NCBI GenBank assembly: GCA_002898255.1
Contig: BEIE01000001.1
Location: 1,240,001-1,304,000, forward strand
DNA from: a bacterium HR28
GTDB lineage: Bacteria; Chloroflexota; Chloroflexia; Thermomicrobiales; Thermomicrobiaceae
DNA: 64,000 nucleotides
Direction: 5' to 3'
Part shown: in pieces, positions 1 through 64,000 of the stretch
Numbering within the stretch: the first letter of the stretch is position 1
Layout of the letters: every line of letters begins with the position of its first letter
Position numbers and translations under genes: made by a program
The notes under the pieces: generated by a model
Told to the model about the DNA's origin: nothing
Seen by the model: only the letters and a program-made list of their open reading frames with translations
Database searches by the model: none

Positions 1-261
1 CTTCTGGACATCGTGGACGGCGAGTTCCTCAAAGATCGTTTCGTCGGAGAGCCCGCGTGCAGCCAGCTCCGCAATCTCCTCATCGTATTCGTCGGTGCTG
101 CTGATCGCCTTGTCGAAGATAGTCGGGTTGGAGGTCACGCCACGAAGACCGTCATCTTCAATGAGACGCGCGAGTTCCCCTGAGGTGATCAAAGGACGGC
201 TCAGAAAGTCGAGCCAGAAGCTCTGTCCATATGCTGCGAGTTGGCGGAGTGGATTGGTCAT
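1..261 (-). CDS. tal: Transaldolase, N-terminal part (cut by window edge)
   Basis: The first 87 codons of a gene that continues past the window start. The ATG complement lies at 259-261 and is preceded on the minus strand by a GGAGGG ribosome binding site. The translation begins MTNPLRQLAAYGQSFWLDF and contains GVTSNPTIFDKAI, the N-terminal signature of the mycobacterial/chloroflexal type of transaldolase, which moves a dihydroxyacetone unit between sugar phosphates in the pentose phosphate pathway. The Schiff-base lysine lies beyond the edge. In several actinobacteria and Chloroflexota this domain is fused to glucose-6-phosphate isomerase. The truncation prevents deciding whether that is so here. 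Confidence 0.85.
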   Translation of the reverse strand, partial: MTNPLRQLAAYGQSFWLDFLSRPLITSGELARLIEDDGLRGVTSNPTIFDKAISSTDEYDEEIAELAARGLSDETIFEELAVHDVQK

Positions 262-298
262 CTCGATACCCTCCGGAAGCGGGTCATCCCGAACGGAT

Positions 299-327
299 GA
301 GCCGGTCGGCCAGGACGGAACCGGCTC
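299..327 (-). terminator. Inverted repeat between reductase and transaldolase genes
   Basis: GAGCCGGT (299-306) pairs with ACCGGCTC (320-327) around a 13-base loop, just past the stop of the deazaflavin reductase gene and before the transaldolase start. There is no clear U-run, so it could be a weak terminator or only an RNA-stabilising hairpin. Confidence 0.4.
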
Positions 328-366
328 TCAATCTTATCGCACCGAGCTCGGTGTCCTCCGTCGGCA

Positions 367-888
367 TCAACAGCGAGGAAGAGCGGTGTGCGGGACAATC
401 TCGACGACAGGGAGTTCTTCGGCATGCGCGAGCGCGAAAGCGATCTCAGCGTCATAGTCGAAGATCCGGAGAAGCCGTAGAAGCGGTCGGGTGGGGCGGG
501 GTGGGCCGCAGCGACGAGAGTACGTCGCCATCCGCTCCATGAAGGCGCGGCGCTGCGCTGGATCGAGGACGACCTGCGCTCGTGCGCGCCAGCAGCGGTG
601 CCCATAACGCACGATGATCTCCGGGTTCGCGAGGATGTTGCGATACCAATCCGCGCGAATGCCCGCGAGGCCCGCGAAGACGATGAAGCGGTCGTCCACC
701 CTCATGGCGCTCAGTGCAGTGCGCCGAGGGAGGTTTGTCTTACGGCCAATCGTTGTGAGCAGGACAACACAGCGCCAGGCAAGGAGGGAGGCGAGCGGAC
801 CTCGATAGAGATACGCGGGTAACTTGAGGAGCAGACGTTGGAGTCCCTTCGGACGAATGCGGACCAGTGTTGGAGGTCGCTCAGTCAT
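367..888 (-). CDS. Deazaflavin (F420)-dependent nitroreductase-family protein
   Basis: A 173-residue protein resembling the DDN/AclJ family (PF04075 type), split-barrel proteins that use reduced F420 or FMN. The central stretch GRKTNLPRRTALSAM followed by VFAGLAGIRADWYRNILANP matches the family's typical G(R)xTGxxR...WYxNLxAnP core, which binds the deazaflavin phosphate tail. It starts in an ATGA overlap with the acyl-CoA ligase stop, so the two are translationally coupled in one operon. The substrate is unknown; members reduce quinones or nitroaromatics. The F420 preference is inferred from the family, since no F420 biosynthesis gene lies in the window. Confidence 0.75.
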   Translation of the reverse strand: MTERPPTLVRIRPKGLQRLLLKLPAYLYRGPLASLLAWRCVVLLTTIGRKTNLPRRTALSAMRVDDRFIVFAGLAGIRADWYRNILANPEIIVRYGHRCWRARAQVVLDPAQRRAFMERMATYSRRCGPPRPTRPLLRLLRIFDYDAEIAFALAHAEELPVVEIVPHTALPRC

Positions 889-2864
889 AGACCGTCCCTC
901 TCCGCGCCGTCGTGTGCTACCGTGTCGGCACGTATTGCCGATCCAAGGGCAACAAGTTCGTCCACCGCTGCGGGATTCTCAAGAGCCGAAAGGTCGCCAG
1001 GATCCAGGCCAAGGTAAGCCGCGCGGACAACGCGGCGCATGATCTTGGCGTTTCGGGTGCGAGGGAGATCGCTCACAAAATGGACGCGCTGCGGTCGCAG
1101 CGGCTTCCCAAGTTCGCGCGCGATGAGGTCCTGTATTTCCTGAGCCAGCTGTTCGCTCGGCTCGGAGCCACGCCGGAGAATACAAAAGACGACGAGCGCC
1201 TCACCCTTGACGGGGTCCGGGATGCCAATTGCAGCGGCCTCTTGGACGGCCGGATGTGCGACCGCTACGGATTCCACCTCGGCTGGGCCCAGTCGTTTGC
1301 CTGCGATCTTGAGTGTGTCGTCGGATCGGCCGAGGATATACCAGAAGCCGCTATCGTCAACGAGGGCCCAATCGCCGTGCACCCAAAGGTGCGGCCAGCG
1401 CGACCAGTAGGTGGCTAAATACCGGTCTGGATCGCGCCAGAAACCCGCGGTCATGCCGACCCAGGGTTGGCGAACAACTAGTTCACCCACTCGACCACGG
1501 ACGGATCGACCGGTCTCATCGACAACGTCGGCAGCCATACCAGGCACTGGACCAGTGAACGCACAGGGAGCCTGCGGCTCGATCGTTGTACAACCGACGA
1601 TTCCACCCCCGATCTCGGTGCCGCCGGAGTAGTTGATGATGGGGCGCAGTCGGGCACCGACTGTCTCGAACAGCCACCACCACGGGGTTGGGTTCCACGG
1701 CTCGCCGGTCGAGCCGAAGGCGCGGAGGCTGCTCAGGTCGTGCCGCTCCTCGGGGGCTGCGTTGCGGGCCATGAGCGCGCGCACGACCGTCGGCGTGAGG
1801 CCGAGCACTGTGATCCGGTGCCGCGCCACCAGTTGCCAGAGGCGGTCCGCTGTTGGCCAGTCGGGGGTTCCCTCGTAGAGCACCGCAGTTGCGCCAAGTA
1901 GCAGCGTGCCTTGGATGAGCCAGGGACCCATCATCCAGCCGAGATCGGTAAGCCAAAGGACCCGATCGTCGGTCTGAACGTCAAAGCAATAAGCGAGGTC
2001 ATGTGCCGCCTTGATTGGGAAGCCTGCTTGAACGTGAACGGTCCCCTTCGGACGGCCGGTTGTTCCTGAGGTGTAGATGAGCATGTACGGACTCGTCGCA
2101 TCGGTCAGCGTCGCTGCTGGCGGAACGCTCACCGCGGCGAGCCGTTCGTGCCACCAGTGATCACGGTTGGACGTCCAGGGGATGTCGGTGCCACTGCGCC
2201 GTACCACCAGGACGCGACGCACGGTAGGACAGTGGGCCAGAGCGCGGTCAGCAATCTCCTTGAGTCGAACGAGCTGTCCTCGGCGTGGGAATGCGTCCGC
2301 GGTGACCAAGAGCGTGGCCTCAGCGTCTTGCAGGCGAGCAGCGACAGCCTCTGGACCGAAGCCGGAGAAGATGGGGACAGCGATCGCGCCAAGCCAGCCG
2401 AGTGCGAGCGTCACCAGGGCTGTCTCGGGGAGCATCGGCAGAAAGATGCCGACCCGGTCACCGGCTGTGACGCCGAGTTCGGCCAAGGCTCCTGCTACGC
2501 GCGGGACGAGAGACGATAGATCGCGATAGGTGAGGACAGCTGTTGCACCATCGTCTCCCTCCCAGAGGAGGGCGGGGCGATCGGATGTGCCCCAGCGGGC
2601 GAGCAGATCGGCGACGTGGTTGTACTGTGCGTCTGGGAAAAAGGTTGCCCAAGGCAAACCACGTGAGAGATCGAGCACTGTGCTGGGCGGTCGCTGCCAG
2701 CGGATACCGAGATCGCTCACCGCGGCCTCCCAATACCATGCTGGGTCTTGGGCTGCACGTGCGCGGAGCTCGGCAAGAGTTTGACAGCCAGTGCGCTCCA
2801 AGAAGCGGCGAAGACGGCTTCGCTCGAACTCCGAGGTGCTCGGTGACCATACGGGCTGTGTCAT
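885..2864 (-). CDS. AMP-forming acyl-CoA synthetase (acetyl-CoA synthetase-like)
   Basis: A 659-residue member of the ANL superfamily, activating a carboxylate to acyl-AMP and then acyl-CoA. Visible motifs are the P-loop-like YTSGTTGRPKG (residues 264-274), the adenine-binding NYSGGTEIGG (411-420), the GD hinge region WVHGDWALVDDSG near 495-506, and the C-terminal catalytic lysine in RTRNAKIMRR (K607). Length matches acetyl/acetoacetyl-CoA synthetases, but the second gene at 30931 is much closer to true Acs. Here the Acs-type WWQTETGG is replaced by NYSGGTEIGG, so the acyl substrate is probably different. It lies upstream of and overlaps the deazaflavin reductase gene. Confidence 0.85.
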   Translation of the reverse strand: MTQPVWSPSTSEFERSRLRRFLERTGCQTLAELRARAAQDPAWYWEAAVSDLGIRWQRPPSTVLDLSRGLPWATFFPDAQYNHVADLLARWGTSDRPALLWEGDDGATAVLTYRDLSSLVPRVAGALAELGVTAGDRVGIFLPMLPETALVTLALGWLGAIAVPIFSGFGPEAVAARLQDAEATLLVTADAFPRRGQLVRLKEIADRALAHCPTVRRVLVVRRSGTDIPWTSNRDHWWHERLAAVSVPPAATLTDATSPYMLIYTSGTTGRPKGTVHVQAGFPIKAAHDLAYCFDVQTDDRVLWLTDLGWMMGPWLIQGTLLLGATAVLYEGTPDWPTADRLWQLVARHRITVLGLTPTVVRALMARNAAPEERHDLSSLRAFGSTGEPWNPTPWWWLFETVGARLRPIINYSGGTEIGGGIVGCTTIEPQAPCAFTGPVPGMAADVVDETGRSVRGRVGELVVRQPWVGMTAGFWRDPDRYLATYWSRWPHLWVHGDWALVDDSGFWYILGRSDDTLKIAGKRLGPAEVESVAVAHPAVQEAAAIGIPDPVKGEALVVFCILRRGSEPSEQLAQEIQDLIARELGKPLRPQRVHFVSDLPRTRNAKIMRRVVRAAYLGLDPGDLSALENPAAVDELVALGSAIRADTVAHDGAERDGL

Positions 2865-3033
2865 CGATCATCCTCCGATCGGATCGATTAGGCATTTTCA
2901 TAGTAGGATCTCGTGCCCAATGTGACTAGTCGTATGATCGCCGGGTGCCCTCTTGACAGACGGGACAGCGATACCGTAGCCTGACGGCAGAGTCGCTTCT
3001 GGTGAGACGGGTGTACACGTTATTCCGAAGATT

Positions 3034-3049
3034 GTCCGGTATTTCGGAC
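3034..3049. promoter_or_regulatory. Small inverted repeat upstream of ABC importer
   Basis: GTCCG (3034-3038) and CGGAC (3045-3049) face each other across six bases, about 75 bases before the binding-protein start. Upstream, a TTGACA at 2953-2958 is followed 18 bases later by TAGCCT, a poor -10. The repeat would suit a dimeric repressor of a sugar operon, but it is short and could be chance. Confidence 0.25.
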
Positions 3050-3122
3050 CAGAGGGATACGAGGGCATCCGTCACCAGGACTCGAGGTCGGATGGACGTG
3101 GTACGAGGAGGAGGTCGGAACA

Positions 3123-4574
3123 ATGACCAACAGTACTGAGGGTCGGTGGCTGGGCGGAAAACTCTCGCGGCGGGCACTTGTCCGTGGGATCGCGCTGGGA
3201 GTGGCGGCCCCCGTCGTGAGCGGGCTGCTAGCAGCTTGCGCGGGCGGGCAAGCGACTCCAACTGCCGCGCCGCAGCCGACACCAACTGCTGCTCCGGCGC
3301 AGCAGCCAACACCGACAGCGGCACCAGCGGCGACACCGACACCGGCAGCCACGCCGACGGCGACGCCAGTGGTGCTCAAGGGGACCAAGCTCAATATCCT
3401 CTTTGGGACGTTCTTCGTTCCCGAGACACAGGATCTGATGAAGCAGCAGCTCCAGGAGTTCGGCAAGGAGACCGGGGTCGAGGCGACGATCGACTTCATT
3501 AACTGGCCGGACTTGCAGCCAAAGATTAGCGCAGCAGTGCAGGCCGGCGCTGGTCCAGACATCGTCGGCATGTGGGATACCTGGCCCTCCCTGTACAAGG
3601 AAGCGTTGGTGGATGTTCACGACATCGTTGAGAAGCGTATTAAGGGAGAAGGGGACTACTTCGACTGGGTGAAGAAGACAGTTCTTGTGGGTGACCAGTG
3701 GCTGAGCATTCCAATTGGTGCGCCGACCAGTGCACAGGTTTTCCGGAAGAGCGTATTGCAAAAGGCTGGGTGGCCAGATCCAAATAATCCCCCGGATACG
3801 TGGGAAGATCTTTTCAAGATTGGCGTGGAGATGAAGAAGAACGGAATGCCGCTCGGCCAGGCATTTGGGCACTCGACCGGTGACCCGCCATCGTTCTGCT
3901 ATGCCTTCATGTGGGCGTATGGGGCGATGGAAGTCGAGGCCGATGGCAAGACCGTCGCCTTCAATAAGCCGCAGTTCGTGGAAGGGATGAAGCTCTTCCT
4001 GAGTTACTGGAAGCAGGCGTTCGACGAGACTGGACTGTCTTGGGACGATGCGACGAACAATCGTGCGTTCCTGGCGGGACAGATTGGGTGGACCTTTAAC
4101 GGGAGCAGTATTTACATTGCGGCAAAGAAGCAGGCTCCGGACATCGCCGAAGATATTATCCACCACATCTATCCAAAGGGGCCAGCTGGACGCTTCAACA
4201 ACCTGGGAAGCTGGTCGGTGGGTATCCTGAAGTATTCAAAGAATATTGCCGGTGCGAAGGCGTTTCTCGAATGGTGGACGGCCCCAGAACAGTTCCGGAA
4301 GTGGTTGGAGATTCAGCAGGGATATCAGGTGGCGCCAACGGCATACTACTTGAATGATCCGTATTACAAGGCGGATCCGAAGCTTGTGCCGTACGTCGAG
4401 GCAGCCAAGTACGGGCGGAACAAGGGGTACGCCGGACTCGGAAACGAGAAGGCGGCTGAGGCGTTCGCCCGCTACATTGTGGTCGACACCTTCGCGCGTG
4501 CCATTCAGTCAGGGAACGCCGAAGAGGCGATCCAGTGGGGTGCCAGCGAGCTCCAAAAGATCTACGGAGCGTGA
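3123..4574 (+). CDS. Extracellular solute-binding lipoprotein, carbohydrate ABC importer
   Basis: A 483-residue family-1-type sugar binding protein. The N-terminus has a twin-arginine-like SRRALVRG (R16-R17), a hydrophobic segment and a lipobox LLAACAGG with the lipidated Cys at 39. This suggests export in folded form and anchoring to the outer face of the membrane. Residues about 45-85 form a low-complexity Pro/Thr/Ala linker, then the mature domain starts near LKGTKLNILFGTF. The start is backed by GAGGAGGAGG upstream. It is first in an operon with two permeases and an ATPase. The sugar cannot be told from sequence and no catabolic gene lies nearby. Confidence 0.9.
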   Translation: MTNSTEGRWLGGKLSRRALVRGIALGVAAPVVSGLLAACAGGQATPTAAPQPTPTAAPAQQPTPTAAPAATPTPAATPTATPVVLKGTKLNILFGTFFVPETQDLMKQQLQEFGKETGVEATIDFINWPDLQPKISAAVQAGAGPDIVGMWDTWPSLYKEALVDVHDIVEKRIKGEGDYFDWVKKTVLVGDQWLSIPIGAPTSAQVFRKSVLQKAGWPDPNNPPDTWEDLFKIGVEMKKNGMPLGQAFGHSTGDPPSFCYAFMWAYGAMEVEADGKTVAFNKPQFVEGMKLFLSYWKQAFDETGLSWDDATNNRAFLAGQIGWTFNGSSIYIAAKKQAPDIAEDIIHHIYPKGPAGRFNNLGSWSVGILKYSKNIAGAKAFLEWWTAPEQFRKWLEIQQGYQVAPTAYYLNDPYYKADPKLVPYVEAAKYGRNKGYAGLGNEKAAEAFARYIVVDTFARAIQSGNAEEAIQWGASELQKIYGA

Positions 4575-4580
4575 ACGCGA

Positions 4581-4615
4581 GGCGGGAGGAGTGGTGCTGT
4601 GCCACTCCTCCCGCC
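4581..4615 (+). terminator. Intra-operon stem-loop after binding-protein gene
   Basis: A perfect 14-bp stem: GGCGGGAGGAGTGG at 4581-4594 pairs with 4602-4615 around a 7-base loop. It begins only 7 bases after the stop codon of the binding protein and is followed by TTCTGGGTTT, a poor U-tract. In binding-protein operons such elements usually cause partial termination or protect the 3' end, so that the binding protein is made in excess over the permeases. Confidence 0.75.
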
Positions 4616-4654
4616 TTCTGGGTTTAACAGCAGTGTGAGTGACGAGGTGCCACG

Positions 4655-5599
4655 ATGACGACTGCTCCGGCCGGTACGGTTACGCAGGCGGTGCCGCTCC
4701 GTCTGCGCGAGCGAATTCGTCATTGGCTCGATAGTGAGCCGGTCCTCGCGTATCTTTTCATGTCACCTGGTTGGTTGATTCTTTTGTTGTTCATGAGTTA
4801 TCCGTTTTTCTTGGGCATCTGGATTTCCCTCACCGACCGGACGGTTGGGCTCCCAAGCGGCGAGTTTGTTGGCTTTCGGAATTATGCGGAATTGCTGCGA
4901 GACCGGACTTTCCACCTGACGGTCATGAACACATTTATCTATGGATTTGTGACGGTGCCATTTAAGCTCGTGCTGGGCTTGCTCCTTGCGCTTTTGCTCA
5001 ACCAAGCTTTCCCAATGCGGAACGTCTTGCGGGCGGCACTGTTGCTTCCGTGGATCGTACCGACGGCACTTTCGAGTCTGGCTTGGCTCATGCTCTACGA
5101 TGCGGTCCTGAGCCCGTTCTCCTGGTTGTTGAAAAACTGGGGGCTCATTGAGTCGAACATCGCCTTCCTTGGCACGCGCACGAATGCAATCATTTCGCTC
5201 TGTATCGCCAATATCTGGCGAGGAACCCCGTTCTTCGCAGTAGCGATCTTGGCGGGCTTGCAAGCGGTCCCGCAGGAGCTCCACGAGGCTGCAGCGATTG
5301 AGGGTGCCAACCGCGTTCAGCGGTTCCTCGCGGTGACGCTGCCAGTGATCAAGGGAATTCTCGTCATCACCACACTCTTCTCAATCATTTGGACCTTCGC
5401 GGACTTCCAGCTGGTCTATGTGTTGACCAAGGGTGGACCGGCAAACTCCACGCACATCTTCGGTACCTATGCTTGGCAGATCGGGATTGGCGGAGCTGGA
5501 AAGCTCGGGATCGGTGCGGCGATCTCTCTGTACATGTTCCCCGTCCTAGCGGTCCTCTCGGCAATCTTGTTGCGCTACGTGCGTTCCCAGGAGGCGTGA
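4655..5599 (+). CDS. Sugar ABC importer permease, MalF/UgpA type
   Basis: A 314-residue inner-membrane permease with about six hydrophobic spans (first at residues 35-57). The cytoplasmic EAA loop HEAAAIEGANRVQRFLAVTLP (residues about 210-230) is the coupling helix that contacts the ATPase. The ATG at 4655 is preceded by GACGAGGTGCC. It follows the binding protein after an 80-base gap that holds the stem-loop, and its stop lies one base before the next permease's GTG. Confidence 0.92.
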   Translation: MTTAPAGTVTQAVPLRLRERIRHWLDSEPVLAYLFMSPGWLILLLFMSYPFFLGIWISLTDRTVGLPSGEFVGFRNYAELLRDRTFHLTVMNTFIYGFVTVPFKLVLGLLLALLLNQAFPMRNVLRAALLLPWIVPTALSSLAWLMLYDAVLSPFSWLLKNWGLIESNIAFLGTRTNAIISLCIANIWRGTPFFAVAILAGLQAVPQELHEAAAIEGANRVQRFLAVTLPVIKGILVITTLFSIIWTFADFQLVYVLTKGGPANSTHIFGTYAWQIGIGGAGKLGIGAAISLYMFPVLAVLSAILLRYVRSQEA

Positions 5600-5600
5600 G

Positions 5601-6446
5601 GTGGTCGGCAGCAATCGGTTGAGCAGTCGGCTCTTACTCCTTTACCTGCCATTAGCATTCTTTACTGTATTTCTGCTGTTTCCGTTCTATTGGATGCTTA
5701 TCATCTCGCTAAAGCCGAATAGTCTGCTCCTCAATATGAAAGTCAACCCATTATATCTCACTCAGTTTACGTTGGAGCATTACCGATATCTGCTGACCAA
5801 CACCGATTTTCCGCGCTGGGCACTCAATACGGCGGTGGTCACTTTTGGAGCCACGTTTCTGTCATTGACGAGCAGTATCCTGATGGGATACGCGTTAGGA
5901 CGATTCCGTTTCCGGGGTGGGAACTTGGCGGGCACGGCGATCTTCCTCGCGTATCTTATCCCACCGACCCTGCTGTTCATTCCGCTCAGCCAGGTGGTCG
6001 CTCGCTTTGGGCTCTATAACTCCTATTGGGCGCTGATCTTAACGTACCCGACGTTCTTGATTCCGTTCGCGTCCTGGCTCCTGATGGGCTACTTTCGGAC
6101 TATTCCACGCGAGCTGGAAGAATGCGCGATGATCGACGGAGCGAGCCGGTTCCAAGCAATGTGGCGGATCATCTTGCCCCTGGCCCTACCTGGCGTGCTT
6201 TCGGCCGGAATCTTCTCCTTCACGCTTTCGTGGAACGAGTTCCTGTATGCGCTCGTCTTCATGGGTTCCGGTGAAATGAAGACGATCCCCGTTGGTACAG
6301 TGAGCGATCTGATCCGAGCCGACGTCTTCCAGTGGGGGCCGCTCATGGCAGCGGCGATGCTTGGTTCAGTGCCTGTGGCGATCGCATACATGTTCTTTGT
6401 CGATCAATACGTCTCCGGCCTCACTGCGGGAGCCGTCAAAGGCTAG
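5601..6446 (+). CDS. Sugar ABC importer permease, MalG/UgpE type
   Basis: A 281-residue second permease with six predicted spans and the EAA loop ELEECAMIDGASRFQAMWRI (about residues 171-190). The start is GTG at 5601, one base after the upstream TGA, with AGGAGG just before it, so translation is coupled. With the preceding permease it forms the heterodimeric transmembrane pore of a carbohydrate importer. Confidence 0.92.
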   Translation: MVGSNRLSSRLLLLYLPLAFFTVFLLFPFYWMLIISLKPNSLLLNMKVNPLYLTQFTLEHYRYLLTNTDFPRWALNTAVVTFGATFLSLTSSILMGYALGRFRFRGGNLAGTAIFLAYLIPPTLLFIPLSQVVARFGLYNSYWALILTYPTFLIPFASWLLMGYFRTIPRELEECAMIDGASRFQAMWRIILPLALPGVLSAGIFSFTLSWNEFLYALVFMGSGEMKTIPVGTVSDLIRADVFQWGPLMAAAMLGSVPVAIAYMFFVDQYVSGLTAGAVKG

Positions 6447-6540
6447 GCTGGTCACTAGACAGGAAGCGGAACTTCCGTATACTAGTGCCGGGGCGATCTT
6501 CGGTGACGGAAACGCGAGATGTGCACGACGGAGGGTGCGC

Positions 6541-7635
<1,095 letters not shown>

Positions 7636-7658
7636 TCCTGTGCCGCTCGCTCACAGTG

Positions 7659-7697
7659 GGGACCGCTTAGACATTGGGCGGTCCCGTTTCTTCTTTT
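7659..7697 (+). terminator. Rho-independent terminator of the ABC importer operon
   Basis: GGGACCGC (7659-7666) pairs with GCGGTCCC (7678-7685) around an 11-base loop, followed by GTTTCTTCTTTTTG. It lies 24 bases after the ATPase stop. Confidence 0.85.
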
Positions 7698-7825
7698 TGC
7701 TCTTTAGGAATGGACCCCGCGGTTGCGCAGCTGGTGAGCGAGTTCGAGCAGCGCGCTGACACGCTGTGAGACAGGTTCTTCGATCCGTTGTATTGTTGCT
7801 AGACGTCCGCTGCTCTACGAGCTTT

Positions 7826-8290
7826 TCAGCGTTTTGGCACAACAGAGATGGTCCCGTCCGATTCTAAGACGACAAGGCGAGCTTCCTGAACATCTTGTAG
7901 ACCTGCTCGCCGAAGAGCCGCTTGTGCTTCTTCCAAACTGATCATCTCGCGACGGAGTGCACGCCGATCCCAGCGCCCGTCACGTGCAAGAACTGTCGGT
8001 GGAGGCTCCAGCAGTCGCTGTATCGCTGGAACACGCAGTGCAAGCCAGCTCACACTTCGGTCTGCGACGAAGAAGGTCGTGGCGAGGATGAGGCCGCCGG
8101 TCAAGGAGGTGTCAACACCAGTCATTGCGGGTTGCACTGCGTTCGCACTCAGGAGGATAAGAACGAGGTCAAAGATTGTCAGCTGGCCAAGTTGTCTTTT
8201 GCCAAAAATACGTAATAGGATGATGAAGATTATGTACATCACGAAGCCTCTAACCACGAGCTCCCACGCTGGGGTTTGAGGTACGAGCAT
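7826..8290 (-). CDS. DUF421 (YetF-like) membrane protein
   Basis: A 154-residue protein of the YetF/DUF421 family. There are about three N-terminal hydrophobic spans (roughly 14-32, 38-58 and 62-82), including the family motif RIFGKRQLGQLTIFDLV, then a cytoplasmic domain with LARDGRWDRRALRREMIS and a final beta-rich SDGTISVVPK. Bacillus relatives occur in spore and stress membranes and their molecular role is unknown. The ATG at 8290 follows AGGGGGTGACACG. It appears to be a single-gene unit. Confidence 0.85.
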   Translation of the reverse strand: MLVPQTPAWELVVRGFVMYIIFIILLRIFGKRQLGQLTIFDLVLILLSANAVQPAMTGVDTSLTGGLILATTFFVADRSVSWLALRVPAIQRLLEPPPTVLARDGRWDRRALRREMISLEEAQAALRRAGLQDVQEARLVVLESDGTISVVPKR

Positions 8291-8680
8291 CGTGTCACCC
8301 CCTGTACATGCGGGACTGTAGGTGCATGCCTTATGATGCTGCAGAGAGAGGACGGTTGGGTGAACTGCGTCGACGAGTCGTCCGAAGAGCCCCGATCTGC
8401 TCAGTAGAACACAAAGGGATGCAGAACGACAGACGTAGCGCTGTGCTCCAGAGATATCGGACAGACCCTCCGTAGGTATCAGTCCAGAGTGGGAGGCGCC
8501 TACTTGGTGAGGGACTGCGAGGGTCTCCTTCCTGCTGGTATGTCAATGAAGACAAGTGCCGCCGCCTGAAAATGGAGCACGCTCAGGAAACCACAGCCGA
8601 GGACAGCATTACCCGGCGCGGTACTTCCCTTGGAGCACTCCAAGTCGGCGCAGCTTCCCCGCAGAGACAAGCCCCCAGAA
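8291..8680. other. Gene-free stretch
   Basis: Between the DUF421 start and the yebC terminator I see no open frame with a ribosome site, no tRNA and no strong repeat. It presumably holds the DUF421 promoter, which I could not place. Confidence 0.4.
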
Positions 8681-8711
8681 CGAAAAGCCCGGTGACAAAG
8701 ATGCCACCGGG
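8681..8711 (-). terminator. Rho-independent terminator of yebC
   Basis: On the minus strand CCCGGTG and CACCGGG (plus positions 8688-8694 and 8705-8711) form a 7-bp stem with a 10-base loop, followed by CTTTTCG. It begins 23 bases past the yebC stop. Confidence 0.75.
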
Positions 8712-8734
8712 TCTTGTGCAGCCGAGCCGATCGG

Positions 8735-9481
8735 TCAGACTGCCCCGCGGACCTCGGCCGGGAAGCTCGCGTTCGTGTAGACCTCCTGCACGTCGTCGAG
8801 GTCTTCTAGTGCCTCCAGCAGCTTCAAGGCACTCTGTGCCTGGCTGCCTTCCAACTCGACCGTCGTCGTCGGGACACGCTGGATGTCGGCCTGTCGGATC
8901 TGATAGCCCGCCTGCTGAAGCTTTTCGGCAACGTCGCTCAACTGGTCGGGCTCCGTAGTGATGATCACCGTATCGTCCTCGACCTCAAAGTCACGCGCAC
9001 CAGCGTCGATCGCAGCGAGCGCGATCTCTTCGGGGTCGTGGCCATTGGTCGCGACAACGATCTGACCGAGCGTTTCGAACTGCCAAGCCACCGAACCGGT
9101 CTCACCGAGTGAGCCGCCGTACTTCGTGAACGTATGTCGGACGACAGATGCGGTCCGATTACGATTGTCAGTCAGTGCGATCGCCATGATGGCGATACCA
9201 CCAGGACCGTAGCCCTCATAGACGATCGTCTCATATTCCTGTGCGCCACCAGCAGCACCGCTCGCCTTGGCGATCGCGTTCTCGATCGTATCCTTTGGCA
9301 TCCCCTCGCGCTTGGCGCGTTCGATCGCCATGCGAAGGCGCACATTCGTCTCCGGATTCGGACCACCCTCACGTACGGCGACATGGATCTCGCGGGCCAG
9401 CTTACTAAAGATTTGACCCTTCCGGAAATCGGCTGCTTGCTTCTGCCGCTTGATCTGGGCCCACTTGGAGTGCCCTGCCAT
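8735..9481 (-). CDS. yebC: YebC/PmpR family transcription or translation factor
   Basis: A 248-residue member of the YebC/TACO1 family, starting MAGHSKWAQIKRQKQ with the highly conserved block FRKGQIFSKLAREI next. The family's middle signature YEGYGPGGIAIMA and the TDNRNRT loop are intact, and the length is typical. Members act as DNA-binding regulators or help ribosomes through difficult (polyproline) stretches. The usual ruvC partner is not adjacent; the next gene upstream is a DEAD-box helicase, 235 bases away. Confidence 0.95.
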   Translation of the reverse strand: MAGHSKWAQIKRQKQAADFRKGQIFSKLAREIHVAVREGGPNPETNVRLRMAIERAKREGMPKDTIENAIAKASGAAGGAQEYETIVYEGYGPGGIAIMAIALTDNRNRTASVVRHTFTKYGGSLGETGSVAWQFETLGQIVVATNGHDPEEIALAAIDAGARDFEVEDDTVIITTEPDQLSDVAEKLQQAGYQIRQADIQRVPTTTVELEGSQAQSALKLLEALEDLDDVQEVYTNASFPAEVRGAV

Positions 9482-9716
9482 ATTCTCACCTTCCCCTCAT
9501 CTGGTCGAGGCAATCGACCGCCCACAGCACGACAATGACCGGCACGGCGTCCCGTGTGTCGAGGAGCTCGCATCTTGGTGGTCTGAGATTGCGTCGGGGC
9601 ACCGCGCCGTTCGTGTGCACGACAGCCGACCGGTTCAATGCTCCGGTACGACCGCCCGTGGGGCGTCGACTCTCATACAAAGTCTGCCAGATACGCGCCG
9701 AACCGGGCAAGTCCGG

Positions 9717-11324
9717 TCACTGTTCGATGGCATCGACCCTGCGAACGGTGACCGTGCGACCACGCAAGCGAGTGCCAGCTAGAGCGGCGATGACGCGTTC
9801 TGCCGCTGCGACCGGAACTTCAACGAGTGTAAACCGGTCCGTGATTTCGATTTGCCCGATCTCCCGCCCCGGCAATCTCGCCTCGTTGGCGATTGCGCCA
9901 ACGATGTCGCTGGGACGCACGCCGTCTCGTCGACCCAGTTCCAGGCGGAGCCGAACCATCCCCTTCTCCGGTCGATCGCCACCCGAGAGTTCGCTAAGCC
10001 GCTCAGGGTCGATTGCGCGTTCTTCCAGAAGCAGAGTGATCGCTGCAGCGGCGATATCACTCGCGTCGTGGTATGGCAGCAGCTGATCGACGAGGAGGCG
10101 TCCTGCCGTGAGATCGCGCTGCTCGATGAGTTCGACCAGGGAGGCGCCGAGCAACTCACGCTGGCGTCGCACAATTTCTTCACGGGTCGGGATGCGACGT
10201 ACTACGAGACGTTTCCCGATGGCGCGTTCGATGGTACGGAGCAACCAGCGCTCGCGTGGCTCGAAGAGCGTGATTGCGGTTCCGGGTGCTCCTGCACGAG
10301 CAGTGCGGCCGATGCGATGGACATATGCGTCCGGATCTCCAGGGATATCAAAGTTGATTACGTGGCTCACGCTTGGGATATCGAGGCCACGTGCAGCGAC
10401 GTCGGTGGCGATAAGCAGATCGACTTGTCCTGAGCGGAACCGCTGCATGGCCCGGTCACGCATGGCCTGACTGAGGTCACCGTGGATCGCTTCCGCAGCA
10501 TAACCGAGTGACTGTAGCCGGTGAGCCAGTTCGTCCGCACCGCTCTTGGTTCGGACGAAGACGATGGCCGAGGTTGGTGCTTCGAAGTCGAGAATGCGCG
10601 CGAGTGCATCGACCTTCGCGTGCGCGGTGACCTCATACACAAACTGTTGGATTTGCGGTACCGTCACGCGCTCGGGATGAACCGCGATGGTCACTGGATT
10701 ACGCAGAAAGCGCCGAGTCAATTGCCGGATTCGTGGCGGGATCGTCGCGGAAAACAGCGCAGTCTGGCGTTCGCTTGGCACGCGTTCGAGAATCCATTCA
10801 ACGTCCTCAATGAATCCCATATCGAGCATCTCGTCGGCCTCATCGAGAACAACGATCCGCACTTGTTCCAGGTGAAGTGTCTCACGCCGGATATGGTCCA
10901 TGACGCGCCCCGGAGTGCCGACGACGACGTCGACAGGATGGCGAAGAGCCCGGAGCTGACGTTCGATCGGTTGACCACCATAGAGGGCGAGGACTCGGGC
11001 ATCGAGATACCGGCCGAAACGATGGATGGCCTCCGCAACTTGCATCGCGAGTTCACGGGTAGGGGCAAGGACAAGCGCTTGTGGTCCGCGGCCATTTGGC
11101 TCGAGGCGCTGCAAGATCGGCAACCCGAATGCTGCTGTCTTGCCGGTACCAGTATGGGCCTGTACGATCGCATCCCGCCCTGCTAGCAGTACAGGGATTG
11201 CTTCCGCTTGAACCGGCATTGGCTGTTCGAAGCCGACGTCGCGCAGTGCCTCAAGCAAGGGTTGACTCAATCCGAGCGCAGCGAATGCGCTCGGCTGAGC
11301 AGGTCGGGTGATGGTCATGTTCAC
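9717..11324 (-). CDS. deaD: DEAD-box RNA helicase with DbpA-type RNA-binding domain
   Basis: A 535-residue ATP-dependent RNA helicase. Motif I AHTGTGKT is at 56-63, Ia PTREL at 88-92, II DEAD at 161-164, III SAT at 192-194, and VI HRIGRTARAG near 340. The C-terminal ~75 residues (from about GMVRLRLELGRRDGVRPSDIVGAI) match the DbpA/CsdA RNA-binding fold. Such proteins remodel rRNA in ribosome assembly and unwind mRNA in the cold. GTG at 11324 has GAGGAG six bases before it; the nearby ATG at 11318 is the alternative start. Confidence 0.93.
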   Translation of the reverse strand: MNMTITRPAQPSAFAALGLSQPLLEALRDVGFEQPMPVQAEAIPVLLAGRDAIVQAHTGTGKTAAFGLPILQRLEPNGRGPQALVLAPTRELAMQVAEAIHRFGRYLDARVLALYGGQPIERQLRALRHPVDVVVGTPGRVMDHIRRETLHLEQVRIVVLDEADEMLDMGFIEDVEWILERVPSERQTALFSATIPPRIRQLTRRFLRNPVTIAVHPERVTVPQIQQFVYEVTAHAKVDALARILDFEAPTSAIVFVRTKSGADELAHRLQSLGYAAEAIHGDLSQAMRDRAMQRFRSGQVDLLIATDVAARGLDIPSVSHVINFDIPGDPDAYVHRIGRTARAGAPGTAITLFEPRERWLLRTIERAIGKRLVVRRIPTREEIVRRQRELLGASLVELIEQRDLTAGRLLVDQLLPYHDASDIAAAAITLLLEERAIDPERLSELSGGDRPEKGMVRLRLELGRRDGVRPSDIVGAIANEARLPGREIGQIEITDRFTLVEVPVAAAERVIAALAGTRLRGRTVTVRRVDAIEQ

Positions 11325-11764
11325 AGAATACTCCTCAGATCTCGTTTATCGTTTGTCGGTCGTGCGACCTCACGTGGGGGGTGCACAACTATTTGAGTTT
11401 ACCACAGAGATGACGATCAACTGCCGACTGACCGCGGTGTTTTCCAATCCTCGTTCTTGGCGGCGCGTCTGCGCAGGAAGGCGGGAGTGCGCAGGAGGAT
11501 ACTTCGTCAGGCGCACGAACCGATCTTGGCTACCGATCCAGTAGATTCAACGTGGCGAGCAACAGGCGCGACACGCTGTAGCGGATTGCTACGCAGTGCC
11601 TCTACGTCAGGCTGTGCCACGCGTCTTTCCAAGCGAAAGGTGGGCATGGCCTCGAAACTCAGGTTTCTCGTCCTTTCCTCCCTCCGCGTGAACACGGTAT
11701 GTGATACCCCAGGCGCTTGAGCCCATCAGTATCCGCGGATGGATGCGCTTGCGGACCGATCAGC
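11325..11764. other. Gap upstream of the helicase gene
   Basis: A 440-base region with no credible gene. It serves as 5' region of the helicase and 3' region of the MFS gene, both read on the minus strand. It holds a short direct repeat TGCGCAGGA twice near 11470-11500 (spaced about 18 bases). No cold-box or terminator is obvious. Confidence 0.35.
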
Positions 11765-13099
11765 TCATTGTGGCGCTGCGAGCCCTGGGTGGGTGCGGCG
11801 CTCGCGACGGAGCGTTTCTGCCATGCGTACGGCCGCAACTGCGCCGGAGAGTGCTGTCAGTCCCGCCACGGCAAGGATCGCCGCGGAAAGCCCCAGGAGA
11901 TCGGCCAATCCTCCGGCCAACAATGCCCCAACTGCGTATCCCCCGTCGCGCCAGAGTCGATACACGCCGACCGCTGAGGCACGCCAGTGTGGATCAGCGA
12001 CGTCAGAGACCGCCGCGAGGAGCGTCGGATAGACCAGTGCCGTACCGAGACCGAGGAGTATGGCAGCTCCTGCCCAAATGCTCAGTGAGGACGTCAGTGG
12101 CACGAGCGCAATGCCGAGCGCTTGCAGCCACATGCCGCCGACGATGAGCGGTTTGCGGCCCAGATGATCCGATAGAGCACCAGTGGCGAGTTGTGAAACA
12201 CCCCAGACTGCCGGGTAGAGCGCGGTGAGGAGACCGATCGTTTCCAGTCGCATACCTGACGCGGCAAAGACAACCGGGAACAAGCCCCATGCCACACCGT
12301 CGTTGAGGTTATTGACGAGGCCGGCCTGACAGACCGAGAAGAGTGTTGGTTGTTTCCAGCTTGTGCGAACCAGTACCTGGCGAAAGGTGAGGTTATCCGA
12401 TGCTGTTTGGGGACGATGGACGCGTTGCTCATGCAGCGCATGGTGGTGTGTCTCCCGTACTAGTGTCGTTGAAAGGAGCAGTCCCGCAAGTGCGATGCCG
12501 ATACCGAGCAGGAAAGGATAAGGGCGAAGCGCTGTACTCGCCGCGATGGCTGAGGCCAGGAACGCAAAGAGTGCCACTGCTCCATAACCGAAAGCCTCAT
12601 TCAACCCCATGGCAAGGCCGCGGCGTTGGGGACCCGCAAGGTCGATCTTCATAATGACAGTCGTTGACCAGCAGAGTCCTTGATTCACGCCGAGCAGGAT
12701 ATTAGCGATGACGATCCAGTTCCAGCTTGGAGCCCAGATGACCAGCACTGGGGCAGGAAGACCAATCAGCCACCCGGCCACTAGGACCGTTTTTCGCCCG
12801 ATTCGATCACTGAGGTGACCCGCAAAGAGGTTTGTCAGTGCCTTGGTCAGTCCAAAGCTGAAGACGAAGGCAAGGAGCACCGTCCGAGAGGCGAGTCCGA
12901 ACTCTTGCTCAGCGATGAGCGGGAGCACGGTGCGCTCAATGCCAACCATTCCGCCGACAAAGGCGTTGATGAGGACGAGCAAGCTGAATTGCTGCCAGTT
13001 GGCCAAGATTCCAAGGCGGATGGGGGCCGCGCCGACAACCGACGGGTTTGCCTCGCGTTTGTGGTTTCTTGCTACCCGCGACAACAGATCCATCATCAT
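11765..13099 (-). CDS. MFS transporter
   Basis: A 444-residue major facilitator with about 12 spans in two halves. The first half carries the loop motif GHLSDRIGRKTVLVAG and the second repeats it as GALSDHLGRKPLIVGG, both standard MFS motif A. A His-rich loop (THHHALHEQRVH) joins the halves. It starts in an ATGA overlap with the rhodanese/lactamase gene, making it the third gene of the ArsR-controlled operon. This context suggests export of a sulfur compound, thiol or toxic anion rather than sugar uptake. The substrate is not determinable. Confidence 0.85.
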   Translation of the reverse strand: MMMDLLSRVARNHKREANPSVVGAAPIRLGILANWQQFSLLVLINAFVGGMVGIERTVLPLIAEQEFGLASRTVLLAFVFSFGLTKALTNLFAGHLSDRIGRKTVLVAGWLIGLPAPVLVIWAPSWNWIVIANILLGVNQGLCWSTTVIMKIDLAGPQRRGLAMGLNEAFGYGAVALFAFLASAIAASTALRPYPFLLGIGIALAGLLLSTTLVRETHHHALHEQRVHRPQTASDNLTFRQVLVRTSWKQPTLFSVCQAGLVNNLNDGVAWGLFPVVFAASGMRLETIGLLTALYPAVWGVSQLATGALSDHLGRKPLIVGGMWLQALGIALVPLTSSLSIWAGAAILLGLGTALVYPTLLAAVSDVADPHWRASAVGVYRLWRDGGYAVGALLAGGLADLLGLSAAILAVAGLTALSGAVAAVRMAETLRRERRTHPGLAAPQ

Positions 13100-14235
13100 G
13101 CTCCCTGGACTGCACAGCGGTTCGGTCCTGCCTCGAGTTCCAGTAACGACACCAGCTCGCTCGGCGGTACGCCGAGCTCGTTCGCGCGGGTGATCTGGTC
13201 AGTATTCGGAGGCGGAGGGGGAAGGTGTTGGAGCAACGCTTCGACGAAGTGGTCCGGCTGCTCGAACGGTGCAACAAAGCGCTTGTACAGCTCGTGGAGC
13301 CGACCAGCCACCAGTGGTTCACCAACAGCGAGTGGGGTTCCAACGTGACTCGGCAGAACCCAGAGTGAGTCGGAGAGTGTGCCGAGCCGTTGCAAGGAGT
13401 CGAACAGCGCACGTGCCTTGCGCGCGCGCTCATCAGCCCCTGCTTTGAGGTCGGGACGCCCGATACCGTCGGTGAACAGTGTGTCGCCAGTGAAGAGCGC
13501 GTGATCGGGAAGGAGGTAGCAGGTACTCTCCCATGTATGCCCAGGAGTGGAGAGGGCAATCAGCTGGAGCGAGCCGACCGTGATCACGTCGCCGTCGGTC
13601 ACTGGGGTGTAGGCGAAACGGACGCGATCGGTGGCGGGAATGCGGTAGGGAGCTGCTGCTGCCTCAGAGAGCAACCGACCGCGACTCACGTGGCAAGCGT
13701 GAACGTGTGTCTCCAGTACGCCGACGATCTTTGCTCCAAGGCTTTCTGCGAGTTGGAGATAAACATCGGGCTGGAGTGAGGGATCGATGACGAGAGCCTC
13801 ACCACTGTCGACAACGAGGTAGGAGAGGCACCCCTTACCCAGCCGCCGTACTTGCAGCACCTGACCAGTACTGCTGCTCGGAAGCGTCGCGATATCCCAC
13901 GCCAAACTCCAGGCTCGCATCCCACCGGCGAGAGACGCAGCGCGGATGCCGCGCCGTTGGAGCTCTTGGGCAACGCGTGAACTTGTGCGGCCCGCAGCGC
14001 ACACTACGACGACCAGAGAGGTCGGGGGTACAGCCAACGTGTCGAGCAGACGGAAGTCACCTCGCTGCGCTGCGTCGTACAGGTCGATCCAGAGACTGTG
14101 CGGGATAGCCCACTCCTGTCGCTCGGTTCGGGGACGGATGTCGAGGATGAGGACGGGCTCACCACTCTGGAGGCGAGTGACGAGTTCCTCCGGTCGTATT
14201 TCCGCCGCATTTGGGGAGCGATCGGCCGTCTCCAT
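13096..14235 (-). CDS. Rhodanese-metallo-beta-lactamase fusion, persulfide dioxygenase-like, with altered metal motif
   Basis: A 379-residue protein. Residues about 12-112 are a rhodanese domain with the active-site loop CAAGRTS (C79) and the typical tail GGMRAW. Residues about 125-340 are a metallo-beta-lactamase fold related to ETHE1/glyoxalase II, with TPGHTWESTCY (H233), LFTGDTLFTDGIGRPDL (D251) and LPSHVG. The usual THxHADHxSG is THVHACHVSRG (176-186): the Asp is Cys181 and the Gly is Arg. The H177 and H179 ligands remain. The family oxidises glutathione or protein persulfide, with rhodanese donating sulfane sulfur. ATG 14235 follows GGAGGATCAACC. It is the second gene of the ArsR operon. 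Confidence 0.85.
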   Translation of the reverse strand: METADRSPNAAEIRPEELVTRLQSGEPVLILDIRPRTERQEWAIPHSLWIDLYDAAQRGDFRLLDTLAVPPTSLVVVVCAAGRTSSRVAQELQRRGIRAASLAGGMRAWSLAWDIATLPSSSTGQVLQVRRLGKGCLSYLVVDSGEALVIDPSLQPDVYLQLAESLGAKIVGVLETHVHACHVSRGRLLSEAAAAPYRIPATDRVRFAYTPVTDGDVITVGSLQLIALSTPGHTWESTCYLLPDHALFTGDTLFTDGIGRPDLKAGADERARKARALFDSLQRLGTLSDSLWVLPSHVGTPLAVGEPLVAGRLHELYKRFVAPFEQPDHFVEALLQHLPPPPPNTDQITRANELGVPPSELVSLLELEAGPNRCAVQGA

Positions 14236-14261
14236 GGTTGATCCTCCTTCCCAGCTTAGGA

Positions 14262-14951
14262 TCAGGCTGCTTCTTCGCTCACAATGGGAAGACCGAGCAA
14301 TCGGAAATCAGGTATACCCAGCCGTAAGCGGTAGGCCCGAAAACCAGCGGCCCGTAGGACCGCTACTGCCTCATCGGCGTAGACGCAGTGGGGACCACGG
14401 CAGTATGCCACGACCGTGATGTCACGTGGGAGAGCACTTGGTAGTGCTGCCAAACGATCAGGTGGGACCAGCCGTGCCCCAGGCAAATGACCGGCACGAT
14501 ATTCCGGCTCGGGTCGGACGTCGAGCAAAAGAATGTCCCCGCGCTCTGCGGCGGCGACGAGCTCTTGAAGATCGGTCTCCAGTTCGTAGGTCGAACGGTC
14601 ACCAAGGTAGCGCTTGATGATCATCGTGACCTCGGCAAGCTGTCGCTCTGCCGTTGTCCGCACTGCTCGGAGAAGCCCGAGCACGCTGGGATCGGCGATT
14701 CGATAGAAGGTGTGGCGTCCAGCACGTCGAGTGGTGACCAAGCGAGCCTCGCGTAGTACTCGGAGATGTTGGGATGTCGCTGGGAGCGGAAGCTGGAGTT
14801 CCTGCGCGAGTTCCTCGACACTGTGTTCCCCTTGGGCTAGGAGTTCAAGCAGTTCCAGGCGGTAAGGATTGGCGATCGCCTGACCAATACGGGCGAGTTC
14901 TCCGTAGATCTCTCGCTTGAACTGTCGGTGCTGCTGTGGCGAAAGGCGCAT
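14262..14951 (-). CDS. ArsR-family regulator fused to rhodanese domain
   Basis: A 229-residue protein from ATG 14951 (MRLSPQQHRQFKREIYG). The open frame reaches further upstream but would run through the promoter. Residues about 15-95 are a winged-helix ArsR domain with the recognition region LPLPATSQHLRVLREARLV. Residues about 115-225 are a rhodanese domain with the catalytic loop YCRGPHC. Known ArsR-rhodanese fusions and the related SqrR/BigR proteins sense persulfides or polysulfides and derepress sulfur-detoxification genes. Here the two downstream genes fit that role. It probably binds the AT-rich palindrome just before its own gene. Confidence 0.85.
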   Translation of the reverse strand: MRLSPQQHRQFKREIYGELARIGQAIANPYRLELLELLAQGEHSVEELAQELQLPLPATSQHLRVLREARLVTTRRAGRHTFYRIADPSVLGLLRAVRTTAERQLAEVTMIIKRYLGDRSTYELETDLQELVAAAERGDILLLDVRPEPEYRAGHLPGARLVPPDRLAALPSALPRDITVVAYCRGPHCVYADEAVAVLRAAGFRAYRLRLGIPDFRLLGLPIVSEEAA

Positions 14952-14970
14952 GATCGGCCGTCCTCGCGCG

Positions 14971-15021
14971 ATATTTGCATATTTGCGCAATCATATTACA
15001 ATGACCGGCAGCTGACGACAA
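14971..15021 (-). promoter_or_regulatory. Promoter and candidate operator of the ArsR-rhodanese operon
   Basis: Read on the minus strand, TTGTCG (plus 15016-15021) and TAATAT (14993-14998) are 17 bases apart, a good housekeeping promoter. Overlapping and following the -10 is an AT-rich block in a GC-rich genome, centred on the palindrome TTGCGCAA (14983-14990) and flanked by ATAT elements (14971-14998). Its position between -10 and the start codon is where a repressor would act. Confidence 0.6.
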
Positions 15022-15156
15022 GTGTGACCTACCAGGTGCTCGTGCAAGGCAGACGGAAGGTGTTGCCCCCAACACTGGACTCCCTCTTCACGGCGTGGCT
15101 GGGATCGGGTAGTGTTAGCGGCGAGGGGCGAGGCTGCTGGCAGACCGGAGGGGTTG

Positions 15157-15942
15157 ATGCGAGAGAACACCGCAAAGCGAAAGATGCTGGCCGGACAACC
15201 GGCGTTCGGGTACACACTGCAGCTCGGTGCACCGCTGGTGGCGGAAGCGCTTGCCAATTGCGGGATCGATTTCATCCTGATTGATACACAGCATGGGACA
15301 TTCGGATCCGACACCATCATTGCGACGCTGATGGCGCTCTCCTGCGGTCGGGCAGTCCCCATGGCACGCGTCGCGCGCAACGATTACACGTTGATCGGTC
15401 GGCTGCTCGACGACGGCGTGTTGGGGATCGTCGTCCCACTGATCCACACGCAGGAGGATGCGCAAGCGGTCGCGGAGGCGTGCCGCTTTCCACCTCGCGG
15501 CAAACGGTCATGGGGCTGGGGCCGAGCGCGTGTCTATGGATCGGACTATCCGGAGTGGATCGACGAGGAACTATTTGTCGCGGTGCAGATCGAAAGTGCT
15601 CAAGCGGTCGAGAACGCTGAGGCAATCCTTTCTGTACCTGGGATCGATGGCTGTTGGATCGGCCCCGGGGACCTTGCGCTTTCGCTTGGTATCGATCCGC
15701 GGCGAGCAGGAGAGGATGATCGGCAAGAGCGGGCCATCGAGCGTGTTCTCCAGGCGTGCCGGAATACGGGGAAAATTGCCGGATATGCGGCGTATAGCAT
15801 CGACGACGCGTTGCGACGGGCGGCCCAAGGTTTCCGCTTCGTGACTGCCGGAAGTGATATTGGGTTCCTTGTCCAAGGCGCATTGACTGGTGTGGAGCGA
15901 CTTGGACTGGCGGCTCAGGTAGGGCGAGGATACGGCGAGTGA
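15157..15942 (+). CDS. HpcH/HpaI family aldolase
   Basis: A 261-residue class II aldolase of the 2-keto-3-deoxy-L-rhamnonate/4-hydroxy-2-oxoheptanedioate type. It shows IDTQHGTFGSDTI (the usual DxEHG appears as DTQHG), a metal-site QIESAQAVENAEAI (Glu), and IDGCWIGPGDLALSLG, the standard VDGxFIGPxDLS block. It would split a 2-keto acid aldol into pyruvate and an aldehyde, or act on malyl-type substrates. The ATG at 15157 has GGAGGGG upstream; an open frame from 15112 exists but lacks support. It is divergent from the ArsR operon. Confidence 0.85.
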   Translation: MRENTAKRKMLAGQPAFGYTLQLGAPLVAEALANCGIDFILIDTQHGTFGSDTIIATLMALSCGRAVPMARVARNDYTLIGRLLDDGVLGIVVPLIHTQEDAQAVAEACRFPPRGKRSWGWGRARVYGSDYPEWIDEELFVAVQIESAQAVENAEAILSVPGIDGCWIGPGDLALSLGIDPRRAGEDDRQERAIERVLQACRNTGKIAGYAAYSIDDALRRAAQGFRFVTAGSDIGFLVQGALTGVERLGLAAQVGRGYGE

Positions 15943-15964
15943 GCGATCACACGAGCGGAAGTTC

Positions 15965-16819
15965 ATGCGAACGTGGCTCGCTGAGTTCCGTCGCAGTCTG
16001 AAGGTGCGACCGGCCCCGGAGTTGGTCAACTTCGCGCTGTTTCGCCCGCTCGGCTTCCTCGTTGCTCGCAGCTTCTTACGCACGCCTGTACGACCAACTG
16101 ACCTTGCTGTTGCACACGCGGTGCTTGGCCTGTGCGCCGCCAGCTTGATTGCACGCGGTGCCGATCGGCTTGCTGCGCTGTTACTCCAAGCCGTGACTGT
16201 TCTTGACAATGCGGATGGCCAGCTGGCACGACTCCGAGGAGAGGAAACTGAACTGGGCCGGTATCTGGATACTGAACTCGATGCAGCCGTAAATCTCGCA
16301 CTTTTTGCTGCGGTGGCCGCTCGGACAGGGCAACGTTGCCGATCACTCGCTGCCTTCACGGTTCTGACGCTGCTGCTCAGCTGGGACTTCAACGTGGAGT
16401 ACTTGTACCGCTCAGCACGGGGAGAGGTGTTTCGTCCCGAGTTGAGTGATCGGGACGGTTGGAGACTAGCCTTGACTCGCTGGATCTACCGGATTGTTTA
16501 CACACCACAGGATCAGGCAATCAGATGGTTGGAGACGAAGCTCCTTGCGCTCGCTGCGCGCAGCGATCCGAACCGAGCGGAGGTTGCTCAACGCTGGTGG
16601 GATCGCTGGGTAACCTTTGCAGGAGCTAACCTGGGACTTTCGACGCAATATGCTTGGCTTGGTGTCTTCTTGTGGCGGCAGCGCCTAGCACAGTATCCGA
16701 GTTTCGTTCTTAGTCAACTCCTCGTTCCACTAGTCGTGACCGTCGGTCGCTGGCTTTTGGTCCGGAGAGTACTCGGCGGTCGGCTTCTTGGGAGCCGTTC
16801 CCGACCCGAGAACGACTGA
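15965..16819 (+). CDS. CDP-alcohol phosphatidyltransferase family membrane protein
   Basis: A 284-residue integral membrane enzyme. The complete CDP-alcohol motif D-x2-DG-x2-AR-x8-G-x3-D-x3-D is present from VLDNADGQLARL to GRYLDTELD (about residues 78-105), so it should transfer a phosphoalcohol from a CDP-linked donor to an alcohol at the membrane. It is longer than PgsA or PssA and has extra aromatic and basic stretches between spans. The acceptor could be inositol, glycerol-P or another polar head group. It follows the aldolase by 22 bases, possibly co-transcribed. Confidence 0.85.
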   Translation: MRTWLAEFRRSLKVRPAPELVNFALFRPLGFLVARSFLRTPVRPTDLAVAHAVLGLCAASLIARGADRLAALLLQAVTVLDNADGQLARLRGEETELGRYLDTELDAAVNLALFAAVAARTGQRCRSLAAFTVLTLLLSWDFNVEYLYRSARGEVFRPELSDRDGWRLALTRWIYRIVYTPQDQAIRWLETKLLALAARSDPNRAEVAQRWWDRWVTFAGANLGLSTQYAWLGVFLWRQRLAQYPSFVLSQLLVPLVVTVGRWLLVRRVLGGRLLGSRSRPEND

Positions 16820-17184
16820 TGCTGTGCGAGGTAGGGACGTCCAGTGTCGACTGCGACCGGCAGCGTGACTCTGGAACGGTTCCGGCTAGAGGGTGAGTTA
16901 GAGCAGAAATACTTTGGTTCACTGCGAATGAAGTTAGTCCTGTTTCCTAGGGCCCTTGTTGGTGTCGCTCAATCTACAGTGGCCACGGCATTCGCTCTAT
17001 CAGGGAAGGTTCGTTCAGAAGACGCTCTGGAGTGGCGGGGCGGTGTTCACGTGTGACACAAAATTGATCACTGTGTGGCGCCTGTGTATGCTCGTGCCAC
17101 GCTGGGCGTGCAGTGTGACACCTTTCGTCAAGCGCCTGCGTGTCTGGCCGGCGACGATTGTGGATGAAACTCGGAGCGGTTCAA
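16820..17184. other. Gap upstream of folE with repeated GTGTGACAC
   Basis: No supported gene in 365 bases. The nine-base element GTGTGACAC occurs at 17051-17059 and again at 17113-17121, the first preceded by GTGTTCAC. These may be operator half-sites for folE, but nothing confirms it. No folate-type riboswitch is recognisable by eye. Confidence 0.35.
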
Positions 17185-17808
17185 ATGACACAGCCAGAGC
17201 GAGTGATCGAGGCTGAAGACACAGGACTCCGTTTTACGACGTCGTGTGATCTAGCGCGACTTCAGGAGTTGGTAGCCGAATGGCTGGAATTGATCGGCGA
17301 GGATCCACAGCGAGAAGGACTGGAGCGGACACCGCAGCGTGTGGCTGAGGCGTGGGCATTCCTCACCCGGGGGTATCGCCAAAATTTGCAAGAGATTGTG
17401 AACGGGGCGATCTTTCATGTGGAAGAAAACACGATGGTAGTCGTGAAGGGAATAGAGTTCTACTCGATGTGTGAGCACCATCTTCTGCCATTTTTTGGTC
17501 ATATTCATATCGGATATCTACCACAAGGAAAGATCCTTGGTTTGAGCAAGTTCGCACGGATCGTCGATCTCTATGCTCGTCGGCTTCAGGTGCAGGAGCG
17601 TCTCACCCAGCAAGTCGCGCAGGCGATTCAGGATCTCTTGGCACCGCAAGGCGTTGCGGTGGTTGCGGACGGAATTCATCTCTGCATGATGATGCGGGGC
17701 GTGGAGAAGCAACACGCTCGGACGACCACCAGTGCTATGCTGGGCATCTTTCGTGAGTCGTCCGAGGCGCGTGACGAGTTCTACCGTTTGCTCTCGACCA
17801 CAACGTAA
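17185..17808 (+). CDS. folE: GTP cyclohydrolase I, type IA
   Basis: A 207-residue enzyme making 7,8-dihydroneopterin triphosphate from GTP for folate, or for 7-deazapurine or deazaflavin-linked pterins. The zinc site is visible: [13 protein letters not shown] (C96, H98/H99) and [16 protein letters not shown] (C167). The substrate-binding block [23 protein letters not shown] is intact. I take ATG 17185 because GGAGC lies ten bases upstream and it gives a normal N-terminus; the frame is open to 17140. No other folate gene is adjacent. Confidence 0.95.
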
Positions 17809-17829
17809 AAACGGCGGCAACGCAAGAGC

Positions 17830-18999
17830 TTAGCGACCGGGATCCTGGGCCAGCCAGCTTGCGAGTTCCGCTTCCATCTGCGTGAATCCTTCCGGTGAGG
17901 GTGAAGAGAGCGTCACGGCTGGACGAGGCTCGGCGAGAAAATCGCCTTCGATCGCGCCAGCCATGCCACGGCCGGTGAGGAACCAGCAGCGACCGAATGC
18001 TCGCACCTCGGGTTCGGGCGCATCGTAACCCAACCAACGAGCAATGTCGCGTGCGGCGACTTCCGCTTGCTGTTGAGCAAAAACTGCCGCCTTGGGTACG
18101 AGCAGGTTTTCACGGATACGCACGGCCGCAACATCCCCGATAGCCCAGATCCCGTCGACACTCGTGCGCATCGTTTCTAACGACGCCGGAACCCAATCGC
18201 CGTCTGCCAGGCCTGCGTCTCGAACCAGTGCGGGGGCCCGGTGCGGTGGCACGACGATCAAGAGATCGAAGAGTTCTCGGCTGCCGGAAGCGAAAACGAC
18301 CTCACGGTGTCGTGGATCGACCGAACTGAGTTGCTCACCGGTGCGCACGCTCACGCCACGGGCCTCGAGCAGGCGGGTCAGTTGCTCGCCGATCGCGGGG
18401 CCAGCGACGGCCAACGGGCTCGGCTCGGGTGTCACGACTGTCACTTCAATCGACTGGCCGATTCCTCGCTCCTCGGCAAGATCACGGACCAACAAGGCGA
18501 CCTCGTAGGGCGCTGGCGGGCACTTGTACGGCAGGCGGGCAATAACGATCAAGACGCGTCCCCCAGGGAAACAATGGAGACGCTCACGCAATTGGAGCGC
18601 AGCAGGAAGGGTCCAGCAGTGGCCAGCGACGCCGTTCTCAAGCGCGCTCGCTAATCCGGGGATCAGTTCTGGCACGACCTCTGCACCGCTGGCCAAGACG
18701 AGTGCGTCGTAGGTGATGGATCCGACACTCGTCTCGACACGTCGCGCGGTTGGGTCAATCTGCAACGCTTCGGCGACGACCAATTCGGCCGTGCCAGCGA
18801 GCACGCGCGATGGCCGGATCATGACTTCCTCGGGTTCGCGCCAGCCGCGCATGATCAAGAGGAGCGTTACTCCAAGGCGCTGTTCGTCGTGCCGATCGAT
18901 GACAACAATACGATCGCTGGGATCAAGATATGAGCGCAGTGCCCGAGCAGCCGCGAGGCCACCTGGTCCTGCGCCAATGATGACGACGTTGCGCGCCAT
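17830..18999 (-). CDS. FAD-dependent NAD(P)/sulfide:quinone oxidoreductase-like flavoprotein
   Basis: A 389-residue two-dinucleotide-binding-domain flavoprotein. FAD-binding VVIIGAGPGGLAAARAL is at 5-21 and the second FAD motif SVDGIWAIGDVAAV is near 280-293. Between them is RLPYKCPPAPYE with one conserved cysteine (C160), as in sulfide:quinone reductase-like and FCC-B-like proteins. The second redox cysteine of classic Sqr is not evident, so the enzyme may be a type III/VI homologue or a different membrane-associated quinone reductase. It is convergent with folE, 21 bases away, and divergent from the hem operon. Confidence 0.8.
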   Translation of the reverse strand: MARNVVIIGAGPGGLAAARALRSYLDPSDRIVVIDRHDEQRLGVTLLLIMRGWREPEEVMIRPSRVLAGTAELVVAEALQIDPTARRVETSVGSITYDALVLASGAEVVPELIPGLASALENGVAGHCWTLPAALQLRERLHCFPGGRVLIVIARLPYKCPPAPYEVALLVRDLAEERGIGQSIEVTVVTPEPSPLAVAGPAIGEQLTRLLEARGVSVRTGEQLSSVDPRHREVVFASGSRELFDLLIVVPPHRAPALVRDAGLADGDWVPASLETMRTSVDGIWAIGDVAAVRIRENLLVPKAAVFAQQQAEVAARDIARWLGYDAPEPEVRAFGRCWFLTGRGMAGAIEGDFLAEPRPAVTLSSPSPEGFTQMEAELASWLAQDPGR

Positions 19000-19084
19000 C
19001 GCCTGCCCCCTTCGGCTTCCATCACGCTACCACGTGGGGATTGTACCCAGTCAGCGAAGCGTGTGATCGAGACCCCGGTCTTGG

Positions 19085-19113
19085 TTGTCGAGGGGCAAGG
19101 AATGGCGTAGAAT
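19085..19113 (+). promoter_or_regulatory. Candidate promoter of the hem operon
   Basis: TTGTCG (19085-19090), a 17-base spacer, and TAGAAT (19108-19113), about 100 bases before the hemCD GTG. The -35 is identical to that proposed for the ArsR operon. It leaves a ~95-base leader in which I saw no riboswitch. Confidence 0.5.
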
Positions 19114-19212
19114 CCCCGGGACAAGGAAATGGTGAACAGATTCGAGCAGATTTGACAACATCGAGCAGAACCTAGAGACGAGAAATCTACGGGGAAGGAT
19201 ACAGAAGCGACC

Positions 19213-20904
19213 GTGGCGACGGAGCTTCGCGTCGGAACGAGAGGTAGCGCGCTCGCTCTTGCCCAAACGCAACAGGCCGTGGCGGCGCTTATGCGCGTCG
19301 CTCCTGATCGACAGTGGACAATCGTTCCTATCGTCACGACTGGCGATCGAGATCGGGCGACGTCGCTCACGGTCCTTGGTGGGAGCGGCGTCTTTGTCAA
19401 GGAGCTCCATGAGGCGCTCCTCGCGGGAGGAATCGACCTTGCGGTGCACAGTGCCAAGGACCTTCCCACACAACTTCCCCGTGGTTTGGAGCTGGTGGCC
19501 GTCCTTGGTCGGGAAGATGTACGGGACGTTGTTGTAAGCCGATCCGGCGCGACGCTTGCAACTCTTCCGCCCGGAGCGCGTATTGGGACCAGTTCCCGTC
19601 GTCGTCGCGCATTGGTAGCAACGCTACGACCAGATGTCGAACTCGTCGATGTGCGGGGAAATGTCGACACCCGTCTCCGCAAGCTTTGGGATGGGGCATT
19701 CGATGCGCTTATCTTAGCGGCGGCTGGTCTTGCGCGACTGGGGCGACTGGATGTCGTCACCGAATATCTTGATCCGGACATCTTCGTCCCGGCTCCAGGT
19801 CAAGGAGCGCTGGCGCTGGTTTGCCGGGTTGACGATCCGGTAGCGGCGATCGTCGCCCAGGTCGACAAGCCAGATCTGCATCTTGCAGTGGCTGTGGAAC
19901 GGTCTTTCCTCGGGGCATTCGGCAGTGGATGTTCCTTGCCGCTCGGTGCCTATGCCACCGTCGCGCATGGGATGGTGACGCTTCGCGTGGCGGTGGCAGT
20001 AAGCGAGCGGGGCCCCCTCCTGCGTCGTCAGGTGTCGTGGCCGACCTCGGACGCGATCCGAGCTGCGGCCGAGTTGGCACGGGAGATCCAGGCTGAGCTG
20101 ACAGGCAGTGGATCTTGGCAGCCGGAGAGGAGTGCTCCTCTAGCCGGACGACGTGTCCTGGTTTTGCGGCCGCTTGGGCAAGAGCGTGACCTTGTTGAGC
20201 GCTTGCGTGCACTCCAGGCCGTACCCGTTGTCGCTCCTGCCATCCGCATTGTGCCGCCAGATGACTGGGAGCCACTGGATCGCGCCCTCGCAGAACTGGA
20301 ACGGTTTGACTGGGTGGTGTTCACCAGCGTCAACGGCGTACGGGCCGTGATCGACCGGCTAAGCATGCTTGGCCGATTTGTCGATGTGTTGCGTGCAGTG
20401 AAGGTGGCTGCAATTGGTCCAGGGACAGCTCGGGAGCTCGCTGCACACGGGGTCACACCAAGCCTCGTTCCGCGGAACTACGTTGCCGAAGCGGTGGCTG
20501 AGGAGCTCATCGCGCAAGGCGTGGGTGGTGCACGGATCTTGCTCCCTCGAGCCGCCGAGGCGCGCGATGTCCTGCCGCGCGCTCTCGCTGAGGCTGGTGC
20601 CAACGTGGTCGTTGTACCCGCGTATCGAACCCAGCATCTTCCCTTGCCAGAAAATGTTCGGCATGACCTCATTGATGGTCGAATTGATTGGGTGCTCCTG
20701 ACATCGAGTTCAACCGTGCGGAGTCTCGTCGCGGCGGTCGGTGACTTTGCCAACGTGCCCAGCCGTGTGCGGGTGGCAGCGATCGGGCCCGTGACGGCAG
20801 CCACCGCGCGCGAGCTGCATGTGCGGGTCGATGTCATTGCAGAGCGACATACGATCGACGGACTCGTCGAAGCGATTGTACGAGCCGAAGGGAGTTCGCG
20901 GTGA
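19213..20904 (+). CDS. hemCD: Bifunctional porphobilinogen deaminase / uroporphyrinogen-III synthase (HemC-HemD fusion)
   Basis: A 563-residue fusion. Residues 1-300 are hydroxymethylbilane synthase: [15 protein letters not shown] at 6-20, the D-containing loop HSAKDLP (79-85), and the dipyrromethane-cofactor cysteine in [12 protein letters not shown] (C240). Residues about 311-563 are uroporphyrinogen-III synthase ([29 protein letters not shown]). Together they turn four porphobilinogens into uroporphyrinogen III without releasing the unstable linear tetrapyrrole. The start is GTG 19213 after GGGGAAGGATAC. Its TGA overlaps the GTG of hemB. Confidence 0.95.
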
Positions 20905-21923
20905 GTGCTGAGGCACTGCAGTTCCGTCGTTTTCGGCGTCTGCGGCGGAGTGAGAATCTGCGGCGCCTTGTCCGAGAGACGAGACTTAGCGTTGAGGACT
21001 TGATCTACCCGCTGTTCGTCGTGCATGGCCACGGTGTTCGGCGAGAGGTGAACTCGATGCCTGGCGTCTACCAGCTGAGTGTAGATCAGTTGGGGCGCGA
21101 GGCTGAGGAACTCTTGGAACTTGGGATCGGTGCAGTTCTTCTCTTCGGTATTCCAGCGCGGAAGGACGAACTCGCGAGCGAGGCATACGATCCGGATGGC
21201 ATTGTGCAGCGGGCGGTCCGGGAGTTGAAGCGGGTCGCGCCGGAGTTGGTTGTCATCACAGACGTCTGCAACTGCGAATATACATCGCATGGGCACTGCG
21301 GGATCGTTCGCGATGGGCACATTCTCAACGATGCCACGCTCGAGCTTTTGGCACGGACCGCTGTTTCGCATGCCGAGGCTGGTGCTGACATGGTTGCACC
21401 GTCCGATATGATGGACGGTCGCGTACTTGCGATCCGGCGTGCACTCGACCAGGCTGGGTTTTCGGAAATCCCGATCCTTTCCTACGCTGCCAAATACGCG
21501 TCGGCGTTCTACGGGCCGTTCCGAGAAGCGGCCGAATCTGCTCCGGCGTTCGGTGACCGCCGATCGCATCAGATGGATCCGGGGAACCGGCGCGAGGCGC
21601 TGCGCGAGATTGCAACGGATCTCGAGGAAGGCGCGGATGCAATCATCGTGAAGCCGGCGCTTGCCTACCTTGATGTCGTTGCTGCAGCCCGGGAGCGCTT
21701 TGATGTGCCAATTGCGGCCTATAACGTGAGTGGTGAGTATGCAATGGTCAAGGCTGCGGCGCGCAATGGCTGGATCGACGAGCAGCGTGTCGTGCTCGAG
21801 ATTTTGACCGGCATTCGCCGCGCTGGCGCGCAGATGATCATCACCTATCACGCGAAGGACGTCGCACGCTGGCTCCGCGAAGAGCGGATCAGTACGGCGC
21901 GTGCACGTGCTCTTGCTGAGTGA
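20901..21923 (+). CDS. hemB: Porphobilinogen synthase (delta-aminolevulinate dehydratase)
   Basis: A 340-residue enzyme joining two 5-aminolevulinates. Zinc ligands C123, C125 and C133 are in [14 protein letters not shown], so it is the zinc type, not the Mg-only type. The Schiff-base lysines are K198 ([15 protein letters not shown]) and K251 ([12 protein letters not shown]). The GTG start lies in a GTGA overlap with hemCD, showing translational coupling. A GAGTTCGCG precedes rather than a strong ribosome site. Confidence 0.96.
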
Positions 21924-21939
21924 TAGAAAGGGGAAGCCG

Positions 21940-23226
21940 ATGACGCGATCAAGCACCCTCTGGGAGGCGGCGCAGCGATATCTTCCTGGGGGCGTGAACA
22001 GTCCCGTGCGTGCCTTTCGGGCTGTCGGAGAGGACCCACTCTTCATCGTGCGTGGAGAGGGGGCATACCTTATCGACGCTGATGGACAACGGTACCTCGA
22101 TTTCATCTGTTCCTGGGGAGCGCTGCTTGCAGGGCATGCGCATCCCCATGTTGTCGCGCGAATTACGGAAGCGGCGCAGAATGGCACGAGCTTTGGCTTG
22201 CCGACTCCGCAGGAAGTTGAACTGGCTCGCACGATCGTCGAGGCGGTGCCGTCAGTCGAGCTCGTTCGCTTCGTCAACTCGGGGACCGAAGCGACGATGA
22301 GTGCCATTCGCTTGGCGCGAGCAGCAACTGGCCGATCGTTGATTATCAAGTTTGCCGGCTGCTATCACGGCCATGTCGATGCACTCTTGGTCGCTGCTGG
22401 TTCGGGGATCCTGACATTTGGCATTCCCGGTACTCCCGGAGTGACCAGTGGAACAGCAAGTGAGACGCTCGTCCTGCCGTACAACGATGTCGGAGCGGTT
22501 GAAGAAGCTTTCGCGCGGTACGGTGAGCAGATTGCCGCGGTCATCGTTGAGCCGGTCGCTGGGAACATGGGTGTGGTACCACCGGTTCCCGGATTCTTGC
22601 AGCGCTTACGCGACCTGACCAAAGGAAGTGGCGCCATCCTTATTTTTGATGAGGTCATTACAGGCTTTCGGATTGGATGGAACGGCGCGCAAGGCAAGTA
22701 CGGCGTTGAACCGGATCTCACCTGCTTTGGCAAGGTGATTGGGGGTGGACTACCCGTTGGGGCGTATGGTGGGCGACGCGATCTCATGGCCCAAGTTGCA
22801 CCAAGTGGACCGGTTTATCAGGCGGGCACCTTATCCGGAAATCCTCTCACGATGGCGGCCGGTCTGGCGACGTTGGAGCTCGCGCGTCAGCCGGGAGCTT
22901 ACGAGCGACTCGAGGAGCTCGGTGCACGCCTGGAGCGTGGCTTGCGTGAGGCTGTGCGTCTGGCAGGTGTGCCCGCTGTGGTGCAACGAGTGGGGTCAAT
23001 GCTGACGTTGTTCTTCACTGACGCGCCGGTGACTGACGCGCGGCAGGCCGAGGCAGCGGACACGGCGCGTTTCGCGGCTTTCCACCGAGCGATGCGGAAG
23101 CGGGGCATCTTGTTGCCGCCGTCGCAGTTCGAAGCATGGTTCCTCTCGCTTGCGCACGAGGAGGCTGACGTGGAGCGGACGGTCGAGGCAGCAGGAGAGG
23201 CGCTCCGAGAGGTCGCGCGGGGGTGA
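21940..23226 (+). CDS. hemL: Glutamate-1-semialdehyde 2,1-aminomutase
   Basis: A 428-residue PLP enzyme giving 5-aminolevulinate in the C5 pathway. Motifs are LPGGVNSPVRAF at 15-26, FVNSGTEATMSAIRLARA near 111-128, and the PLP lysine K265 in CFGKVIGGGLPVGAYGG. ATG 21940 follows AAAGGGGAAG; the frame is open back to 21901 inside hemB, which I discount. Its stop overlaps the hemA GTG. Confidence 0.96.
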   Translation: MTRSSTLWEAAQRYLPGGVNSPVRAFRAVGEDPLFIVRGEGAYLIDADGQRYLDFICSWGALLAGHAHPHVVARITEAAQNGTSFGLPTPQEVELARTIVEAVPSVELVRFVNSGTEATMSAIRLARAATGRSLIIKFAGCYHGHVDALLVAAGSGILTFGIPGTPGVTSGTASETLVLPYNDVGAVEEAFARYGEQIAAVIVEPVAGNMGVVPPVPGFLQRLRDLTKGSGAILIFDEVITGFRIGWNGAQGKYGVEPDLTCFGKVIGGGLPVGAYGGRRDLMAQVAPSGPVYQAGTLSGNPLTMAAGLATLELARQPGAYERLEELGARLERGLREAVRLAGVPAVVQRVGSMLTLFFTDAPVTDARQAEAADTARFAAFHRAMRKRGILLPPSQFEAWFLSLAHEEADVERTVEAAGEALREVARG

Positions 23227-24446
23227 GCATGTCACTTGAGGTCGTGGCGATCACACATCGAACGGCACCTCTGACGATCCGAGAACGACTCGGCTTTTCG
23301 CCGGACGACCAGGTCGCGTGGCTCCGCGAGTGGAAAAGCCTGGCGACCGAGATTGCTCTTCTCGTGACGTGCCACCGTACGGAGCTCTACTGGATCGCTG
23401 ACGAGCCTGGAAGTGGGCGTGGTCTCGAGTGGCTGGCGGCTGCGGCTGGGCTACCGGTAGAGATTCTTGCCCCGGTGGCGCTGAGAGCTGAGGGCGAGCA
23501 GGCGGTTCGCCACCTGATGCGGGTAGCTGCCGGATTAGACTCACGCGTCGTCGGGGAGACGCAAATTCTCGGACAGGTCCGCCGGGCAAGGGAGTTAGCG
23601 CGGGCCGCGGGAACCCTCGGCCCGGTTCTCGAACGGCTCTTTTCGTTGAGTCTTGCAGCTGGACGCACTGCTCGCGCACGTTCCGGTCTGGGTGCGGGTG
23701 GGCGGTCGCTCGCGCGGCTGGCGGTCAGCGCAGTCAGCCGTTCGCTCGGTGGACTCGGCGGACGAGCTGTGCTGGTGCTCGGGGCCGGGGAGATGGGGCG
23801 GCTCGTTGTCACAGAATTGCGACGCGAACGGCCCGCGGCACTCTGGGTCAGCAATCGAACAGCCGAGCGACTCCAAGCAATTGCTGGCGATGGCGATGTC
23901 CAAGGGGTGGAATGGACGCGGTGGCCCGAGTTGGTGGTTGAAGTCGACGCGATCTTCGTGGCGACAGCTGCTCCGGAACCGGTCCTGTGCGCGAGGCATT
24001 TCGATTCACGTGTTCGTCCTGGTGTTGTGGTCGATCTTGCAGTTCCTCGGAATGTAGAGACTTCTGTTGCACAGGTGCCTGGAATTCGACTTATCACGGT
24101 CGACGATCTGCAGGATGAACCAGGGAGCTCCATATCACAGTCACCTTACAAGTGTGCCGAGGAGATTGTGGAGCGCTACGTCCGACGGTACCTGCGGTGG
24201 TGGCAGGCACGGCAACTCGCTGAGGAGATCCGATTGGCCCAGGAAGTTATCGAGGAGTTATGCCATCGCGAGCTGCGACGTGCCTTCCATCTGATCACCC
24301 GCAATCCCGAGAAGGCAAGTGAGATCGAGCGTGAGGCAGCGGCAAGCGTTGCCCGGAAAGTCCTTGCTCCAGTTTTCCAGTCATTGCACCAGGAAACGAA
24401 TGGAGTAGCCGCCGCCTTGCGTCTCCTGGCGAGCGCTCAGCGGTAG
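23223..24446 (+). CDS. hemA: Glutamyl-tRNA reductase
   Basis: A 407-residue enzyme reducing glutamyl-tRNA to glutamate-1-semialdehyde with NADPH, the committed C5-pathway step. The nucleophilic cysteine is C50 in LLVTCHRTELY (consensus has CNRTE, here CHRTE). Also present are GLDSRVVGETQILGQVRRA and the NADPH-binding VLVLGAGEMGRLV. The C-terminal dimerisation helices (about 310-400) are present. GTG 23223 overlaps the hemL stop (GTGA); ATG 23229 is the alternative. It sits last in this operon, whereas in many bacteria hemA leads. Confidence 0.95.
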   Translation: MSMSLEVVAITHRTAPLTIRERLGFSPDDQVAWLREWKSLATEIALLVTCHRTELYWIADEPGSGRGLEWLAAAAGLPVEILAPVALRAEGEQAVRHLMRVAAGLDSRVVGETQILGQVRRARELARAAGTLGPVLERLFSLSLAAGRTARARSGLGAGGRSLARLAVSAVSRSLGGLGGRAVLVLGAGEMGRLVVTELRRERPAALWVSNRTAERLQAIAGDGDVQGVEWTRWPELVVEVDAIFVATAAPEPVLCARHFDSRVRPGVVVDLAVPRNVETSVAQVPGIRLITVDDLQDEPGSSISQSPYKCAEEIVERYVRRYLRWWQARQLAEEIRLAQEVIEELCHRELRRAFHLITRNPEKASEIEREAAASVARKVLAPVFQSLHQETNGVAAALRLLASAQR

Positions 24447-24546
24447 CTCTTCTTTCCCTCGTGTGGCGGGACGTTCGTTAGTAGTGAGTCCTGACTGCTG
24501 GTCCTCCACCTGACAACGAGGGCAGCCGACACTTTCCTCGAGGATA

Positions 24547-26517
24547 GTGGGAAACCTCGGGTTTCTTCGTTGTGGAGGAACGGGGGTCGACGAGCGAGGG
24601 GACAGATCGTTGTTCGTCCGAAGTCGGCCAACGAGTTCCCCAGTCTCAACCCGGCGTCGAGAACGGCTCGGCGAAGCGCTGGTCGCACGTGGGTTCTTGA
24701 CGCAACAAGACCTCGACCGGGCACTCGAGTACCAGCGGCGGACGGGTGACCGGATCGGTCGCATACTGATCGCGCTCGGGCTCATCCGGCGTCGGCAGCT
24801 CTACCATGTTCTGGCTGAACTCTGGGGTTATCCCTTCGTCGATCTCTTGCAGGAGCCTCTCGACTCGCGTCTTGCACGACTCTTTGATCCTGCGGAGCTT
24901 GTCCAGCGACGCTGCTTTCCTGTGCGTCGGCACGGTTCGGAGATTTTCGTCGCGACGGCTGAGCAACCGAGTGCCGAATTAGAGGAGTTCATCCGCGGGG
25001 TTTTGGGACCGGTGACCGTGCGCCCACTCGTGACGACCGAGTGGGATATTGATTACGCCATCCGCACCGTTTTCCGCGACGTCGTTCTCGATCGGGCGGC
25101 GCTCGGACTGTACTTCCGGAATCCGGACGAGAGTGCTCGCCAGGTTCTGATTGGCTGGCAGAAGGCTGTCCTCGCAAGTGTGATACTCGGAGTCATCCTG
25201 GGCTTTCTGTTCGCTCCACGCGTCACTGCTGTGGCGCTTTCGGCGCTGGTCAACGGAACGTTGTTTATCTTCGTCATCTTCCACTTCATCGTTGCCATGG
25301 CCGGCGCTCGCCACGAACACGAGCAGGCGATTAGCGACGAGGAGGTCAAGGCCCTCCGCGACGACGAGCTTCCCACATACACCGTGTTAGTACCGGTGTA
25401 TCGTGAAGCAAACGTGATCCAACACCTCATCGAAAATCTCCGGCAGCTCGACTATCCGCCGAGTAAGTTAGAAATCCTCTTGCTTATCGAGGAAGACGAC
25501 GAGGAAACCCTGGTAGCGGCGAAAGCAGCGCGACCACCAGAGACGGTCACATTCATCGTCGTGCCCAACGGTATGCCAAAGACGAAGCCGAAAGCCTGTA
25601 ATGTGGGGCTGCTGTTCGCACGCGGCGAGTACTTGACGATCTACGACGCAGAAGATCGTCCCGAGCCGGACCAACTCAAGAAGGCAGTTGTCGCTTTCCG
25701 GAAGGGGCCACCGGAACTGGTCTGTGTCCAGGCAGCCTTGAACTACTACAACGCGACAGAGAATCTCCTCACACGGATGTTCACGCTCGAGTATTCGTAC
25801 TGGTTCGACTACGTGCTCACAGGGCTGGACCGGCTCGGACTGCCGATTCCGCTCGGCGGCACAAGCAACCATTTTCGTGTCGACCGGCTCCGAGAGCTCG
25901 GCGGTTGGGACCCCTTCAACGTCACCGAAGATGCGGATTTGGGCATTCGCGCGGCGGCGCATGGTTATCGTGTCGGTGTCATCAACTCCACAACGTGGGA
26001 GGAAGCGAATAACCACGTCGGTAATTGGATCCGCCAGCGGTCTCGTTGGATCAAGGGGTACATCCAGACCGTACTCGTTCACACTCGGCATCCGGTGCAG
26101 CTGGTGAAGAGTGTTGGGCTGAAAAATGTCTTAGGATTTATCCTTCTCATTGGCGGTGCTCCCTTTGCGTTCCTCTCATTGATCCCGCTCTGGTCACTCA
26201 CACTGATCTGGTTAGTGGCGCGAACCCATGTGTTCGATATCCTTTTTCCTCCTTTCGTGCTTTATATTAGTCTGTTCAACCTCTTGATTGGGAATGGGGT
26301 CATGATCTACCTTGGCATGTTGGCTGGCTTTAAACGACGTCGCTACCAGTTGATCCCCTTTGCCCTCTTCAATCCGTTCTACTGGTTACTCCACTCGATC
26401 GCATCCTATAAGGCCGTCTGGCAGCTGGTGACGAAGCCGTTTTACTGGGAGAAGACGCGTCATGGTCTCACCCGTTATCTCGACCCCAGCGCGCCGACCG
26501 CAGCCGCAGCTGACTGA
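24547..26517 (+). CDS. Membrane glycosyltransferase family 2 with N-terminal MshEN (c-di-GMP-type) domain
   Basis: A 656-residue protein. Residues 40-63 (RLGEALVARGFLTQ...LEYQ) and 69-92 are two copies of the 24-residue RLGxxLxxxG...LxxALxxQ pattern of MshEN domains, which bind cyclic di-GMP in MshE-type ATPases. Two spans follow (about 207-250), then a GT-2 catalytic domain with DAED (367-370), TEDAD (460-464) and QRSRW (497-501), as in cellulose/hyaluronan-type synthases. C-terminal spans complete the pore. It probably makes or exports a surface polysaccharide. GTG 24547 opens the frame; TTG 24610 has a better GAGGGG site and may be the true start. Confidence 0.85.
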   Translation: MGNLGFLRCGGTGVDERGDRSLFVRSRPTSSPVSTRRRERLGEALVARGFLTQQDLDRALEYQRRTGDRIGRILIALGLIRRRQLYHVLAELWGYPFVDLLQEPLDSRLARLFDPAELVQRRCFPVRRHGSEIFVATAEQPSAELEEFIRGVLGPVTVRPLVTTEWDIDYAIRTVFRDVVLDRAALGLYFRNPDESARQVLIGWQKAVLASVILGVILGFLFAPRVTAVALSALVNGTLFIFVIFHFIVAMAGARHEHEQAISDEEVKALRDDELPTYTVLVPVYREANVIQHLIENLRQLDYPPSKLEILLLIEEDDEETLVAAKAARPPETVTFIVVPNGMPKTKPKACNVGLLFARGEYLTIYDAEDRPEPDQLKKAVVAFRKGPPELVCVQAALNYYNATENLLTRMFTLEYSYWFDYVLTGLDRLGLPIPLGGTSNHFRVDRLRELGGWDPFNVTEDADLGIRAAAHGYRVGVINSTTWEEANNHVGNWIRQRSRWIKGYIQTVLVHTRHPVQLVKSVGLKNVLGFILLIGGAPFAFLSLIPLWSLTLIWLVARTHVFDILFPPFVLYISLFNLLIGNGVMIYLGMLAGFKRRRYQLIPFALFNPFYWLLHSIASYKAVWQLVTKPFYWEKTRHGLTRYLDPSAPTAAAAD

Positions 26518-27973
26518 GGGCCTGCGTCTCGTCGATTTGACGTGGCGCGATCACCTCGTGCGGGTGCTCCTCTTCAGCCTTCCTTTTTTGGGAGTTGCCC
26601 TCCTCGCGTACCGCCTCGCCTTCCTAAGTAACACGCATGCCCATATCGTCGAAAAGGCACTCCTGGCGGCCGATCGCCTCCGGCTCGAAGTGATCGGCTT
26701 CCTTTACCCGCCGCTCCCCTTCCTGACAGTTCTCGTTTTCCCCCGTACCTGGATGCCGTCCGTCCTGGCCAGTGTTGCAGCGGGAGGGATCGCCTGGCTT
26801 CTTTGGTACGACCTCGAACGTACTGAGCTACCACGCCTCTGGCGAATGCTTTTGACGGTTTCCGTGGTCGCAACGCCGACAGCCCTGTACCTTGCGACGC
26901 AGGCGTATCCGGAAGTGCTCGCTCTCCATTTGGTGGTCGTCGCATGGCACTATTACTGGAATTTTGTGCGATATGGACATACATTTAGTGGGTTCGTCGC
27001 GGGGCTGGTACTCGGTTTGGCCTTCTACGCGAACTTCTACGCCTTCCTTTACGCGATTGCCCTGGCTGGGCTTGTTCCCCTGTTCCGGCGTGCTGCAAAT
27101 CGCTCGCGGGAGCCAAGTGAGCGCTGGGCCACCCTGAGTCAGATGTTGGTCACGGCTTTTCCAGCACTCTGGGCCGCGACAAGTTGGACGTACATCAACT
27201 GGGTCTTCACGGGGAATCCTTTCACCTATCTTGCCGAGCCGGCTACGGCAGTGATCGATCCGACCCGCTGGGGAGCCCCTCTTGCAGAACGAGTCGAATG
27301 GTTGCGTGACTTCGCGAGCGAACTACTGGCTCAGCCGTTGCTCATCGCCGTGCTCGCATTGAACGCGTGGCGGTACCCGCGACGGGTTGTTCCACTGGTC
27401 GTGCTGGCGTCCTTACCTTCGCTGATCCGCCTCGTTGGTCTCACCTACTCTGTGCCTCTGGCGCTCGGGACCTATACCCTAATTGCTCTCCTCGCGCTTC
27501 CGGAACGACTCCCGCGATGGATCGCTCCGTTGCTCGTGATCTTTGCCATACTGCAGGGGATCTCGGGTACAACCCTGGTGTTGCGGGAAGGAGAGGTAAG
27601 CCAGTGGGAGCGTGTGCTGACGACCGAGCAAGTACGCACGAGTGATCTCGAAGAACGTGCACTTGCAGTTGCACTGCGCCAAGCCCCACCCCGGTCGATC
27701 CTTGCCGATGATCGGGGTGCATATCGGATTATCGCCCGTGCGGAGTCAGCGCGTCCTTTCCTACTCCCAGCCGATGAGGACTTTACGGCGGCGCTGGCTT
27801 CGCCAGCAGACCGAGTCCGGTATGTTCTTGTGAGCCGATCGGCTCCAGAGAGTGATGTGGTCAGCGCGCTATTTCGGCAGGGGCCTCCACCTGGTTTTGT
27901 GGTCGATGGCTCTCGTGCGGGCTGGATTGTGTACCGACGTATCGATGCACCCAGTCTCCTTGCCACGCCGTGA
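26462..27973 (+). CDS. Polytopic membrane protein, GT-C-like
   Basis: A 503-residue protein with about ten hydrophobic spans between residues 30 and 360 and a soluble C-terminal ~130 residues. The layout recalls GT-C (mannosyltransferase-like) membrane proteins, but I see no clear catalytic DxD loop, so the function is unknown. Its ATG lies 56 bases inside the end of the glycosyltransferase gene, with GGGAG ten bases upstream. The overlap implies co-translation and a joint role in polysaccharide assembly. Confidence 0.75.
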   Translation: MVSPVISTPARRPQPQLTEGLRLVDLTWRDHLVRVLLFSLPFLGVALLAYRLAFLSNTHAHIVEKALLAADRLRLEVIGFLYPPLPFLTVLVFPRTWMPSVLASVAAGGIAWLLWYDLERTELPRLWRMLLTVSVVATPTALYLATQAYPEVLALHLVVVAWHYYWNFVRYGHTFSGFVAGLVLGLAFYANFYAFLYAIALAGLVPLFRRAANRSREPSERWATLSQMLVTAFPALWAATSWTYINWVFTGNPFTYLAEPATAVIDPTRWGAPLAERVEWLRDFASELLAQPLLIAVLALNAWRYPRRVVPLVVLASLPSLIRLVGLTYSVPLALGTYTLIALLALPERLPRWIAPLLVIFAILQGISGTTLVLREGEVSQWERVLTTEQVRTSDLEERALAVALRQAPPRSILADDRGAYRIIARAESARPFLLPADEDFTAALASPADRVRYVLVSRSAPESDVVSALFRQGPPPGFVVDGSRAGWIVYRRIDAPSLLATP

Positions 27974-28023
27974 CAACCCTAGACTCAAGCAGTTGCTGAG
28001 GCAGAAGTAACCGAGAGAAGAGG

Positions 28024-30384
28024 TTATCCCCGGTGCGGTCGCAGTTCGAGAACCGCGTGCGCCACACGCTGCACTGCGACCGAGCTCCAGGCCAGTGGAA
28101 CTGACTTTCCGCGAAGCCAGAAGCGAAGAAGGTCATCATAGTGGGGTGAAAGTGGGTGCCCAGACTGCCCTCCGAATAGAACAATCCGTGCTTCGTCCCA
28201 GGCACCGAGTTCTACAACAAAGCGTAGCGAGGCGATAAACTGCACCGGGCCAAGTGGATCATGCGCCGAGACACCGGCGGGATTCACCGTGTTGGCATCG
28301 CCCCCGATCGGAAATGGTCCGCGATCGAAAAGCCAGCGAAGTGACGGTGACGCACCGAGCGGGTGTCTCAAGGTAAGCGGGCGAATGGAACCCCATGCCC
28401 AGCGTGCAGAGTCGCTCCCGTAGCGGTCGTGCAGTTCCTGGACTACGTCCTGAAGCGTTTCAGTGAGGACCTCTTCCCAATCCGACTGGAACCAGCCCGA
28501 CGGTCGCGCGTCGAGAAGGCGGAGAAGGTGCGCGATTCGACGGACACCCCAACTGGTTCCACCTGCCAGATCGTGAAAACCTGCTCCCAATACCCACCGC
28601 CAGCTTTGCGGTGCTCGTGCCTGGGCAACTCGCGCAGCAAGGCGATGAAGTAGAAGTTCAAAGACACTCGCGGCAGCGCTGTCGGCTGACACGTTACCGT
28701 CCCAGTCACGCAACAGAGCGAGTGCCTGCTCGACAAGCGGAGTTTGGGCGGGGAGGTTCCGAAAGAAGTGTCCGATCTGCATCCATGGAAGCGAGTATGT
28801 ATCGAGCTGCAATGCGAGCACCGCGTCACGATCCCAATCGAATCGATCCGCGATAACTGATGCGATGCGCTCGAAGCGATAGGGATCAAGGTAATCAGCG
28901 CCGAGAGGCAAGGCACCGTGGCGCTGTGGGGGCCGATTGTTGGCCGTCGCAATGAACTTTTCCGGTGGATTTACCAGGCGAGGCAGTCGTTCGGAGGGTA
29001 CGTATCCGAGCCAGGGATCAGGGTTTTCCCAGCCACAGATCGGAAGCAGACCGCTTGACGATCGGCGCTGAGGTACCGTGCCAGTGAGGAGCCAGCCGAT
29101 CGTGCCAGCTGAGTCTGCATAGACAAGATTGAGCGGGAGATGTGGCCAGTCCGCAAAGGCCTGCTCCAATGCCTCAAACGAGCGCACCCGGTGCATATCG
29201 AGGAGACCACGGATGGACAGTGGGTCGAGCCAGACGGCGCGCATGGAGACGGCCCAGGGTACGCCACGGAGAGCCGGACTCACAATTGGTCCGCGGCGTG
29301 TTTCCAGGACAAGGTCGGTGACGGCACCATGACCACGCACGCGAATCGTTTCCTGGTAAACCGTGCAGGGGACGAAGCGGTCACCTTCGCGCACTGTCTT
29401 TCCATCAGGACCTAACGCTTCCAGAACCAAGTCTGTGTTGTCACTCAGTCCTGCGGTGACTCCCCACGCTGCAAAGCCGTTGTGACCGGCGATGAATGCT
29501 GGGGTACCGATGAGGGTTGCACCTGCGATGGCCCAGGCTGGTGTGATGAGGTGCGCGAGGTACCAGAAGGAGGGAAGAAGCGGACTCCAATGTGGGTCAT
29601 TAGCGAGAATCGGCCTGCCACTCTGCGTCCGATCACCGGCAATTACCCAGTTGTTGGAGGCTGCGGTGCCAACAAGACCACGCAGTTGATCGAGTTCACG
29701 CGAGAACTGCTCAAGCCAAGACGCAGCGATTGTCGTCGGTGCCTCGTAGGCATCGATGCCGGTGGTCAGAGCGGGATCCAGGTCGCGTAAAGCCTCGCGA
29801 CCATCGGTCACGAGGACGAGGAGTCGGATGAGTTCCGAGGTCCAGTTTGAGGCCAAGGCGAAGGAGAGGAATTTCACCAGGCCGAGGACATCGGCAGCGT
29901 CCCACGGCTGGGGCTCGGTTCGCAACAGGAGGAACTCAAGCGGACGAGCGGGGAGGCCATGTTCAAGCCCAGCGCGTATCCCGGCCAGGAAAGCGTCTAC
30001 CTGAGCGTGGATGTCGTTGGGGAGGTGTGAGAGTTGGCGTATGGATGCACGACGGAAACCGATGCGGCGAGCGAGACGATCAAAGGTCAGGCCGGGAGGA
30101 CCAACGATCTCGGCGAGTTCGCCGCGGATTAAACGCCGCAGAAATTCGAGTTGAAAGGTTCGATCCTGTGCTTGACAAAATCCGAGGGCGAACCAGGCGT
30201 CGTGATCGGTTTGTGCGCTGATATGGGGGATACCCCAACGATCACGGACGATCGTGACGACTGTATCGAGGCCGCGTACTTCAATGCTGCCGGATGTGAT
30301 CGGTAGGCGATGCCGCAGGACTAGTTGTCCAAAGCGACGGGCAAGAGTACGTGTCCAAAGAAGAGTTCGTCGGGATGATTGCAT
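28024..30384 (-). CDS. Penicillin acylase family Ntn-hydrolase
   Basis: A 786-residue precursor of the penicillin G acylase/acyl-homoserine-lactone acylase family, self-cleaving amidases. The alpha chain contains VTIVRDRWGIPHISA (about 42-56), and the new N-terminus would be S243 in ASNNWVIAGDRT, giving the beta chain. ILANDPHWSPLLPSFWY follows as usual. No clear Sec signal peptide is visible, only a basic N-terminus, so location is uncertain (cytoplasmic or alternative export). Substrates may be N-acyl amino acids, lactones or beta-lactams. It is convergent with the polytopic gene, 50 bases apart. Confidence 0.88.
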   Translation of the reverse strand: MQSSRRTLLWTRTLARRFGQLVLRHRLPITSGSIEVRGLDTVVTIVRDRWGIPHISAQTDHDAWFALGFCQAQDRTFQLEFLRRLIRGELAEIVGPPGLTFDRLARRIGFRRASIRQLSHLPNDIHAQVDAFLAGIRAGLEHGLPARPLEFLLLRTEPQPWDAADVLGLVKFLSFALASNWTSELIRLLVLVTDGREALRDLDPALTTGIDAYEAPTTIAASWLEQFSRELDQLRGLVGTAASNNWVIAGDRTQSGRPILANDPHWSPLLPSFWYLAHLITPAWAIAGATLIGTPAFIAGHNGFAAWGVTAGLSDNTDLVLEALGPDGKTVREGDRFVPCTVYQETIRVRGHGAVTDLVLETRRGPIVSPALRGVPWAVSMRAVWLDPLSIRGLLDMHRVRSFEALEQAFADWPHLPLNLVYADSAGTIGWLLTGTVPQRRSSSGLLPICGWENPDPWLGYVPSERLPRLVNPPEKFIATANNRPPQRHGALPLGADYLDPYRFERIASVIADRFDWDRDAVLALQLDTYSLPWMQIGHFFRNLPAQTPLVEQALALLRDWDGNVSADSAAASVFELLLHRLAARVAQARAPQSWRWVLGAGFHDLAGGTSWGVRRIAHLLRLLDARPSGWFQSDWEEVLTETLQDVVQELHDRYGSDSARWAWGSIRPLTLRHPLGASPSLRWLFDRGPFPIGGDANTVNPAGVSAHDPLGPVQFIASLRFVVELGAWDEARIVLFGGQSGHPLSPHYDDLLRFWLRGKSVPLAWSSVAVQRVAHAVLELRPHRG

Positions 30385-30773
30385 ACCGCGACTCCTGTCT
30401 CAGGAGCTTTGGCACTCAGTGAACTGTACCCTGCTCGGTGCGACACGACGAACGTTAGGAAAAAGCCTGCCGAGAGGGGACTTACGCCAGTTCCCTGTGA
30501 GACACAGCGCAACACTTCGCGGATGAGGAGCGCTGGGATCGTGACGGCCAGCAGTTGGCCGAGTGAGAGCGTGGCGATGCTCACTGGCATGTTGCCAGTG
30601 ACACTTACGGTGAAGATTTGACAGATAAGGAGAGGTATGATGACATGAGGGAGGAACAGCGTGAAGCGTCCGGTGGCCCTGGCGAGCCGCGTTGGCCACT
30701 TCCGGAGAGGACGCAGTGTCGAAAACCGGGCTAGAACAGCAAGCGTCCGATATGAGCGGAGAGATGCGCGCAC
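30321..30773 (-). CDS. Possible small hydrophobic membrane protein (uncertain)
   Basis: The 545-base gap between the acetyl-CoA synthetase and acylase genes holds an open frame of about 150 codons from GTG 30773. It contains a strongly hydrophobic run FLPHVIIPLLICQIFTVSV and further spans SIATLSLGQLLAVTIPALLI and SPLSAGFFLTFVVS. This looks more protein-like than the usual shadow frames. There is no good ribosome site, and the last 64 bases overlap the acylase start. No family recognised; it may be a decayed gene or chance. Confidence 0.25.
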   Translation of the reverse strand: MRASLRSYRTLAVLARFSTLRPLRKWPTRLARATGRFTLFLPHVIIPLLICQIFTVSVTGNMPVSIATLSLGQLLAVTIPALLIREVLRCVSQGTGVSPLSAGFFLTFVVSHRAGYSSLSAKAPETGVAVCNHPDELFFGHVLLPVALDN

Positions 30774-30851
30774 GGTCCATTGATCGCCAACCGCACCTCT
30801 TACCGATGTGGCGGTGGGCGGTCGCCGGAGTGCTGCGGGTGTGAAGATCGA

Positions 30852-30880
30852 GAGCGGGGCCAGATGTTTGTGCCCCGCTC
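30852..30880 (-). terminator. Stem-loop after acetyl-CoA synthetase gene
   Basis: GAGCGGGGC (30852-30860) pairs with GCCCCGCTC (30872-30880), a 9-bp stem with an 11-base loop, 51 bases past the gene's stop. The U-tract is weak (TCGATCTTC on the minus strand). Confidence 0.65.
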
Positions 30881-30930
30881 CGGTGACAGACCAAAGCCGG
30901 TCCGTGAGCCACGAGCGTTGAAGGCGCAGC

Positions 30931-32892
30931 TCAGCCTCCGTCAGATGCCTCGACGCCAGTCGGTTGCGGCTGTTCAAGGTAGACGCCGATGCGGAGCATC
31001 TCCTTGAGTTGCAGCCAGGCCGCTCGGGCTTCCTCGACACTGCCCTCTTCTTCGATCGTCGAAATGTCACCCGGATCACGGTCGAGGATGACAGCCTTAA
31101 GGACCCGCCGCATGATCTTACCGCTCCGTGTCTTGGGAAGCGCACGGACGAAGTTGAGTTCGCCGATCACTGCGACGGGCCCGAGTTCCCGGCGTACTGT
31201 CTCAATCAGTTCGCGCTCGAGCTCGGGTGACGGCTCGTAACCTTGCTTGAGGGTGATGAACGCGCTAATCACCTCGCCCCGCAGCGGGTCTGGGCGGCCA
31301 GTGACGCCCGCTTCGGCAACTGCGGGGTGACGGAGGAAGGCACTCTCGACTTCGATGGTGCCGATACGGTGATCCGCGATCTTGATAATTTCGTCGGCAC
31401 GGCCTGCGAACCAGAAGTAGCCGTCTTCGTCGATGGAAGCAGCATCGCCGGTGAAATAGACGCCAGGAATACGCTGCCAATAGTCGCGAGCATAGCGCTC
31501 CGGCTCGCCCCAGAGGCCAGCAGTCAGCCCTGGGAAAGGACGGCGGATGACGACAACGCCACGCTCACCGGGACGACAGGGTGTCCCGTCTTCTGGACGG
31601 ACGACGGCGACGTCCATCCCCGGAAGCGGAAGACTTGCCGACCCCGGCTTGATGGGGAGCAAAGCGATACCGTAGGGGTTGCCGATGACGGGTCCGCCCG
31701 TCTCGGTTTGCCACCAGTGGTCAATGACCGGGATACGGTTCTGAAAGACTTCCTTCTGCAGCCATTCCCAGGCGGGTGGATTGAGTACCTCCCCAGCACA
31801 GACGACCCGCTCGACCGAACTCAGGTCATACTTCCTGGCCGGTTCGGTGCCGTACTTCATAAGCAGACGAACCCCTGTGGGCGATGTAAAGATGCCGGTT
31901 ACCCCGTTCTCTTCGATGATGCGGTAGGGTGTCTCAGCCGATGGATAATCAAGTGCCCCCTCGAAGGCGATCGTTGTCGCGCCGATAAGGAGTGGAGCAT
32001 AGACGATATAGCTGTGACCAACGATCCAGCCGATATCAGAGGTTGCCCACCAGACGTCCGACTGCTTGAGTCCGTGGCACCATTCCCCAGTGGAGCGAAT
32101 ACCGACCTGGTAGGGACCATGGGTGTGGATTGCAAGCTTTGGCTTTGCTGTCGTGCCGGACGTCGCCAAAATGAAAGCAGGCTCGTTGGATTCCATCACC
32201 TCGTGGCGGTCGTCCTGGCCAGCGGCAAGAGCGAGGAAGTCTTCCCACCAAATGTCCCGCTCCGGTGTCATTGGTGGCGTGGTTGTCCCGCGCCGGAGAA
32301 CGACCACACGCTCGACAGAGGGGACTCCGCTCGCCAGTGCTTGATCCACGATCTCCTTGAGCCGTACCTCGCGACCGCGACGCCAGGTAAGGTCGGTGGT
32401 GAAGACGGCCTTGGCACCGGCCATGCTCAAGCGGTCGGCAAGAGCACCGGCACCGAACCCTGCGAAGACGACAATATGGATTGCGCCGATCCGGGTCGTC
32501 GCCAGCATAAGCGCGATTGCCTCTGGACAGGTCGGCATATAGATGCCAATGCGGTCACCGCGCCGGATGCCTAGGCCACGAAGCGCTGCGGCGAGACGCC
32601 GGACCATACGCCAGAGCTGGACGTAGGTATACGTGCGGCGCTCACCCCACTCCGTTTCAGCGATCAGCGCCGCTCGGCCGCCCTGACCCGCGAGGATATG
32701 CCGATCCAGCGCGGCGTAGCTCAGGTTCGTGAGCCCGCCGATGAACCAGCGAAAGGTCGGCGGTTCCCAGGCAAACGGCTCATCCCAAGTGCGGAACCAG
32801 AAGGCACGTTCCGCCGCTCGTGCCCAGAAGCGCACCGGATCCTCAAGTCCCTCGCGCCGCCAATGAGCGACGATCGGGTTGATCACCTCCAT
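30931..32892 (-). CDS. acs: Acetyl-CoA synthetase (AMP-forming)
   Basis: A 653-residue enzyme converting acetate, ATP and CoA to acetyl-CoA. Signatures are ATSGTTAKPKLAIHTHG (from residue 243), the acetate-pocket and adenine motif WWQTETGG (393-400), the hinge region VYFTGDAASIDEDGYFW, and the catalytic, acetylatable lysine K592 in LPKTRSGKIMRR. Full length for Acs. ATG 32892 follows AGGAGGTGCCGC. It is divergent from the DUF294/exonuclease pair and near the symporter, consistent with acetate uptake and activation. Propionate is a possible alternative substrate. Confidence 0.93.
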   Translation of the reverse strand: MEVINPIVAHWRREGLEDPVRFWARAAERAFWFRTWDEPFAWEPPTFRWFIGGLTNLSYAALDRHILAGQGGRAALIAETEWGERRTYTYVQLWRMVRRLAAALRGLGIRRGDRIGIYMPTCPEAIALMLATTRIGAIHIVVFAGFGAGALADRLSMAGAKAVFTTDLTWRRGREVRLKEIVDQALASGVPSVERVVVLRRGTTTPPMTPERDIWWEDFLALAAGQDDRHEVMESNEPAFILATSGTTAKPKLAIHTHGPYQVGIRSTGEWCHGLKQSDVWWATSDIGWIVGHSYIVYAPLLIGATTIAFEGALDYPSAETPYRIIEENGVTGIFTSPTGVRLLMKYGTEPARKYDLSSVERVVCAGEVLNPPAWEWLQKEVFQNRIPVIDHWWQTETGGPVIGNPYGIALLPIKPGSASLPLPGMDVAVVRPEDGTPCRPGERGVVVIRRPFPGLTAGLWGEPERYARDYWQRIPGVYFTGDAASIDEDGYFWFAGRADEIIKIADHRIGTIEVESAFLRHPAVAEAGVTGRPDPLRGEVISAFITLKQGYEPSPELERELIETVRRELGPVAVIGELNFVRALPKTRSGKIMRRVLKAVILDRDPGDISTIEEEGSVEEARAAWLQLKEMLRIGVYLEQPQPTGVEASDGG

Positions 32893-32919
32893 GCGGCACC
32901 TCCTCGCTGCTCAGACATC

Positions 32920-32948
32920 CTGTCACGCGCTGTTAGGGGCAGTATAAT
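32920..32948 (+). promoter_or_regulatory. Candidate promoter of the DUF294-exonuclease operon
   Basis: A perfect -10 TATAAT at 32943-32948 with CTGTCA at 32920-32925, 17 bases upstream, about 40 bases before the GTG start. It shares the 95-base divergent region with acs. Confidence 0.55.
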
Positions 32949-32987
32949 GCGTCCGGTTCTGACCTGTCGAGACGGTGAGGTGGCCAG

Positions 32988-34895
32988 GTGGACGACGTCG
33001 TTCTCGGTAGTGTCACCGAGTTCTTGAAGCGCGTACCGCCGTTCCAGTTCCTGAGTGAGGAGCAATTGCGCCAACTGGCACGTCGGATCGAGGTGCACTA
33101 TTTTCCCCGCGGCTCGGCATTAATCCGACGCGGTGAACGGCCCCCCGACTATCTGTGGGTGGTGGTGCGGGGTGGTGTGAAGAAGACACTGCGGTCTGCG
33201 ACCGGCGAGGAGCATATCTTCGAAGTCGCCAGCGAAGGAGACCTCGTCGGCGTACTCTCGTCTGTAAACGGGTTGGAAGGTCAACTGGACGATATCGCAA
33301 TTGAGGACACGGTCTGCTATGCCATCCCGCGTGCTGTAGTCCAGGAGTTGATTGCGACCGAACCGGCAGTCGCGCGCTTTTTCTTAGGTGCTTTGCGGGA
33401 ATGGGTGCGTACCAGCCTGACTGCGCTTGAGCGTCAGGAGGAGACAGGTGATGGATCGCTCTTGCTTTCCGCGCCGTGTCGCTCCGTCGCTCGCCAACCG
33501 CTACTCACGTGCACGCCGGAAACGAGCGTCCGTGAGGCGGCGCGACGGATGAGTGCCGAGCGGGTGAACTCGATCGTCGTGGTCGATGCGCAGGGGGTTG
33601 GCATCGGTATTGTCACCGACTGGGACTTGCGCGAGCGGGTGATTGCGCTAGGACGAACACTAGAAACGCCCGTCCGGGAAGTGATGAGCACGCCACTGGT
33701 GACTATCGATGCTGATCAGCTGCTGCTTGAGGCAGTCCGCTTGATGATCGGGCGCCGCATCAACCACTTGGTGGTTACCGAAGAGGGAAGGCCGCTCGGC
33801 ATGCTGACCGCGTTCGATCTCCTCGTGCAACAAGGGACGAGCGCGCTTTTCCTCGCTCGGGCAATTGACCGCGAAACGCGCACTGAACGGCTGGCGTATG
33901 TGTTGGAGCAAGCGCAGCGCCAGCTCTTACCGTTCCTCCTGTCGCGTGGAATCCGTGCGAGCGAGATTGCCCAGTTGCTCAGCGAAGTGAATGATCGCGT
34001 TATCGCGCGCGTATTGGTCTTGCTCGAACAGGAATTGGGACCGCCGCCAGTGCCGTATTGCTGGCTTGTCTTTGGTAGTGAGGGGCGGCGAGAGCAAACG
34101 ATTCGTACCGACCAAGACAATGGCATTGTGTATAGTGATCCGCCGGCGGGGCAGGAAGAGCTGGTCCGGAGCTACTTCCTACGGCTCGGGCAATGGGCCG
34201 TTGAGCGTCTTGTCGCGCTTGGCTTTCCGCCATGTCCCGGACGGTATTCCGCTGATAATCCAGACTGGGTGATGCCAGTGGACGAGTGGAAGCGGAGGTT
34301 CCGCGCTTGGATGGCGGTGCCTGAGCCTCAATCAGTGCTGAGTTCCCTCATTGTGTTTGATTTTCGCGGCGTTCATGGAGAGCTTGCACTTGCCACGGAG
34401 CTCCGCTCGTATGTGAGGCAAGAACTCGCGCATAGCCCTCGTTTCCTCTTTCACGTGGCAGCGATTTCGACCGCACATCCGCCGCCACTCGGTTTTCTCG
34501 GGCGGTTTGTCGTCGAGCGTTCGGGGGAGCACAAGAACCAGCTCGATCTCAAGATCGGTGGGACAGGAGCAATCGTGAACCTTGTTCGGCTCTTCGCACT
34601 TGAGCACGGGATCGAGGAGACCAACACACTTGCCCGGTTGCTTGCCTTACGGGAAGCCCGCGTGATCGAGAGCCAACTTGCGGATGACCTCGCGCAAGCG
34701 TTCGAGTTCTTGCTCGGCTTGCGCGTGCGGGTGCAGCTCGAACAGCTGCGGCGGGGCGAACGGCCGTCCAATTTCGTGGATCCCCGGCAGTTGAGCTCAC
34801 TCGATCGCACGCTGTTAAAAGAGGCCTTCCGCGTGATTGGGAGAACCCAAGCCGTGGTGCGCGAGCGATTCCACCTAGAACAGGCGGGGGAATGA
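32988..34895 (+). CDS. cNMP-binding / CBS / DUF294 nucleotidyltransferase-like regulator
   Basis: A 635-residue protein. Residues about 10-135 form a cyclic-nucleotide-binding beta-barrel, about 165-285 two CBS motifs, and about 340-635 the DUF294 and DUF294_C domains, with a nucleotidyltransferase-like VFGSEGRREQ (GSEGR 363-367) and DQDN (375-378). The role of this architecture is unknown, but it is found beside acetate/solute symporters and is thought to regulate their activity. GTG 32988 is the start, chosen from the frame. It overlaps the next gene by ATGA. Confidence 0.85.
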   Translation: MDDVVLGSVTEFLKRVPPFQFLSEEQLRQLARRIEVHYFPRGSALIRRGERPPDYLWVVVRGGVKKTLRSATGEEHIFEVASEGDLVGVLSSVNGLEGQLDDIAIEDTVCYAIPRAVVQELIATEPAVARFFLGALREWVRTSLTALERQEETGDGSLLLSAPCRSVARQPLLTCTPETSVREAARRMSAERVNSIVVVDAQGVGIGIVTDWDLRERVIALGRTLETPVREVMSTPLVTIDADQLLLEAVRLMIGRRINHLVVTEEGRPLGMLTAFDLLVQQGTSALFLARAIDRETRTERLAYVLEQAQRQLLPFLLSRGIRASEIAQLLSEVNDRVIARVLVLLEQELGPPPVPYCWLVFGSEGRREQTIRTDQDNGIVYSDPPAGQEELVRSYFLRLGQWAVERLVALGFPPCPGRYSADNPDWVMPVDEWKRRFRAWMAVPEPQSVLSSLIVFDFRGVHGELALATELRSYVRQELAHSPRFLFHVAAISTAHPPPLGFLGRFVVERSGEHKNQLDLKIGGTGAIVNLVRLFALEHGIEETNTLARLLALREARVIESQLADDLAQAFEFLLGLRVRVQLEQLRRGERPSNFVDPRQLSSLDRTLLKEAFRVIGRTQAVVRERFHLEQAGE

Positions 34896-35566
34896 GCGAG
34901 CAGAACGGTTGGCTCACGCGGCTGAGTGGCCTCGTGCGACAGCTCGGTTTCGAGGCAGATAGCCGTCGACTGCTGGAGATTCGCTATACAGTCCTTGATA
35001 CCGAGATGACAGGACTTAACGTGGAACGAGACGAACTTTTGGCATTGGGCGCCATTCGCATGGTGGGCACACGCATCCTAGTGTCGGAGCGCTTCTATAG
35101 CTTGATTCGTCCGTCGGCCCGGCGCTGGGGGGCCAGCGTACCGATTCACGGTATCCGGCCGATCGATGTCGCAGAGGCACCGGAGCTCTCTACAGTACTT
35201 CCTGAATTTCTGGCATTCTCCGCCGGTACCGTATTCGTCGGGCATGGTGTTGAGGTTGATCGACTGTTCTTGGAACGCGCGGCAAGCCGACAAGGATTGC
35301 GGCTACCGCGTGCACTGTGGATTGATACAGGACGTGTCGCGCGGTGGCTAGCCTCGCACCACGGTACGTTTGCTGAGGCCGCGGCAGACCGTGGCCGGTT
35401 CAGTCTGGAGGAGTTGCTGACAGCGTATGATATCGAGCCGCCGGCGCGTCATCATGCATTGGCTGATGCTTTTGTGACGGCACAGCTGTGGCAGCGCTTG
35501 CTTTCCGAACTTATTAACGAGCGGATTGAGACGTTACGTGATCTGCGGCTGGTCGGCCTCTGCTAG
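34892..35566 (+). CDS. DnaQ/PolC-type 3'-5' exonuclease
   Basis: A 224-residue DEDDh exonuclease. Exo I VLDTEMTGL (D36, E38), Exo II FVGHGVEVDRLFL (D123) and Exo III HHALADAFVTAQLW (H188, D192) are all intact, so it should be catalytically active. It is not a polymerase proofreading subunit by context. A ~30-residue basic/amphipathic N-terminal extension precedes the domain. Pairing with DUF294 and the symporter recurs in other bacteria, where the link between an exonuclease and acetate transport is unexplained. Confidence 0.88.
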   Translation: MSEQNGWLTRLSGLVRQLGFEADSRRLLEIRYTVLDTEMTGLNVERDELLALGAIRMVGTRILVSERFYSLIRPSARRWGASVPIHGIRPIDVAEAPELSTVLPEFLAFSAGTVFVGHGVEVDRLFLERAASRQGLRLPRALWIDTGRVARWLASHHGTFAEAAADRGRFSLEELLTAYDIEPPARHHALADAFVTAQLWQRLLSELINERIETLRDLRLVGLC

Positions 35567-35826
35567 CCAACGCGCGACAATGCAACGACAAGGACCACAC
35601 GCAGTCCCAAGAACAGCAGAATCAGCGTTACCGGAATCGCTATTGCTGGTGCGTCAGGCAAAAGGCGACGAAGTGGCCGATAAAATGGCTCCGTTAGAAG
35701 GTAAAAGAGCTGGTGGACGACAGTCCTCCGTCCACGAGTAAGCCAGTCAAGAACCGCGCGGCCAATGACGAGCCACATGGCAACGGCAAGCAGCCAGTTC
35801 AAGACGGTGATGATCTCTTGAGCCAT
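35563..35826 (-). CDS. YggT family membrane protein
   Basis: An 87-residue two-span protein. The first span is about 5-25 and the second about 62-83, with the family block FYLLTEPFYRPLRRLLP between. YggT/YlmG proteins are linked to osmotic tolerance, cell division and photosystem assembly. Its stop overlaps the exonuclease stop by 4 bases (convergent). ATG 35826 is preceded by AGGAGATAGGGCAA. Confidence 0.88.
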   Translation of the reverse strand: MAQEIITVLNWLLAVAMWLVIGRAVLDWLTRGRRTVVHQLFYLLTEPFYRPLRRLLPDAPAIAIPVTLILLFLGLRVVLVVALSRVG

Positions 35827-35855
35827 TTGCCCTATCTCCTCTCATGACAAAGCAA

Positions 35856-35881
35856 CCGGGTACCGGTTTCCCGGTACCCGG
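35856..35881 (-). terminator. Terminator of the symporter operon
   Basis: A perfect 11-bp stem, CCGGGTACCGG (35856-35866) with 35871-35881, tetraloop TTTC on the plus strand. On the minus strand it is followed by TTGCTTTGTC. It lies 22 bases after the symporter stop. Confidence 0.8.
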
Positions 35882-35903
35882 CAAGCGGACTGCTTTTCGA
35901 CGG

Positions 35904-37820
35904 TCAGTCCTGCCCGGCTGGTGCCACGCCTGGGGCAGTACCAGGCGCTGTGCCCGGAGCGGGGAGACGCATCTCGCCAACGGGGATGCGCAGCTGATCG
36001 ACCATATCCTGGATATACTTCGGCGCTGGCGCAGTGGCCAAACTGACGACAATGAGGAGGAAGAAGTTGGCCGCCATCCCGAAGATTCCGGCAGAGAGAT
36101 GGGAAAGCCCAAGCACGTTAAAACGCGGATCGATATAGTTGCCCACCATGTAAACCACGCAGGCAATAAGGCCGCCGATCATGCCCGCAATGGCACCGTT
36201 CGCGTTGGCCCGCTTCCAGAAGATGCCCAGTAAGACGACAGGGAAGAACGTTGAAGCTGCCAGGGAGAAGGCCCAGGCCACGATCTGCACGATGAGCGCC
36301 AAGCGCGGCAGAGCTGCCAGAGCAGCGAGTACCGCAGCGATGAGAATCATGATCCGGCTTACCAGGAATCGGCGGCTGTAGCTGGCGTTCGGGTTAATGA
36401 TCTTTGCGTAGATATCGTGTGCGACAGCAGTTGACACGACGAGCAGGAGTCCGTCAGCAGTCGACAGTGCGGCTGCCAATCCGCCAGCTGCCACGAGTGC
36501 CGCAATAGTGAAGGGTAGCCCGGCGATTTCCGGTGTTGCCAGGACCACAATATCGCCAACGATTCGTAACTCGCTGTACTGGAGAATCCCGTCACCGTTG
36601 GCGTCATTAATAGTCAGCAGTCCGGTCTTAATCCAGCTTGCGGTCCAGGCTGGCAAGGAAGCAATGGGCTGGCCGACAACATTCTTCAGCACCTCCCAGC
36701 GCGAGAAGGCCGCATAGGCTGGCGCAGTGACGTAGAGGAGCCAGATGAAGAAGAGTGACCAGCCAACGCTGATCCGTGCCTCCTTCGGGTTGGGGACGGT
36801 GTAGTAGCGAATCAGAATGTGCGGGAGTCCCGCTGTTCCAGCCATAAGGCACAAGGTGAGGGCGAGAAACTCCCACGGAGTGCCGACCCAGTCTTTCACC
36901 GTGATCGGTTCAGGTGGGGTGAGCCCGATCTGCTTAAACGAGGCGATCGCACTAGCGTTGGAGAGCGCCTGCTTGAACGGCTGGACGTAGGAAGATAACT
37001 GCATGGCTTGTTCAAGTTGAGTAATTTCGCTGAGTGCGCGCCCGTACATGAGCTGCGGGAACGGCACGCCGGTCAGCTTGGCCGACAAGAAGGTCACCGG
37101 AATCAGGTAAGCCGTGATCAAGATGATGTACTGCGCGACCTGCGTCCAGGTGATGGACTTCATGCCCCCGAGGAAGGAGCAGACCAACACTCCCGCAAGA
37201 CCGACAAAGACGCCAACCCGGTAGTCAAGACCAAAGAAGCGACTCATGATGATGCCAACGCCGGTCACTTGTGCGGTGACGTAGGTAAACGAGACGATGA
37301 TGGCGCAGATCGCTGCGACCAAGCGTGCCAGCCGGGCGCGCTCACCATAGCGCGTCGCCACAAAGTCTGGGATGGTGAACTGTCCAAACTTGCGGATGTA
37401 AGGGGCAAAGAGCAAGGCCAAGAGGACGTAGCCACCCGTCCAGCCCATGATGTAGGCCAGTCCGTCGTAGCCGAGGAGCCAGAGCGTCCCAGCCATGGAG
37501 ATGAACGAGGCGGCACTCATCCAGTCCGCCCCCGTTGCCATCCCGTTAAAGATGGCGGGTACGCGACGACCGGCCACATAATACTCGTCGAGACGCCGCG
37601 TAAAGTTGAGGATCCCAATGAATGCATAGAGCGCAAGCGTTAGGAAGATGAATGCGTAGCCGATAAAGCGATGGGGAAGACCCGCTCTCTCCAAGAGATA
37701 CAGGACGGTCGTAAAGACAATGAGGAAGATGAAGAAGGCACCATAGTATTTGGCAAGGCGGCGACGGAAGACGCTAATCTGTGCGCGGGTCAGCGGGGTG
37801 TAGCCAGCTTCCTGTGCCAT
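35904..37820 (-). CDS. Sodium:solute symporter, acetate permease (VC2705/ActP-like) subfamily
   Basis: A 638-residue SSS-family transporter with about 13 spans. An extra cytoplasmic/periplasmic loop (about 240-310 and 410-440) with the sequence ANGDGILQY resembles a calcium-binding EF-hand-like loop typical of this subfamily. The core shows GATGADWMSAASFISMAGTL, the sodium-site region of SSS transporters. The C-terminus is a short Pro/Gly/Ala tail. It is 7 bases after the DUF4212 gene, which is the known small partner. Likely substrate: acetate or another short organic acid, supported by acs close by. Confidence 0.9.
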   Translation of the reverse strand: MAQEAGYTPLTRAQISVFRRRLAKYYGAFFIFLIVFTTVLYLLERAGLPHRFIGYAFIFLTLALYAFIGILNFTRRLDEYYVAGRRVPAIFNGMATGADWMSAASFISMAGTLWLLGYDGLAYIMGWTGGYVLLALLFAPYIRKFGQFTIPDFVATRYGERARLARLVAAICAIIVSFTYVTAQVTGVGIIMSRFFGLDYRVGVFVGLAGVLVCSFLGGMKSITWTQVAQYIILITAYLIPVTFLSAKLTGVPFPQLMYGRALSEITQLEQAMQLSSYVQPFKQALSNASAIASFKQIGLTPPEPITVKDWVGTPWEFLALTLCLMAGTAGLPHILIRYYTVPNPKEARISVGWSLFFIWLLYVTAPAYAAFSRWEVLKNVVGQPIASLPAWTASWIKTGLLTINDANGDGILQYSELRIVGDIVVLATPEIAGLPFTIAALVAAGGLAAALSTADGLLLVVSTAVAHDIYAKIINPNASYSRRFLVSRIMILIAAVLAALAALPRLALIVQIVAWAFSLAASTFFPVVLLGIFWKRANANGAIAGMIGGLIACVVYMVGNYIDPRFNVLGLSHLSAGIFGMAANFFLLIVVSLATAPAPKYIQDMVDQLRIPVGEMRLPAPGTAPGTAPGVAPAGQD

Positions 37821-37827
37821 ACCTGCC

Positions 37828-38109
37828 CTACTCCTCTTCCTCGAACCCGTACTTCTTATCGATCACGTTGTTCATGGTCAGGGCATAGATGAAGATGAGA
37901 ATCACGTAGACCGTGATCGAGAACTGGCTGGAGAGCCAGTATCCGAGTGGGAAGCCGGTGAGGATTTTGATATTGTTGAGGGATGCCGCAAATGGCGGGT
38001 GGAGGTAGGTTACCGCAAACCAGATTGCAAGGAGTGTGAGGATCAGTCGCCAATGTTCTCGCCAATAGGCCTCGAGCCGCGCCGTATCGACCGCTGGTGT
38101 GCTCGCCAT
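37828..38109 (-). CDS. DUF4212 small membrane subunit of the symporter
   Basis: A 93-residue protein (MASTPAVDTARLEAYWREHWRL...) with two spans (about 21-38 and 60-78) and the characteristic HPPFAASLN and GFPLGYWLSSQFSI. The frame is open upstream to 38220, but ATG 38109 follows GGAGGTAGATCG. DUF4212 nearly always precedes a Na+/solute symporter and is taken to be its accessory subunit. Confidence 0.88.
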   Translation of the reverse strand: MASTPAVDTARLEAYWREHWRLILTLLAIWFAVTYLHPPFAASLNNIKILTGFPLGYWLSSQFSITVYVILIFIYALTMNNVIDKKYGFEEEE

Positions 38110-38348
38110 CGATCTACCTCCTGCCCTCATGCCCTCACTCGCTGTGGGTGATCGTCCCACCGTTGATCGGCCACCTCCAGTGGATCGTTGATCTGCCGCA
38201 CACAGCGCTCCTCGGATCACCTCCTTTCCGGATGACCAGTAAGGACTCGCGCCTCAGTTGTATGGCCTCCGCCAGCCCTCGGTGCTCTTTCATGAATCTT
38301 GACTTTCCAGGAGCCGTGCCTACCCGATGAGATTGTGAGACTATCAGC

Positions 38349-38415
38349 TCTATAGCGGCAAGACGACACATTGTCAAGAGGCATCGAGTTATAGGGCAGA
38401 TAACGGCGTCGTTAT
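38349..38415 (-). promoter_or_regulatory. Strong promoter and upstream palindrome of the symporter operon
   Basis: On the minus strand TTGACA (plus 38372-38377) and TATAGA (38349-38354) are exactly 17 bases apart, the best promoter in the window. Upstream lies a perfect 6-4-6 inverted repeat ATAACG-gcgt-CGTTAT at 38400-38415, placed where an activator would bind. GTTATAG also occurs as a direct repeat nearby. The region between the promoter and 38634 otherwise shows no gene. Confidence 0.65.
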
Positions 38416-38634
38416 AGTGAACATACGGCTCGCCGAAGTCGTGCAGGCAATTCATTCCTGTCGACGTCTTTTTGTCTCGGGAATACCGGTCGGCTTCCAG
38501 GTGACAGATGTGATGAGAGAAACGCGAGGATGCGCCTAGCGGGTGGGCCTGTGGTATCACGTCGAAGATAGGGAGCAGCGGTCAGCGATGTCGCATGACC
38601 TGCAGTGACCGCACAGCAGGCGGAGGGGTGAAGG

Positions 38635-41232
38635 GTGTCAACGCCGATCCGACGTCAGTATCTGGCGATCAAGCAGCAGGTTCCTGACGCGTTACTCCTG
38701 TTCCGACTCGGCGATTTCTACGAACTCTTCGATGAAGATGCAGTGATTGCGGCAAGCGTGCTCGATATCGCCTTAACCTCGCGCGAGCTCGGCCGCGACC
38801 AGCGTGTGCCGATGGCTGGGATCCCGGCGCATGCAGCCGAGCCATACATCGCCAAGCTCGTCGCAGCCGGCTATCGTGTTGCACTTTGCGATCAAATTGG
38901 CACGCCAGACGGTCGGCACCTCGTCGAACGCCGCATTACGCGTGTTGTCACACCCGGAACCGTCACCGAGCCGACGATGCTGGACTCTCGACGCAACACC
39001 TACATCGCGGCGCTCGTGCTCGATGAGATGGGCGCTGGTCTAGCATTTGCAGATCTCTCCACTGGGGAGTTTGCAGCCACTGAGCTGCATGCTGGTTCGG
39101 CAGACGAGCTCCATGCGGCGGTCGAGCGCGAGCTCCTGCGTTTGGGGCCGGCTGAACTCCTCTCCTCCGCCGAACAGCGTGCTCGTATGCCAGATGTCGG
39201 TGCCTTCATCACGGTGACACCGGAATGGATCTGGGGCGAGCGTGCAGCGCGTCGTGCTTTGCAGGAGCACTTCCAGGTCGAGTCGTTGGAGGCGTTCGGA
39301 TTGGAGGAGCGGCCATTCGCGTTGCGCGCCGCTGGCGCACTCCTCCAGTATTTGGCCGAGACACAAGCAGGTCAGCTTCCGCAACTCGACGATCTCGTGG
39401 TTTACCGAACCGACACGTACATGACGCTCGATGCCGCAACGCGCCGCAACTTGGAGCTCCTTGAAACGGTACGGGGTGAACAGAGCCGCTCTCTTGTCGC
39501 GATCCTTGACCGAACCAAGACCCCAATGGGCGCACGGCTCCTGCGCCGCTGGCTCAACCAACCTATGCTCGACGTGACGGCGATTCGCCAGCGACAGGCG
39601 CGAGTCGCAGCGCTCGTCGAGGAGACGATGACGCGGGTGCGCTTGGGCGAACTCCTCGGTGCGGTTGCGGATCTGGAGCGCCTCGCCAACCGCGTCTTGA
39701 CGGAGCGTGTCACGCCACGGGAACTTCGGCAGCTTGCACGTTCCTTGAGTGTGCTTCCTGATATCGCAGAAGCTGTCGCGCAACGAGACGAGTTGGCGAG
39801 TTTCGGTGCGTTACCCGATCTCTCTCCAGTTGCTCGGTTGATTGAGGCAGCGGTCGTTGACGATCCGCCGGCCGCGCTTGGCCAAGGACCAGTGATTCGC
39901 GCGGGATTCGCGCCAGAGCTCGATGAGCTGCGCGCACGAGCTCGTTCAGCACGGGAATGGATCGCTTCGCTTGAACAGCGTGAGCGCGAGCGAACTGGGA
40001 TTCGCTCACTCAAGGTCGGCTATAACAAGGTGTTCGGTTACTATATCGAGGTGAGCCATGCGAACCGGCATCTTGTACCGCCTGACTACCAGCGCAAGCA
40101 GACGCTCGTCGGCGCCGAGCGCTACGTCACGCCAGAGCTGAAGGAGTACGAACACCTCGTCCTGCATGCCGAGGAGCAGATTGCGGCACTGGAAGCAGAG
40201 GTGTATCGCAGGGTCGTTGGGGAAGTGGCAAGTTCGGCGGGACAGATTCGACGTGTGGCGCAGCTTGTCGCTGAACTTGACGTCTATCGGGCATTAGCCG
40301 AAGTCGCCGTCGAGCGGCGTTACACGCGACCCGAGGTCGACGAGAGCTTCGTCCTCGAGATCATCGGCGGTCGTCACCCAGTGGTGGAGACGACGACCGA
40401 ACCAGGCCGTTTTGTGCCAAACGACACGCGGCTCGACATTGAGGAACAGCAGATCATGATTCTCACCGGGCCGAATATGGCCGGGAAATCAACCTACCTA
40501 CGACAAGTGGCACTGATCGTACTACTGGCCCAGATTGGCTCCTTTGTACCGGCCGAGCGGGCACGCGTCGGCATTGTGGACCGGATCTTCACACGAATCG
40601 GCGCACAGGACGACATTGCTTCTGGTCAGAGCACATTCATGGTCGAAATGGTGGAAACAGCTGCCATCCTGCGCCAGGCAACGCGCCGCTCGCTGGTTGT
40701 GCTGGATGAGGTCGGACGTGGCACGAGCACCTACGACGGCCTCGCAATTGCCCGAGCCGTGGTCGAATATCTCCACAATCACCCACGACTGGGTTGTCGC
40801 ACCCTCTTCGCGACTCATTACCACGAACTGACCGAGTTGGAGCGTGTACTGCCGCGAGTCCGCAACTACCGGATGGACGTGTTAGAAGAGGGAGATCAAG
40901 TTGTCTTCCTGCACCGGGTTGTGCGAGGAGGCGCGGACAAGAGTTATGGCATCCACGTGGCACAACTCGCGGGTTTGCCGCAAGCCGTTGTCCGGAGAGC
41001 GCGAGAGATCCTGGCTGATCTGGAAACGGCGCGGTCTAGCGAGCGGATGCGGCGCCGGACCGCGATGGCGAAGGACACGCCGGTAACGGTGCAGCTGACG
41101 CTGTTCGGCCCATCTCACCCAGTGGTTGAACGATTGAAAGCTCTTGAGCTTGATGCGATGACGCCTCTTGAAGCATTGACGGTCCTCTACGAACTCCAGC
41201 GGCTGGTACGCGAAGACAATGCGAATCGCTAG
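38635..41232 (+). CDS. mutS: DNA mismatch repair protein MutS
   Basis: A full-length 865-residue MutS1. The mismatch-reading F-x-E is in RLGDFYELF (residues about 24-32), Walker A TGPNMAGKST at about 611-620, Walker B LVVLDEVGRGTSTYDG near 690, and ATHYHEL follows. The C-terminus has QLTLFG, a sliding-clamp-binding motif. No mutL follows; the next gene is convergent. GTG 38635 follows GGAGGGGTGAAGG. Confidence 0.96.
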   Translation: MSTPIRRQYLAIKQQVPDALLLFRLGDFYELFDEDAVIAASVLDIALTSRELGRDQRVPMAGIPAHAAEPYIAKLVAAGYRVALCDQIGTPDGRHLVERRITRVVTPGTVTEPTMLDSRRNTYIAALVLDEMGAGLAFADLSTGEFAATELHAGSADELHAAVERELLRLGPAELLSSAEQRARMPDVGAFITVTPEWIWGERAARRALQEHFQVESLEAFGLEERPFALRAAGALLQYLAETQAGQLPQLDDLVVYRTDTYMTLDAATRRNLELLETVRGEQSRSLVAILDRTKTPMGARLLRRWLNQPMLDVTAIRQRQARVAALVEETMTRVRLGELLGAVADLERLANRVLTERVTPRELRQLARSLSVLPDIAEAVAQRDELASFGALPDLSPVARLIEAAVVDDPPAALGQGPVIRAGFAPELDELRARARSAREWIASLEQRERERTGIRSLKVGYNKVFGYYIEVSHANRHLVPPDYQRKQTLVGAERYVTPELKEYEHLVLHAEEQIAALEAEVYRRVVGEVASSAGQIRRVAQLVAELDVYRALAEVAVERRYTRPEVDESFVLEIIGGRHPVVETTTEPGRFVPNDTRLDIEEQQIMILTGPNMAGKSTYLRQVALIVLLAQIGSFVPAERARVGIVDRIFTRIGAQDDIASGQSTFMVEMVETAAILRQATRRSLVVLDEVGRGTSTYDGLAIARAVVEYLHNHPRLGCRTLFATHYHELTELERVLPRVRNYRMDVLEEGDQVVFLHRVVRGGADKSYGIHVAQLAGLPQAVVRRAREILADLETARSSERMRRRTAMAKDTPVTVQLTLFGPSHPVVERLKALELDAMTPLEALTVLYELQRLVREDNANR

Positions 41233-42461
41233 TCATCACGTGCAAGCGCGTGCTTCAGCTGCGCCTGCCGTTGAGGACGCAGCAGCCAGAGCGGGAGGAA
41301 CGCGGAGACCGCGATAGCGGCTGAAAGGGCGAACATCACGCGGGGGCCGAACGCGCCATAGATCGGCGTGTACAGTGCGGGCGCGAGTCCCTGTACCAGG
41401 AAGCGGGCTCCCAGGAAATACGCCGATGCGGTACCACGGTGGCTGGGCGCCGCCTGTACGGCGAGGGTGCTGAAGGCGGTCCAAGTCAACATCGCTGCGA
41501 GACCAAGCGCCAGATAGGCTGCCGCGAATGCCCAGGGATCTGGTGCAGCGGCCATCACAGCGATGGCACTGCTTACAGCGAGAAGGCCGAAAGCGGCCCC
41601 GCGTTGGGCGCCGACGCGCTCGAGGAGGAGCCCTGCTGGCGGCCCAAACAGAATTGCGCCGAGGCCGTAGAGAGACACGACGAGTCCGATCGTCGCGTAA
41701 TCGAGCTGCCACAAATCGCGCAGCGCCTGACCGAGAAGATAGGCCGTTCCCATCACGGCCGCATTCGCAAGAAACGCGAGGGCGACGACTTGCGCAACTC
41801 CGCGATCAAGAGCGGCGAGGAGTTCACGGAGGGCGTGACGGAGTGACGGCGCACGCGGTCGTGGCGGTACGACGTGACCGTATCGGTAGAACCAGAAGAG
41901 GAGCCAGGCTCCAGCAATCCAGCTTAAAAGCGCGACCGACACGAAAAAGAGCCGCCAGGACCAAGTCACGAGCAGGCCTGCGATGAGCGGACCGATCAGA
42001 TGGCCGGTCTGGTTCGCTGCTGAGAAGACAGCGATGGTCCGTGGCAGCTGTGTTGGCGGCAGTGCATCGCCGAGCGTTGCCAGCAGGATCGGTGTTGTGA
42101 AGGCATTGGTCACACCAAGCAAGACGCAGCCGAGCACGAAAAGAGGCAGGTTTGGTGCCAGAGCGCAGAGCAAAGCGGCCAGTCCGAATGATCCAAACCC
42201 GGCGAGGATCACCACCCGGCGGGACGTAAGATCGGAAATGGTTCCCGAAAAGAACTGGCACAAGCCAAAGGTCACAAAATAGGCTGGAATGATCACCGAG
42301 AGTGTTGCTCGGTCAACATGAAAGACTCCCTGGAGAATAGGAAAGACAATCGGGAAGCCGCCGCCATTGTAGGGGCCAATCAGTGAACCGAGATGGAATG
42401 GAGCAAGGCTCCACTGACTGAACCGCTGAGTCGCTGCTGGTCTTGACGAGTGTGTCACCAC
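41229..42461 (-). CDS. MFS transporter
   Basis: A 410-residue major facilitator with 12 predicted spans. The motif A-like SGTISDLTSRRVVILAG (about residues 72-88) is in the first half and GPPAGLLLERVGAQRG in the second. It resembles drug:H+ antiporter-1 proteins (Bcr/NorA-type), with NQTGHLIGPLIAGLLV on span 5, so efflux is more likely than uptake. Its last 4 bases overlap the mutS stop. GTG at 42461 has GGCGAGGA upstream. Confidence 0.85.
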   Translation of the reverse strand: MVTHSSRPAATQRFSQWSLAPFHLGSLIGPYNGGGFPIVFPILQGVFHVDRATLSVIIPAYFVTFGLCQFFSGTISDLTSRRVVILAGFGSFGLAALLCALAPNLPLFVLGCVLLGVTNAFTTPILLATLGDALPPTQLPRTIAVFSAANQTGHLIGPLIAGLLVTWSWRLFFVSVALLSWIAGAWLLFWFYRYGHVVPPRPRAPSLRHALRELLAALDRGVAQVVALAFLANAAVMGTAYLLGQALRDLWQLDYATIGLVVSLYGLGAILFGPPAGLLLERVGAQRGAAFGLLAVSSAIAVMAAAPDPWAFAAAYLALGLAAMLTWTAFSTLAVQAAPSHRGTASAYFLGARFLVQGLAPALYTPIYGAFGPRVMFALSAAIAVSAFLPLWLLRPQRQAQLKHALARDD

Positions 42462-43187
42462 TCCTCGCCTCCCCTGGCAAGTGTAGCGCTGAATAGCGCC
42501 TCGACGCCGTGTTGTTCATTAGTGCAGAACAGGCAGCGGGGCTCTCGGAACGGTGGCGATGTTTCGTCCCCGCTTGGGGACGGCAAAGATCATAGGTAGA
42601 ATGGCTTGCTCCAAACAGGCAGTGGCTGCACCAGCTCTGCGTACGATGCTACCCCTCGCGATTTCTGAGCTACCGTCTCGTGCTCTTGGGACGTTGTATC
42701 GCAGTGTCTCGATGATCAAACGACGATTTTACTCACCACCTCGGCTCGCGAGCACAGTGCAAGCCTGTCGGTGATCCTCAGGGAATCACTTCTGATGGCT
42801 CGTGCTCTTCCCCGAGTTGGAGTTACTCAGCATGGGGAAAGCGAACGGTTGCGTCCTACCCGAACACGTGGGGCGCTGAAGGGCGCTCTCTCCGCGTGGC
42901 CGTGCGTTCGTTTGCCACGTTGCGGCAAGTATGCGGAATGCTGGTCGCCACCGGGCCGCGTGGAACTATGCGTCGTGCACAAAAGAAGCGAGCCAGATTG
43001 CGCGTGGTGCCTGAGCACTGCACCTCCTGCTTCGGTACGCTGCACGAACGGAAGGGGGTGACGGCGATGGCGACGGCGATTCGGTCTCGGACCCGAGAAC
43101 CTCCGCATGTGATGCCTCCACGTTCGCCGGCAGTCGTTCGTACCGCAATCAATGTGCTGCGACGGCGCAGCGGAAAGGAGCTCGACG
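42462..43187. other. Gap upstream of amt
   Basis: 726 bases without a convincing gene. Frames present are Arg/Ser/Pro-rich shadows. A 7-bp hairpin, CGTCCCC (42565-42571) with GGGGACG (42576-42582), may be a remnant regulatory structure or minus-strand element. I saw no sigma-54 -24/-12 pair. Confidence 0.35.
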
Positions 43188-44480
43188 ATGAGCGATGGTG
43201 CGATCGCTTGGATGCTGATATCCACAGCATTGGTTCTCTTAATGACACCTGCACTTGGCTTCTTTTATGGCGGGCTGGTGCGCTCGAAGAACGTGCTGAA
43301 CACGCTGATGATGAGTTTCGGTGCACTCCCCATCGTTGGTCTCGCCTGGGCGCTAATCGGGTATTCCCTCGCCTTTGCACCGGGACTTCCGGTCATCGGT
43401 GACTTGTCCTTTGCACTGCTACGTGGTGTCGATGTGGCTGCGCAAGGACAAATTCCTCATGTCCTCTTCATGAGTTTCCAGGCGACTTTTGCCATCATCA
43501 CGGCGGCATTGATCAGCGGGGCACTCGTCGAGCGTATGCGCTTCGGTCCGTACCTCGTGTTTCTTGCCCTGTGGGCGGTACTCATCTATGCGCCAATTGC
43601 TCACTGGGTCTGGGGCGGTGGCTGGCTGGCTAAGCTCGGGGCACTCGACTTTGCAGGGGGAACGGTGGTGCACGTGAATGCCGGCGTGGCGGCTGCCGTC
43701 GGCGCGCTGGTGCTCGGCCAGCGGCGTGACTACGGTCGCCAGGCGATCCTGCCGCACCATATCCCCTTTACCCTGCTTGGTGCGGCACTCCTTTGGCTCG
43801 GTTGGTTCGGCTTTAACGCGGGGAGTGCTCTTGCTGCAAATGAATCAGCAGCACTCGCGTTCACGAACACGATGCTTGCTCCAATGGCCACAGCATTGGT
43901 GTGGATGCTCTTGGACTTGGTTCGGACCGGGAAGGTGACGGCTGTCGGGGTGGCGACGGCGATCGTCGTAGGATTGGTGGCCATTACCCCTGCGGCTGGT
44001 TTCGTTGCGCCGCTCTCGGCAATCGCGCTCGGTGCACTCGCCGCGTTCCCAAGCTACTTCGCCCTTGTGTGGCGGGCTCGTACTCGGCTAGACGATTCCC
44101 TTGATGTTTGTGCGGCGCACGGTGTCGGTGGGCTCACCGGGGCGATCCTCACGGGAGTCTTCGCTCAGGAGTCCTGGAATGGGATCACGGACGGCCTGCT
44201 CTTTGGAAACCCGATGCAAGTGGTGATCCAAGCGGTTGCCGTCCTTGCGGTCGCGGCGTATACCGCGGTTGGGACGTTCGTGATCCTCCGGGCGATCGCT
44301 GCGGTCACGGCGCTTCGGGTGCCGGATCTCGCTGAACGGCTGGGGCTGGATGTCAGCGAGCACGGTGAGCAGGCGTACACGAGCGGTGAAGGGGCGATCC
44401 TTCTCTTGCCCACAGCACGGCCAGCGGAGAGCGGTGTACGCGTGGAGCCGAAGGTGAAGCAAGTTGGAGGAAGCGCATGA
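43188..44480 (+). CDS. amt: Ammonium transporter, Amt family
   Basis: A 430-residue ammonium channel with 11 spans. Family signatures are LGFFYGGLVRSKNVLNTLMMSF (residues about 22-44), NAGVAAAVGALVLGQRRDYG (first pore-His region VVHVNAG) and DVCAAHGVGGLTGAILTGVFA (second pore His). ATG 43188 follows AAAGGAGCTCGACG, and the open frame from 43152 is discounted. There is no signal peptide. The C-terminal tail (LGLDVSEHGEQAYTSGEG) is the PII-responsive segment. It overlaps glnB by ATGA. Confidence 0.95.
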   Translation: MSDGAIAWMLISTALVLLMTPALGFFYGGLVRSKNVLNTLMMSFGALPIVGLAWALIGYSLAFAPGLPVIGDLSFALLRGVDVAAQGQIPHVLFMSFQATFAIITAALISGALVERMRFGPYLVFLALWAVLIYAPIAHWVWGGGWLAKLGALDFAGGTVVHVNAGVAAAVGALVLGQRRDYGRQAILPHHIPFTLLGAALLWLGWFGFNAGSALAANESAALAFTNTMLAPMATALVWMLLDLVRTGKVTAVGVATAIVVGLVAITPAAGFVAPLSAIALGALAAFPSYFALVWRARTRLDDSLDVCAAHGVGGLTGAILTGVFAQESWNGITDGLLFGNPMQVVIQAVAVLAVAAYTAVGTFVILRAIAAVTALRVPDLAERLGLDVSEHGEQAYTSGEGAILLLPTARPAESGVRVEPKVKQVGGSA

Positions 44481-44827
44481 AGCTGATCGTGGCGATCATC
44501 CGACCCGAAAAGTTGAACGACGTCCTGGAAGCATTGTTTCGCGCTGAGGTGCGTGGCCTGACGATTTCAGCCGCTCAAGGCCATGGCGGTGAGACGGAAC
44601 AGGTCGAAACCTATCGCGGCATGACCGTGAAGATGGAACTTGCGCCAAAAGTGCGCCTCGATATCGGTGTGTCCGATCACTTTGTGGAACCGACCGTGCA
44701 GGCGATCCTGGAAGCTGCTCGGACTGGACAGGTGGGAGACGGCAAGATTTTCGTCCTGCCAGTGGAGCGTGTCTACCGGATCCGGACTGGGGAACGTGAC
44801 GAAGCTGCGGTCACACCAGTCGCATGA
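44477..44827 (+). CDS. glnK: PII signal-transduction protein (GlnB/GlnK-like, variant T-loop)
   Basis: A 116-residue trimeric PII protein that would block Amt when nitrogen is plentiful. The core ARTGQVGDGKIFVLPVERVYRIRTGE is canonical. In the T-loop, GHGGETEQVETYRGMTVKMELAPK aligns without gaps to the E. coli loop but has E for Q39 and V for Y51, so the uridylylation tyrosine is missing. Adjacency to amt argues for a GlnK role. It is translationally coupled to amt. Confidence 0.92.
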   Translation: MKLIVAIIRPEKLNDVLEALFRAEVRGLTISAAQGHGGETEQVETYRGMTVKMELAPKVRLDIGVSDHFVEPTVQAILEAARTGQVGDGKIFVLPVERVYRIRTGERDEAAVTPVA

Positions 44828-44856
44828 ATTCACCCAAGAACCCATCCCCACCCACC

Positions 44857-44890
44857 AACCGGCCCGCGGGGAGATCCCCGCGGGCCGGTT
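44857..44890. terminator. Bidirectional stem-loop between glnB and gltB
   Basis: A perfect 15-bp stem (AACCGGCCCGCGGGG at 44857-44871 with 44876-44890) and loop AGAT, between two convergent genes. Neither side has a U-run, so it may act by stalling or by Rho. Confidence 0.7.
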
Positions 44891-44912
44891 GCGGCATGGG
44901 ATGGATGGGAGG

Positions 44913-47900
44913 TCAGTCTGCAACAGCTCGGGCCTCGACGGGTCGCTCGCGCACGCGCCGTGTCGGCCGCTCCTCGACCGCTTCGATCGGAGGATGTGGA
45001 GCCACCTTCCAGAAGGCGGTGCGAAGCTCGTCCCAGCGTTCCAGAATCTCGCGGCCGCGTTGGCTCCCGGTGAAGGCGACATGCTTGGCGATGAGGGTGC
45101 GGAGCATCTCCTCGTCTTCGGCGCTCAGGCGCTCCAGCTGCACATACTCGCGGTTCAGGCGCCCTGGAAAGACTCCTTCTGGGTCGAAGACGAAGGCGAC
45201 GCCGTTCGTCATACCGGCTGCGAAGTTCCGCCCGGTTGGACCAAGGACAACGACGACACCACCGGTCATGTACTCACAACCGTGATCACCGACACCCTCG
45301 ACCACTGCGATGGCGCCGGAATTGCGGACCGCGAAGCGTTCGCCGGCTTGTCCGGCAACGAAGAGTTCTCCGCCAGTAGCACCGTAGAGCACGGTGTTCC
45401 CGACAAGAACATGCGGCCGGTTCGGGTCGGCGGGCGGTTCGGGGGAGCGGACGACGATCGTGCCGCCACCCATACCCTTCCCAACATAGTCATTGGCCTC
45501 ACCGTTCAGAATGAGTGTCAGGCCGTGCCAGCACCACGCACCGAAACTCTGACCAGCCTGGCCGGTGAGTTCGACGGTGACAAGGCCTTCAGGTGCGCGC
45601 TCCCTGCCAAAGCGCAGAGCGAGTTCCCCGGCTAGTCGGCCGCCAACCGCCCGATTGTGATTCTGTACTGTAGTGCTGATGCGGACTGGCTGCCGCTGCT
45701 CGAATGCCGGACGTGCCTGCTCAAGCAGCCATTCGTCGAGGGCCGGCCCGGTGAGGTCATGGAAGATATTGCGGTCATACAGACAGCGACGCGGAGCGTT
45801 CGGGTCCGCCGGTACCGCAAGCAGTGGCTGGAGATCGAGCGTCGCGGCTGGCCCATCGAGTTGGTCAATAACGGAGAGCAACTCGACGCGCCCGACGATG
45901 TCGTCCAGGCGCCGGGCTCCCAGCATAGCAAGATACTCCCGTACCTCCTCGGCCAGGAGCGTGAAGAAGTTGATAACGTGCTCCGGCTTACCAGCGAACC
46001 GCTTGCGGAGATCTTCGCGCTGTGTCGCGATACCGGTTGGGCAAGTGTTCAGGTGGCACTGTCGTGCCATGTCGCAACCGATGGCGACGAGTGCAGCGGA
46101 GCCAAATCCGAACTCCTCCGCACCGAGTAAGGCCGCGATTACGATGTCTCGTGCCGTTTGCAGACCGCCATCGGTGCGGAGTCGCACTCGGCTACGCAGA
46201 TCGTTGAGGACAAGCGTCTGCTGGGTCTCAGCCAGACCGAGCTCCCATGGGACACCCGCGTACTTGATCGAAGAGAGTGGCGAGGCGCCTGTGCCGCCGC
46301 TATGGCCGCTAATGAGGATGTAGTCGGCATGGGCCTTGGCGACACCGGCCGCAATAGTGCCCACGCCAGCTTCGGCCACCAGCTTGACGCCGACCCGCGC
46401 GCGCGGATTGACCATTTTGAGGTCGTAGATCAGCTGAGCCAGGTCTTCGATACTGTAGATATCGTGATGCGGTGGCGGCGAGATCAGCTGGATACCAGGA
46501 ATTGCATGGCGGAAGCGCGCAATGATCGCTGTCACTTTGTGGGCAGGCAGCTGACCGCCCTCACCTGGCTTGGATCCCTGGGCGATCTTAATCTCGAGTT
46601 CCTCCGCACGCACGAGATACTCGGCTGTCACGCCAAACCGTGCGCTTGCGACCTGCTTGATCTTGTTGTGCGGAACATCGGTTCCCTCTTCGTAGTACCA
46701 GTCCGGATCCTCACCGCCTTCGCCGCAGTTGGAGCGTGCCCCGATCCGGTTCATGGCGATAGCGAGGGTCCGATGTGCCTCTGGTGAGAGCGCTCCCAAG
46801 GACATTGCCGTCACAACGAACCGCTTGCGGATCTCCTCTGCCGGCTCGACTTCGTCAAGCGGGATCGGCTGTGTAGGACGGAAAGTCAGGAGATCACGCA
46901 AGGCCATTGGACGCCGATCCTGCACCAGCTGCACGTACTGCCGGTAGGCCTCACGATCACCGGTCTGGGCTGCCTGCTGGAGGGCACGGACGTTCATCGG
47001 GCTGAAGGCATGGTATTCACCGTCCTTGCGGAAGCGGACAAAGCCCCAGTCGGGTAGCCGATCGATCGGCTCAGTGAAGGCAGAGGCATGCCGCTTGAGC
47101 GCGCGCTCGGCAATTCCCGCCAGGTCGAGCCCACCGAGACGCGACGGAGTTCCGGTGAAGAACTGATCGACCACGTCCTGAGACAGACCAAGGATCTCGA
47201 ACAATTGAGCACCCTGATAGCTCGCAAGCGTGGAGATCCCCATCTTCGACATGATCTTCAAGAGCCCATACTCGAGCTGCTTGACATAGCGCTTCGCGAG
47301 CTCGTCAGCGGACAGCTGCTCAGCGCCGCGGGTGCCAGCGAAACTGCGGGCGACGTGCAGCGCCAGATACGGATGAACCGCCGCTGCACCATATCCGATG
47401 AGGACCGCGGCCTGGTGTACGTCCCAGACATCACCTGTGTCGCAGACGAGTGAGGCACGCATCCGCTTGCCGACCCGAATCAGGTGGTGGTGCACGGCGC
47501 CGACAGCAAGCGGCATTGGGATCGGTGCATGCGCGGCGTCGACATCACGATCGCTTAGGATCAGGATGCTGGCGCCCTCGTCAATCGCCTGCTCGGCACA
47601 ACAGAGGAGCTCGGCCAACGCTCGCTCGAGTCCGGCTGGACCGTCAGCGACCTTGAAGACTGCGCGCAGTGTCCGAGCTTTCAGCTCTGGATGATTGGCG
47701 AGCGCAGCCAGCTGCTCCTCGAGCAAGATTGGGCTCGGCAAATGGAGGAGCCGTGCGTGTTCCGGCGTTTCGGTCAGGAGACTGGCGCGCGGCCCCAGAT
47801 AAACGTCGAGCGACATGACCAGCTTTTCACGCAGTGAGTCGATTGGCGGGTTCGTCACCTGAGCAAAGCGCTGGCGGAAAAAGTGGGCCAATGGGCGCGG

Positions 47901-49439
47901 AAATTCGGAGAGGACAGCGAGGGGAGTGTCGTCGCCCATCGACCACAGCGGTTCTTTGCCCTCCACGGCCATGGGTTGGACTACAAGCCGCTGGTCCTCC
48001 GCGGTAAAGCCGAAGGCAACCTGCCGACGAAGCCAATCGTGCTCCTCGACCTCGTGCCCGTTTCCGTCGAGCGAGCTCGGCACCAGGTGCACGCGGTGCT
48101 GAGCGATCCATTCTCCGTAGGGGCGCCGGGCTGCTAGGAGCTGTTTGATCTCATGGTTCCGGTACACTGTGCCGGTCGCGGTGTCGGCAACGAGCATCTG
48201 CCCTGGGCCGAGGCGACCGCGTTCGATGACGCGGCGCGTGGAGAGATCAATGACACCTGTTTCGCTGGCAAGCACGACCAACCCGTCCTCAGTAATTGAG
48301 TAGCGGGCTGGTCGTAAACCGTTACGGTCGAGGACCGCGCCTGCGACGCGCCCGTCAGTAAAGGCGATCGCCGCGGGGCCGTCCCATGGCTCCATGAGTC
48401 CAGCGTGGTAATCGAAGAACGCGCGCACCTCGGGGGCGAGGTCGTCCATATGCTCCCACGCCTCCGGGATGAGCATGGCGACGGCGTGGACGATATCTCG
48501 GCCCGAGAGTTCCAGGAGCTCGAGCACTTGATCCAGGCTCATCGAGTCGGAACCTTCGGGATCGATTAACGGCAGCAGCTCTGAGAGTCGGTCGCCCCAA
48601 AGCGGCGACGAAAGTTCCGGCTCGCGGGCGCGCATCCAGTTGCGGTTACCTTGTAGGGTGTTAATCTCACCGTTGTGCGCGATCCGGCGGAACGGCTGGG
48701 CGAGTTGCCAAGTGGGGAACGTGTTGGTGCTGTACCGCTGGTGGAAGAGGGCGAGGGCACTCTCCATCAGCGGATCCTGGAGATCTCGGTAGAAAGCTGC
48801 CAGATCGCGTGCCACGAAGAGGCCTTTATAGACGATCGTTCGACAAGACAGTGAGGGAACGAAGAAGCCGCGGATCCCGAGTTCCTTGGCACAGCGTTCC
48901 GCTCGCCGGCGGGCCAGATAGAGACGGCGCTCGAACTCCATTTCGTCGATCCCCGCCGGTCGGGCAGCGATGACTTGCTCGATGTGGGGCATCGTCTGTC
49001 GTGCTTGCTGCCCGAGCACGGTGGGCTCGACTGGCACCACGCGCCACCAAACGTCTGAGATTCCCTGTGCGAAGAGGGCCGCGGTCAGTTCCTGTTTGCA
49101 GCGCTCACTTGCTGCCGCATCCTGGCTCGGGAGAAAGACCAGTCCTGCTGCGAGGCGCTCCGGCTCAACCGTAACGCCAAAAACGCGGGCGAGTTCCCGG
49201 ACCAGCAGCTTGCGCGGTAATTGCACAGTCACGCCAGCGCCGTCACCTGTTTTTGCATCGGCTGATACGGCGCCGCGGTGAGTGAGATTGACGACTGCTT
49301 CGAGCGCATAGCGAACGATCTCGTGGCTGGGTTTGCCACTGAGGTCGGCAACGAAGCCAGTACCGCACGCGTCGTGCTCATATTCCGGCCGGTAGAGTGG
49401 TGCTCCGACGATCTGTTCCTCGCTGCTCACGCGCATCAT
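44913..49439 (-). CDS. gltB: Glutamate synthase, large chain
   Basis: A ~1508-residue enzyme transferring glutamine amide nitrogen to 2-oxoglutarate. The N-terminal Ntn glutaminase nucleophile is the Cys of EHDACGTGFVADLSG, about 25 residues from the start, so a short propeptide is removed. The FMN/synthase domain carries the [3Fe-4S] set CDMARQCHLNTC (C-x5-C-x4-C) near residue 1120, and the C-terminal GXGXG-type beta-helix follows. I chose ATG 49439 because AAGGAG lies upstream; the frame opens at TTG 49484. No gltD is adjacent, so the electron donor may be ferredoxin or a distant small subunit. Confidence 0.92.
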   Translation of the reverse strand: MMRVSSEEQIVGAPLYRPEYEHDACGTGFVADLSGKPSHEIVRYALEAVVNLTHRGAVSADAKTGDGAGVTVQLPRKLLVRELARVFGVTVEPERLAAGLVFLPSQDAAASERCKQELTAALFAQGISDVWWRVVPVEPTVLGQQARQTMPHIEQVIAARPAGIDEMEFERRLYLARRRAERCAKELGIRGFFVPSLSCRTIVYKGLFVARDLAAFYRDLQDPLMESALALFHQRYSTNTFPTWQLAQPFRRIAHNGEINTLQGNRNWMRAREPELSSPLWGDRLSELLPLIDPEGSDSMSLDQVLELLELSGRDIVHAVAMLIPEAWEHMDDLAPEVRAFFDYHAGLMEPWDGPAAIAFTDGRVAGAVLDRNGLRPARYSITEDGLVVLASETGVIDLSTRRVIERGRLGPGQMLVADTATGTVYRNHEIKQLLAARRPYGEWIAQHRVHLVPSSLDGNGHEVEEHDWLRRQVAFGFTAEDQRLVVQPMAVEGKEPLWSMGDDTPLAVLSEFPRPLAHFFRQRFAQVTNPPIDSLREKLVMSLDVYLGPRASLLTETPEHARLLHLPSPILLEEQLAALANHPELKARTLRAVFKVADGPAGLERALAELLCCAEQAIDEGASILILSDRDVDAAHAPIPMPLAVGAVHHHLIRVGKRMRASLVCDTGDVWDVHQAAVLIGYGAAAVHPYLALHVARSFAGTRGAEQLSADELAKRYVKQLEYGLLKIMSKMGISTLASYQGAQLFEILGLSQDVVDQFFTGTPSRLGGLDLAGIAERALKRHASAFTEPIDRLPDWGFVRFRKDGEYHAFSPMNVRALQQAAQTGDREAYRQYVQLVQDRRPMALRDLLTFRPTQPIPLDEVEPAEEIRKRFVVTAMSLGALSPEAHRTLAIAMNRIGARSNCGEGGEDPDWYYEEGTDVPHNKIKQVASARFGVTAEYLVRAEELEIKIAQGSKPGEGGQLPAHKVTAIIARFRHAIPGIQLISPPPHHDIYSIEDLAQLIYDLKMVNPRARVGVKLVAEAGVGTIAAGVAKAHADYILISGHSGGTGASPLSSIKYAGVPWELGLAETQQTLVLNDLRSRVRLRTDGGLQTARDIVIAALLGAEEFGFGSAALVAIGCDMARQCHLNTCPTGIATQREDLRKRFAGKPEHVINFFTLLAEEVREYLAMLGARRLDDIVGRVELLSVIDQLDGPAATLDLQPLLAVPADPNAPRRCLYDRNIFHDLTGPALDEWLLEQARPAFEQRQPVRISTTVQNHNRAVGGRLAGELALRFGRERAPEGLVTVELTGQAGQSFGAWCWHGLTLILNGEANDYVGKGMGGGTIVVRSPEPPADPNRPHVLVGNTVLYGATGGELFVAGQAGERFAVRNSGAIAVVEGVGDHGCEYMTGGVVVVLGPTGRNFAAGMTNGVAFVFDPEGVFPGRLNREYVQLERLSAEDEEMLRTLIAKHVAFTGSQRGREILERWDELRTAFWKVAPHPPIEAVEERPTRRVRERPVEARAVAD

Positions 49440-50472
49440 CGCGTCGATAGCTCCTTCCCTCTGCGCTGAGGTCGTCGCTCCCAATGCACTGAGCGACGGT
49501 GATTCGACCTTTCAGCGAACGGATTCGCCTGTTGGCAAACAATGCGAGAACGTCAATGCCCCGGTCGCGAGCTCCGGTCGGGGAGACCGGAATTATCCGA
49601 CGCGCAAGTTACCTACGCGCCCTCGCCCGGGGCCTGTGAGGTACAGAACGCCTCAGGGAAAAGCTGCGGAATGCAAGAGTGGAACTCTGCTGAACCTGTG
49701 ATGAGGGCACTTGCCGCACCGTTGCAGCCATTCCGGTTCCTCCTCCATCGCTCGCGCACCGTTGCGCGGGCAGAAACCGCGAGGACCTCAGCTGGGTACT
49801 ATAGCAGGCAATCGGATCGACCGCAAGACCCTTTGGCGGAATCGTTTCAGGCATCAAGCGAGTCGGTGGATTGTTGCTTCTGTCTCTCCCCGCTCCGGTT
49901 TGGCAGCCGGGGGCTGTGTCCTCGATCGCTCGCAATCGGCAGGGGCATCGTGACGCAGTTTGTCTCGCGTTGGAAGTATGTTGGGTCCGAGGATATCCGT
50001 GGAGCACGAGCGGGGCAGTTTGCTGGTCTCATGCCCCTGCCAATCAAGTGGAGTACATGCTGGCGGTCCCTTTCGCCGGGTGCTGGTCTGTGGGGGGGCA
50101 GAGCGGCGGGTCAGGCGCGAGCGTCACTCAGTAAACAAGGGCTGAGGATATCGTGCTGTATTCGCGTTGATTTCCCCGTGAGTCGGTGATTGGTTACGCC
50201 CATTCCATGGCGACGACCGAAAGCTGCTCGATCGAAGATCGCGCAAGTGGAAGCGGCAGGAGGGTGGCTCTTCTCATCGCAGCGTTGCGACTTTGGACGA
50301 GTGAGATGATGCCGATCAGGTCCCGTCACACGAGTCCCTTGTCGACTTCCGTGCTCTGTGGGACACTCTGACCGTGCGGATCGGTGGTGCATGGTGACGA
50401 ATCTCGCACCGGCCGGTTCGCTCATGAGATGGGACGGCGATACGCCGCGGAAAGTCATGCGGGGGTATCGGT
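49440..50472. other. Long gene-poor gap between gltB and aminotransferase
   Basis: About 1 kb with no gene I can support. The longest frame (49542-50189, plus) is rich in Arg, Ser and Cys with no ribosome site. A 7-bp hairpin, TCCGGTC/GACCGGA, is at 49573-49591, and a larger inverted-repeat structure is at 49935-50044. The gltB promoter must be here but is not obvious. Confidence 0.4.
49935..50044. repeat. Long-range inverted repeat with competing hairpin
   Basis: GGCAGGGGCAT at 49938-49948 is the exact complement of ATGCCCCTGCC at 50031-50041. With one mismatch the match extends to 14 bases (49935-49948 with 50031-50044). Inside, GGGGCA at 50012-50017 can instead pair with TGCCCC at 50032-50037. 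Two exclusive foldings are possible, as in a regulatory RNA. It lies about 430 bases before the aminotransferase. Strand and function are unknown. Confidence 0.45.
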
Positions 50473-51867
50473 ATGGGTGATGGGATGGTCATACATCCGG
50501 AGCCACAGACGGCACCGGACTTTGAGCAAGAGGCGCTTAAGCACGTCTGGATCCACTCGGCGGAATGGATTCGCCTGGCTGAGGAGCGGGGCTTTCGGGT
50601 CTTTGAGCGTGCCTACGGGAGCACGCTCGTCGACGTTTACGGCCGCGAGTATATCGACGGTCTTTCCGGCTTGTGGGTCGTCAACGCAGGGCACGGTCGA
50701 CGCGAAATTGCTGAAGCAATGGCCGAGCAGGCTGCAAAGGTAGCCTATGTGTCCTCGGCCAATCATACGACCGTGCCAACGGTTCGCCTGGCCCACGAGC
50801 TCGCGGTGCGGCTTCCTGGAGACCTTAACCGTGTCTTCTTCTGTTCCGGTGGTTCGGAGGCGGTGGAGAGCGCGATCAAAATTGCCAAGCAAGTTCAAGC
50901 GATGCGGGGTTATCCCAAACGGTACAAGATCATCGCACGGCGCGGAAGCTACCACGGTATGACCTATGGCGCGATGACGCTGACGCAGTCGCGCAACGAA
51001 AAGTTCTTCGGGCCATTCATGTACGGTGTGTACTACGTTCCCTCGCCGAACCGGTATCGCAATGACTTCGGGCTAGAGGGCGAGGAAGGGGATCTCATGT
51101 GTGCGAATTATGTGGAACAGGAGATCCTCTACCAGGATCCCGAGACGGTTGCAGCGGTGATCGGTGAGCCGATCTCGACGTCGAACGGGGTCCATGTTCC
51201 CTCGCCCAAGTACTGGCAGCGTCTCCGGGAGATCTGCGACAAGTACGGCGTGCTGCTCATCATGGATGAGGTCATCAATGGCTTCGGCCGTACCGGGAAG
51301 ATGTTCGCAGCGGAGCATTTCGGGGTCGTTCCCGATCTGATGACGATGGCGAAGGGAATTACGTCCGGGTACGCGCCAATGGGGGCGGTGGCCGTGCGCG
51401 ACAGCGTCTTCGAAATTTTCCAAGAGCAGAAGGAGGTTCCGCTCGGCCACTTGTTGACGTTTGGAGGTCATGCCGTTGCAGCAGCTGCTGCACTGAAGAA
51501 CCTCGAGATCTTCGACCGTGAGGGGCTGGTGCAACAGAGTGCGGACAAGGGTAAGTACCTCCTCGAGCAGTTGAAGGGACTCCTCCGCCATCCGACCGTC
51601 GGCGATGTCCGTGGTCTGGGGTTGATGTGCGGCATCGAGCTTGTCAAGAGCAAGACGACAAAGGAGAAGTGGCCGCGGAACAGCGCCTTTATCAAGGCGT
51701 TAGAACGGCGGATGAATGAGAAGGGCTTGCTGACGCGTGTCTGGGAGATTGTCCACGTTGCGCCGCCGTTGGTCGTGACCTACGAGGAACTCGATCGGAT
51801 CGTTGCGATCATCGATGAGGCACTGACCGAGACCGAAAACGAGTTCGCGAGCGAGATTTCAGACTGA
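50473..51867 (+). CDS. Class III aminotransferase (omega-amino acid:pyruvate type)
   Basis: A 464-residue PLP enzyme. It shows SGLWVVNAGHGRREIAEAM, FFCSGGSEAVESAIKIAK, GSYHGMTYGAMTLT, LIMDEVINGFGRTGKMF and the Schiff-base lysine K294 in MAKGITSGYAPMGAV. The family transfers the terminal amino group of beta-alanine, GABA, putrescine or aromatic amines to pyruvate. The specificity is not clear from sequence. ATG 50473 with GGGGGTATCGGT before it is the likely start; ATG 50485 is close. It is convergent with the SCO1 cluster, 17 bases apart. Confidence 0.9.
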   Translation: MGDGMVIHPEPQTAPDFEQEALKHVWIHSAEWIRLAEERGFRVFERAYGSTLVDVYGREYIDGLSGLWVVNAGHGRREIAEAMAEQAAKVAYVSSANHTTVPTVRLAHELAVRLPGDLNRVFFCSGGSEAVESAIKIAKQVQAMRGYPKRYKIIARRGSYHGMTYGAMTLTQSRNEKFFGPFMYGVYYVPSPNRYRNDFGLEGEEGDLMCANYVEQEILYQDPETVAAVIGEPISTSNGVHVPSPKYWQRLREICDKYGVLLIMDEVINGFGRTGKMFAAEHFGVVPDLMTMAKGITSGYAPMGAVAVRDSVFEIFQEQKEVPLGHLLTFGGHAVAAAAALKNLEIFDREGLVQQSADKGKYLLEQLKGLLRHPTVGDVRGLGLMCGIELVKSKTTKEKWPRNSAFIKALERRMNEKGLLTRVWEIVHVAPPLVVTYEELDRIVAIIDEALTETENEFASEISD

Positions 51868-51883
51868 GCCGAGTCCTCGTGCG

Positions 51884-52504
51884 TCAACCCGCGACGAGGC
51901 GTTCGAGAAGTCCAGCGAGGCGCTCGGGGTCGAGCGCCTCGTCGCGAATGAGGTAGCGGATGCGCCGTTCACTATCGAGGATGTAGCTCACGGTGGTGTG
52001 CGCAACTTCGTACTGTCCATCAGCGAGAGGTTGACGCACGACGGCAATCGCGAAATCTGCCCAGACCGGTTCAAGAGCACTTGGATCTCCGGTGAGATAG
52101 ATAATTTGATTCTCGAACCCATTGGCCTGCAGGTACTGTTGCACACGCGTGGGCGTGTCCCGCTCGGGATCCACCGTGATTGCGATGATATGCACCTGGT
52201 TGCGGACGTTCTGCGGAAGTCGTTGATACGTGGCCACCAACTTTTGCAGCGTCAAAGGGCAGGTGTCCGGACAACTCGTATACACGAAGGTCACAATGAA
52301 CGCGTGGCCTTCCAAACGGGAGAAGCGTACCGCCTGGCCGGTTTGATCGAGCAATGTGAAGTCGGGAGCAGGTCGACCGTCGAGCTCAAGCGCCCATTCG
52401 ATTGCGCGCTGCGCCTGATACCAGCGGACCGCGTACACACCTCCAGTGCCAATCAGTGCCACAATCGCGAGGACCCAGAGTGTGATGCGGATGCGTCGCA
52501 ACAT
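51884..52504 (-). CDS. SCO1/SenC/PrrC copper chaperone
   Basis: A 206-residue thioredoxin-fold protein anchored by one N-terminal span (about 7-26). The copper ligands are C78 and C82 in YTSCPDTCPLT and H169 in EVAHTTVSYI. The SCO family delivers copper to, or reduces, the CuA site of cytochrome oxidase or nitrous oxide reductase. Its ATG overlaps the preceding stop (TAATG), so it is coupled to the Ig-like gene. No oxidase gene is in the window. Confidence 0.92.
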   Translation of the reverse strand: MLRRIRITLWVLAIVALIGTGGVYAVRWYQAQRAIEWALELDGRPAPDFTLLDQTGQAVRFSRLEGHAFIVTFVYTSCPDTCPLTLQKLVATYQRLPQNVRNQVHIIAITVDPERDTPTRVQQYLQANGFENQIIYLTGDPSALEPVWADFAIAVVRQPLADGQYEVAHTTVSYILDSERRIRYLIRDEALDPERLAGLLERLVAG

Positions 52505-53064
52505 TACGGCCTTCCTTTTCTTGCTTGCGTCGAGCTAGTGGTTCGGGTGTTGCGACTCCCTCCCCCGAAAAGCCACCAGAGGAGTGGAATCGTCGTGACC
52601 GCTACAGCTCCCCACAACCACCAGGAACGCCACAGTGAAGACGTCGCGCGTTCCACTGTAACATCGAACGCGACTGAGCCAGCTCCCTCAGGGGCCCGAA
52701 CAGCCAATTCTATTCGATATGCACCGGGTTGATCGATCGAAAACTCGGCTGCGTAGTAGAGCTTATTCGTCGCTTGCTCGCGCGTTACAGGATACTTCTG
52801 AGACGAACCGCCGTTCAGGGGTGTGATAGTGAGTATGATTTCGGCGTTTTCCACGATCGCCTTGTCCTCGCGCCGTTGCAGGAGGACACTCACATCGACA
52901 GTCCCCGTCTGGAGCGGTACCGGGCTGGTGAAGACCGTTACCTCGTACTGTCCGATGGGGTGGTTGGCCACCCGAACCTGTCCGCCGTTTGCGACGGCGG
53001 GCTGTGAGATAAGGATGGTGAACAGCACGGTGAGGGCAAGGATCAACCTGCGCGGCGGTTGCAT
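52504..53064 (-). CDS. Secreted Ig-like (FixH/YtkA-like) protein with C-terminal membrane anchor
   Basis: A 186-residue protein from ATG 53064 with signal peptide RLILALTVLFTILISQPAVA, a beta-sandwich region about 27-135 (YEVTVFTSPVPLQTGTVDVSV...PGAYRIELAVRAP) and a C-terminal span WLWGAVAVTTIPLLWWLFG. The fold resembles YtkA/FixH-type copper-oxidase assembly domains, but no Met/His metal motif is obvious. There is no clear Shine-Dalgarno sequence; the start is chosen from the signal peptide (the frame opens at 53211). It sits directly before SCO1. Confidence 0.7.
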   Translation of the reverse strand: MQPPRRLILALTVLFTILISQPAVANGGQVRVANHPIGQYEVTVFTSPVPLQTGTVDVSVLLQRREDKAIVENAEIILTITPLNGGSSQKYPVTREQATNKLYYAAEFSIDQPGAYRIELAVRAPEGAGSVAFDVTVERATSSLWRSWWLWGAVAVTTIPLLWWLFGGGSRNTRTTSSTQARKGRP

Positions 53065-53226
53065 TCGATCGCTAGAGACTGGACTACTGGAGAACGTTTC
53101 CACTGTTTGGTTATGCGGGTTCTGCTTTGTAGTGCGACAGAGAGGGTTCTGACCAGGAGCGCTGAGGAGTCCCCATAGTCTGAAAATCCACTGTCGATGA
53201 TTTCCCTGCATGGTCTCAATCCCATC

Positions 53227-54678
53227 TCATCCCAGGAGTGTACCGCGCATCTCCATAGGCTGGTCAAGAAGCCAGACACCGAAGAGAAAAAGCACTACCT
53301 GGAGGACAATCCAGGGGAGAACGACGTGGAAGCGAAGTTGAAGGTGTCGACCGAGCACAAGTGCCCAGGTAGCTGATCCAAAGAATCCAGCAGCGAAGAC
53401 GAGTAGGACGAACTGGTGCACCACGTTCATCGGAAGCAGACTGGCGAGGTGCCACGCTGGCCAGCCCAGCAACGGATGCCCGAACACGTCCATGACAAAG
53501 CTTTGCGTCAATGGCACAACCGTCAGCGCGCCGGTTAGGAAATGGAAGAGATAGTGAGCTGCCCACATGCTGAAGCCCAGCGGAGCCAGGGAGTACACAA
53601 ACTGGCGGAATCCCCACCATGGTGAGCGTGCTCGCGCAAGCATGCTCGTCGCAAGCCCGGCGAGCAGTGCAGTAATCCCGAGGAGGCCGACACCCGCGAG
53701 AAAGACGAGTGCGAGCAAAAAGCCTTCGCTGGTAATGTGAAGCGTCTGGCTGAGCCAGCTTAGGAACTGGTAGACTGGGCTCACCATGCCGAAAGCGTTG
53801 AGGAATCCAAGCCCGGTGAGCCCGAGGACGAGGAGCATCCAGTCTGGACGGTTGCTCAGGCGACCGATTCCCGACCGGTTCACCGTTGGGTCGAGTTCCG
53901 TTATGAGCGGAACGCGAAGGCGTAGGGTCACGTTCTGGACTGGGCAGGCATGAACACAGTCAAGACAGAACGTGCAGTCGAGGTTACCGACCTTGCGCGG
54001 TTGGAACAGGCCGAGTTCGCAGCCATATTGGGCTAGTTTGCCTGCTGCATTAAAGTGTCCGCGGATACAGTCTTTGGTCACGCAGCTTGCGCAGACCGTC
54101 GGGTCACGCACAGTGACGACTGTCGGTGAAGCCAACGAACCAAGAAAATTGAATTGGCCAATTGGGCAGACATGCTTGCAGAACGCTGCACCACGGAAGA
54201 ACCCATCGATGAGAAATGCGGCCACGAAATAGGTGATGATCACCCAGGCAGTCAGCAGGGGGCTTGCCCAGAGGTCAAACGCTTCATAGGCCCAAAAGAA
54301 GACGATGAGGAGCACGAGCGCCAGCCATTTCCCAGGAAGCCAGCGTGGCCAGGCACGCTGTGCTCGGAAGAGTCGCCGGGCGAGTCGGCGGGGAAGAAGG
54401 AAGGGGCAAGCGAAGCAGAACAGGTTACCTACCAGGAACAAAGCCAGCACCACGAGCCCACGCCAATGGACCCAGGGCAGGACACCAGCGAGATTCTTTG
54501 GGGCAAGGGGCGGCCCGAAGAACCCGTCATAGAGTACAAGCAGAGCAAGTATGAGAAGTACCACCTGAGCACTCGTTCGGGTATGTCGCCAGCGGAGCCA
54601 ACGGCCCAGGATTGGCCAGTGTTGCAGGTCGCTGGGTGATCGAGTGCTTCCCAGGATTAGCGCAGTTCGATGTGCCAT
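53227..54678 (-). CDS. Membrane polyferredoxin, NapH/CcoG-like (FesM-type)
   Basis: A 483-residue protein with about ten spans. Cysteine motifs are GNLFCFACPFLL, AAFCKHVCPIGQF (C-x3-CP, as in NosR/NapH), CASCVTKDCIRG and CTFCLDCVHACPV, enough for about two [4Fe-4S] clusters on the cytoplasmic face. The second half is all membrane. Such proteins pass electrons from quinol across the membrane to periplasmic reductases or copper sites. ATG 54678 follows AGGAGCCTTGCC; the open frame from 54876 is not used. It is 10 bases after the lipoprotein gene. Confidence 0.8.
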   Translation of the reverse strand: MAHRTALILGSTRSPSDLQHWPILGRWLRWRHTRTSAQVVLLILALLVLYDGFFGPPLAPKNLAGVLPWVHWRGLVVLALFLVGNLFCFACPFLLPRRLARRLFRAQRAWPRWLPGKWLALVLLIVFFWAYEAFDLWASPLLTAWVIITYFVAAFLIDGFFRGAAFCKHVCPIGQFNFLGSLASPTVVTVRDPTVCASCVTKDCIRGHFNAAGKLAQYGCELGLFQPRKVGNLDCTFCLDCVHACPVQNVTLRLRVPLITELDPTVNRSGIGRLSNRPDWMLLVLGLTGLGFLNAFGMVSPVYQFLSWLSQTLHITSEGFLLALVFLAGVGLLGITALLAGLATSMLARARSPWWGFRQFVYSLAPLGFSMWAAHYLFHFLTGALTVVPLTQSFVMDVFGHPLLGWPAWHLASLLPMNVVHQFVLLVFAAGFFGSATWALVLGRHLQLRFHVVLPWIVLQVVLFLFGVWLLDQPMEMRGTLLG

Positions 54679-54688
54679 GGCAAGGCTC

Positions 54689-55150
54689 CTACTCGTGCGT
54701 TGGCGTTGCACCAGAACCCTGATCGTGAGCTGGGGTTGCAGGGGACTGTATCCCCGACCGAACACCAGGGATCGTGGTGCGAGCCTCGAACGCTTGTCCA
54801 TTCCAGGTTCCGCGCACGATGATGATCCAGTCTCCAGCCATGGTGAACTCGAAGCCTTGCGTGACAAAGACTGCATCGCCTTCTTCGCGGGCCTGCACGA
54901 TCACTGGCTTCATACCAGCGTGGGACATGGTGCCTTCGACTTCCACCGAGCCGAGGCCGACGATGGGCTGCCCGCGTTGATCACGGAGCCGCAGGCGGAG
55001 CTCGGCTGCACCGACTTGTGGCGGCGACGGCTTGACCGAGACGATGTCAACCGTAACCTGCGAATTCTGTTGTCCACGTTGGCAGGCGATCAGATTGCTG
55101 GCTAGAACGCTCAAAAGTAGGAGTGGGATGATAACGCGAAGAACCCACAT
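54689..55150 (-). CDS. YtkA-like domain lipoprotein
   Basis: A 153-residue exported lipoprotein with lipobox SNLIACQRG (Cys about 23) and a beta-sandwich YtkA/FixH-type domain (VEVEGTMSHAGMKPVIV, then TMAGDWIIIVRGTW). A His- and Met-bearing MSHAGMKP loop could bind copper. The ATG has GGAGGAGG immediately upstream, and that site is one arm of a strong hairpin. It is the second gene of the cluster, overlapping the His-rich ORF by 40 bases. Confidence 0.75.
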   Translation of the reverse strand: MWVLRVIIPLLLLSVLASNLIACQRGQQNSQVTVDIVSVKPSPPQVGAAELRLRLRDQRGQPIVGLGSVEVEGTMSHAGMKPVIVQAREEGDAVFVTQGFEFTMAGDWIIIVRGTWNGQAFEARTTIPGVRSGIQSPATPAHDQGSGATPTHE

Positions 55151-55557
55151 AATGCCTCCTCCGAATGATCGCCAAACTGCCTTGGCAGACGATCATCGAG
55201 CTTGCGCGGAGGAGGCGAATCAGGCTCGTGCTGTCGACCAGATGGCGAGGAGGGTAGGTAGCCCGCGCACGGAGTACGACCACGGCGTCTGGGAGGGTTG
55301 GCGAGAGCAGGAAGAATCGCGATTCCCAACACGAGGGCAGTGCCGCCACTCGGTGCAAGGAGATTCACGTCCTGCGCATCAATGCTCATCGGCGGCCGCA
55401 GTGGGCCGTGATGGTGTCTAGAAAGCTCGAAGAGCGCGTGTGGATGCGGAGCATCCGCACCGCAGGTGCAGACGGTTGGAAAAAGGAGAAGTGTGAGGCC
55501 TGTTGCCAGAACTGCCAAAAGTGTGATGGTGGTCGTCGTGCGTTGCGTCGTCCTCAT
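55111..55557 (-). CDS. Small His-rich secreted or membrane protein (hypothetical)
   Basis: A 148-residue frame with a signal-like N-terminus ITLLAVLATGLTLLLF, then CTCGADAPHPH and LSRHHHGP, a possible metal-binding Cys/His segment. A second hydrophobic run GGTALVLGIAILPALA follows and then a basic tail. AGGAAACACG precedes the ATG. It leads the polyferredoxin/SCO cluster, and its translation would run through the hairpin that hides the next start. The far C-terminus could be only read-through. No family recognised. Confidence 0.5.
   Translation of the reverse strand: MRTTQRTTTTITLLAVLATGLTLLLFPTVCTCGADAPHPHALFELSRHHHGPLRPPMSIDAQDVNLLAPSGGTALVLGIAILPALANPPRRRGRTPCAGYLPSSPSGRQHEPDSPPPRKLDDRLPRQFGDHSEEALCGFFALSSHSYF
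55151..55216 (-). promoter_or_regulatory. Hairpin sequestering the lipoprotein ribosome-binding site
   Basis: In the minus-strand RNA, GCCTCCTCCG (plus 55207-55216) pairs perfectly with CGGAGGAGGC (55154-55163), which is the Shine-Dalgarno site three bases before the ATG at 55150. Nested inside are ATGATCG/CGATCAT (7 bp, 55065-range equivalents at 55165-55171 and 55190-55196) and GCCA/TGGC. One side has a 10-base internal loop. The site is therefore closed unless a ribosome translates through the upstream ORF or the RNA melts. Confidence 0.7.
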
Positions 55558-55617
55558 CGTGTTTCCTGCCTGCGGGTGCGGCAGGCACTCAGAGTAGTGT
55601 ACGGAATCGTGCTGGCC

Positions 55618-56385
55618 TCATGCCTGCTCTGCCGAGACTTTCCGGGTAGACACGGCATGACCAGATGACACCTTGGATGGAAGAGGCCTTTGTCCTCGTG
55701 CGATCGCCACGGCTGCTTCGGCGAGCAGACGGGTAGGATCGACAATCGGAACGGATAGCGCGTCCTGCGGGAATATAAGCGGGAGTTCTGTACAACCAAG
55801 GACGAGAGCGCGAGCGCCGCAATGGACCAGCCAGCGTCCCGCAGCCAGCGCCAACTCAGTGGTTTCTGCGTCCAGCTTCCCTGCTTTGACACGCATAATC
55901 GCGCGGGTGACCAGCGACTGCTGATCTGGATCAGGGACGAGAGCCTCCAGACCGCGGCGGGTAAGGGCATCCTGGTACAGACGGCTTGCAATCGTCCCGG
56001 TGGTGGCCAGAATACCTACCAATGACCCAGCGGGTACTAGACGGCTCAATTGTTCAGCCGTCTCTTCGATCATGCTGATGATGGGAATCGAGACTCTTTC
56101 GCGAACGGCGGAGAGAAACGCGTGCGCAGTGTTGCACGGAATGATCAGGAAATCTGCGCCGGCCGCTTCAAGCCGTTGGGCACTCGCTATGAGCCAAGGG
56201 GTTGGATCAGGACCGTTGCCGAGGAGCGCAGCGGTACGATCCGGGATGCGTGGGTCGGCATCAATGATCACATGTAGATGATCCTGGTCACAATTGGCCG
56301 GTGTGAGTTCGATGATCTTCCGGTAGAGATCGACGGTTGCCAGGGGGCCCATCCCGCCGAGAATCCCAATCGTATACCGCTGCAT
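55618..56385 (-). CDS. Aspartate/glutamate racemase family protein
   Basis: A 255-residue PLP-independent racemase. The two catalytic cysteines are in LIIPCNTAHAF and LVLGCTELPLIF, and the N-terminus is IGILGGMGPLATVDLY. It interconverts aspartate or a related amino acid's enantiomers, perhaps for the cell wall or D-amino-acid metabolism. ATG 56385 is preferred over the adjacent ATG 56388 because GGAGG lies five bases upstream; the frame opens at 56580. It is upstream of the His-rich gene by 60 bases and may share its transcript. Confidence 0.9.
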   Translation of the reverse strand: MQRYTIGILGGMGPLATVDLYRKIIELTPANCDQDHLHVIIDADPRIPDRTAALLGNGPDPTPWLIASAQRLEAAGADFLIIPCNTAHAFLSAVRERVSIPIISMIEETAEQLSRLVPAGSLVGILATTGTIASRLYQDALTRRGLEALVPDPDQQSLVTRAIMRVKAGKLDAETTELALAAGRWLVHCGARALVLGCTELPLIFPQDALSVPIVDPTRLLAEAAVAIARGQRPLPSKVSSGHAVSTRKVSAEQA

Positions 56386-56794
56386 CATCCCCTCCGAATC
56401 ACTGCACACGCTCACCTGATCCGAGCATAACCGATGCCCCACCGAGTACGAGGGTCGCTGGTGTCGGGTGCCAGGAAGAACAGGGGATTTATTATTCCGA
56501 GATAGATGCGACTGGCGCACGCTGCGGACATAGAGCAAGCGCCGTAAGGCGGGTTGTCTAGAGCATGGCGCACACCACAAGATACATTCTTTGACATCGA
56601 TCTTGGCCGTATTGGCGCTTTACTCGGCAGTGGGAATCTACGTCGCGAACAATTCCGTCACCGGCGTCGCGGTAGTTGATCTCAAGGACAACCGAGCGGA
56701 TAAGTAGCCGTACCAAGGTTGGCGGTGGCTATTCCTTGACGAGTGGGCTGACAACACGCAGGATCGTGCTCGAGGAGCAGATCGGGGGAAGCCG
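56386..56794. other. Gap upstream of the ABM-domain gene
   Basis: 409 bases between divergent genes, with no complete gene. It holds a short reading frame at 56591-56707 that may be a gene fragment. A TTGACG at about 56735 could be a -35 for the downstream gene but has a poor -10. Confidence 0.35.
56591..56707 (+). pseudogene. Possible YVTN beta-propeller fragment
   Basis: A 38-codon frame (TTG to TAG) starting LTSILAVLALYSAVG and continuing IYVANNSVTGVAVVDLKDN. The second part resembles a YVTN propeller blade (YVxNxx...VxVID). There is no ribosome site, and no other blade is found nearby, so it is either a decayed remnant or chance. Confidence 0.25.
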
Positions 56795-57088
56795 ATGTTC
56801 ATCGATCTAAGCTTTTTCGAGGTGGACGAGGGGATGCAACCGGAGTTCGAACAAGTCTTCCGTGTCTTGATCGCTGCTGCCCGCGAGGCCGAAGGGTGCG
56901 TTTCTTCCGAACTCGTACGCCTTGACGAAGAACAACGGTATGTGTGGGTCGAACGCTGGGTGAGTCGGGAGGCGCATAACGCCTTCAACCAGCGTCTCTT
57001 CGGTGAACTCCTGCCGCGCTTGCCAGATTTCGAACGCTATGCACGGCGTCTTGTCGATCGGGATGCCGAGGGGTATGTGGTGATCTGA
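56795..57088 (+). CDS. Antibiotic biosynthesis monooxygenase (ABM) domain protein
   Basis: A 97-residue ferredoxin-like-fold protein: FIDLSFFEVDEGMQPEFEQ, then AAREAEGCVSSELVR and VWVERWVSREAHNAFN fit the ABM dimer family. Roles vary (quinol oxidation, heme degradation, stress) and the substrate cannot be read. No catalytic His/Asn pair is certain. The ATG has GGGGGAAGCCG before it. It stands alone and converges on the PFK gene. Confidence 0.8.
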   Translation: MFIDLSFFEVDEGMQPEFEQVFRVLIAAAREAEGCVSSELVRLDEEQRYVWVERWVSREAHNAFNQRLFGELLPRLPDFERYARRLVDRDAEGYVVI

Positions 57089-57202
57089 AAAATGCTGTAC
57101 TCTGCTGGGCCTTGGGGAGGGGCACAATTCGCGACGAGCTTGATCGCAAGGAAGGCTGGCGTGTCTCCGATGCGCGACGGTTATCGGAGTGAATAACCTG
57201 CA

Positions 57203-57220
57203 CTGCTCCAGACGGAGCAG
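57203..57220. terminator. Weak hairpin between convergent genes
   Basis: CTGCTCC (57203-57209) pairs with GGAGCAG (57214-57220) across AGAC, between the ABM and PFK genes. No U-run on either strand. Confidence 0.35.
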
Positions 57221-57249
57221 GCAGCTAGAGTGAGCTTTGTCTCCGACGC

Positions 57250-58440
57250 TCAGAGCAGAGAGCCACACCACAACGTTGCGGCGTCGATCTCGCCCACGAG
57301 CGGGTCGGCGTACCGCCGAAACGCATCCGTCACTGCGCGCCCATCGGGGGCAATGAACTCATCAGGAACGTGCCGCTCACGACCGGCCAGGACCTCAAGG
57401 GGAACAGGACGAAGGTCAATGCGATAGGGGTTGTCACTTAGCCGCTCTATCCCAACCGAGCAGCCACTTTGTCCTGCACGTGCCCACTGTGCGGCAGTGC
57501 GGCCAACCACACGGGCTTCGTCACGGTCGAGAGGCACGATTGTAGGAATGAAGGAGCGAGCGAGTGCGCCGGGACGGATGATGCGAACTCGTCGTCCAGA
57601 GTGTCTCTCCAGCGCTTCCGCCAGCATCTCTGCTGGACTGGATGGGTAGATGTGTCCGTGAGGGTCGACCCACCGGACCGCAGACCCCGCTATGGGCGTC
57701 CCAGATGAGTCGCGCAGTGTTTCGGGTATAACCGCGACGAGCCAACCGAGTCGCTGCTGTGTGGTGAGAAGTTCCTCGATGAGTGCCTCTCGCGAGAGAG
57801 GTGGGCGTTCCGGTAAGAGTAAGCGGAGATGTGGCCGAAGATCTTCAGGGTTGGCCAGTGCGCACGCGGCGACTAGCCAACCGGCGTTACGGCCTTGCAC
57901 TTCGAGGAGCGTAAAGGAATAGAGCTCCCGAACGGACCAACTGTCAAGGAGCAGTCCGCGCGTCGCGAAGGCGAGGAAGCGTGCCGCTGATGGATAGCCT
58001 GGTGTGTGATCGTTTCCTGGGAGATCGTTGTCGATCGTCTTCGGAGCGTGGACGACAGCGAACGAGTAGCCAGCGCGGGTTGCGGCCGAAAGGAGCGTCT
58101 GTGCAGTCTTGGCTGTATCGTTCCCGCCGATCGCGATGAGCGCAGTTACCCCAAGACTCCGTAGGCGGTCGAGGACCAGATCACTCGCGTGATCGTTGAG
58201 TCGTTCACGCGACGTGCCCAGCGCGGCGCCGGGCGTGCGAGCGAGTGTCTCAAGCTGCCGTTCGTCACAAGATGTGAGGTCGACCACGTCATGAGCGAGC
58301 AGACCTGCCACCCCGCGGCGAGCACCGAGCACACGCGCGAAGCCCGCACTTCGGGCACCCTCAATAACCCCTGCCAGGGTGGCGTTCACAACAGCGGTTG
58401 GTCCGCCACTCTGGAAAACGAGTAACGCCTCCCCTCGCAT
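57250..58440 (-). CDS. 6-phosphofructokinase, probably PPi-dependent type
   Basis: A 396-residue PFK-A superfamily enzyme phosphorylating fructose 6-phosphate. Motifs are FQSGGPTAVVNA, GGNDTAKTA (105-113) and PKTIDNDLPGNDHTPGYPSA (133-152). In ATP enzymes the first motif is GGDGS and the second PGTIDND. Here Asp108 and Lys134 replace the two glycines, the combination seen in pyrophosphate-using PFKs. The donor remains inference. Its ATG overlaps the upstream amidohydrolase stop (TAATG). Confidence 0.85.
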   Translation of the reverse strand: MRGEALLVFQSGGPTAVVNATLAGVIEGARSAGFARVLGARRGVAGLLAHDVVDLTSCDERQLETLARTPGAALGTSRERLNDHASDLVLDRLRSLGVTALIAIGGNDTAKTAQTLLSAATRAGYSFAVVHAPKTIDNDLPGNDHTPGYPSAARFLAFATRGLLLDSWSVRELYSFTLLEVQGRNAGWLVAACALANPEDLRPHLRLLLPERPPLSREALIEELLTTQQRLGWLVAVIPETLRDSSGTPIAGSAVRWVDPHGHIYPSSPAEMLAEALERHSGRRVRIIRPGALARSFIPTIVPLDRDEARVVGRTAAQWARAGQSGCSVGIERLSDNPYRIDLRPVPLEVLAGRERHVPDEFIAPDGRAVTDAFRRYADPLVGEIDAATLWCGSLL

Positions 58441-59462
58441 TAGAAGTCTCCATGTGTCGAGGGAATGCGGAACAGTCGCAAGGCATTCTCTGCAAGAATT
58501 TTGCGCTTGGCGTGTGGGGAGATCGGTAGTTCTTCGATCACGCGCGGAGCGCGCTCAATATCCCCGACTTGATGTGGATGGTCACTACCGAGCAGAAGGC
58601 GGTCTTCTCCAACGAAGGCGAGGCCAAGGAGGAGGCATGCTGGGTCAAAGAGGACCGTATCGAGGTACATCTCGCGAAAATAGTCCATTGGATCACGTTG
58701 GAGGCGACCGCGAAGTTCAGGATAGGCACGATAGCCGCGCTGCACGCGCTCGGCCAGGTACGGGAGCGTCCCACCGAGGTGGGTCTGGATCAAGGTGAGA
58801 CGCGGGAACCGATCAAGGACACCGCCGAGTACCATGCGAACGGCGACCATGGTCGTGTCGTAGGCGAAGCCGAGAAGGGCTACCAGCCGATAGTCGCTGA
58901 GGTAGTCGGCGAATGCCGGTGCGGTTGGATGAATCATGAGCGGAACGTCGAGTGCCTCAGCTGCCTCAAAGACCGGCCAGAACTCCGGTGCATCGATGGG
59001 ACGACCGTTGATATTGGAGAACAACATGGCTCCGACAAGACCAAGTTCGCGGACTGCTCGCTCAAGTTCGTACGCAGCTACTTCCGGGGTCTGAAGCGGA
59101 AGTGTGGCCAGACAGCGAAACCGGTCAGGATAGGCACGCTGAATCCCTGCAAACTCGTCATTGACGATCCGTGCCAGCGCTATGGCCCGATCAGGGCGCT
59201 CGACATGGACGCCAGGGGTGGTCAAGGAGAGTATCGCCATGTCGATCTCTGCACGTGCCATGTCCTGTAGGCGTGCCTCGAGCGAGTGGTGTGCAGGCGC
59301 AAGGACGTTATAGTCGCCCGCATAGTGCAGCACGAGATTGCCCGCATCATCGCGAACCAACGTTGCGTGATCACTTGTGCGCTCGATCTCGCGCAGGTAC
59401 CCTGCCGGATAGAAGTGTGTGTGGCAATCGATCCGCACGGGTCCGTCACCTTCCACTGGCAT
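58440..59462 (-). CDS. Amidohydrolase family protein (ACMSD-like decarboxylase/hydrolase)
   Basis: A 340-residue TIM-barrel metal enzyme. The metal motif is DCHTHFYP (H14, H16), with a later ligand His in PLMIHPTAP, IQTHLGGTLPYL, and Asp in LLGSDHPHQVGD. The pattern fits the amidohydrolase 2/ACMSD group, which decarboxylates or hydrolyses cyclic and aromatic acids. The start may be ATG 59462 or GTG 59438, which has GGAAGG upstream. Coupled to the PFK gene by TAATG. Confidence 0.85.
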   Translation of the reverse strand: MPVEGDGPVRIDCHTHFYPAGYLREIERTSDHATLVRDDAGNLVLHYAGDYNVLAPAHHSLEARLQDMARAEIDMAILSLTTPGVHVERPDRAIALARIVNDEFAGIQRAYPDRFRCLATLPLQTPEVAAYELERAVRELGLVGAMLFSNINGRPIDAPEFWPVFEAAEALDVPLMIHPTAPAFADYLSDYRLVALLGFAYDTTMVAVRMVLGGVLDRFPRLTLIQTHLGGTLPYLAERVQRGYRAYPELRGRLQRDPMDYFREMYLDTVLFDPACLLLGLAFVGEDRLLLGSDHPHQVGDIERAPRVIEELPISPHAKRKILAENALRLFRIPSTHGDF

Positions 59463-59679
59463 CAGCGTCCAATCTGCCTCGTCACGGTAGCATAAGGAAC
59501 GTTTTGCGGAAAGGGCTGTAACGCTCCGTCCTTGCGCTCATTATCCCTGGCCGAGACTGCCTAGCGCAGTTCTCCTGGCGAAAGTGATTCTCGAGCACCA
59601 TGTCATTCAGGGGGCGGTTAGCGCCACGTGCGGAGAACCGAAACGAGGTTTTCCCGGACACGCGGTGTGCCACAGCCTT

Positions 59680-60435
59680 TCAGGGACGCCGCAAACGGTG
59701 CACCGCGACCGTAACGGTGGTGTCGCTTGCATCAGGCCAGGGGCCCGGCCAATACTCGACGTCGTCTTGCCATCCCATTGTCCGCAACCGTTCGACGAAC
59801 ATGGCTGCCGTGCGACGTCCTGGCTCGGCGAGCCAGAGCGAGCCACCTGGAGTGATCATGCGTTCGACGAGCGCAAGGAGCGGTACGATGTCCCGCTCTT
59901 CGTAGAGGACGTCGGCTGCCAATACCAGGGGTAGGCTTGTCGATTCGACCAGCGCCAAGAACTCAGGTGACGGCTGTCGCCAATTGAGACGCCATGTGGC
60001 GGGCGCGCGGCCGGTGTTCTGAAGACAGTTCCAGTGGGTCAGGAGCAAGGCCTCGGGACTGTAATCGGTGACAAGAAGTTCTGCGCCAGCCCACAGCGCT
60101 GCGACAGCCGTCACCCCAAGTCCGCAGCCGAGTTCCACAACGAAACGACCGCAGACGGCATCCGGATTGAGCAGTATGGCGTCGCCTAATGCGATCCCGC
60201 TCGGCCAGAGCTCGGCCCAATAGGGCAACTGCTCTTCGGGGTCGTCCTGCGCCAGCTCAAGGAGCCGATCGGTATCCGCCGGCTGGACGATCGTCAGATT
60301 CCGCCCGGTGCGAGGCAGAGTAAGCGAGCGGACCCGAAGCGGGCCCAGCCGGGACTGGTCCCAGCCGGGAATGACCATGTGCTCCGGTGAAATCTGCTCC
60401 GGAATATGGCTTGACGTGACACGTACCTGTGTCAT
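59680..60435 (-). CDS. Class I SAM-dependent methyltransferase (METTL21/lysine-type)
   Basis: A 251-residue methyltransferase. Motif I VVELGCGLGVTAV (about 99-111), VTDYSPEALLLTHWN and the post-motif LVLAADVLYEERDIV are seen, preceded by PYWAELWPSGIAL. This layout matches the METTL21/METTL23 or nicotinamide-N-methyltransferase-like families that methylate protein lysines. It overlaps the ileS gene end by ATGA, so it is co-transcribed with ileS. The substrate is unknown. Confidence 0.8.
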   Translation of the reverse strand: MTQVRVTSSHIPEQISPEHMVIPGWDQSRLGPLRVRSLTLPRTGRNLTIVQPADTDRLLELAQDDPEEQLPYWAELWPSGIALGDAILLNPDAVCGRFVVELGCGLGVTAVAALWAGAELLVTDYSPEALLLTHWNCLQNTGRAPATWRLNWRQPSPEFLALVESTSLPLVLAADVLYEERDIVPLLALVERMITPGGSLWLAEPGRRTAAMFVERLRTMGWQDDVEYWPGPWPDASDTTVTVAVHRLRRP

Positions 60436-63400
60436 CGCCGAGCCTCAGCGAGGCGGCCGACGCGCCGGAGAGCGACGACAAACCGTTCGCGCCCCACCTT
60501 CACCTCCTCGAGATGCCCGTCCTCACGCTCCGGATCGCCAGGGCGGAGTTCGACGGCAAGTGTCTCGTGCGCGATGTAGTCGGCAAACCGTTCGACCGCG
60601 GCAGCCATGTCCCCTGATGCACGATAGACGACGACGATTGTGTCGTCGATCTCGAACCCGGCGTTCTTGCGTGCCTCTTGGACTCCGCGGACGAAATCGC
60701 GTGCCAATCCCTCAAGCCGCAGCTCCGGCGTGATCTCTAGATCGACCGCGACGAGCAGGTCACGATCTTCGAAAGCGGCGAAACCAGGGCGGTCAAGCGC
60801 TTCGACAAGGAAGTCGTCCGGACCAAACTCGAGTTCTTCGCCATCGACAACCAGGGTGATGTGGTTGCCGGCACGGAGGCGTCGAGCGAGCTGGTTCTGA
60901 TCCAGTTCGGTCAGGACCCGTTGGACTGCCGGGAGCTTTGCCCCGAGTCGCGGCCCGAGGACGGGGAGGTTCGGCTTCACGCGATAGGTCAGGTAGTCTT
61001 CCGGGCGATCGGCAAACTCGACAGCCTTGACGTTGAGTTCGTCCATGAACTGGTCGAGGAGTCGCTCGAGAGCGCGTCGAGCGGCGGGTTCACGGACGGC
61101 GACGACCGCTCGGGCCAGTGGTTGGCGCACCTTGACGCCGGCCTTATTGCGAGCTGCTCGGCCGAGCTCAACCGCCCGCAACAGCCAGTTCATGTCCTGG
61201 ATGAGTTGGAGATCAACCTTCGCCGGATCCGCCTCTGGGTAGTCAGTGAGATGCACCGACTCCGGGGCCTGGGGATCGACACGGCGGACCAGGTTCTGAT
61301 ACATGAGTTCCGTAGTGAACGGGATAAAGGGTGCCAGGAGCTTGGCTAGCGTGACCAGCACCTCGTAAAGCGTGAGATAGGCCGCCGCCTTGTCACGGTC
61401 GCTCTCGGTCTTCCAGAAGCGACGACGATTGCGGCGGATGTACCAGTTGGAGAGATCGTCGACGACAAACTCTTGAAGGGCACGGGCTGCATTCATCGAG
61501 TCGTAATCCTGGATCCGGTCGCGGACAGTCATGATGACCTGCTGGAGTCGTGCCAGGATCCAGCGATCGAGAAGCGTCCGTTCTTCGAGTGGCACATCGT
61601 GCTGAGACGGAACGAAGCCATCGAGGCGGGCGTAGTTGGCGAAGAAGGCATACGAGTTCCAGAGCGGTAACAGGAATGTCCGGCGAACCTCATCGAGTAG
61701 GCGCCAGCCGAAGTTGAGATTCTGTGCCGGATTGTGCTTGAGGTAGAGCCAGCGCATGACGTCGACGCCGGCACGCTCAGCTGCCTCGTCGAACCAGATG
61801 GCGTTCCCTTTGCTCTTGTGCATTTCTTCGCCCTTCTCGTCACGGAGTAGGGCGAAGCCCAGGCACGTCTTCATCGGTGCTTGTCCGGTGAGCACTGTGC
61901 TCTGGGCGAGCAAGGAGTAAAACCAATTCCGGAACTGGCCGGGGAACGACTCGGTGATGAAGTCGACCGGGAACCACTCTTGCCAGAAGTCGCGGTCGTG
62001 TCGATACCGGAGTGTCGAGAAGGGCACGATGCCCGCGTCGAGCCATGGGTTCCCAACGTCAGGGATGCGGCTTGCCACGGCTCCGCACCGTTCACAGCGG
62101 ATCTTGACCGCATCGATCCATGGCCGGTGCGGTGTATGCCCTTCAAACTCTTCCCAACCGGCGATCGCTCGCTCGCGGAGCTCCTGCTCGCTTCCGATGA
62201 CGTCAAACCAGCCGCACTCAGCGCACTGCCAGATTGGGAGCGCAAGGCCCCAGTAGCGCTTTTTCGAGATCATCCAGTCGTCCATGTTGCGGAGCCAATC
62301 CAGCTCGCGCTCGAGCCCGAACTCTGGGATCCAGCGCACCTGGCGAGCTGCTTCCATGACCTTTTCCCGCCAGGGATCGACCGCGATGAACCACTCGTCG
62401 ACCAACCGGAAGACGAGCTCTGTCCCGCAGCGCCAGCAGGTCGGGTAGCGGTGGGTGTATGGTTCGCGACGGTACAACAGCCCGCGCGTCTCCAAGTCGC
62501 GTGCGATCGGCTCAGCGACGGTATGCACGTGTTGTCCGGTTAGCCAGTCGAACCCATCGACGTAATACCCGTCTTCGGTGAGCGGAGCGATGACGGCAAG
62601 CGCGTGCTCTTTGCTCAACTGATAGTCCTCGCGCCCGCAGCCTGGCGCAATATGCACGATACCGGTTCCCTCACTCGGATCAACAGCTTCCCATGGGATC
62701 ACCCGGTGCTCGACTTGGGCGTTGACCGGCAGGTGGTCGTAGGGTCCACGGTAACGGAGGCCAATGAGGTCACTCCCCTTGAGATATTGCAAGACCTCAT
62801 ACGGGCCACGCAGTGCGTGGCGAGCGGCTTCTTCGGCCAGGATGAGCACCTCATCGTTCTGCCGGACTCGGACGTAGGTGAGATCGGGATGGACAGCGGC
62901 TGCGACGTTTGCGGTGAGAGTCCAAGGCGTTGTCGTCCAGACGAGTAGTGATTCGCGGTCACGTCCCTCGAGTGGGAAACGGACGTAGACACTGAGGTGT
63001 GTGATTTCCTTATATCCCTCGCTGACCTCCATCTCGGAGAGACCCGTGGCGCAGCGTGGGCACCAGGGCATGACGTCGAAGCCGTGGTAGATCCAGCCGT
63101 TCTGGTGACATACCTTTAGAAAGTGCCAAATCGCGTAGTTATTCTCGTCAGAAAGCGTGTAGTAGGAGTTGTCCCAATCCATGAAGTAGCCGAGACGCTT
63201 GGACTGTTCAGTCTGAATTGCCGAGTAAGTAAAGACACGTTCCTTGCACTTCTCGACAAAACGATCGATGCCATAGGCCTCAATGTCCCGTTTGGATGTG
63301 AAGCCGAGTTCGCGTTCGACTTCCACCTCGACCCAGAGACCTTGGCAGTCGAAACCGTTCTGGTACCGCTGACGGTAGCCGAGCATGGTGTAGAAACGCT

Positions 63401-63611
63401 GGTAGAAATCTTTGTAGGTTCGTCCCCAGGCATGGTGCACGCCCATTGGATTGTTTGCGGTAATGGGACCGTCCATAAACGAGTAGCGTTTGTCGCTGTG
63501 TGCGTTCCGCGTGAGGTACTTCTGGACGATGCCATGGTCATACCACCAGCGGAGGACTGCACGCTCGAGCGCTGGGAAGTCAACGTCCTTGGTTGGCACT
63601 GGCTCGAACAT
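60432..63611 (-). CDS. ileS: Isoleucyl-tRNA synthetase, type 2 (eukaryote-like)
   Basis: A 1059-residue class I synthetase. The HIGH motif is HHAWG (59-63) in NPMGVHHAWGRTYKDFYQR, and KMSKS appears as EMHKSKGN near residue 596. Zinc-type CAECGW and CERCGAV are present. Its length, the HHxWG form and the long C-terminal anticodon-stem region fit type-2 IleRS, which in other bacteria is often mupirocin-tolerant. I use ATG 63611 after GGAGGTGCGCCAC; the frame opens at 63641. The T-box leader precedes it. Confidence 0.95.
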   Translation of the reverse strand: MFEPVPTKDVDFPALERAVLRWWYDHGIVQKYLTRNAHSDKRYSFMDGPITANNPMGVHHAWGRTYKDFYQRFYTMLGYRQRYQNGFDCQGLWVEVEVERELGFTSKRDIEAYGIDRFVEKCKERVFTYSAIQTEQSKRLGYFMDWDNSYYTLSDENNYAIWHFLKVCHQNGWIYHGFDVMPWCPRCATGLSEMEVSEGYKEITHLSVYVRFPLEGRDRESLLVWTTTPWTLTANVAAAVHPDLTYVRVRQNDEVLILAEEAARHALRGPYEVLQYLKGSDLIGLRYRGPYDHLPVNAQVEHRVIPWEAVDPSEGTGIVHIAPGCGREDYQLSKEHALAVIAPLTEDGYYVDGFDWLTGQHVHTVAEPIARDLETRGLLYRREPYTHRYPTCWRCGTELVFRLVDEWFIAVDPWREKVMEAARQVRWIPEFGLERELDWLRNMDDWMISKKRYWGLALPIWQCAECGWFDVIGSEQELRERAIAGWEEFEGHTPHRPWIDAVKIRCERCGAVASRIPDVGNPWLDAGIVPFSTLRYRHDRDFWQEWFPVDFITESFPGQFRNWFYSLLAQSTVLTGQAPMKTCLGFALLRDEKGEEMHKSKGNAIWFDEAAERAGVDVMRWLYLKHNPAQNLNFGWRLLDEVRRTFLLPLWNSYAFFANYARLDGFVPSQHDVPLEERTLLDRWILARLQQVIMTVRDRIQDYDSMNAARALQEFVVDDLSNWYIRRNRRRFWKTESDRDKAAAYLTLYEVLVTLAKLLAPFIPFTTELMYQNLVRRVDPQAPESVHLTDYPEADPAKVDLQLIQDMNWLLRAVELGRAARNKAGVKVRQPLARAVVAVREPAARRALERLLDQFMDELNVKAVEFADRPEDYLTYRVKPNLPVLGPRLGAKLPAVQRVLTELDQNQLARRLRAGNHITLVVDGEELEFGPDDFLVEALDRPGFAAFEDRDLLVAVDLEITPELRLEGLARDFVRGVQEARKNAGFEIDDTIVVVYRASGDMAAAVERFADYIAHETLAVELRPGDPEREDGHLEEVKVGRERFVVALRRVGRLAEARR

Positions 63612-63668
63612 GTGGCGCACCTCCGAACAATTGCAACTCATCGTATTGGTTTCTTGAGGCTCGTCATC

Positions 63669-63955
63669 GAAAACCCCCGCCCTCAGGCCTGAGGACGGGG
63701 GTTCACCCGCGGTACCACCCCAGTTGGCACGGGACGTTGGCGTCCCGTGCCCACTTTCGGTCGCTGTAACGGGCGACTCCCGTCTGCGCCTACTCTGGTG
63801 TCACTCCGGTTCGGGCAGCGGCTCGGGAAGGATCTTCCGTCGCGAGAATCCCATCCGGCTCACACCGTCCCGGACTCGCTGAGGGTGACTCGCGACGTAC
63901 TCGTTTCCGTCTTCGCCCTTGCCGTGTTCATTTGTCATCGTTCAAAACGCTACCA
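63669..63955 (-). promoter_or_regulatory. T-box riboswitch upstream of ileS
   Basis: On the minus strand GGGTGGTACCGCGGG (plus 63706-63720) is the T-box core that pairs with uncharged tRNA's NCCA end. A stem III-like hairpin, GGCACGGGACG/CGTCCCGTGCC, is at 63726-63751. Stem I (63839-63896) is short: GTCGCGAG pairs with CTCGCGAC. Next to its base lies ATT (63847-63849 complement), an isoleucine codon in the expected specifier place. A weak promoter, TTGTCG at 63971-63976 with an 18-base spacer to TAGCGT, may start it. Confidence 0.85.
63672..63703 (-). terminator. Terminator of the T-box leader
   Basis: AACCCCCG and CGGGGGTT (63672-63679, 63696-63703) plus CCTCAG/CTGAGG form a 14-bp stem. On the minus strand it is followed by TTTTCG. 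It sits directly after the T-box core, so it is the off-state of the switch. Confidence 0.85.
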
Positions 63956-64000
63956 TGTCTCTCGGCTGGGCGACAACTGGTTACCGCTCCCAGTGCCCGG

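Follow-up and report, generated by a model that had tools for sequence, protein, structure and literature searches.

A review of translational coupling (PMC12548453) sets out an RNA-unfolding model, with the coat-lysis genes of phage MS2 (50-nt overlap), genes VII-IX of phage f1 and rpmI-rplT as cases, and reports that scanning back has been shown for the coat-lysis pair of phage fr, which has a 38-nt overlap. The locus described here lies in a stretch of 64,000 nucleotides of bacterium HR28 (contig BEIE01000001.1), referred to as the window, and consists of a hairpin at the junction of a His-rich gene and a lipoprotein gene. In its predicted fold, the hairpin fits the RNA-unfolding model in anatomy. 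The best reading of it, with a probability of about 0.55, is that RNA unfolding couples the translation of the two genes within a probable copper-handling operon, both the repression and its relief being putative.

As in MS2 coat-lysis, the downstream ribosome site of HR28 lies in a hairpin, the two genes overlap (50 nt in MS2, 40 nt in HR28) and upstream translation is expected to open the structure. Unlike MS2, the anti-Shine-Dalgarno (anti-SD) sequence of HR28 is predicted to form one perfect 10-bp helix from the Pro codons of a cellular gene, and both the length and the frame of the overlap vary among the relatives of HR28. E. coli rpmI-rplT and phage f1 VII-IX share with HR28 a structure, putatively inhibitory in HR28, that surrounds the ribosome site of the second gene and extends into the first (PMC12548453), but their genes and structures are different, and the genes there have no overlap or an overlap of 4 nt. 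A metal-linked parallel is Salmonella mgtQ-mgtB (PMC8092293), where the ribosome site of the downstream gene becomes free when an upstream ORF is translated. That ORF is very short and intergenic, with alternative stem-loops and a response to magnesium, whereas the upstream ORF in HR28 is a full gene and no alternative stem was found.

The operon and the His-rich protein family

HR28 was assigned to Thermomicrobium on the strength of its relatives; the nearest matches were Thermomicrobium sp. CFH 73360 and an uncultured member of the genus. All genes of the region are carried on the minus strand. The features, in the direction of reading and with positions of the window, are as follows.

56397-55618, minus strand: Asp/Glu-racemase-like gene, first in the reading direction
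55601-55596, minus strand: promoter-like TACACT
55585-55565, minus strand: leader hairpin before the start codon of the His-rich gene, a second candidate control element
55557-55111, minus strand: His-rich ORF, 148 aa, spanning the hairpin and the first 40 nt of the lipoprotein gene
55216-55207, minus strand: anti-SD arm GCCTCCTCCG, the third base of Ser114 and CCT CCT CCG (Pro-Pro-Pro) of the His-rich ORF
55206-55164, minus strand: 43-nt loop with a 9-bp stem (55197-55189/55172-55164) and a 4-bp stem (55188-55185/55180-55177)
55163-55154, minus strand: SD arm CGGAGGAGGC, ribosome site of the lipoprotein gene, with the SD core 4 nt before the ATG
55150-54689, minus strand: YtkA-like lipoprotein, 153 aa, with masked ribosome site (Pfam/NCBIfam)
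After the lipoprotein gene, minus strand: NapH-like ferredoxin-type membrane protein, second, weakly YtkA-like protein and SCO1/SenC (Pfam and NCBIfam)

In HR28 the His-rich ORF stops 37 nt inside the lipoprotein gene, leaving an overlap of 40 nt. The gene content, with SCO1, YtkA-like and PCuAC neighbours, supports the assignment of a probable copper-handling operon.

The His-rich protein had no match in Pfam or NCBIfam. Its family is laid out as a membrane segment, the motif C-x-C-G-A-x-x-P-H-P-H-x-L-F-x-L-P-G-H-H-H-G and Pro-Pro-Pro-Arg (PPPR) near the C-terminus. Of 158 genomes covered by a profile search of the class, 20 carried the family, often with more than one copy, and all of these belong to one order, Thermomicrobiales. 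The loci at 55111-55557 (minus strand) and L096:6427-6921 are examples, standing near SCO1, YtkA-like or PCuAC genes. A paralogue on contig C5 of HR28 is followed by a SCO1-like protein, SCO1 and the copper chaperone PCuAC; no comparable strong SD was seen by eye ahead of its next gene. These neighbourhoods make copper handling a reasonable assumption for the family, with metal binding putative. Copper dependence was named as a test in the earlier note; a link to copper is supported for the operon, by SCO1, the YtkA-like protein and the paralogue before SCO1-like, SCO1 and PCuAC genes, but nothing ties the hairpin itself to copper.

PPPR is kept across the family, with or without the hairpin. 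Since family members lacking the hairpin have it too, PPPR was not selected for the purpose of pausing alone. The tail past PPPR varies in frame and length by species and is unlikely to be important as protein.

Structure of the hairpin

The outer helix was formed by ten perfect base pairs out of ten between GCCTCCTCCG and CGGAGGAGGC. A 10-base anti-site fully paired with the ribosome site of the lipoprotein and situated inside the His-rich ORF had been described in the earlier note. Both points hold on the minus strand, the anti-site being coding sequence of 55557-55111, a conserved gene. The dimensions required correction: the spacing given as 44 bases is a loop of 43 nt, and of the nested stems of 7 bp and 4 bp, the latter was found as described and the former has 9 bp. 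Folding of 55225-55140 (minus strand) gave -38.5 kcal/mol (z -3.25), and 3 of 200 shuffled sequences folded equally well. The SD was unpaired at about 0.0001-0.0002 at 37°C in silico, corresponding to a ribosome site masked by structure, and ranked among the least accessible of 131 sampled sites. An intrinsic terminator was ruled out, the 3' arm being followed by ATTATG and no U run.

RNA thermometers have their SD paired in a similar way, and the host is thermophilic. A hairpin that melts with rising temperature and so frees the SD is nevertheless scarcely credible here. The helix is uninterrupted and G-C-rich, and the unpaired probability of the SD was only 0.001 at 65°C, rising to 0.003 at 75°C, with parameters extrapolated to high temperature and 1 M NaCl assumed; both close relatives gave similar values. 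Melting with temperature had been put forward earlier, but the ribosome site was more than 99% paired at 75°C in silico. HR28 differs from RNA thermometers in having no predicted opening up to 75°C, an anti-SD within a translated gene and no Rfam match; the region 54600-56500 had no match to Rfam 15 covariance models up to E = 1. The element is read as a familiar type of control in a new setting rather than as a temperature switch, an ordinary mechanism within an uncharacterised operon.

Comparison with chance expectation

The hairpin could be a by-product, in which the C-rich codons of the conserved Pro-Pro-Pro-Arg happen to complement a nearby purine-rich SD while steady translation keeps the RNA open and nothing is controlled. 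This explanation is possible but less probable than coupling. The background sample covered 459 kb of the HR28 genome, made up of 395 kb in 20 stretches and the window, and yielded 131 ORF starts with a strong SD, which are mechanical calls and not curated genes. A perfect anti-SD of 10 nt within 100 nt upstream was found at 1 of the 131 starts. The next best match was 8 nt, a perfect anti-SD at a mechanically called start on the minus strand of L077 (reverse-complement position 7820). In dinucleotide shuffles, a match of at least 10 nt occurred at 0.076% (0.00076) per site overall, or about 0.1 expected in the sample, and at the lipoprotein site itself in about 0.17%. When the upstream ORF was re-drawn with synonymous codons of genomic usage and the protein fixed, 10 nt were reached in 0.14% and at least 8 nt in about 3% of the draws. 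The 10-bp match between SD and anti-SD is unusual, yet chance alone could produce a few of its kind per genome. The frequencies from the codon draws, by which a few sites per genome are expected, favour a by-product, as does the conservation of PPPR whether or not the hairpin exists; the SD accessibility, among the lowest sampled, speaks against it. The rarity of the match in the sample and in the shuffles counts in favour of coupling, as does the fold z of -3.25.

Conservation in Thermomicrobium

Six other genomes of the genus were compared, and a scan of the genome collection revealed no further close member beyond these six. The operon was present in six members of the genus including HR28. 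All ten pairs of the outer helix were kept in three species, namely HR28 and L002 and L003, the only close Thermomicrobium relatives found. In L002 the G-C at the innermost pair is replaced by A-U, a double and compensatory change, and L003 has a G-U at the outermost pair. As to covariation in relatives, whose absence the earlier note named as a refuting result, the outer helix was kept with one compensatory change, but the shuffle control was not exceeded (280 of 500, with three sequences only). Covariation across the three species is suggestive only. The saving of the innermost pair by a double change and of the outermost by G-U, with ten pairs intact in three of three species, is not what a by-product leads one to expect; the lack of significant covariation is in keeping with one. 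The same applies to the codons, as 24 of 44 degenerate codons with a conserved residue were identical in all three species. Because so many are identical anyway and the anti-SD is largely fixed by the protein, the two kept CCT codons say little alone.

The inner stems were broken in the relatives, with 78% and 75% of cells paired and no pair changed on both sides. The nested hairpin, as it had been described earlier, is consequently not kept as a unit. A stable stem at a cistron boundary might also serve stability or processing and give the two cistrons unequal lifetimes, instead of acting as a translation switch. Such a role is very unlikely, as the conserved arm coincides exactly with the SD, the nested stems are lost and the hairpin lies within translated sequence.

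The upstream frame is open through both the anti-SD and SD arms in the three species that keep the helix, although an open frame across so short a stretch is not improbable by chance. Beyond the arms these species differ. The His-rich frame reaches about 241 nt into the lipoprotein gene in L002, and in L003 an extra base joins both genes in one open frame with no stop before the end of the lipoprotein frame. This frame of L003 (Thermomicrobium sp. CFH 73360; L015:7442-8341) would encode a potential 293-aa fusion protein that carries the lipoprotein signal internally. The differences weigh on another explanation, termination and reinitiation, in which ribosomes that reach the His-rich stop codon 37 nt into the lipoprotein gene would return to the ATG of that gene, the hairpin doing no more than blocking independent starts. 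The 40-nt overlap resembles that of phage fr coat-lysis (38 nt), but with about 241 nt of overlap in L002 and no stop in L003, the explanation appears unlikely.

The outer helix was absent from the three more distant genus members with the operon (L004, L005 and L006), in which the His-rich reading frame terminates at PPPR or soon after it, ahead of the lipoprotein start. A genus-wide element was ruled out, L004 and L006 being without the helix and L005 masking its SD by a different pairing. The lipoprotein SD of L005 (0.002 unpaired at 37°C) is masked by CCCTACCTCG, which is located right after the stop codon of the His-rich gene, in the intergenic gap; the effect of this alternative pairing is possibly similar to that of the HR28 hairpin.

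Proposed model of translational coupling

The anti-site would be translated within a real, conserved upstream gene, which makes coupling the natural reading. Folding in cells, repression and relief by upstream translation are inferred, and the lipoprotein is probably made mainly during translation of the His-rich gene. In free mRNA, the lipoprotein SD would be paired over 10 bp with the Pro-Pro-Pro codons and 30S subunits would hardly start. A ribosome on the Pro codons, with its P-site at about -75 to -42 from the lipoprotein ATG, would cover the anti-SD and leave SD and start codon free. A 30S subunit would then get a brief chance to bind at the uncovered lipoprotein site, and lipoprotein output would run roughly in step with the His-rich protein.

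A ribosome was modelled as a 29-nt footprint blocked at successive positions with the pairing recomputed, equilibrium and a single ribosome being assumed. When the modelled ribosome was placed over the anti-SD but clear of the ribosome site, SD exposure in HR28 reached about 0.21 at 37°C (0.0002 without the ribosome) and about 0.22 at 65°C (0.006 without it). The rise in L002 was like that of HR28 (about 0.2). At 65°C, exposure in L003 increased from 0.008 to no more than about 0.03, since the SD there is taken up by pairing with other stretches. The helix reformed after passage of the modelled ribosome in all three species, and a ribosome terminating at +37 would therefore not hold the hairpin open. 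Denser polysomes would expose the SD more. The model backs the direction of coupling and not its strength, and coupling would be partial. The earlier proposal that lipoprotein synthesis is tied to upstream translation is supported as regards coupling, by the masked site, the conserved gene and the helix in three species. It is not supported as regards a metal-sensing leader, the upstream ORF being a full gene of an uncharacterised family.

If confirmed, the locus would be a clean case of overlap coupling through a perfect SD/anti-SD helix in a thermophilic lineage of the Chloroflexota. It would also tie a lipoprotein of a copper pathway to an uncharacterised His-rich partner, which hints at joint action in a fixed ratio. 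Furthermore, it offers a test case for whether the moment at which the next ribosome site opens is set by proline codons serving as anti-SD.

Any anti-SD with CCU CCU in the reading frame must specify Pro-Pro. At runs of Pro-Pro-Pro ribosomes pause and need EF-P. Stalling of ribosomes at consecutive Pro codons is also stated in PMC8092293. It is conceivable, though improbable, that the same Pro-Pro-Pro bases act both as the lock and as the waiting place of the ribosome that opens it, with the downstream ribosome site uncovered. Lipoprotein output would in that case depend on EF-P and proline supply, and a like arrangement might be sought in other operons. A literature search gave no direct precedent for a polyproline anti-SD.

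Candidate leader element of the His-rich gene

TACACT (TAGACT in L005) and a hairpin before the start codon of the His-rich gene were found in all six genus members with the operon. The stem sequences differ, and the fold z of the leader hairpin ranged from -0.4 to -6.2 among the six. Whether the SD hairpin is the clearest control element in the region, as the earlier note has it, is open to doubt, given TACACT and the leader hairpin in six genus members versus the SD hairpin in three. Judged by this distribution, the leader element may be the better-conserved control element.
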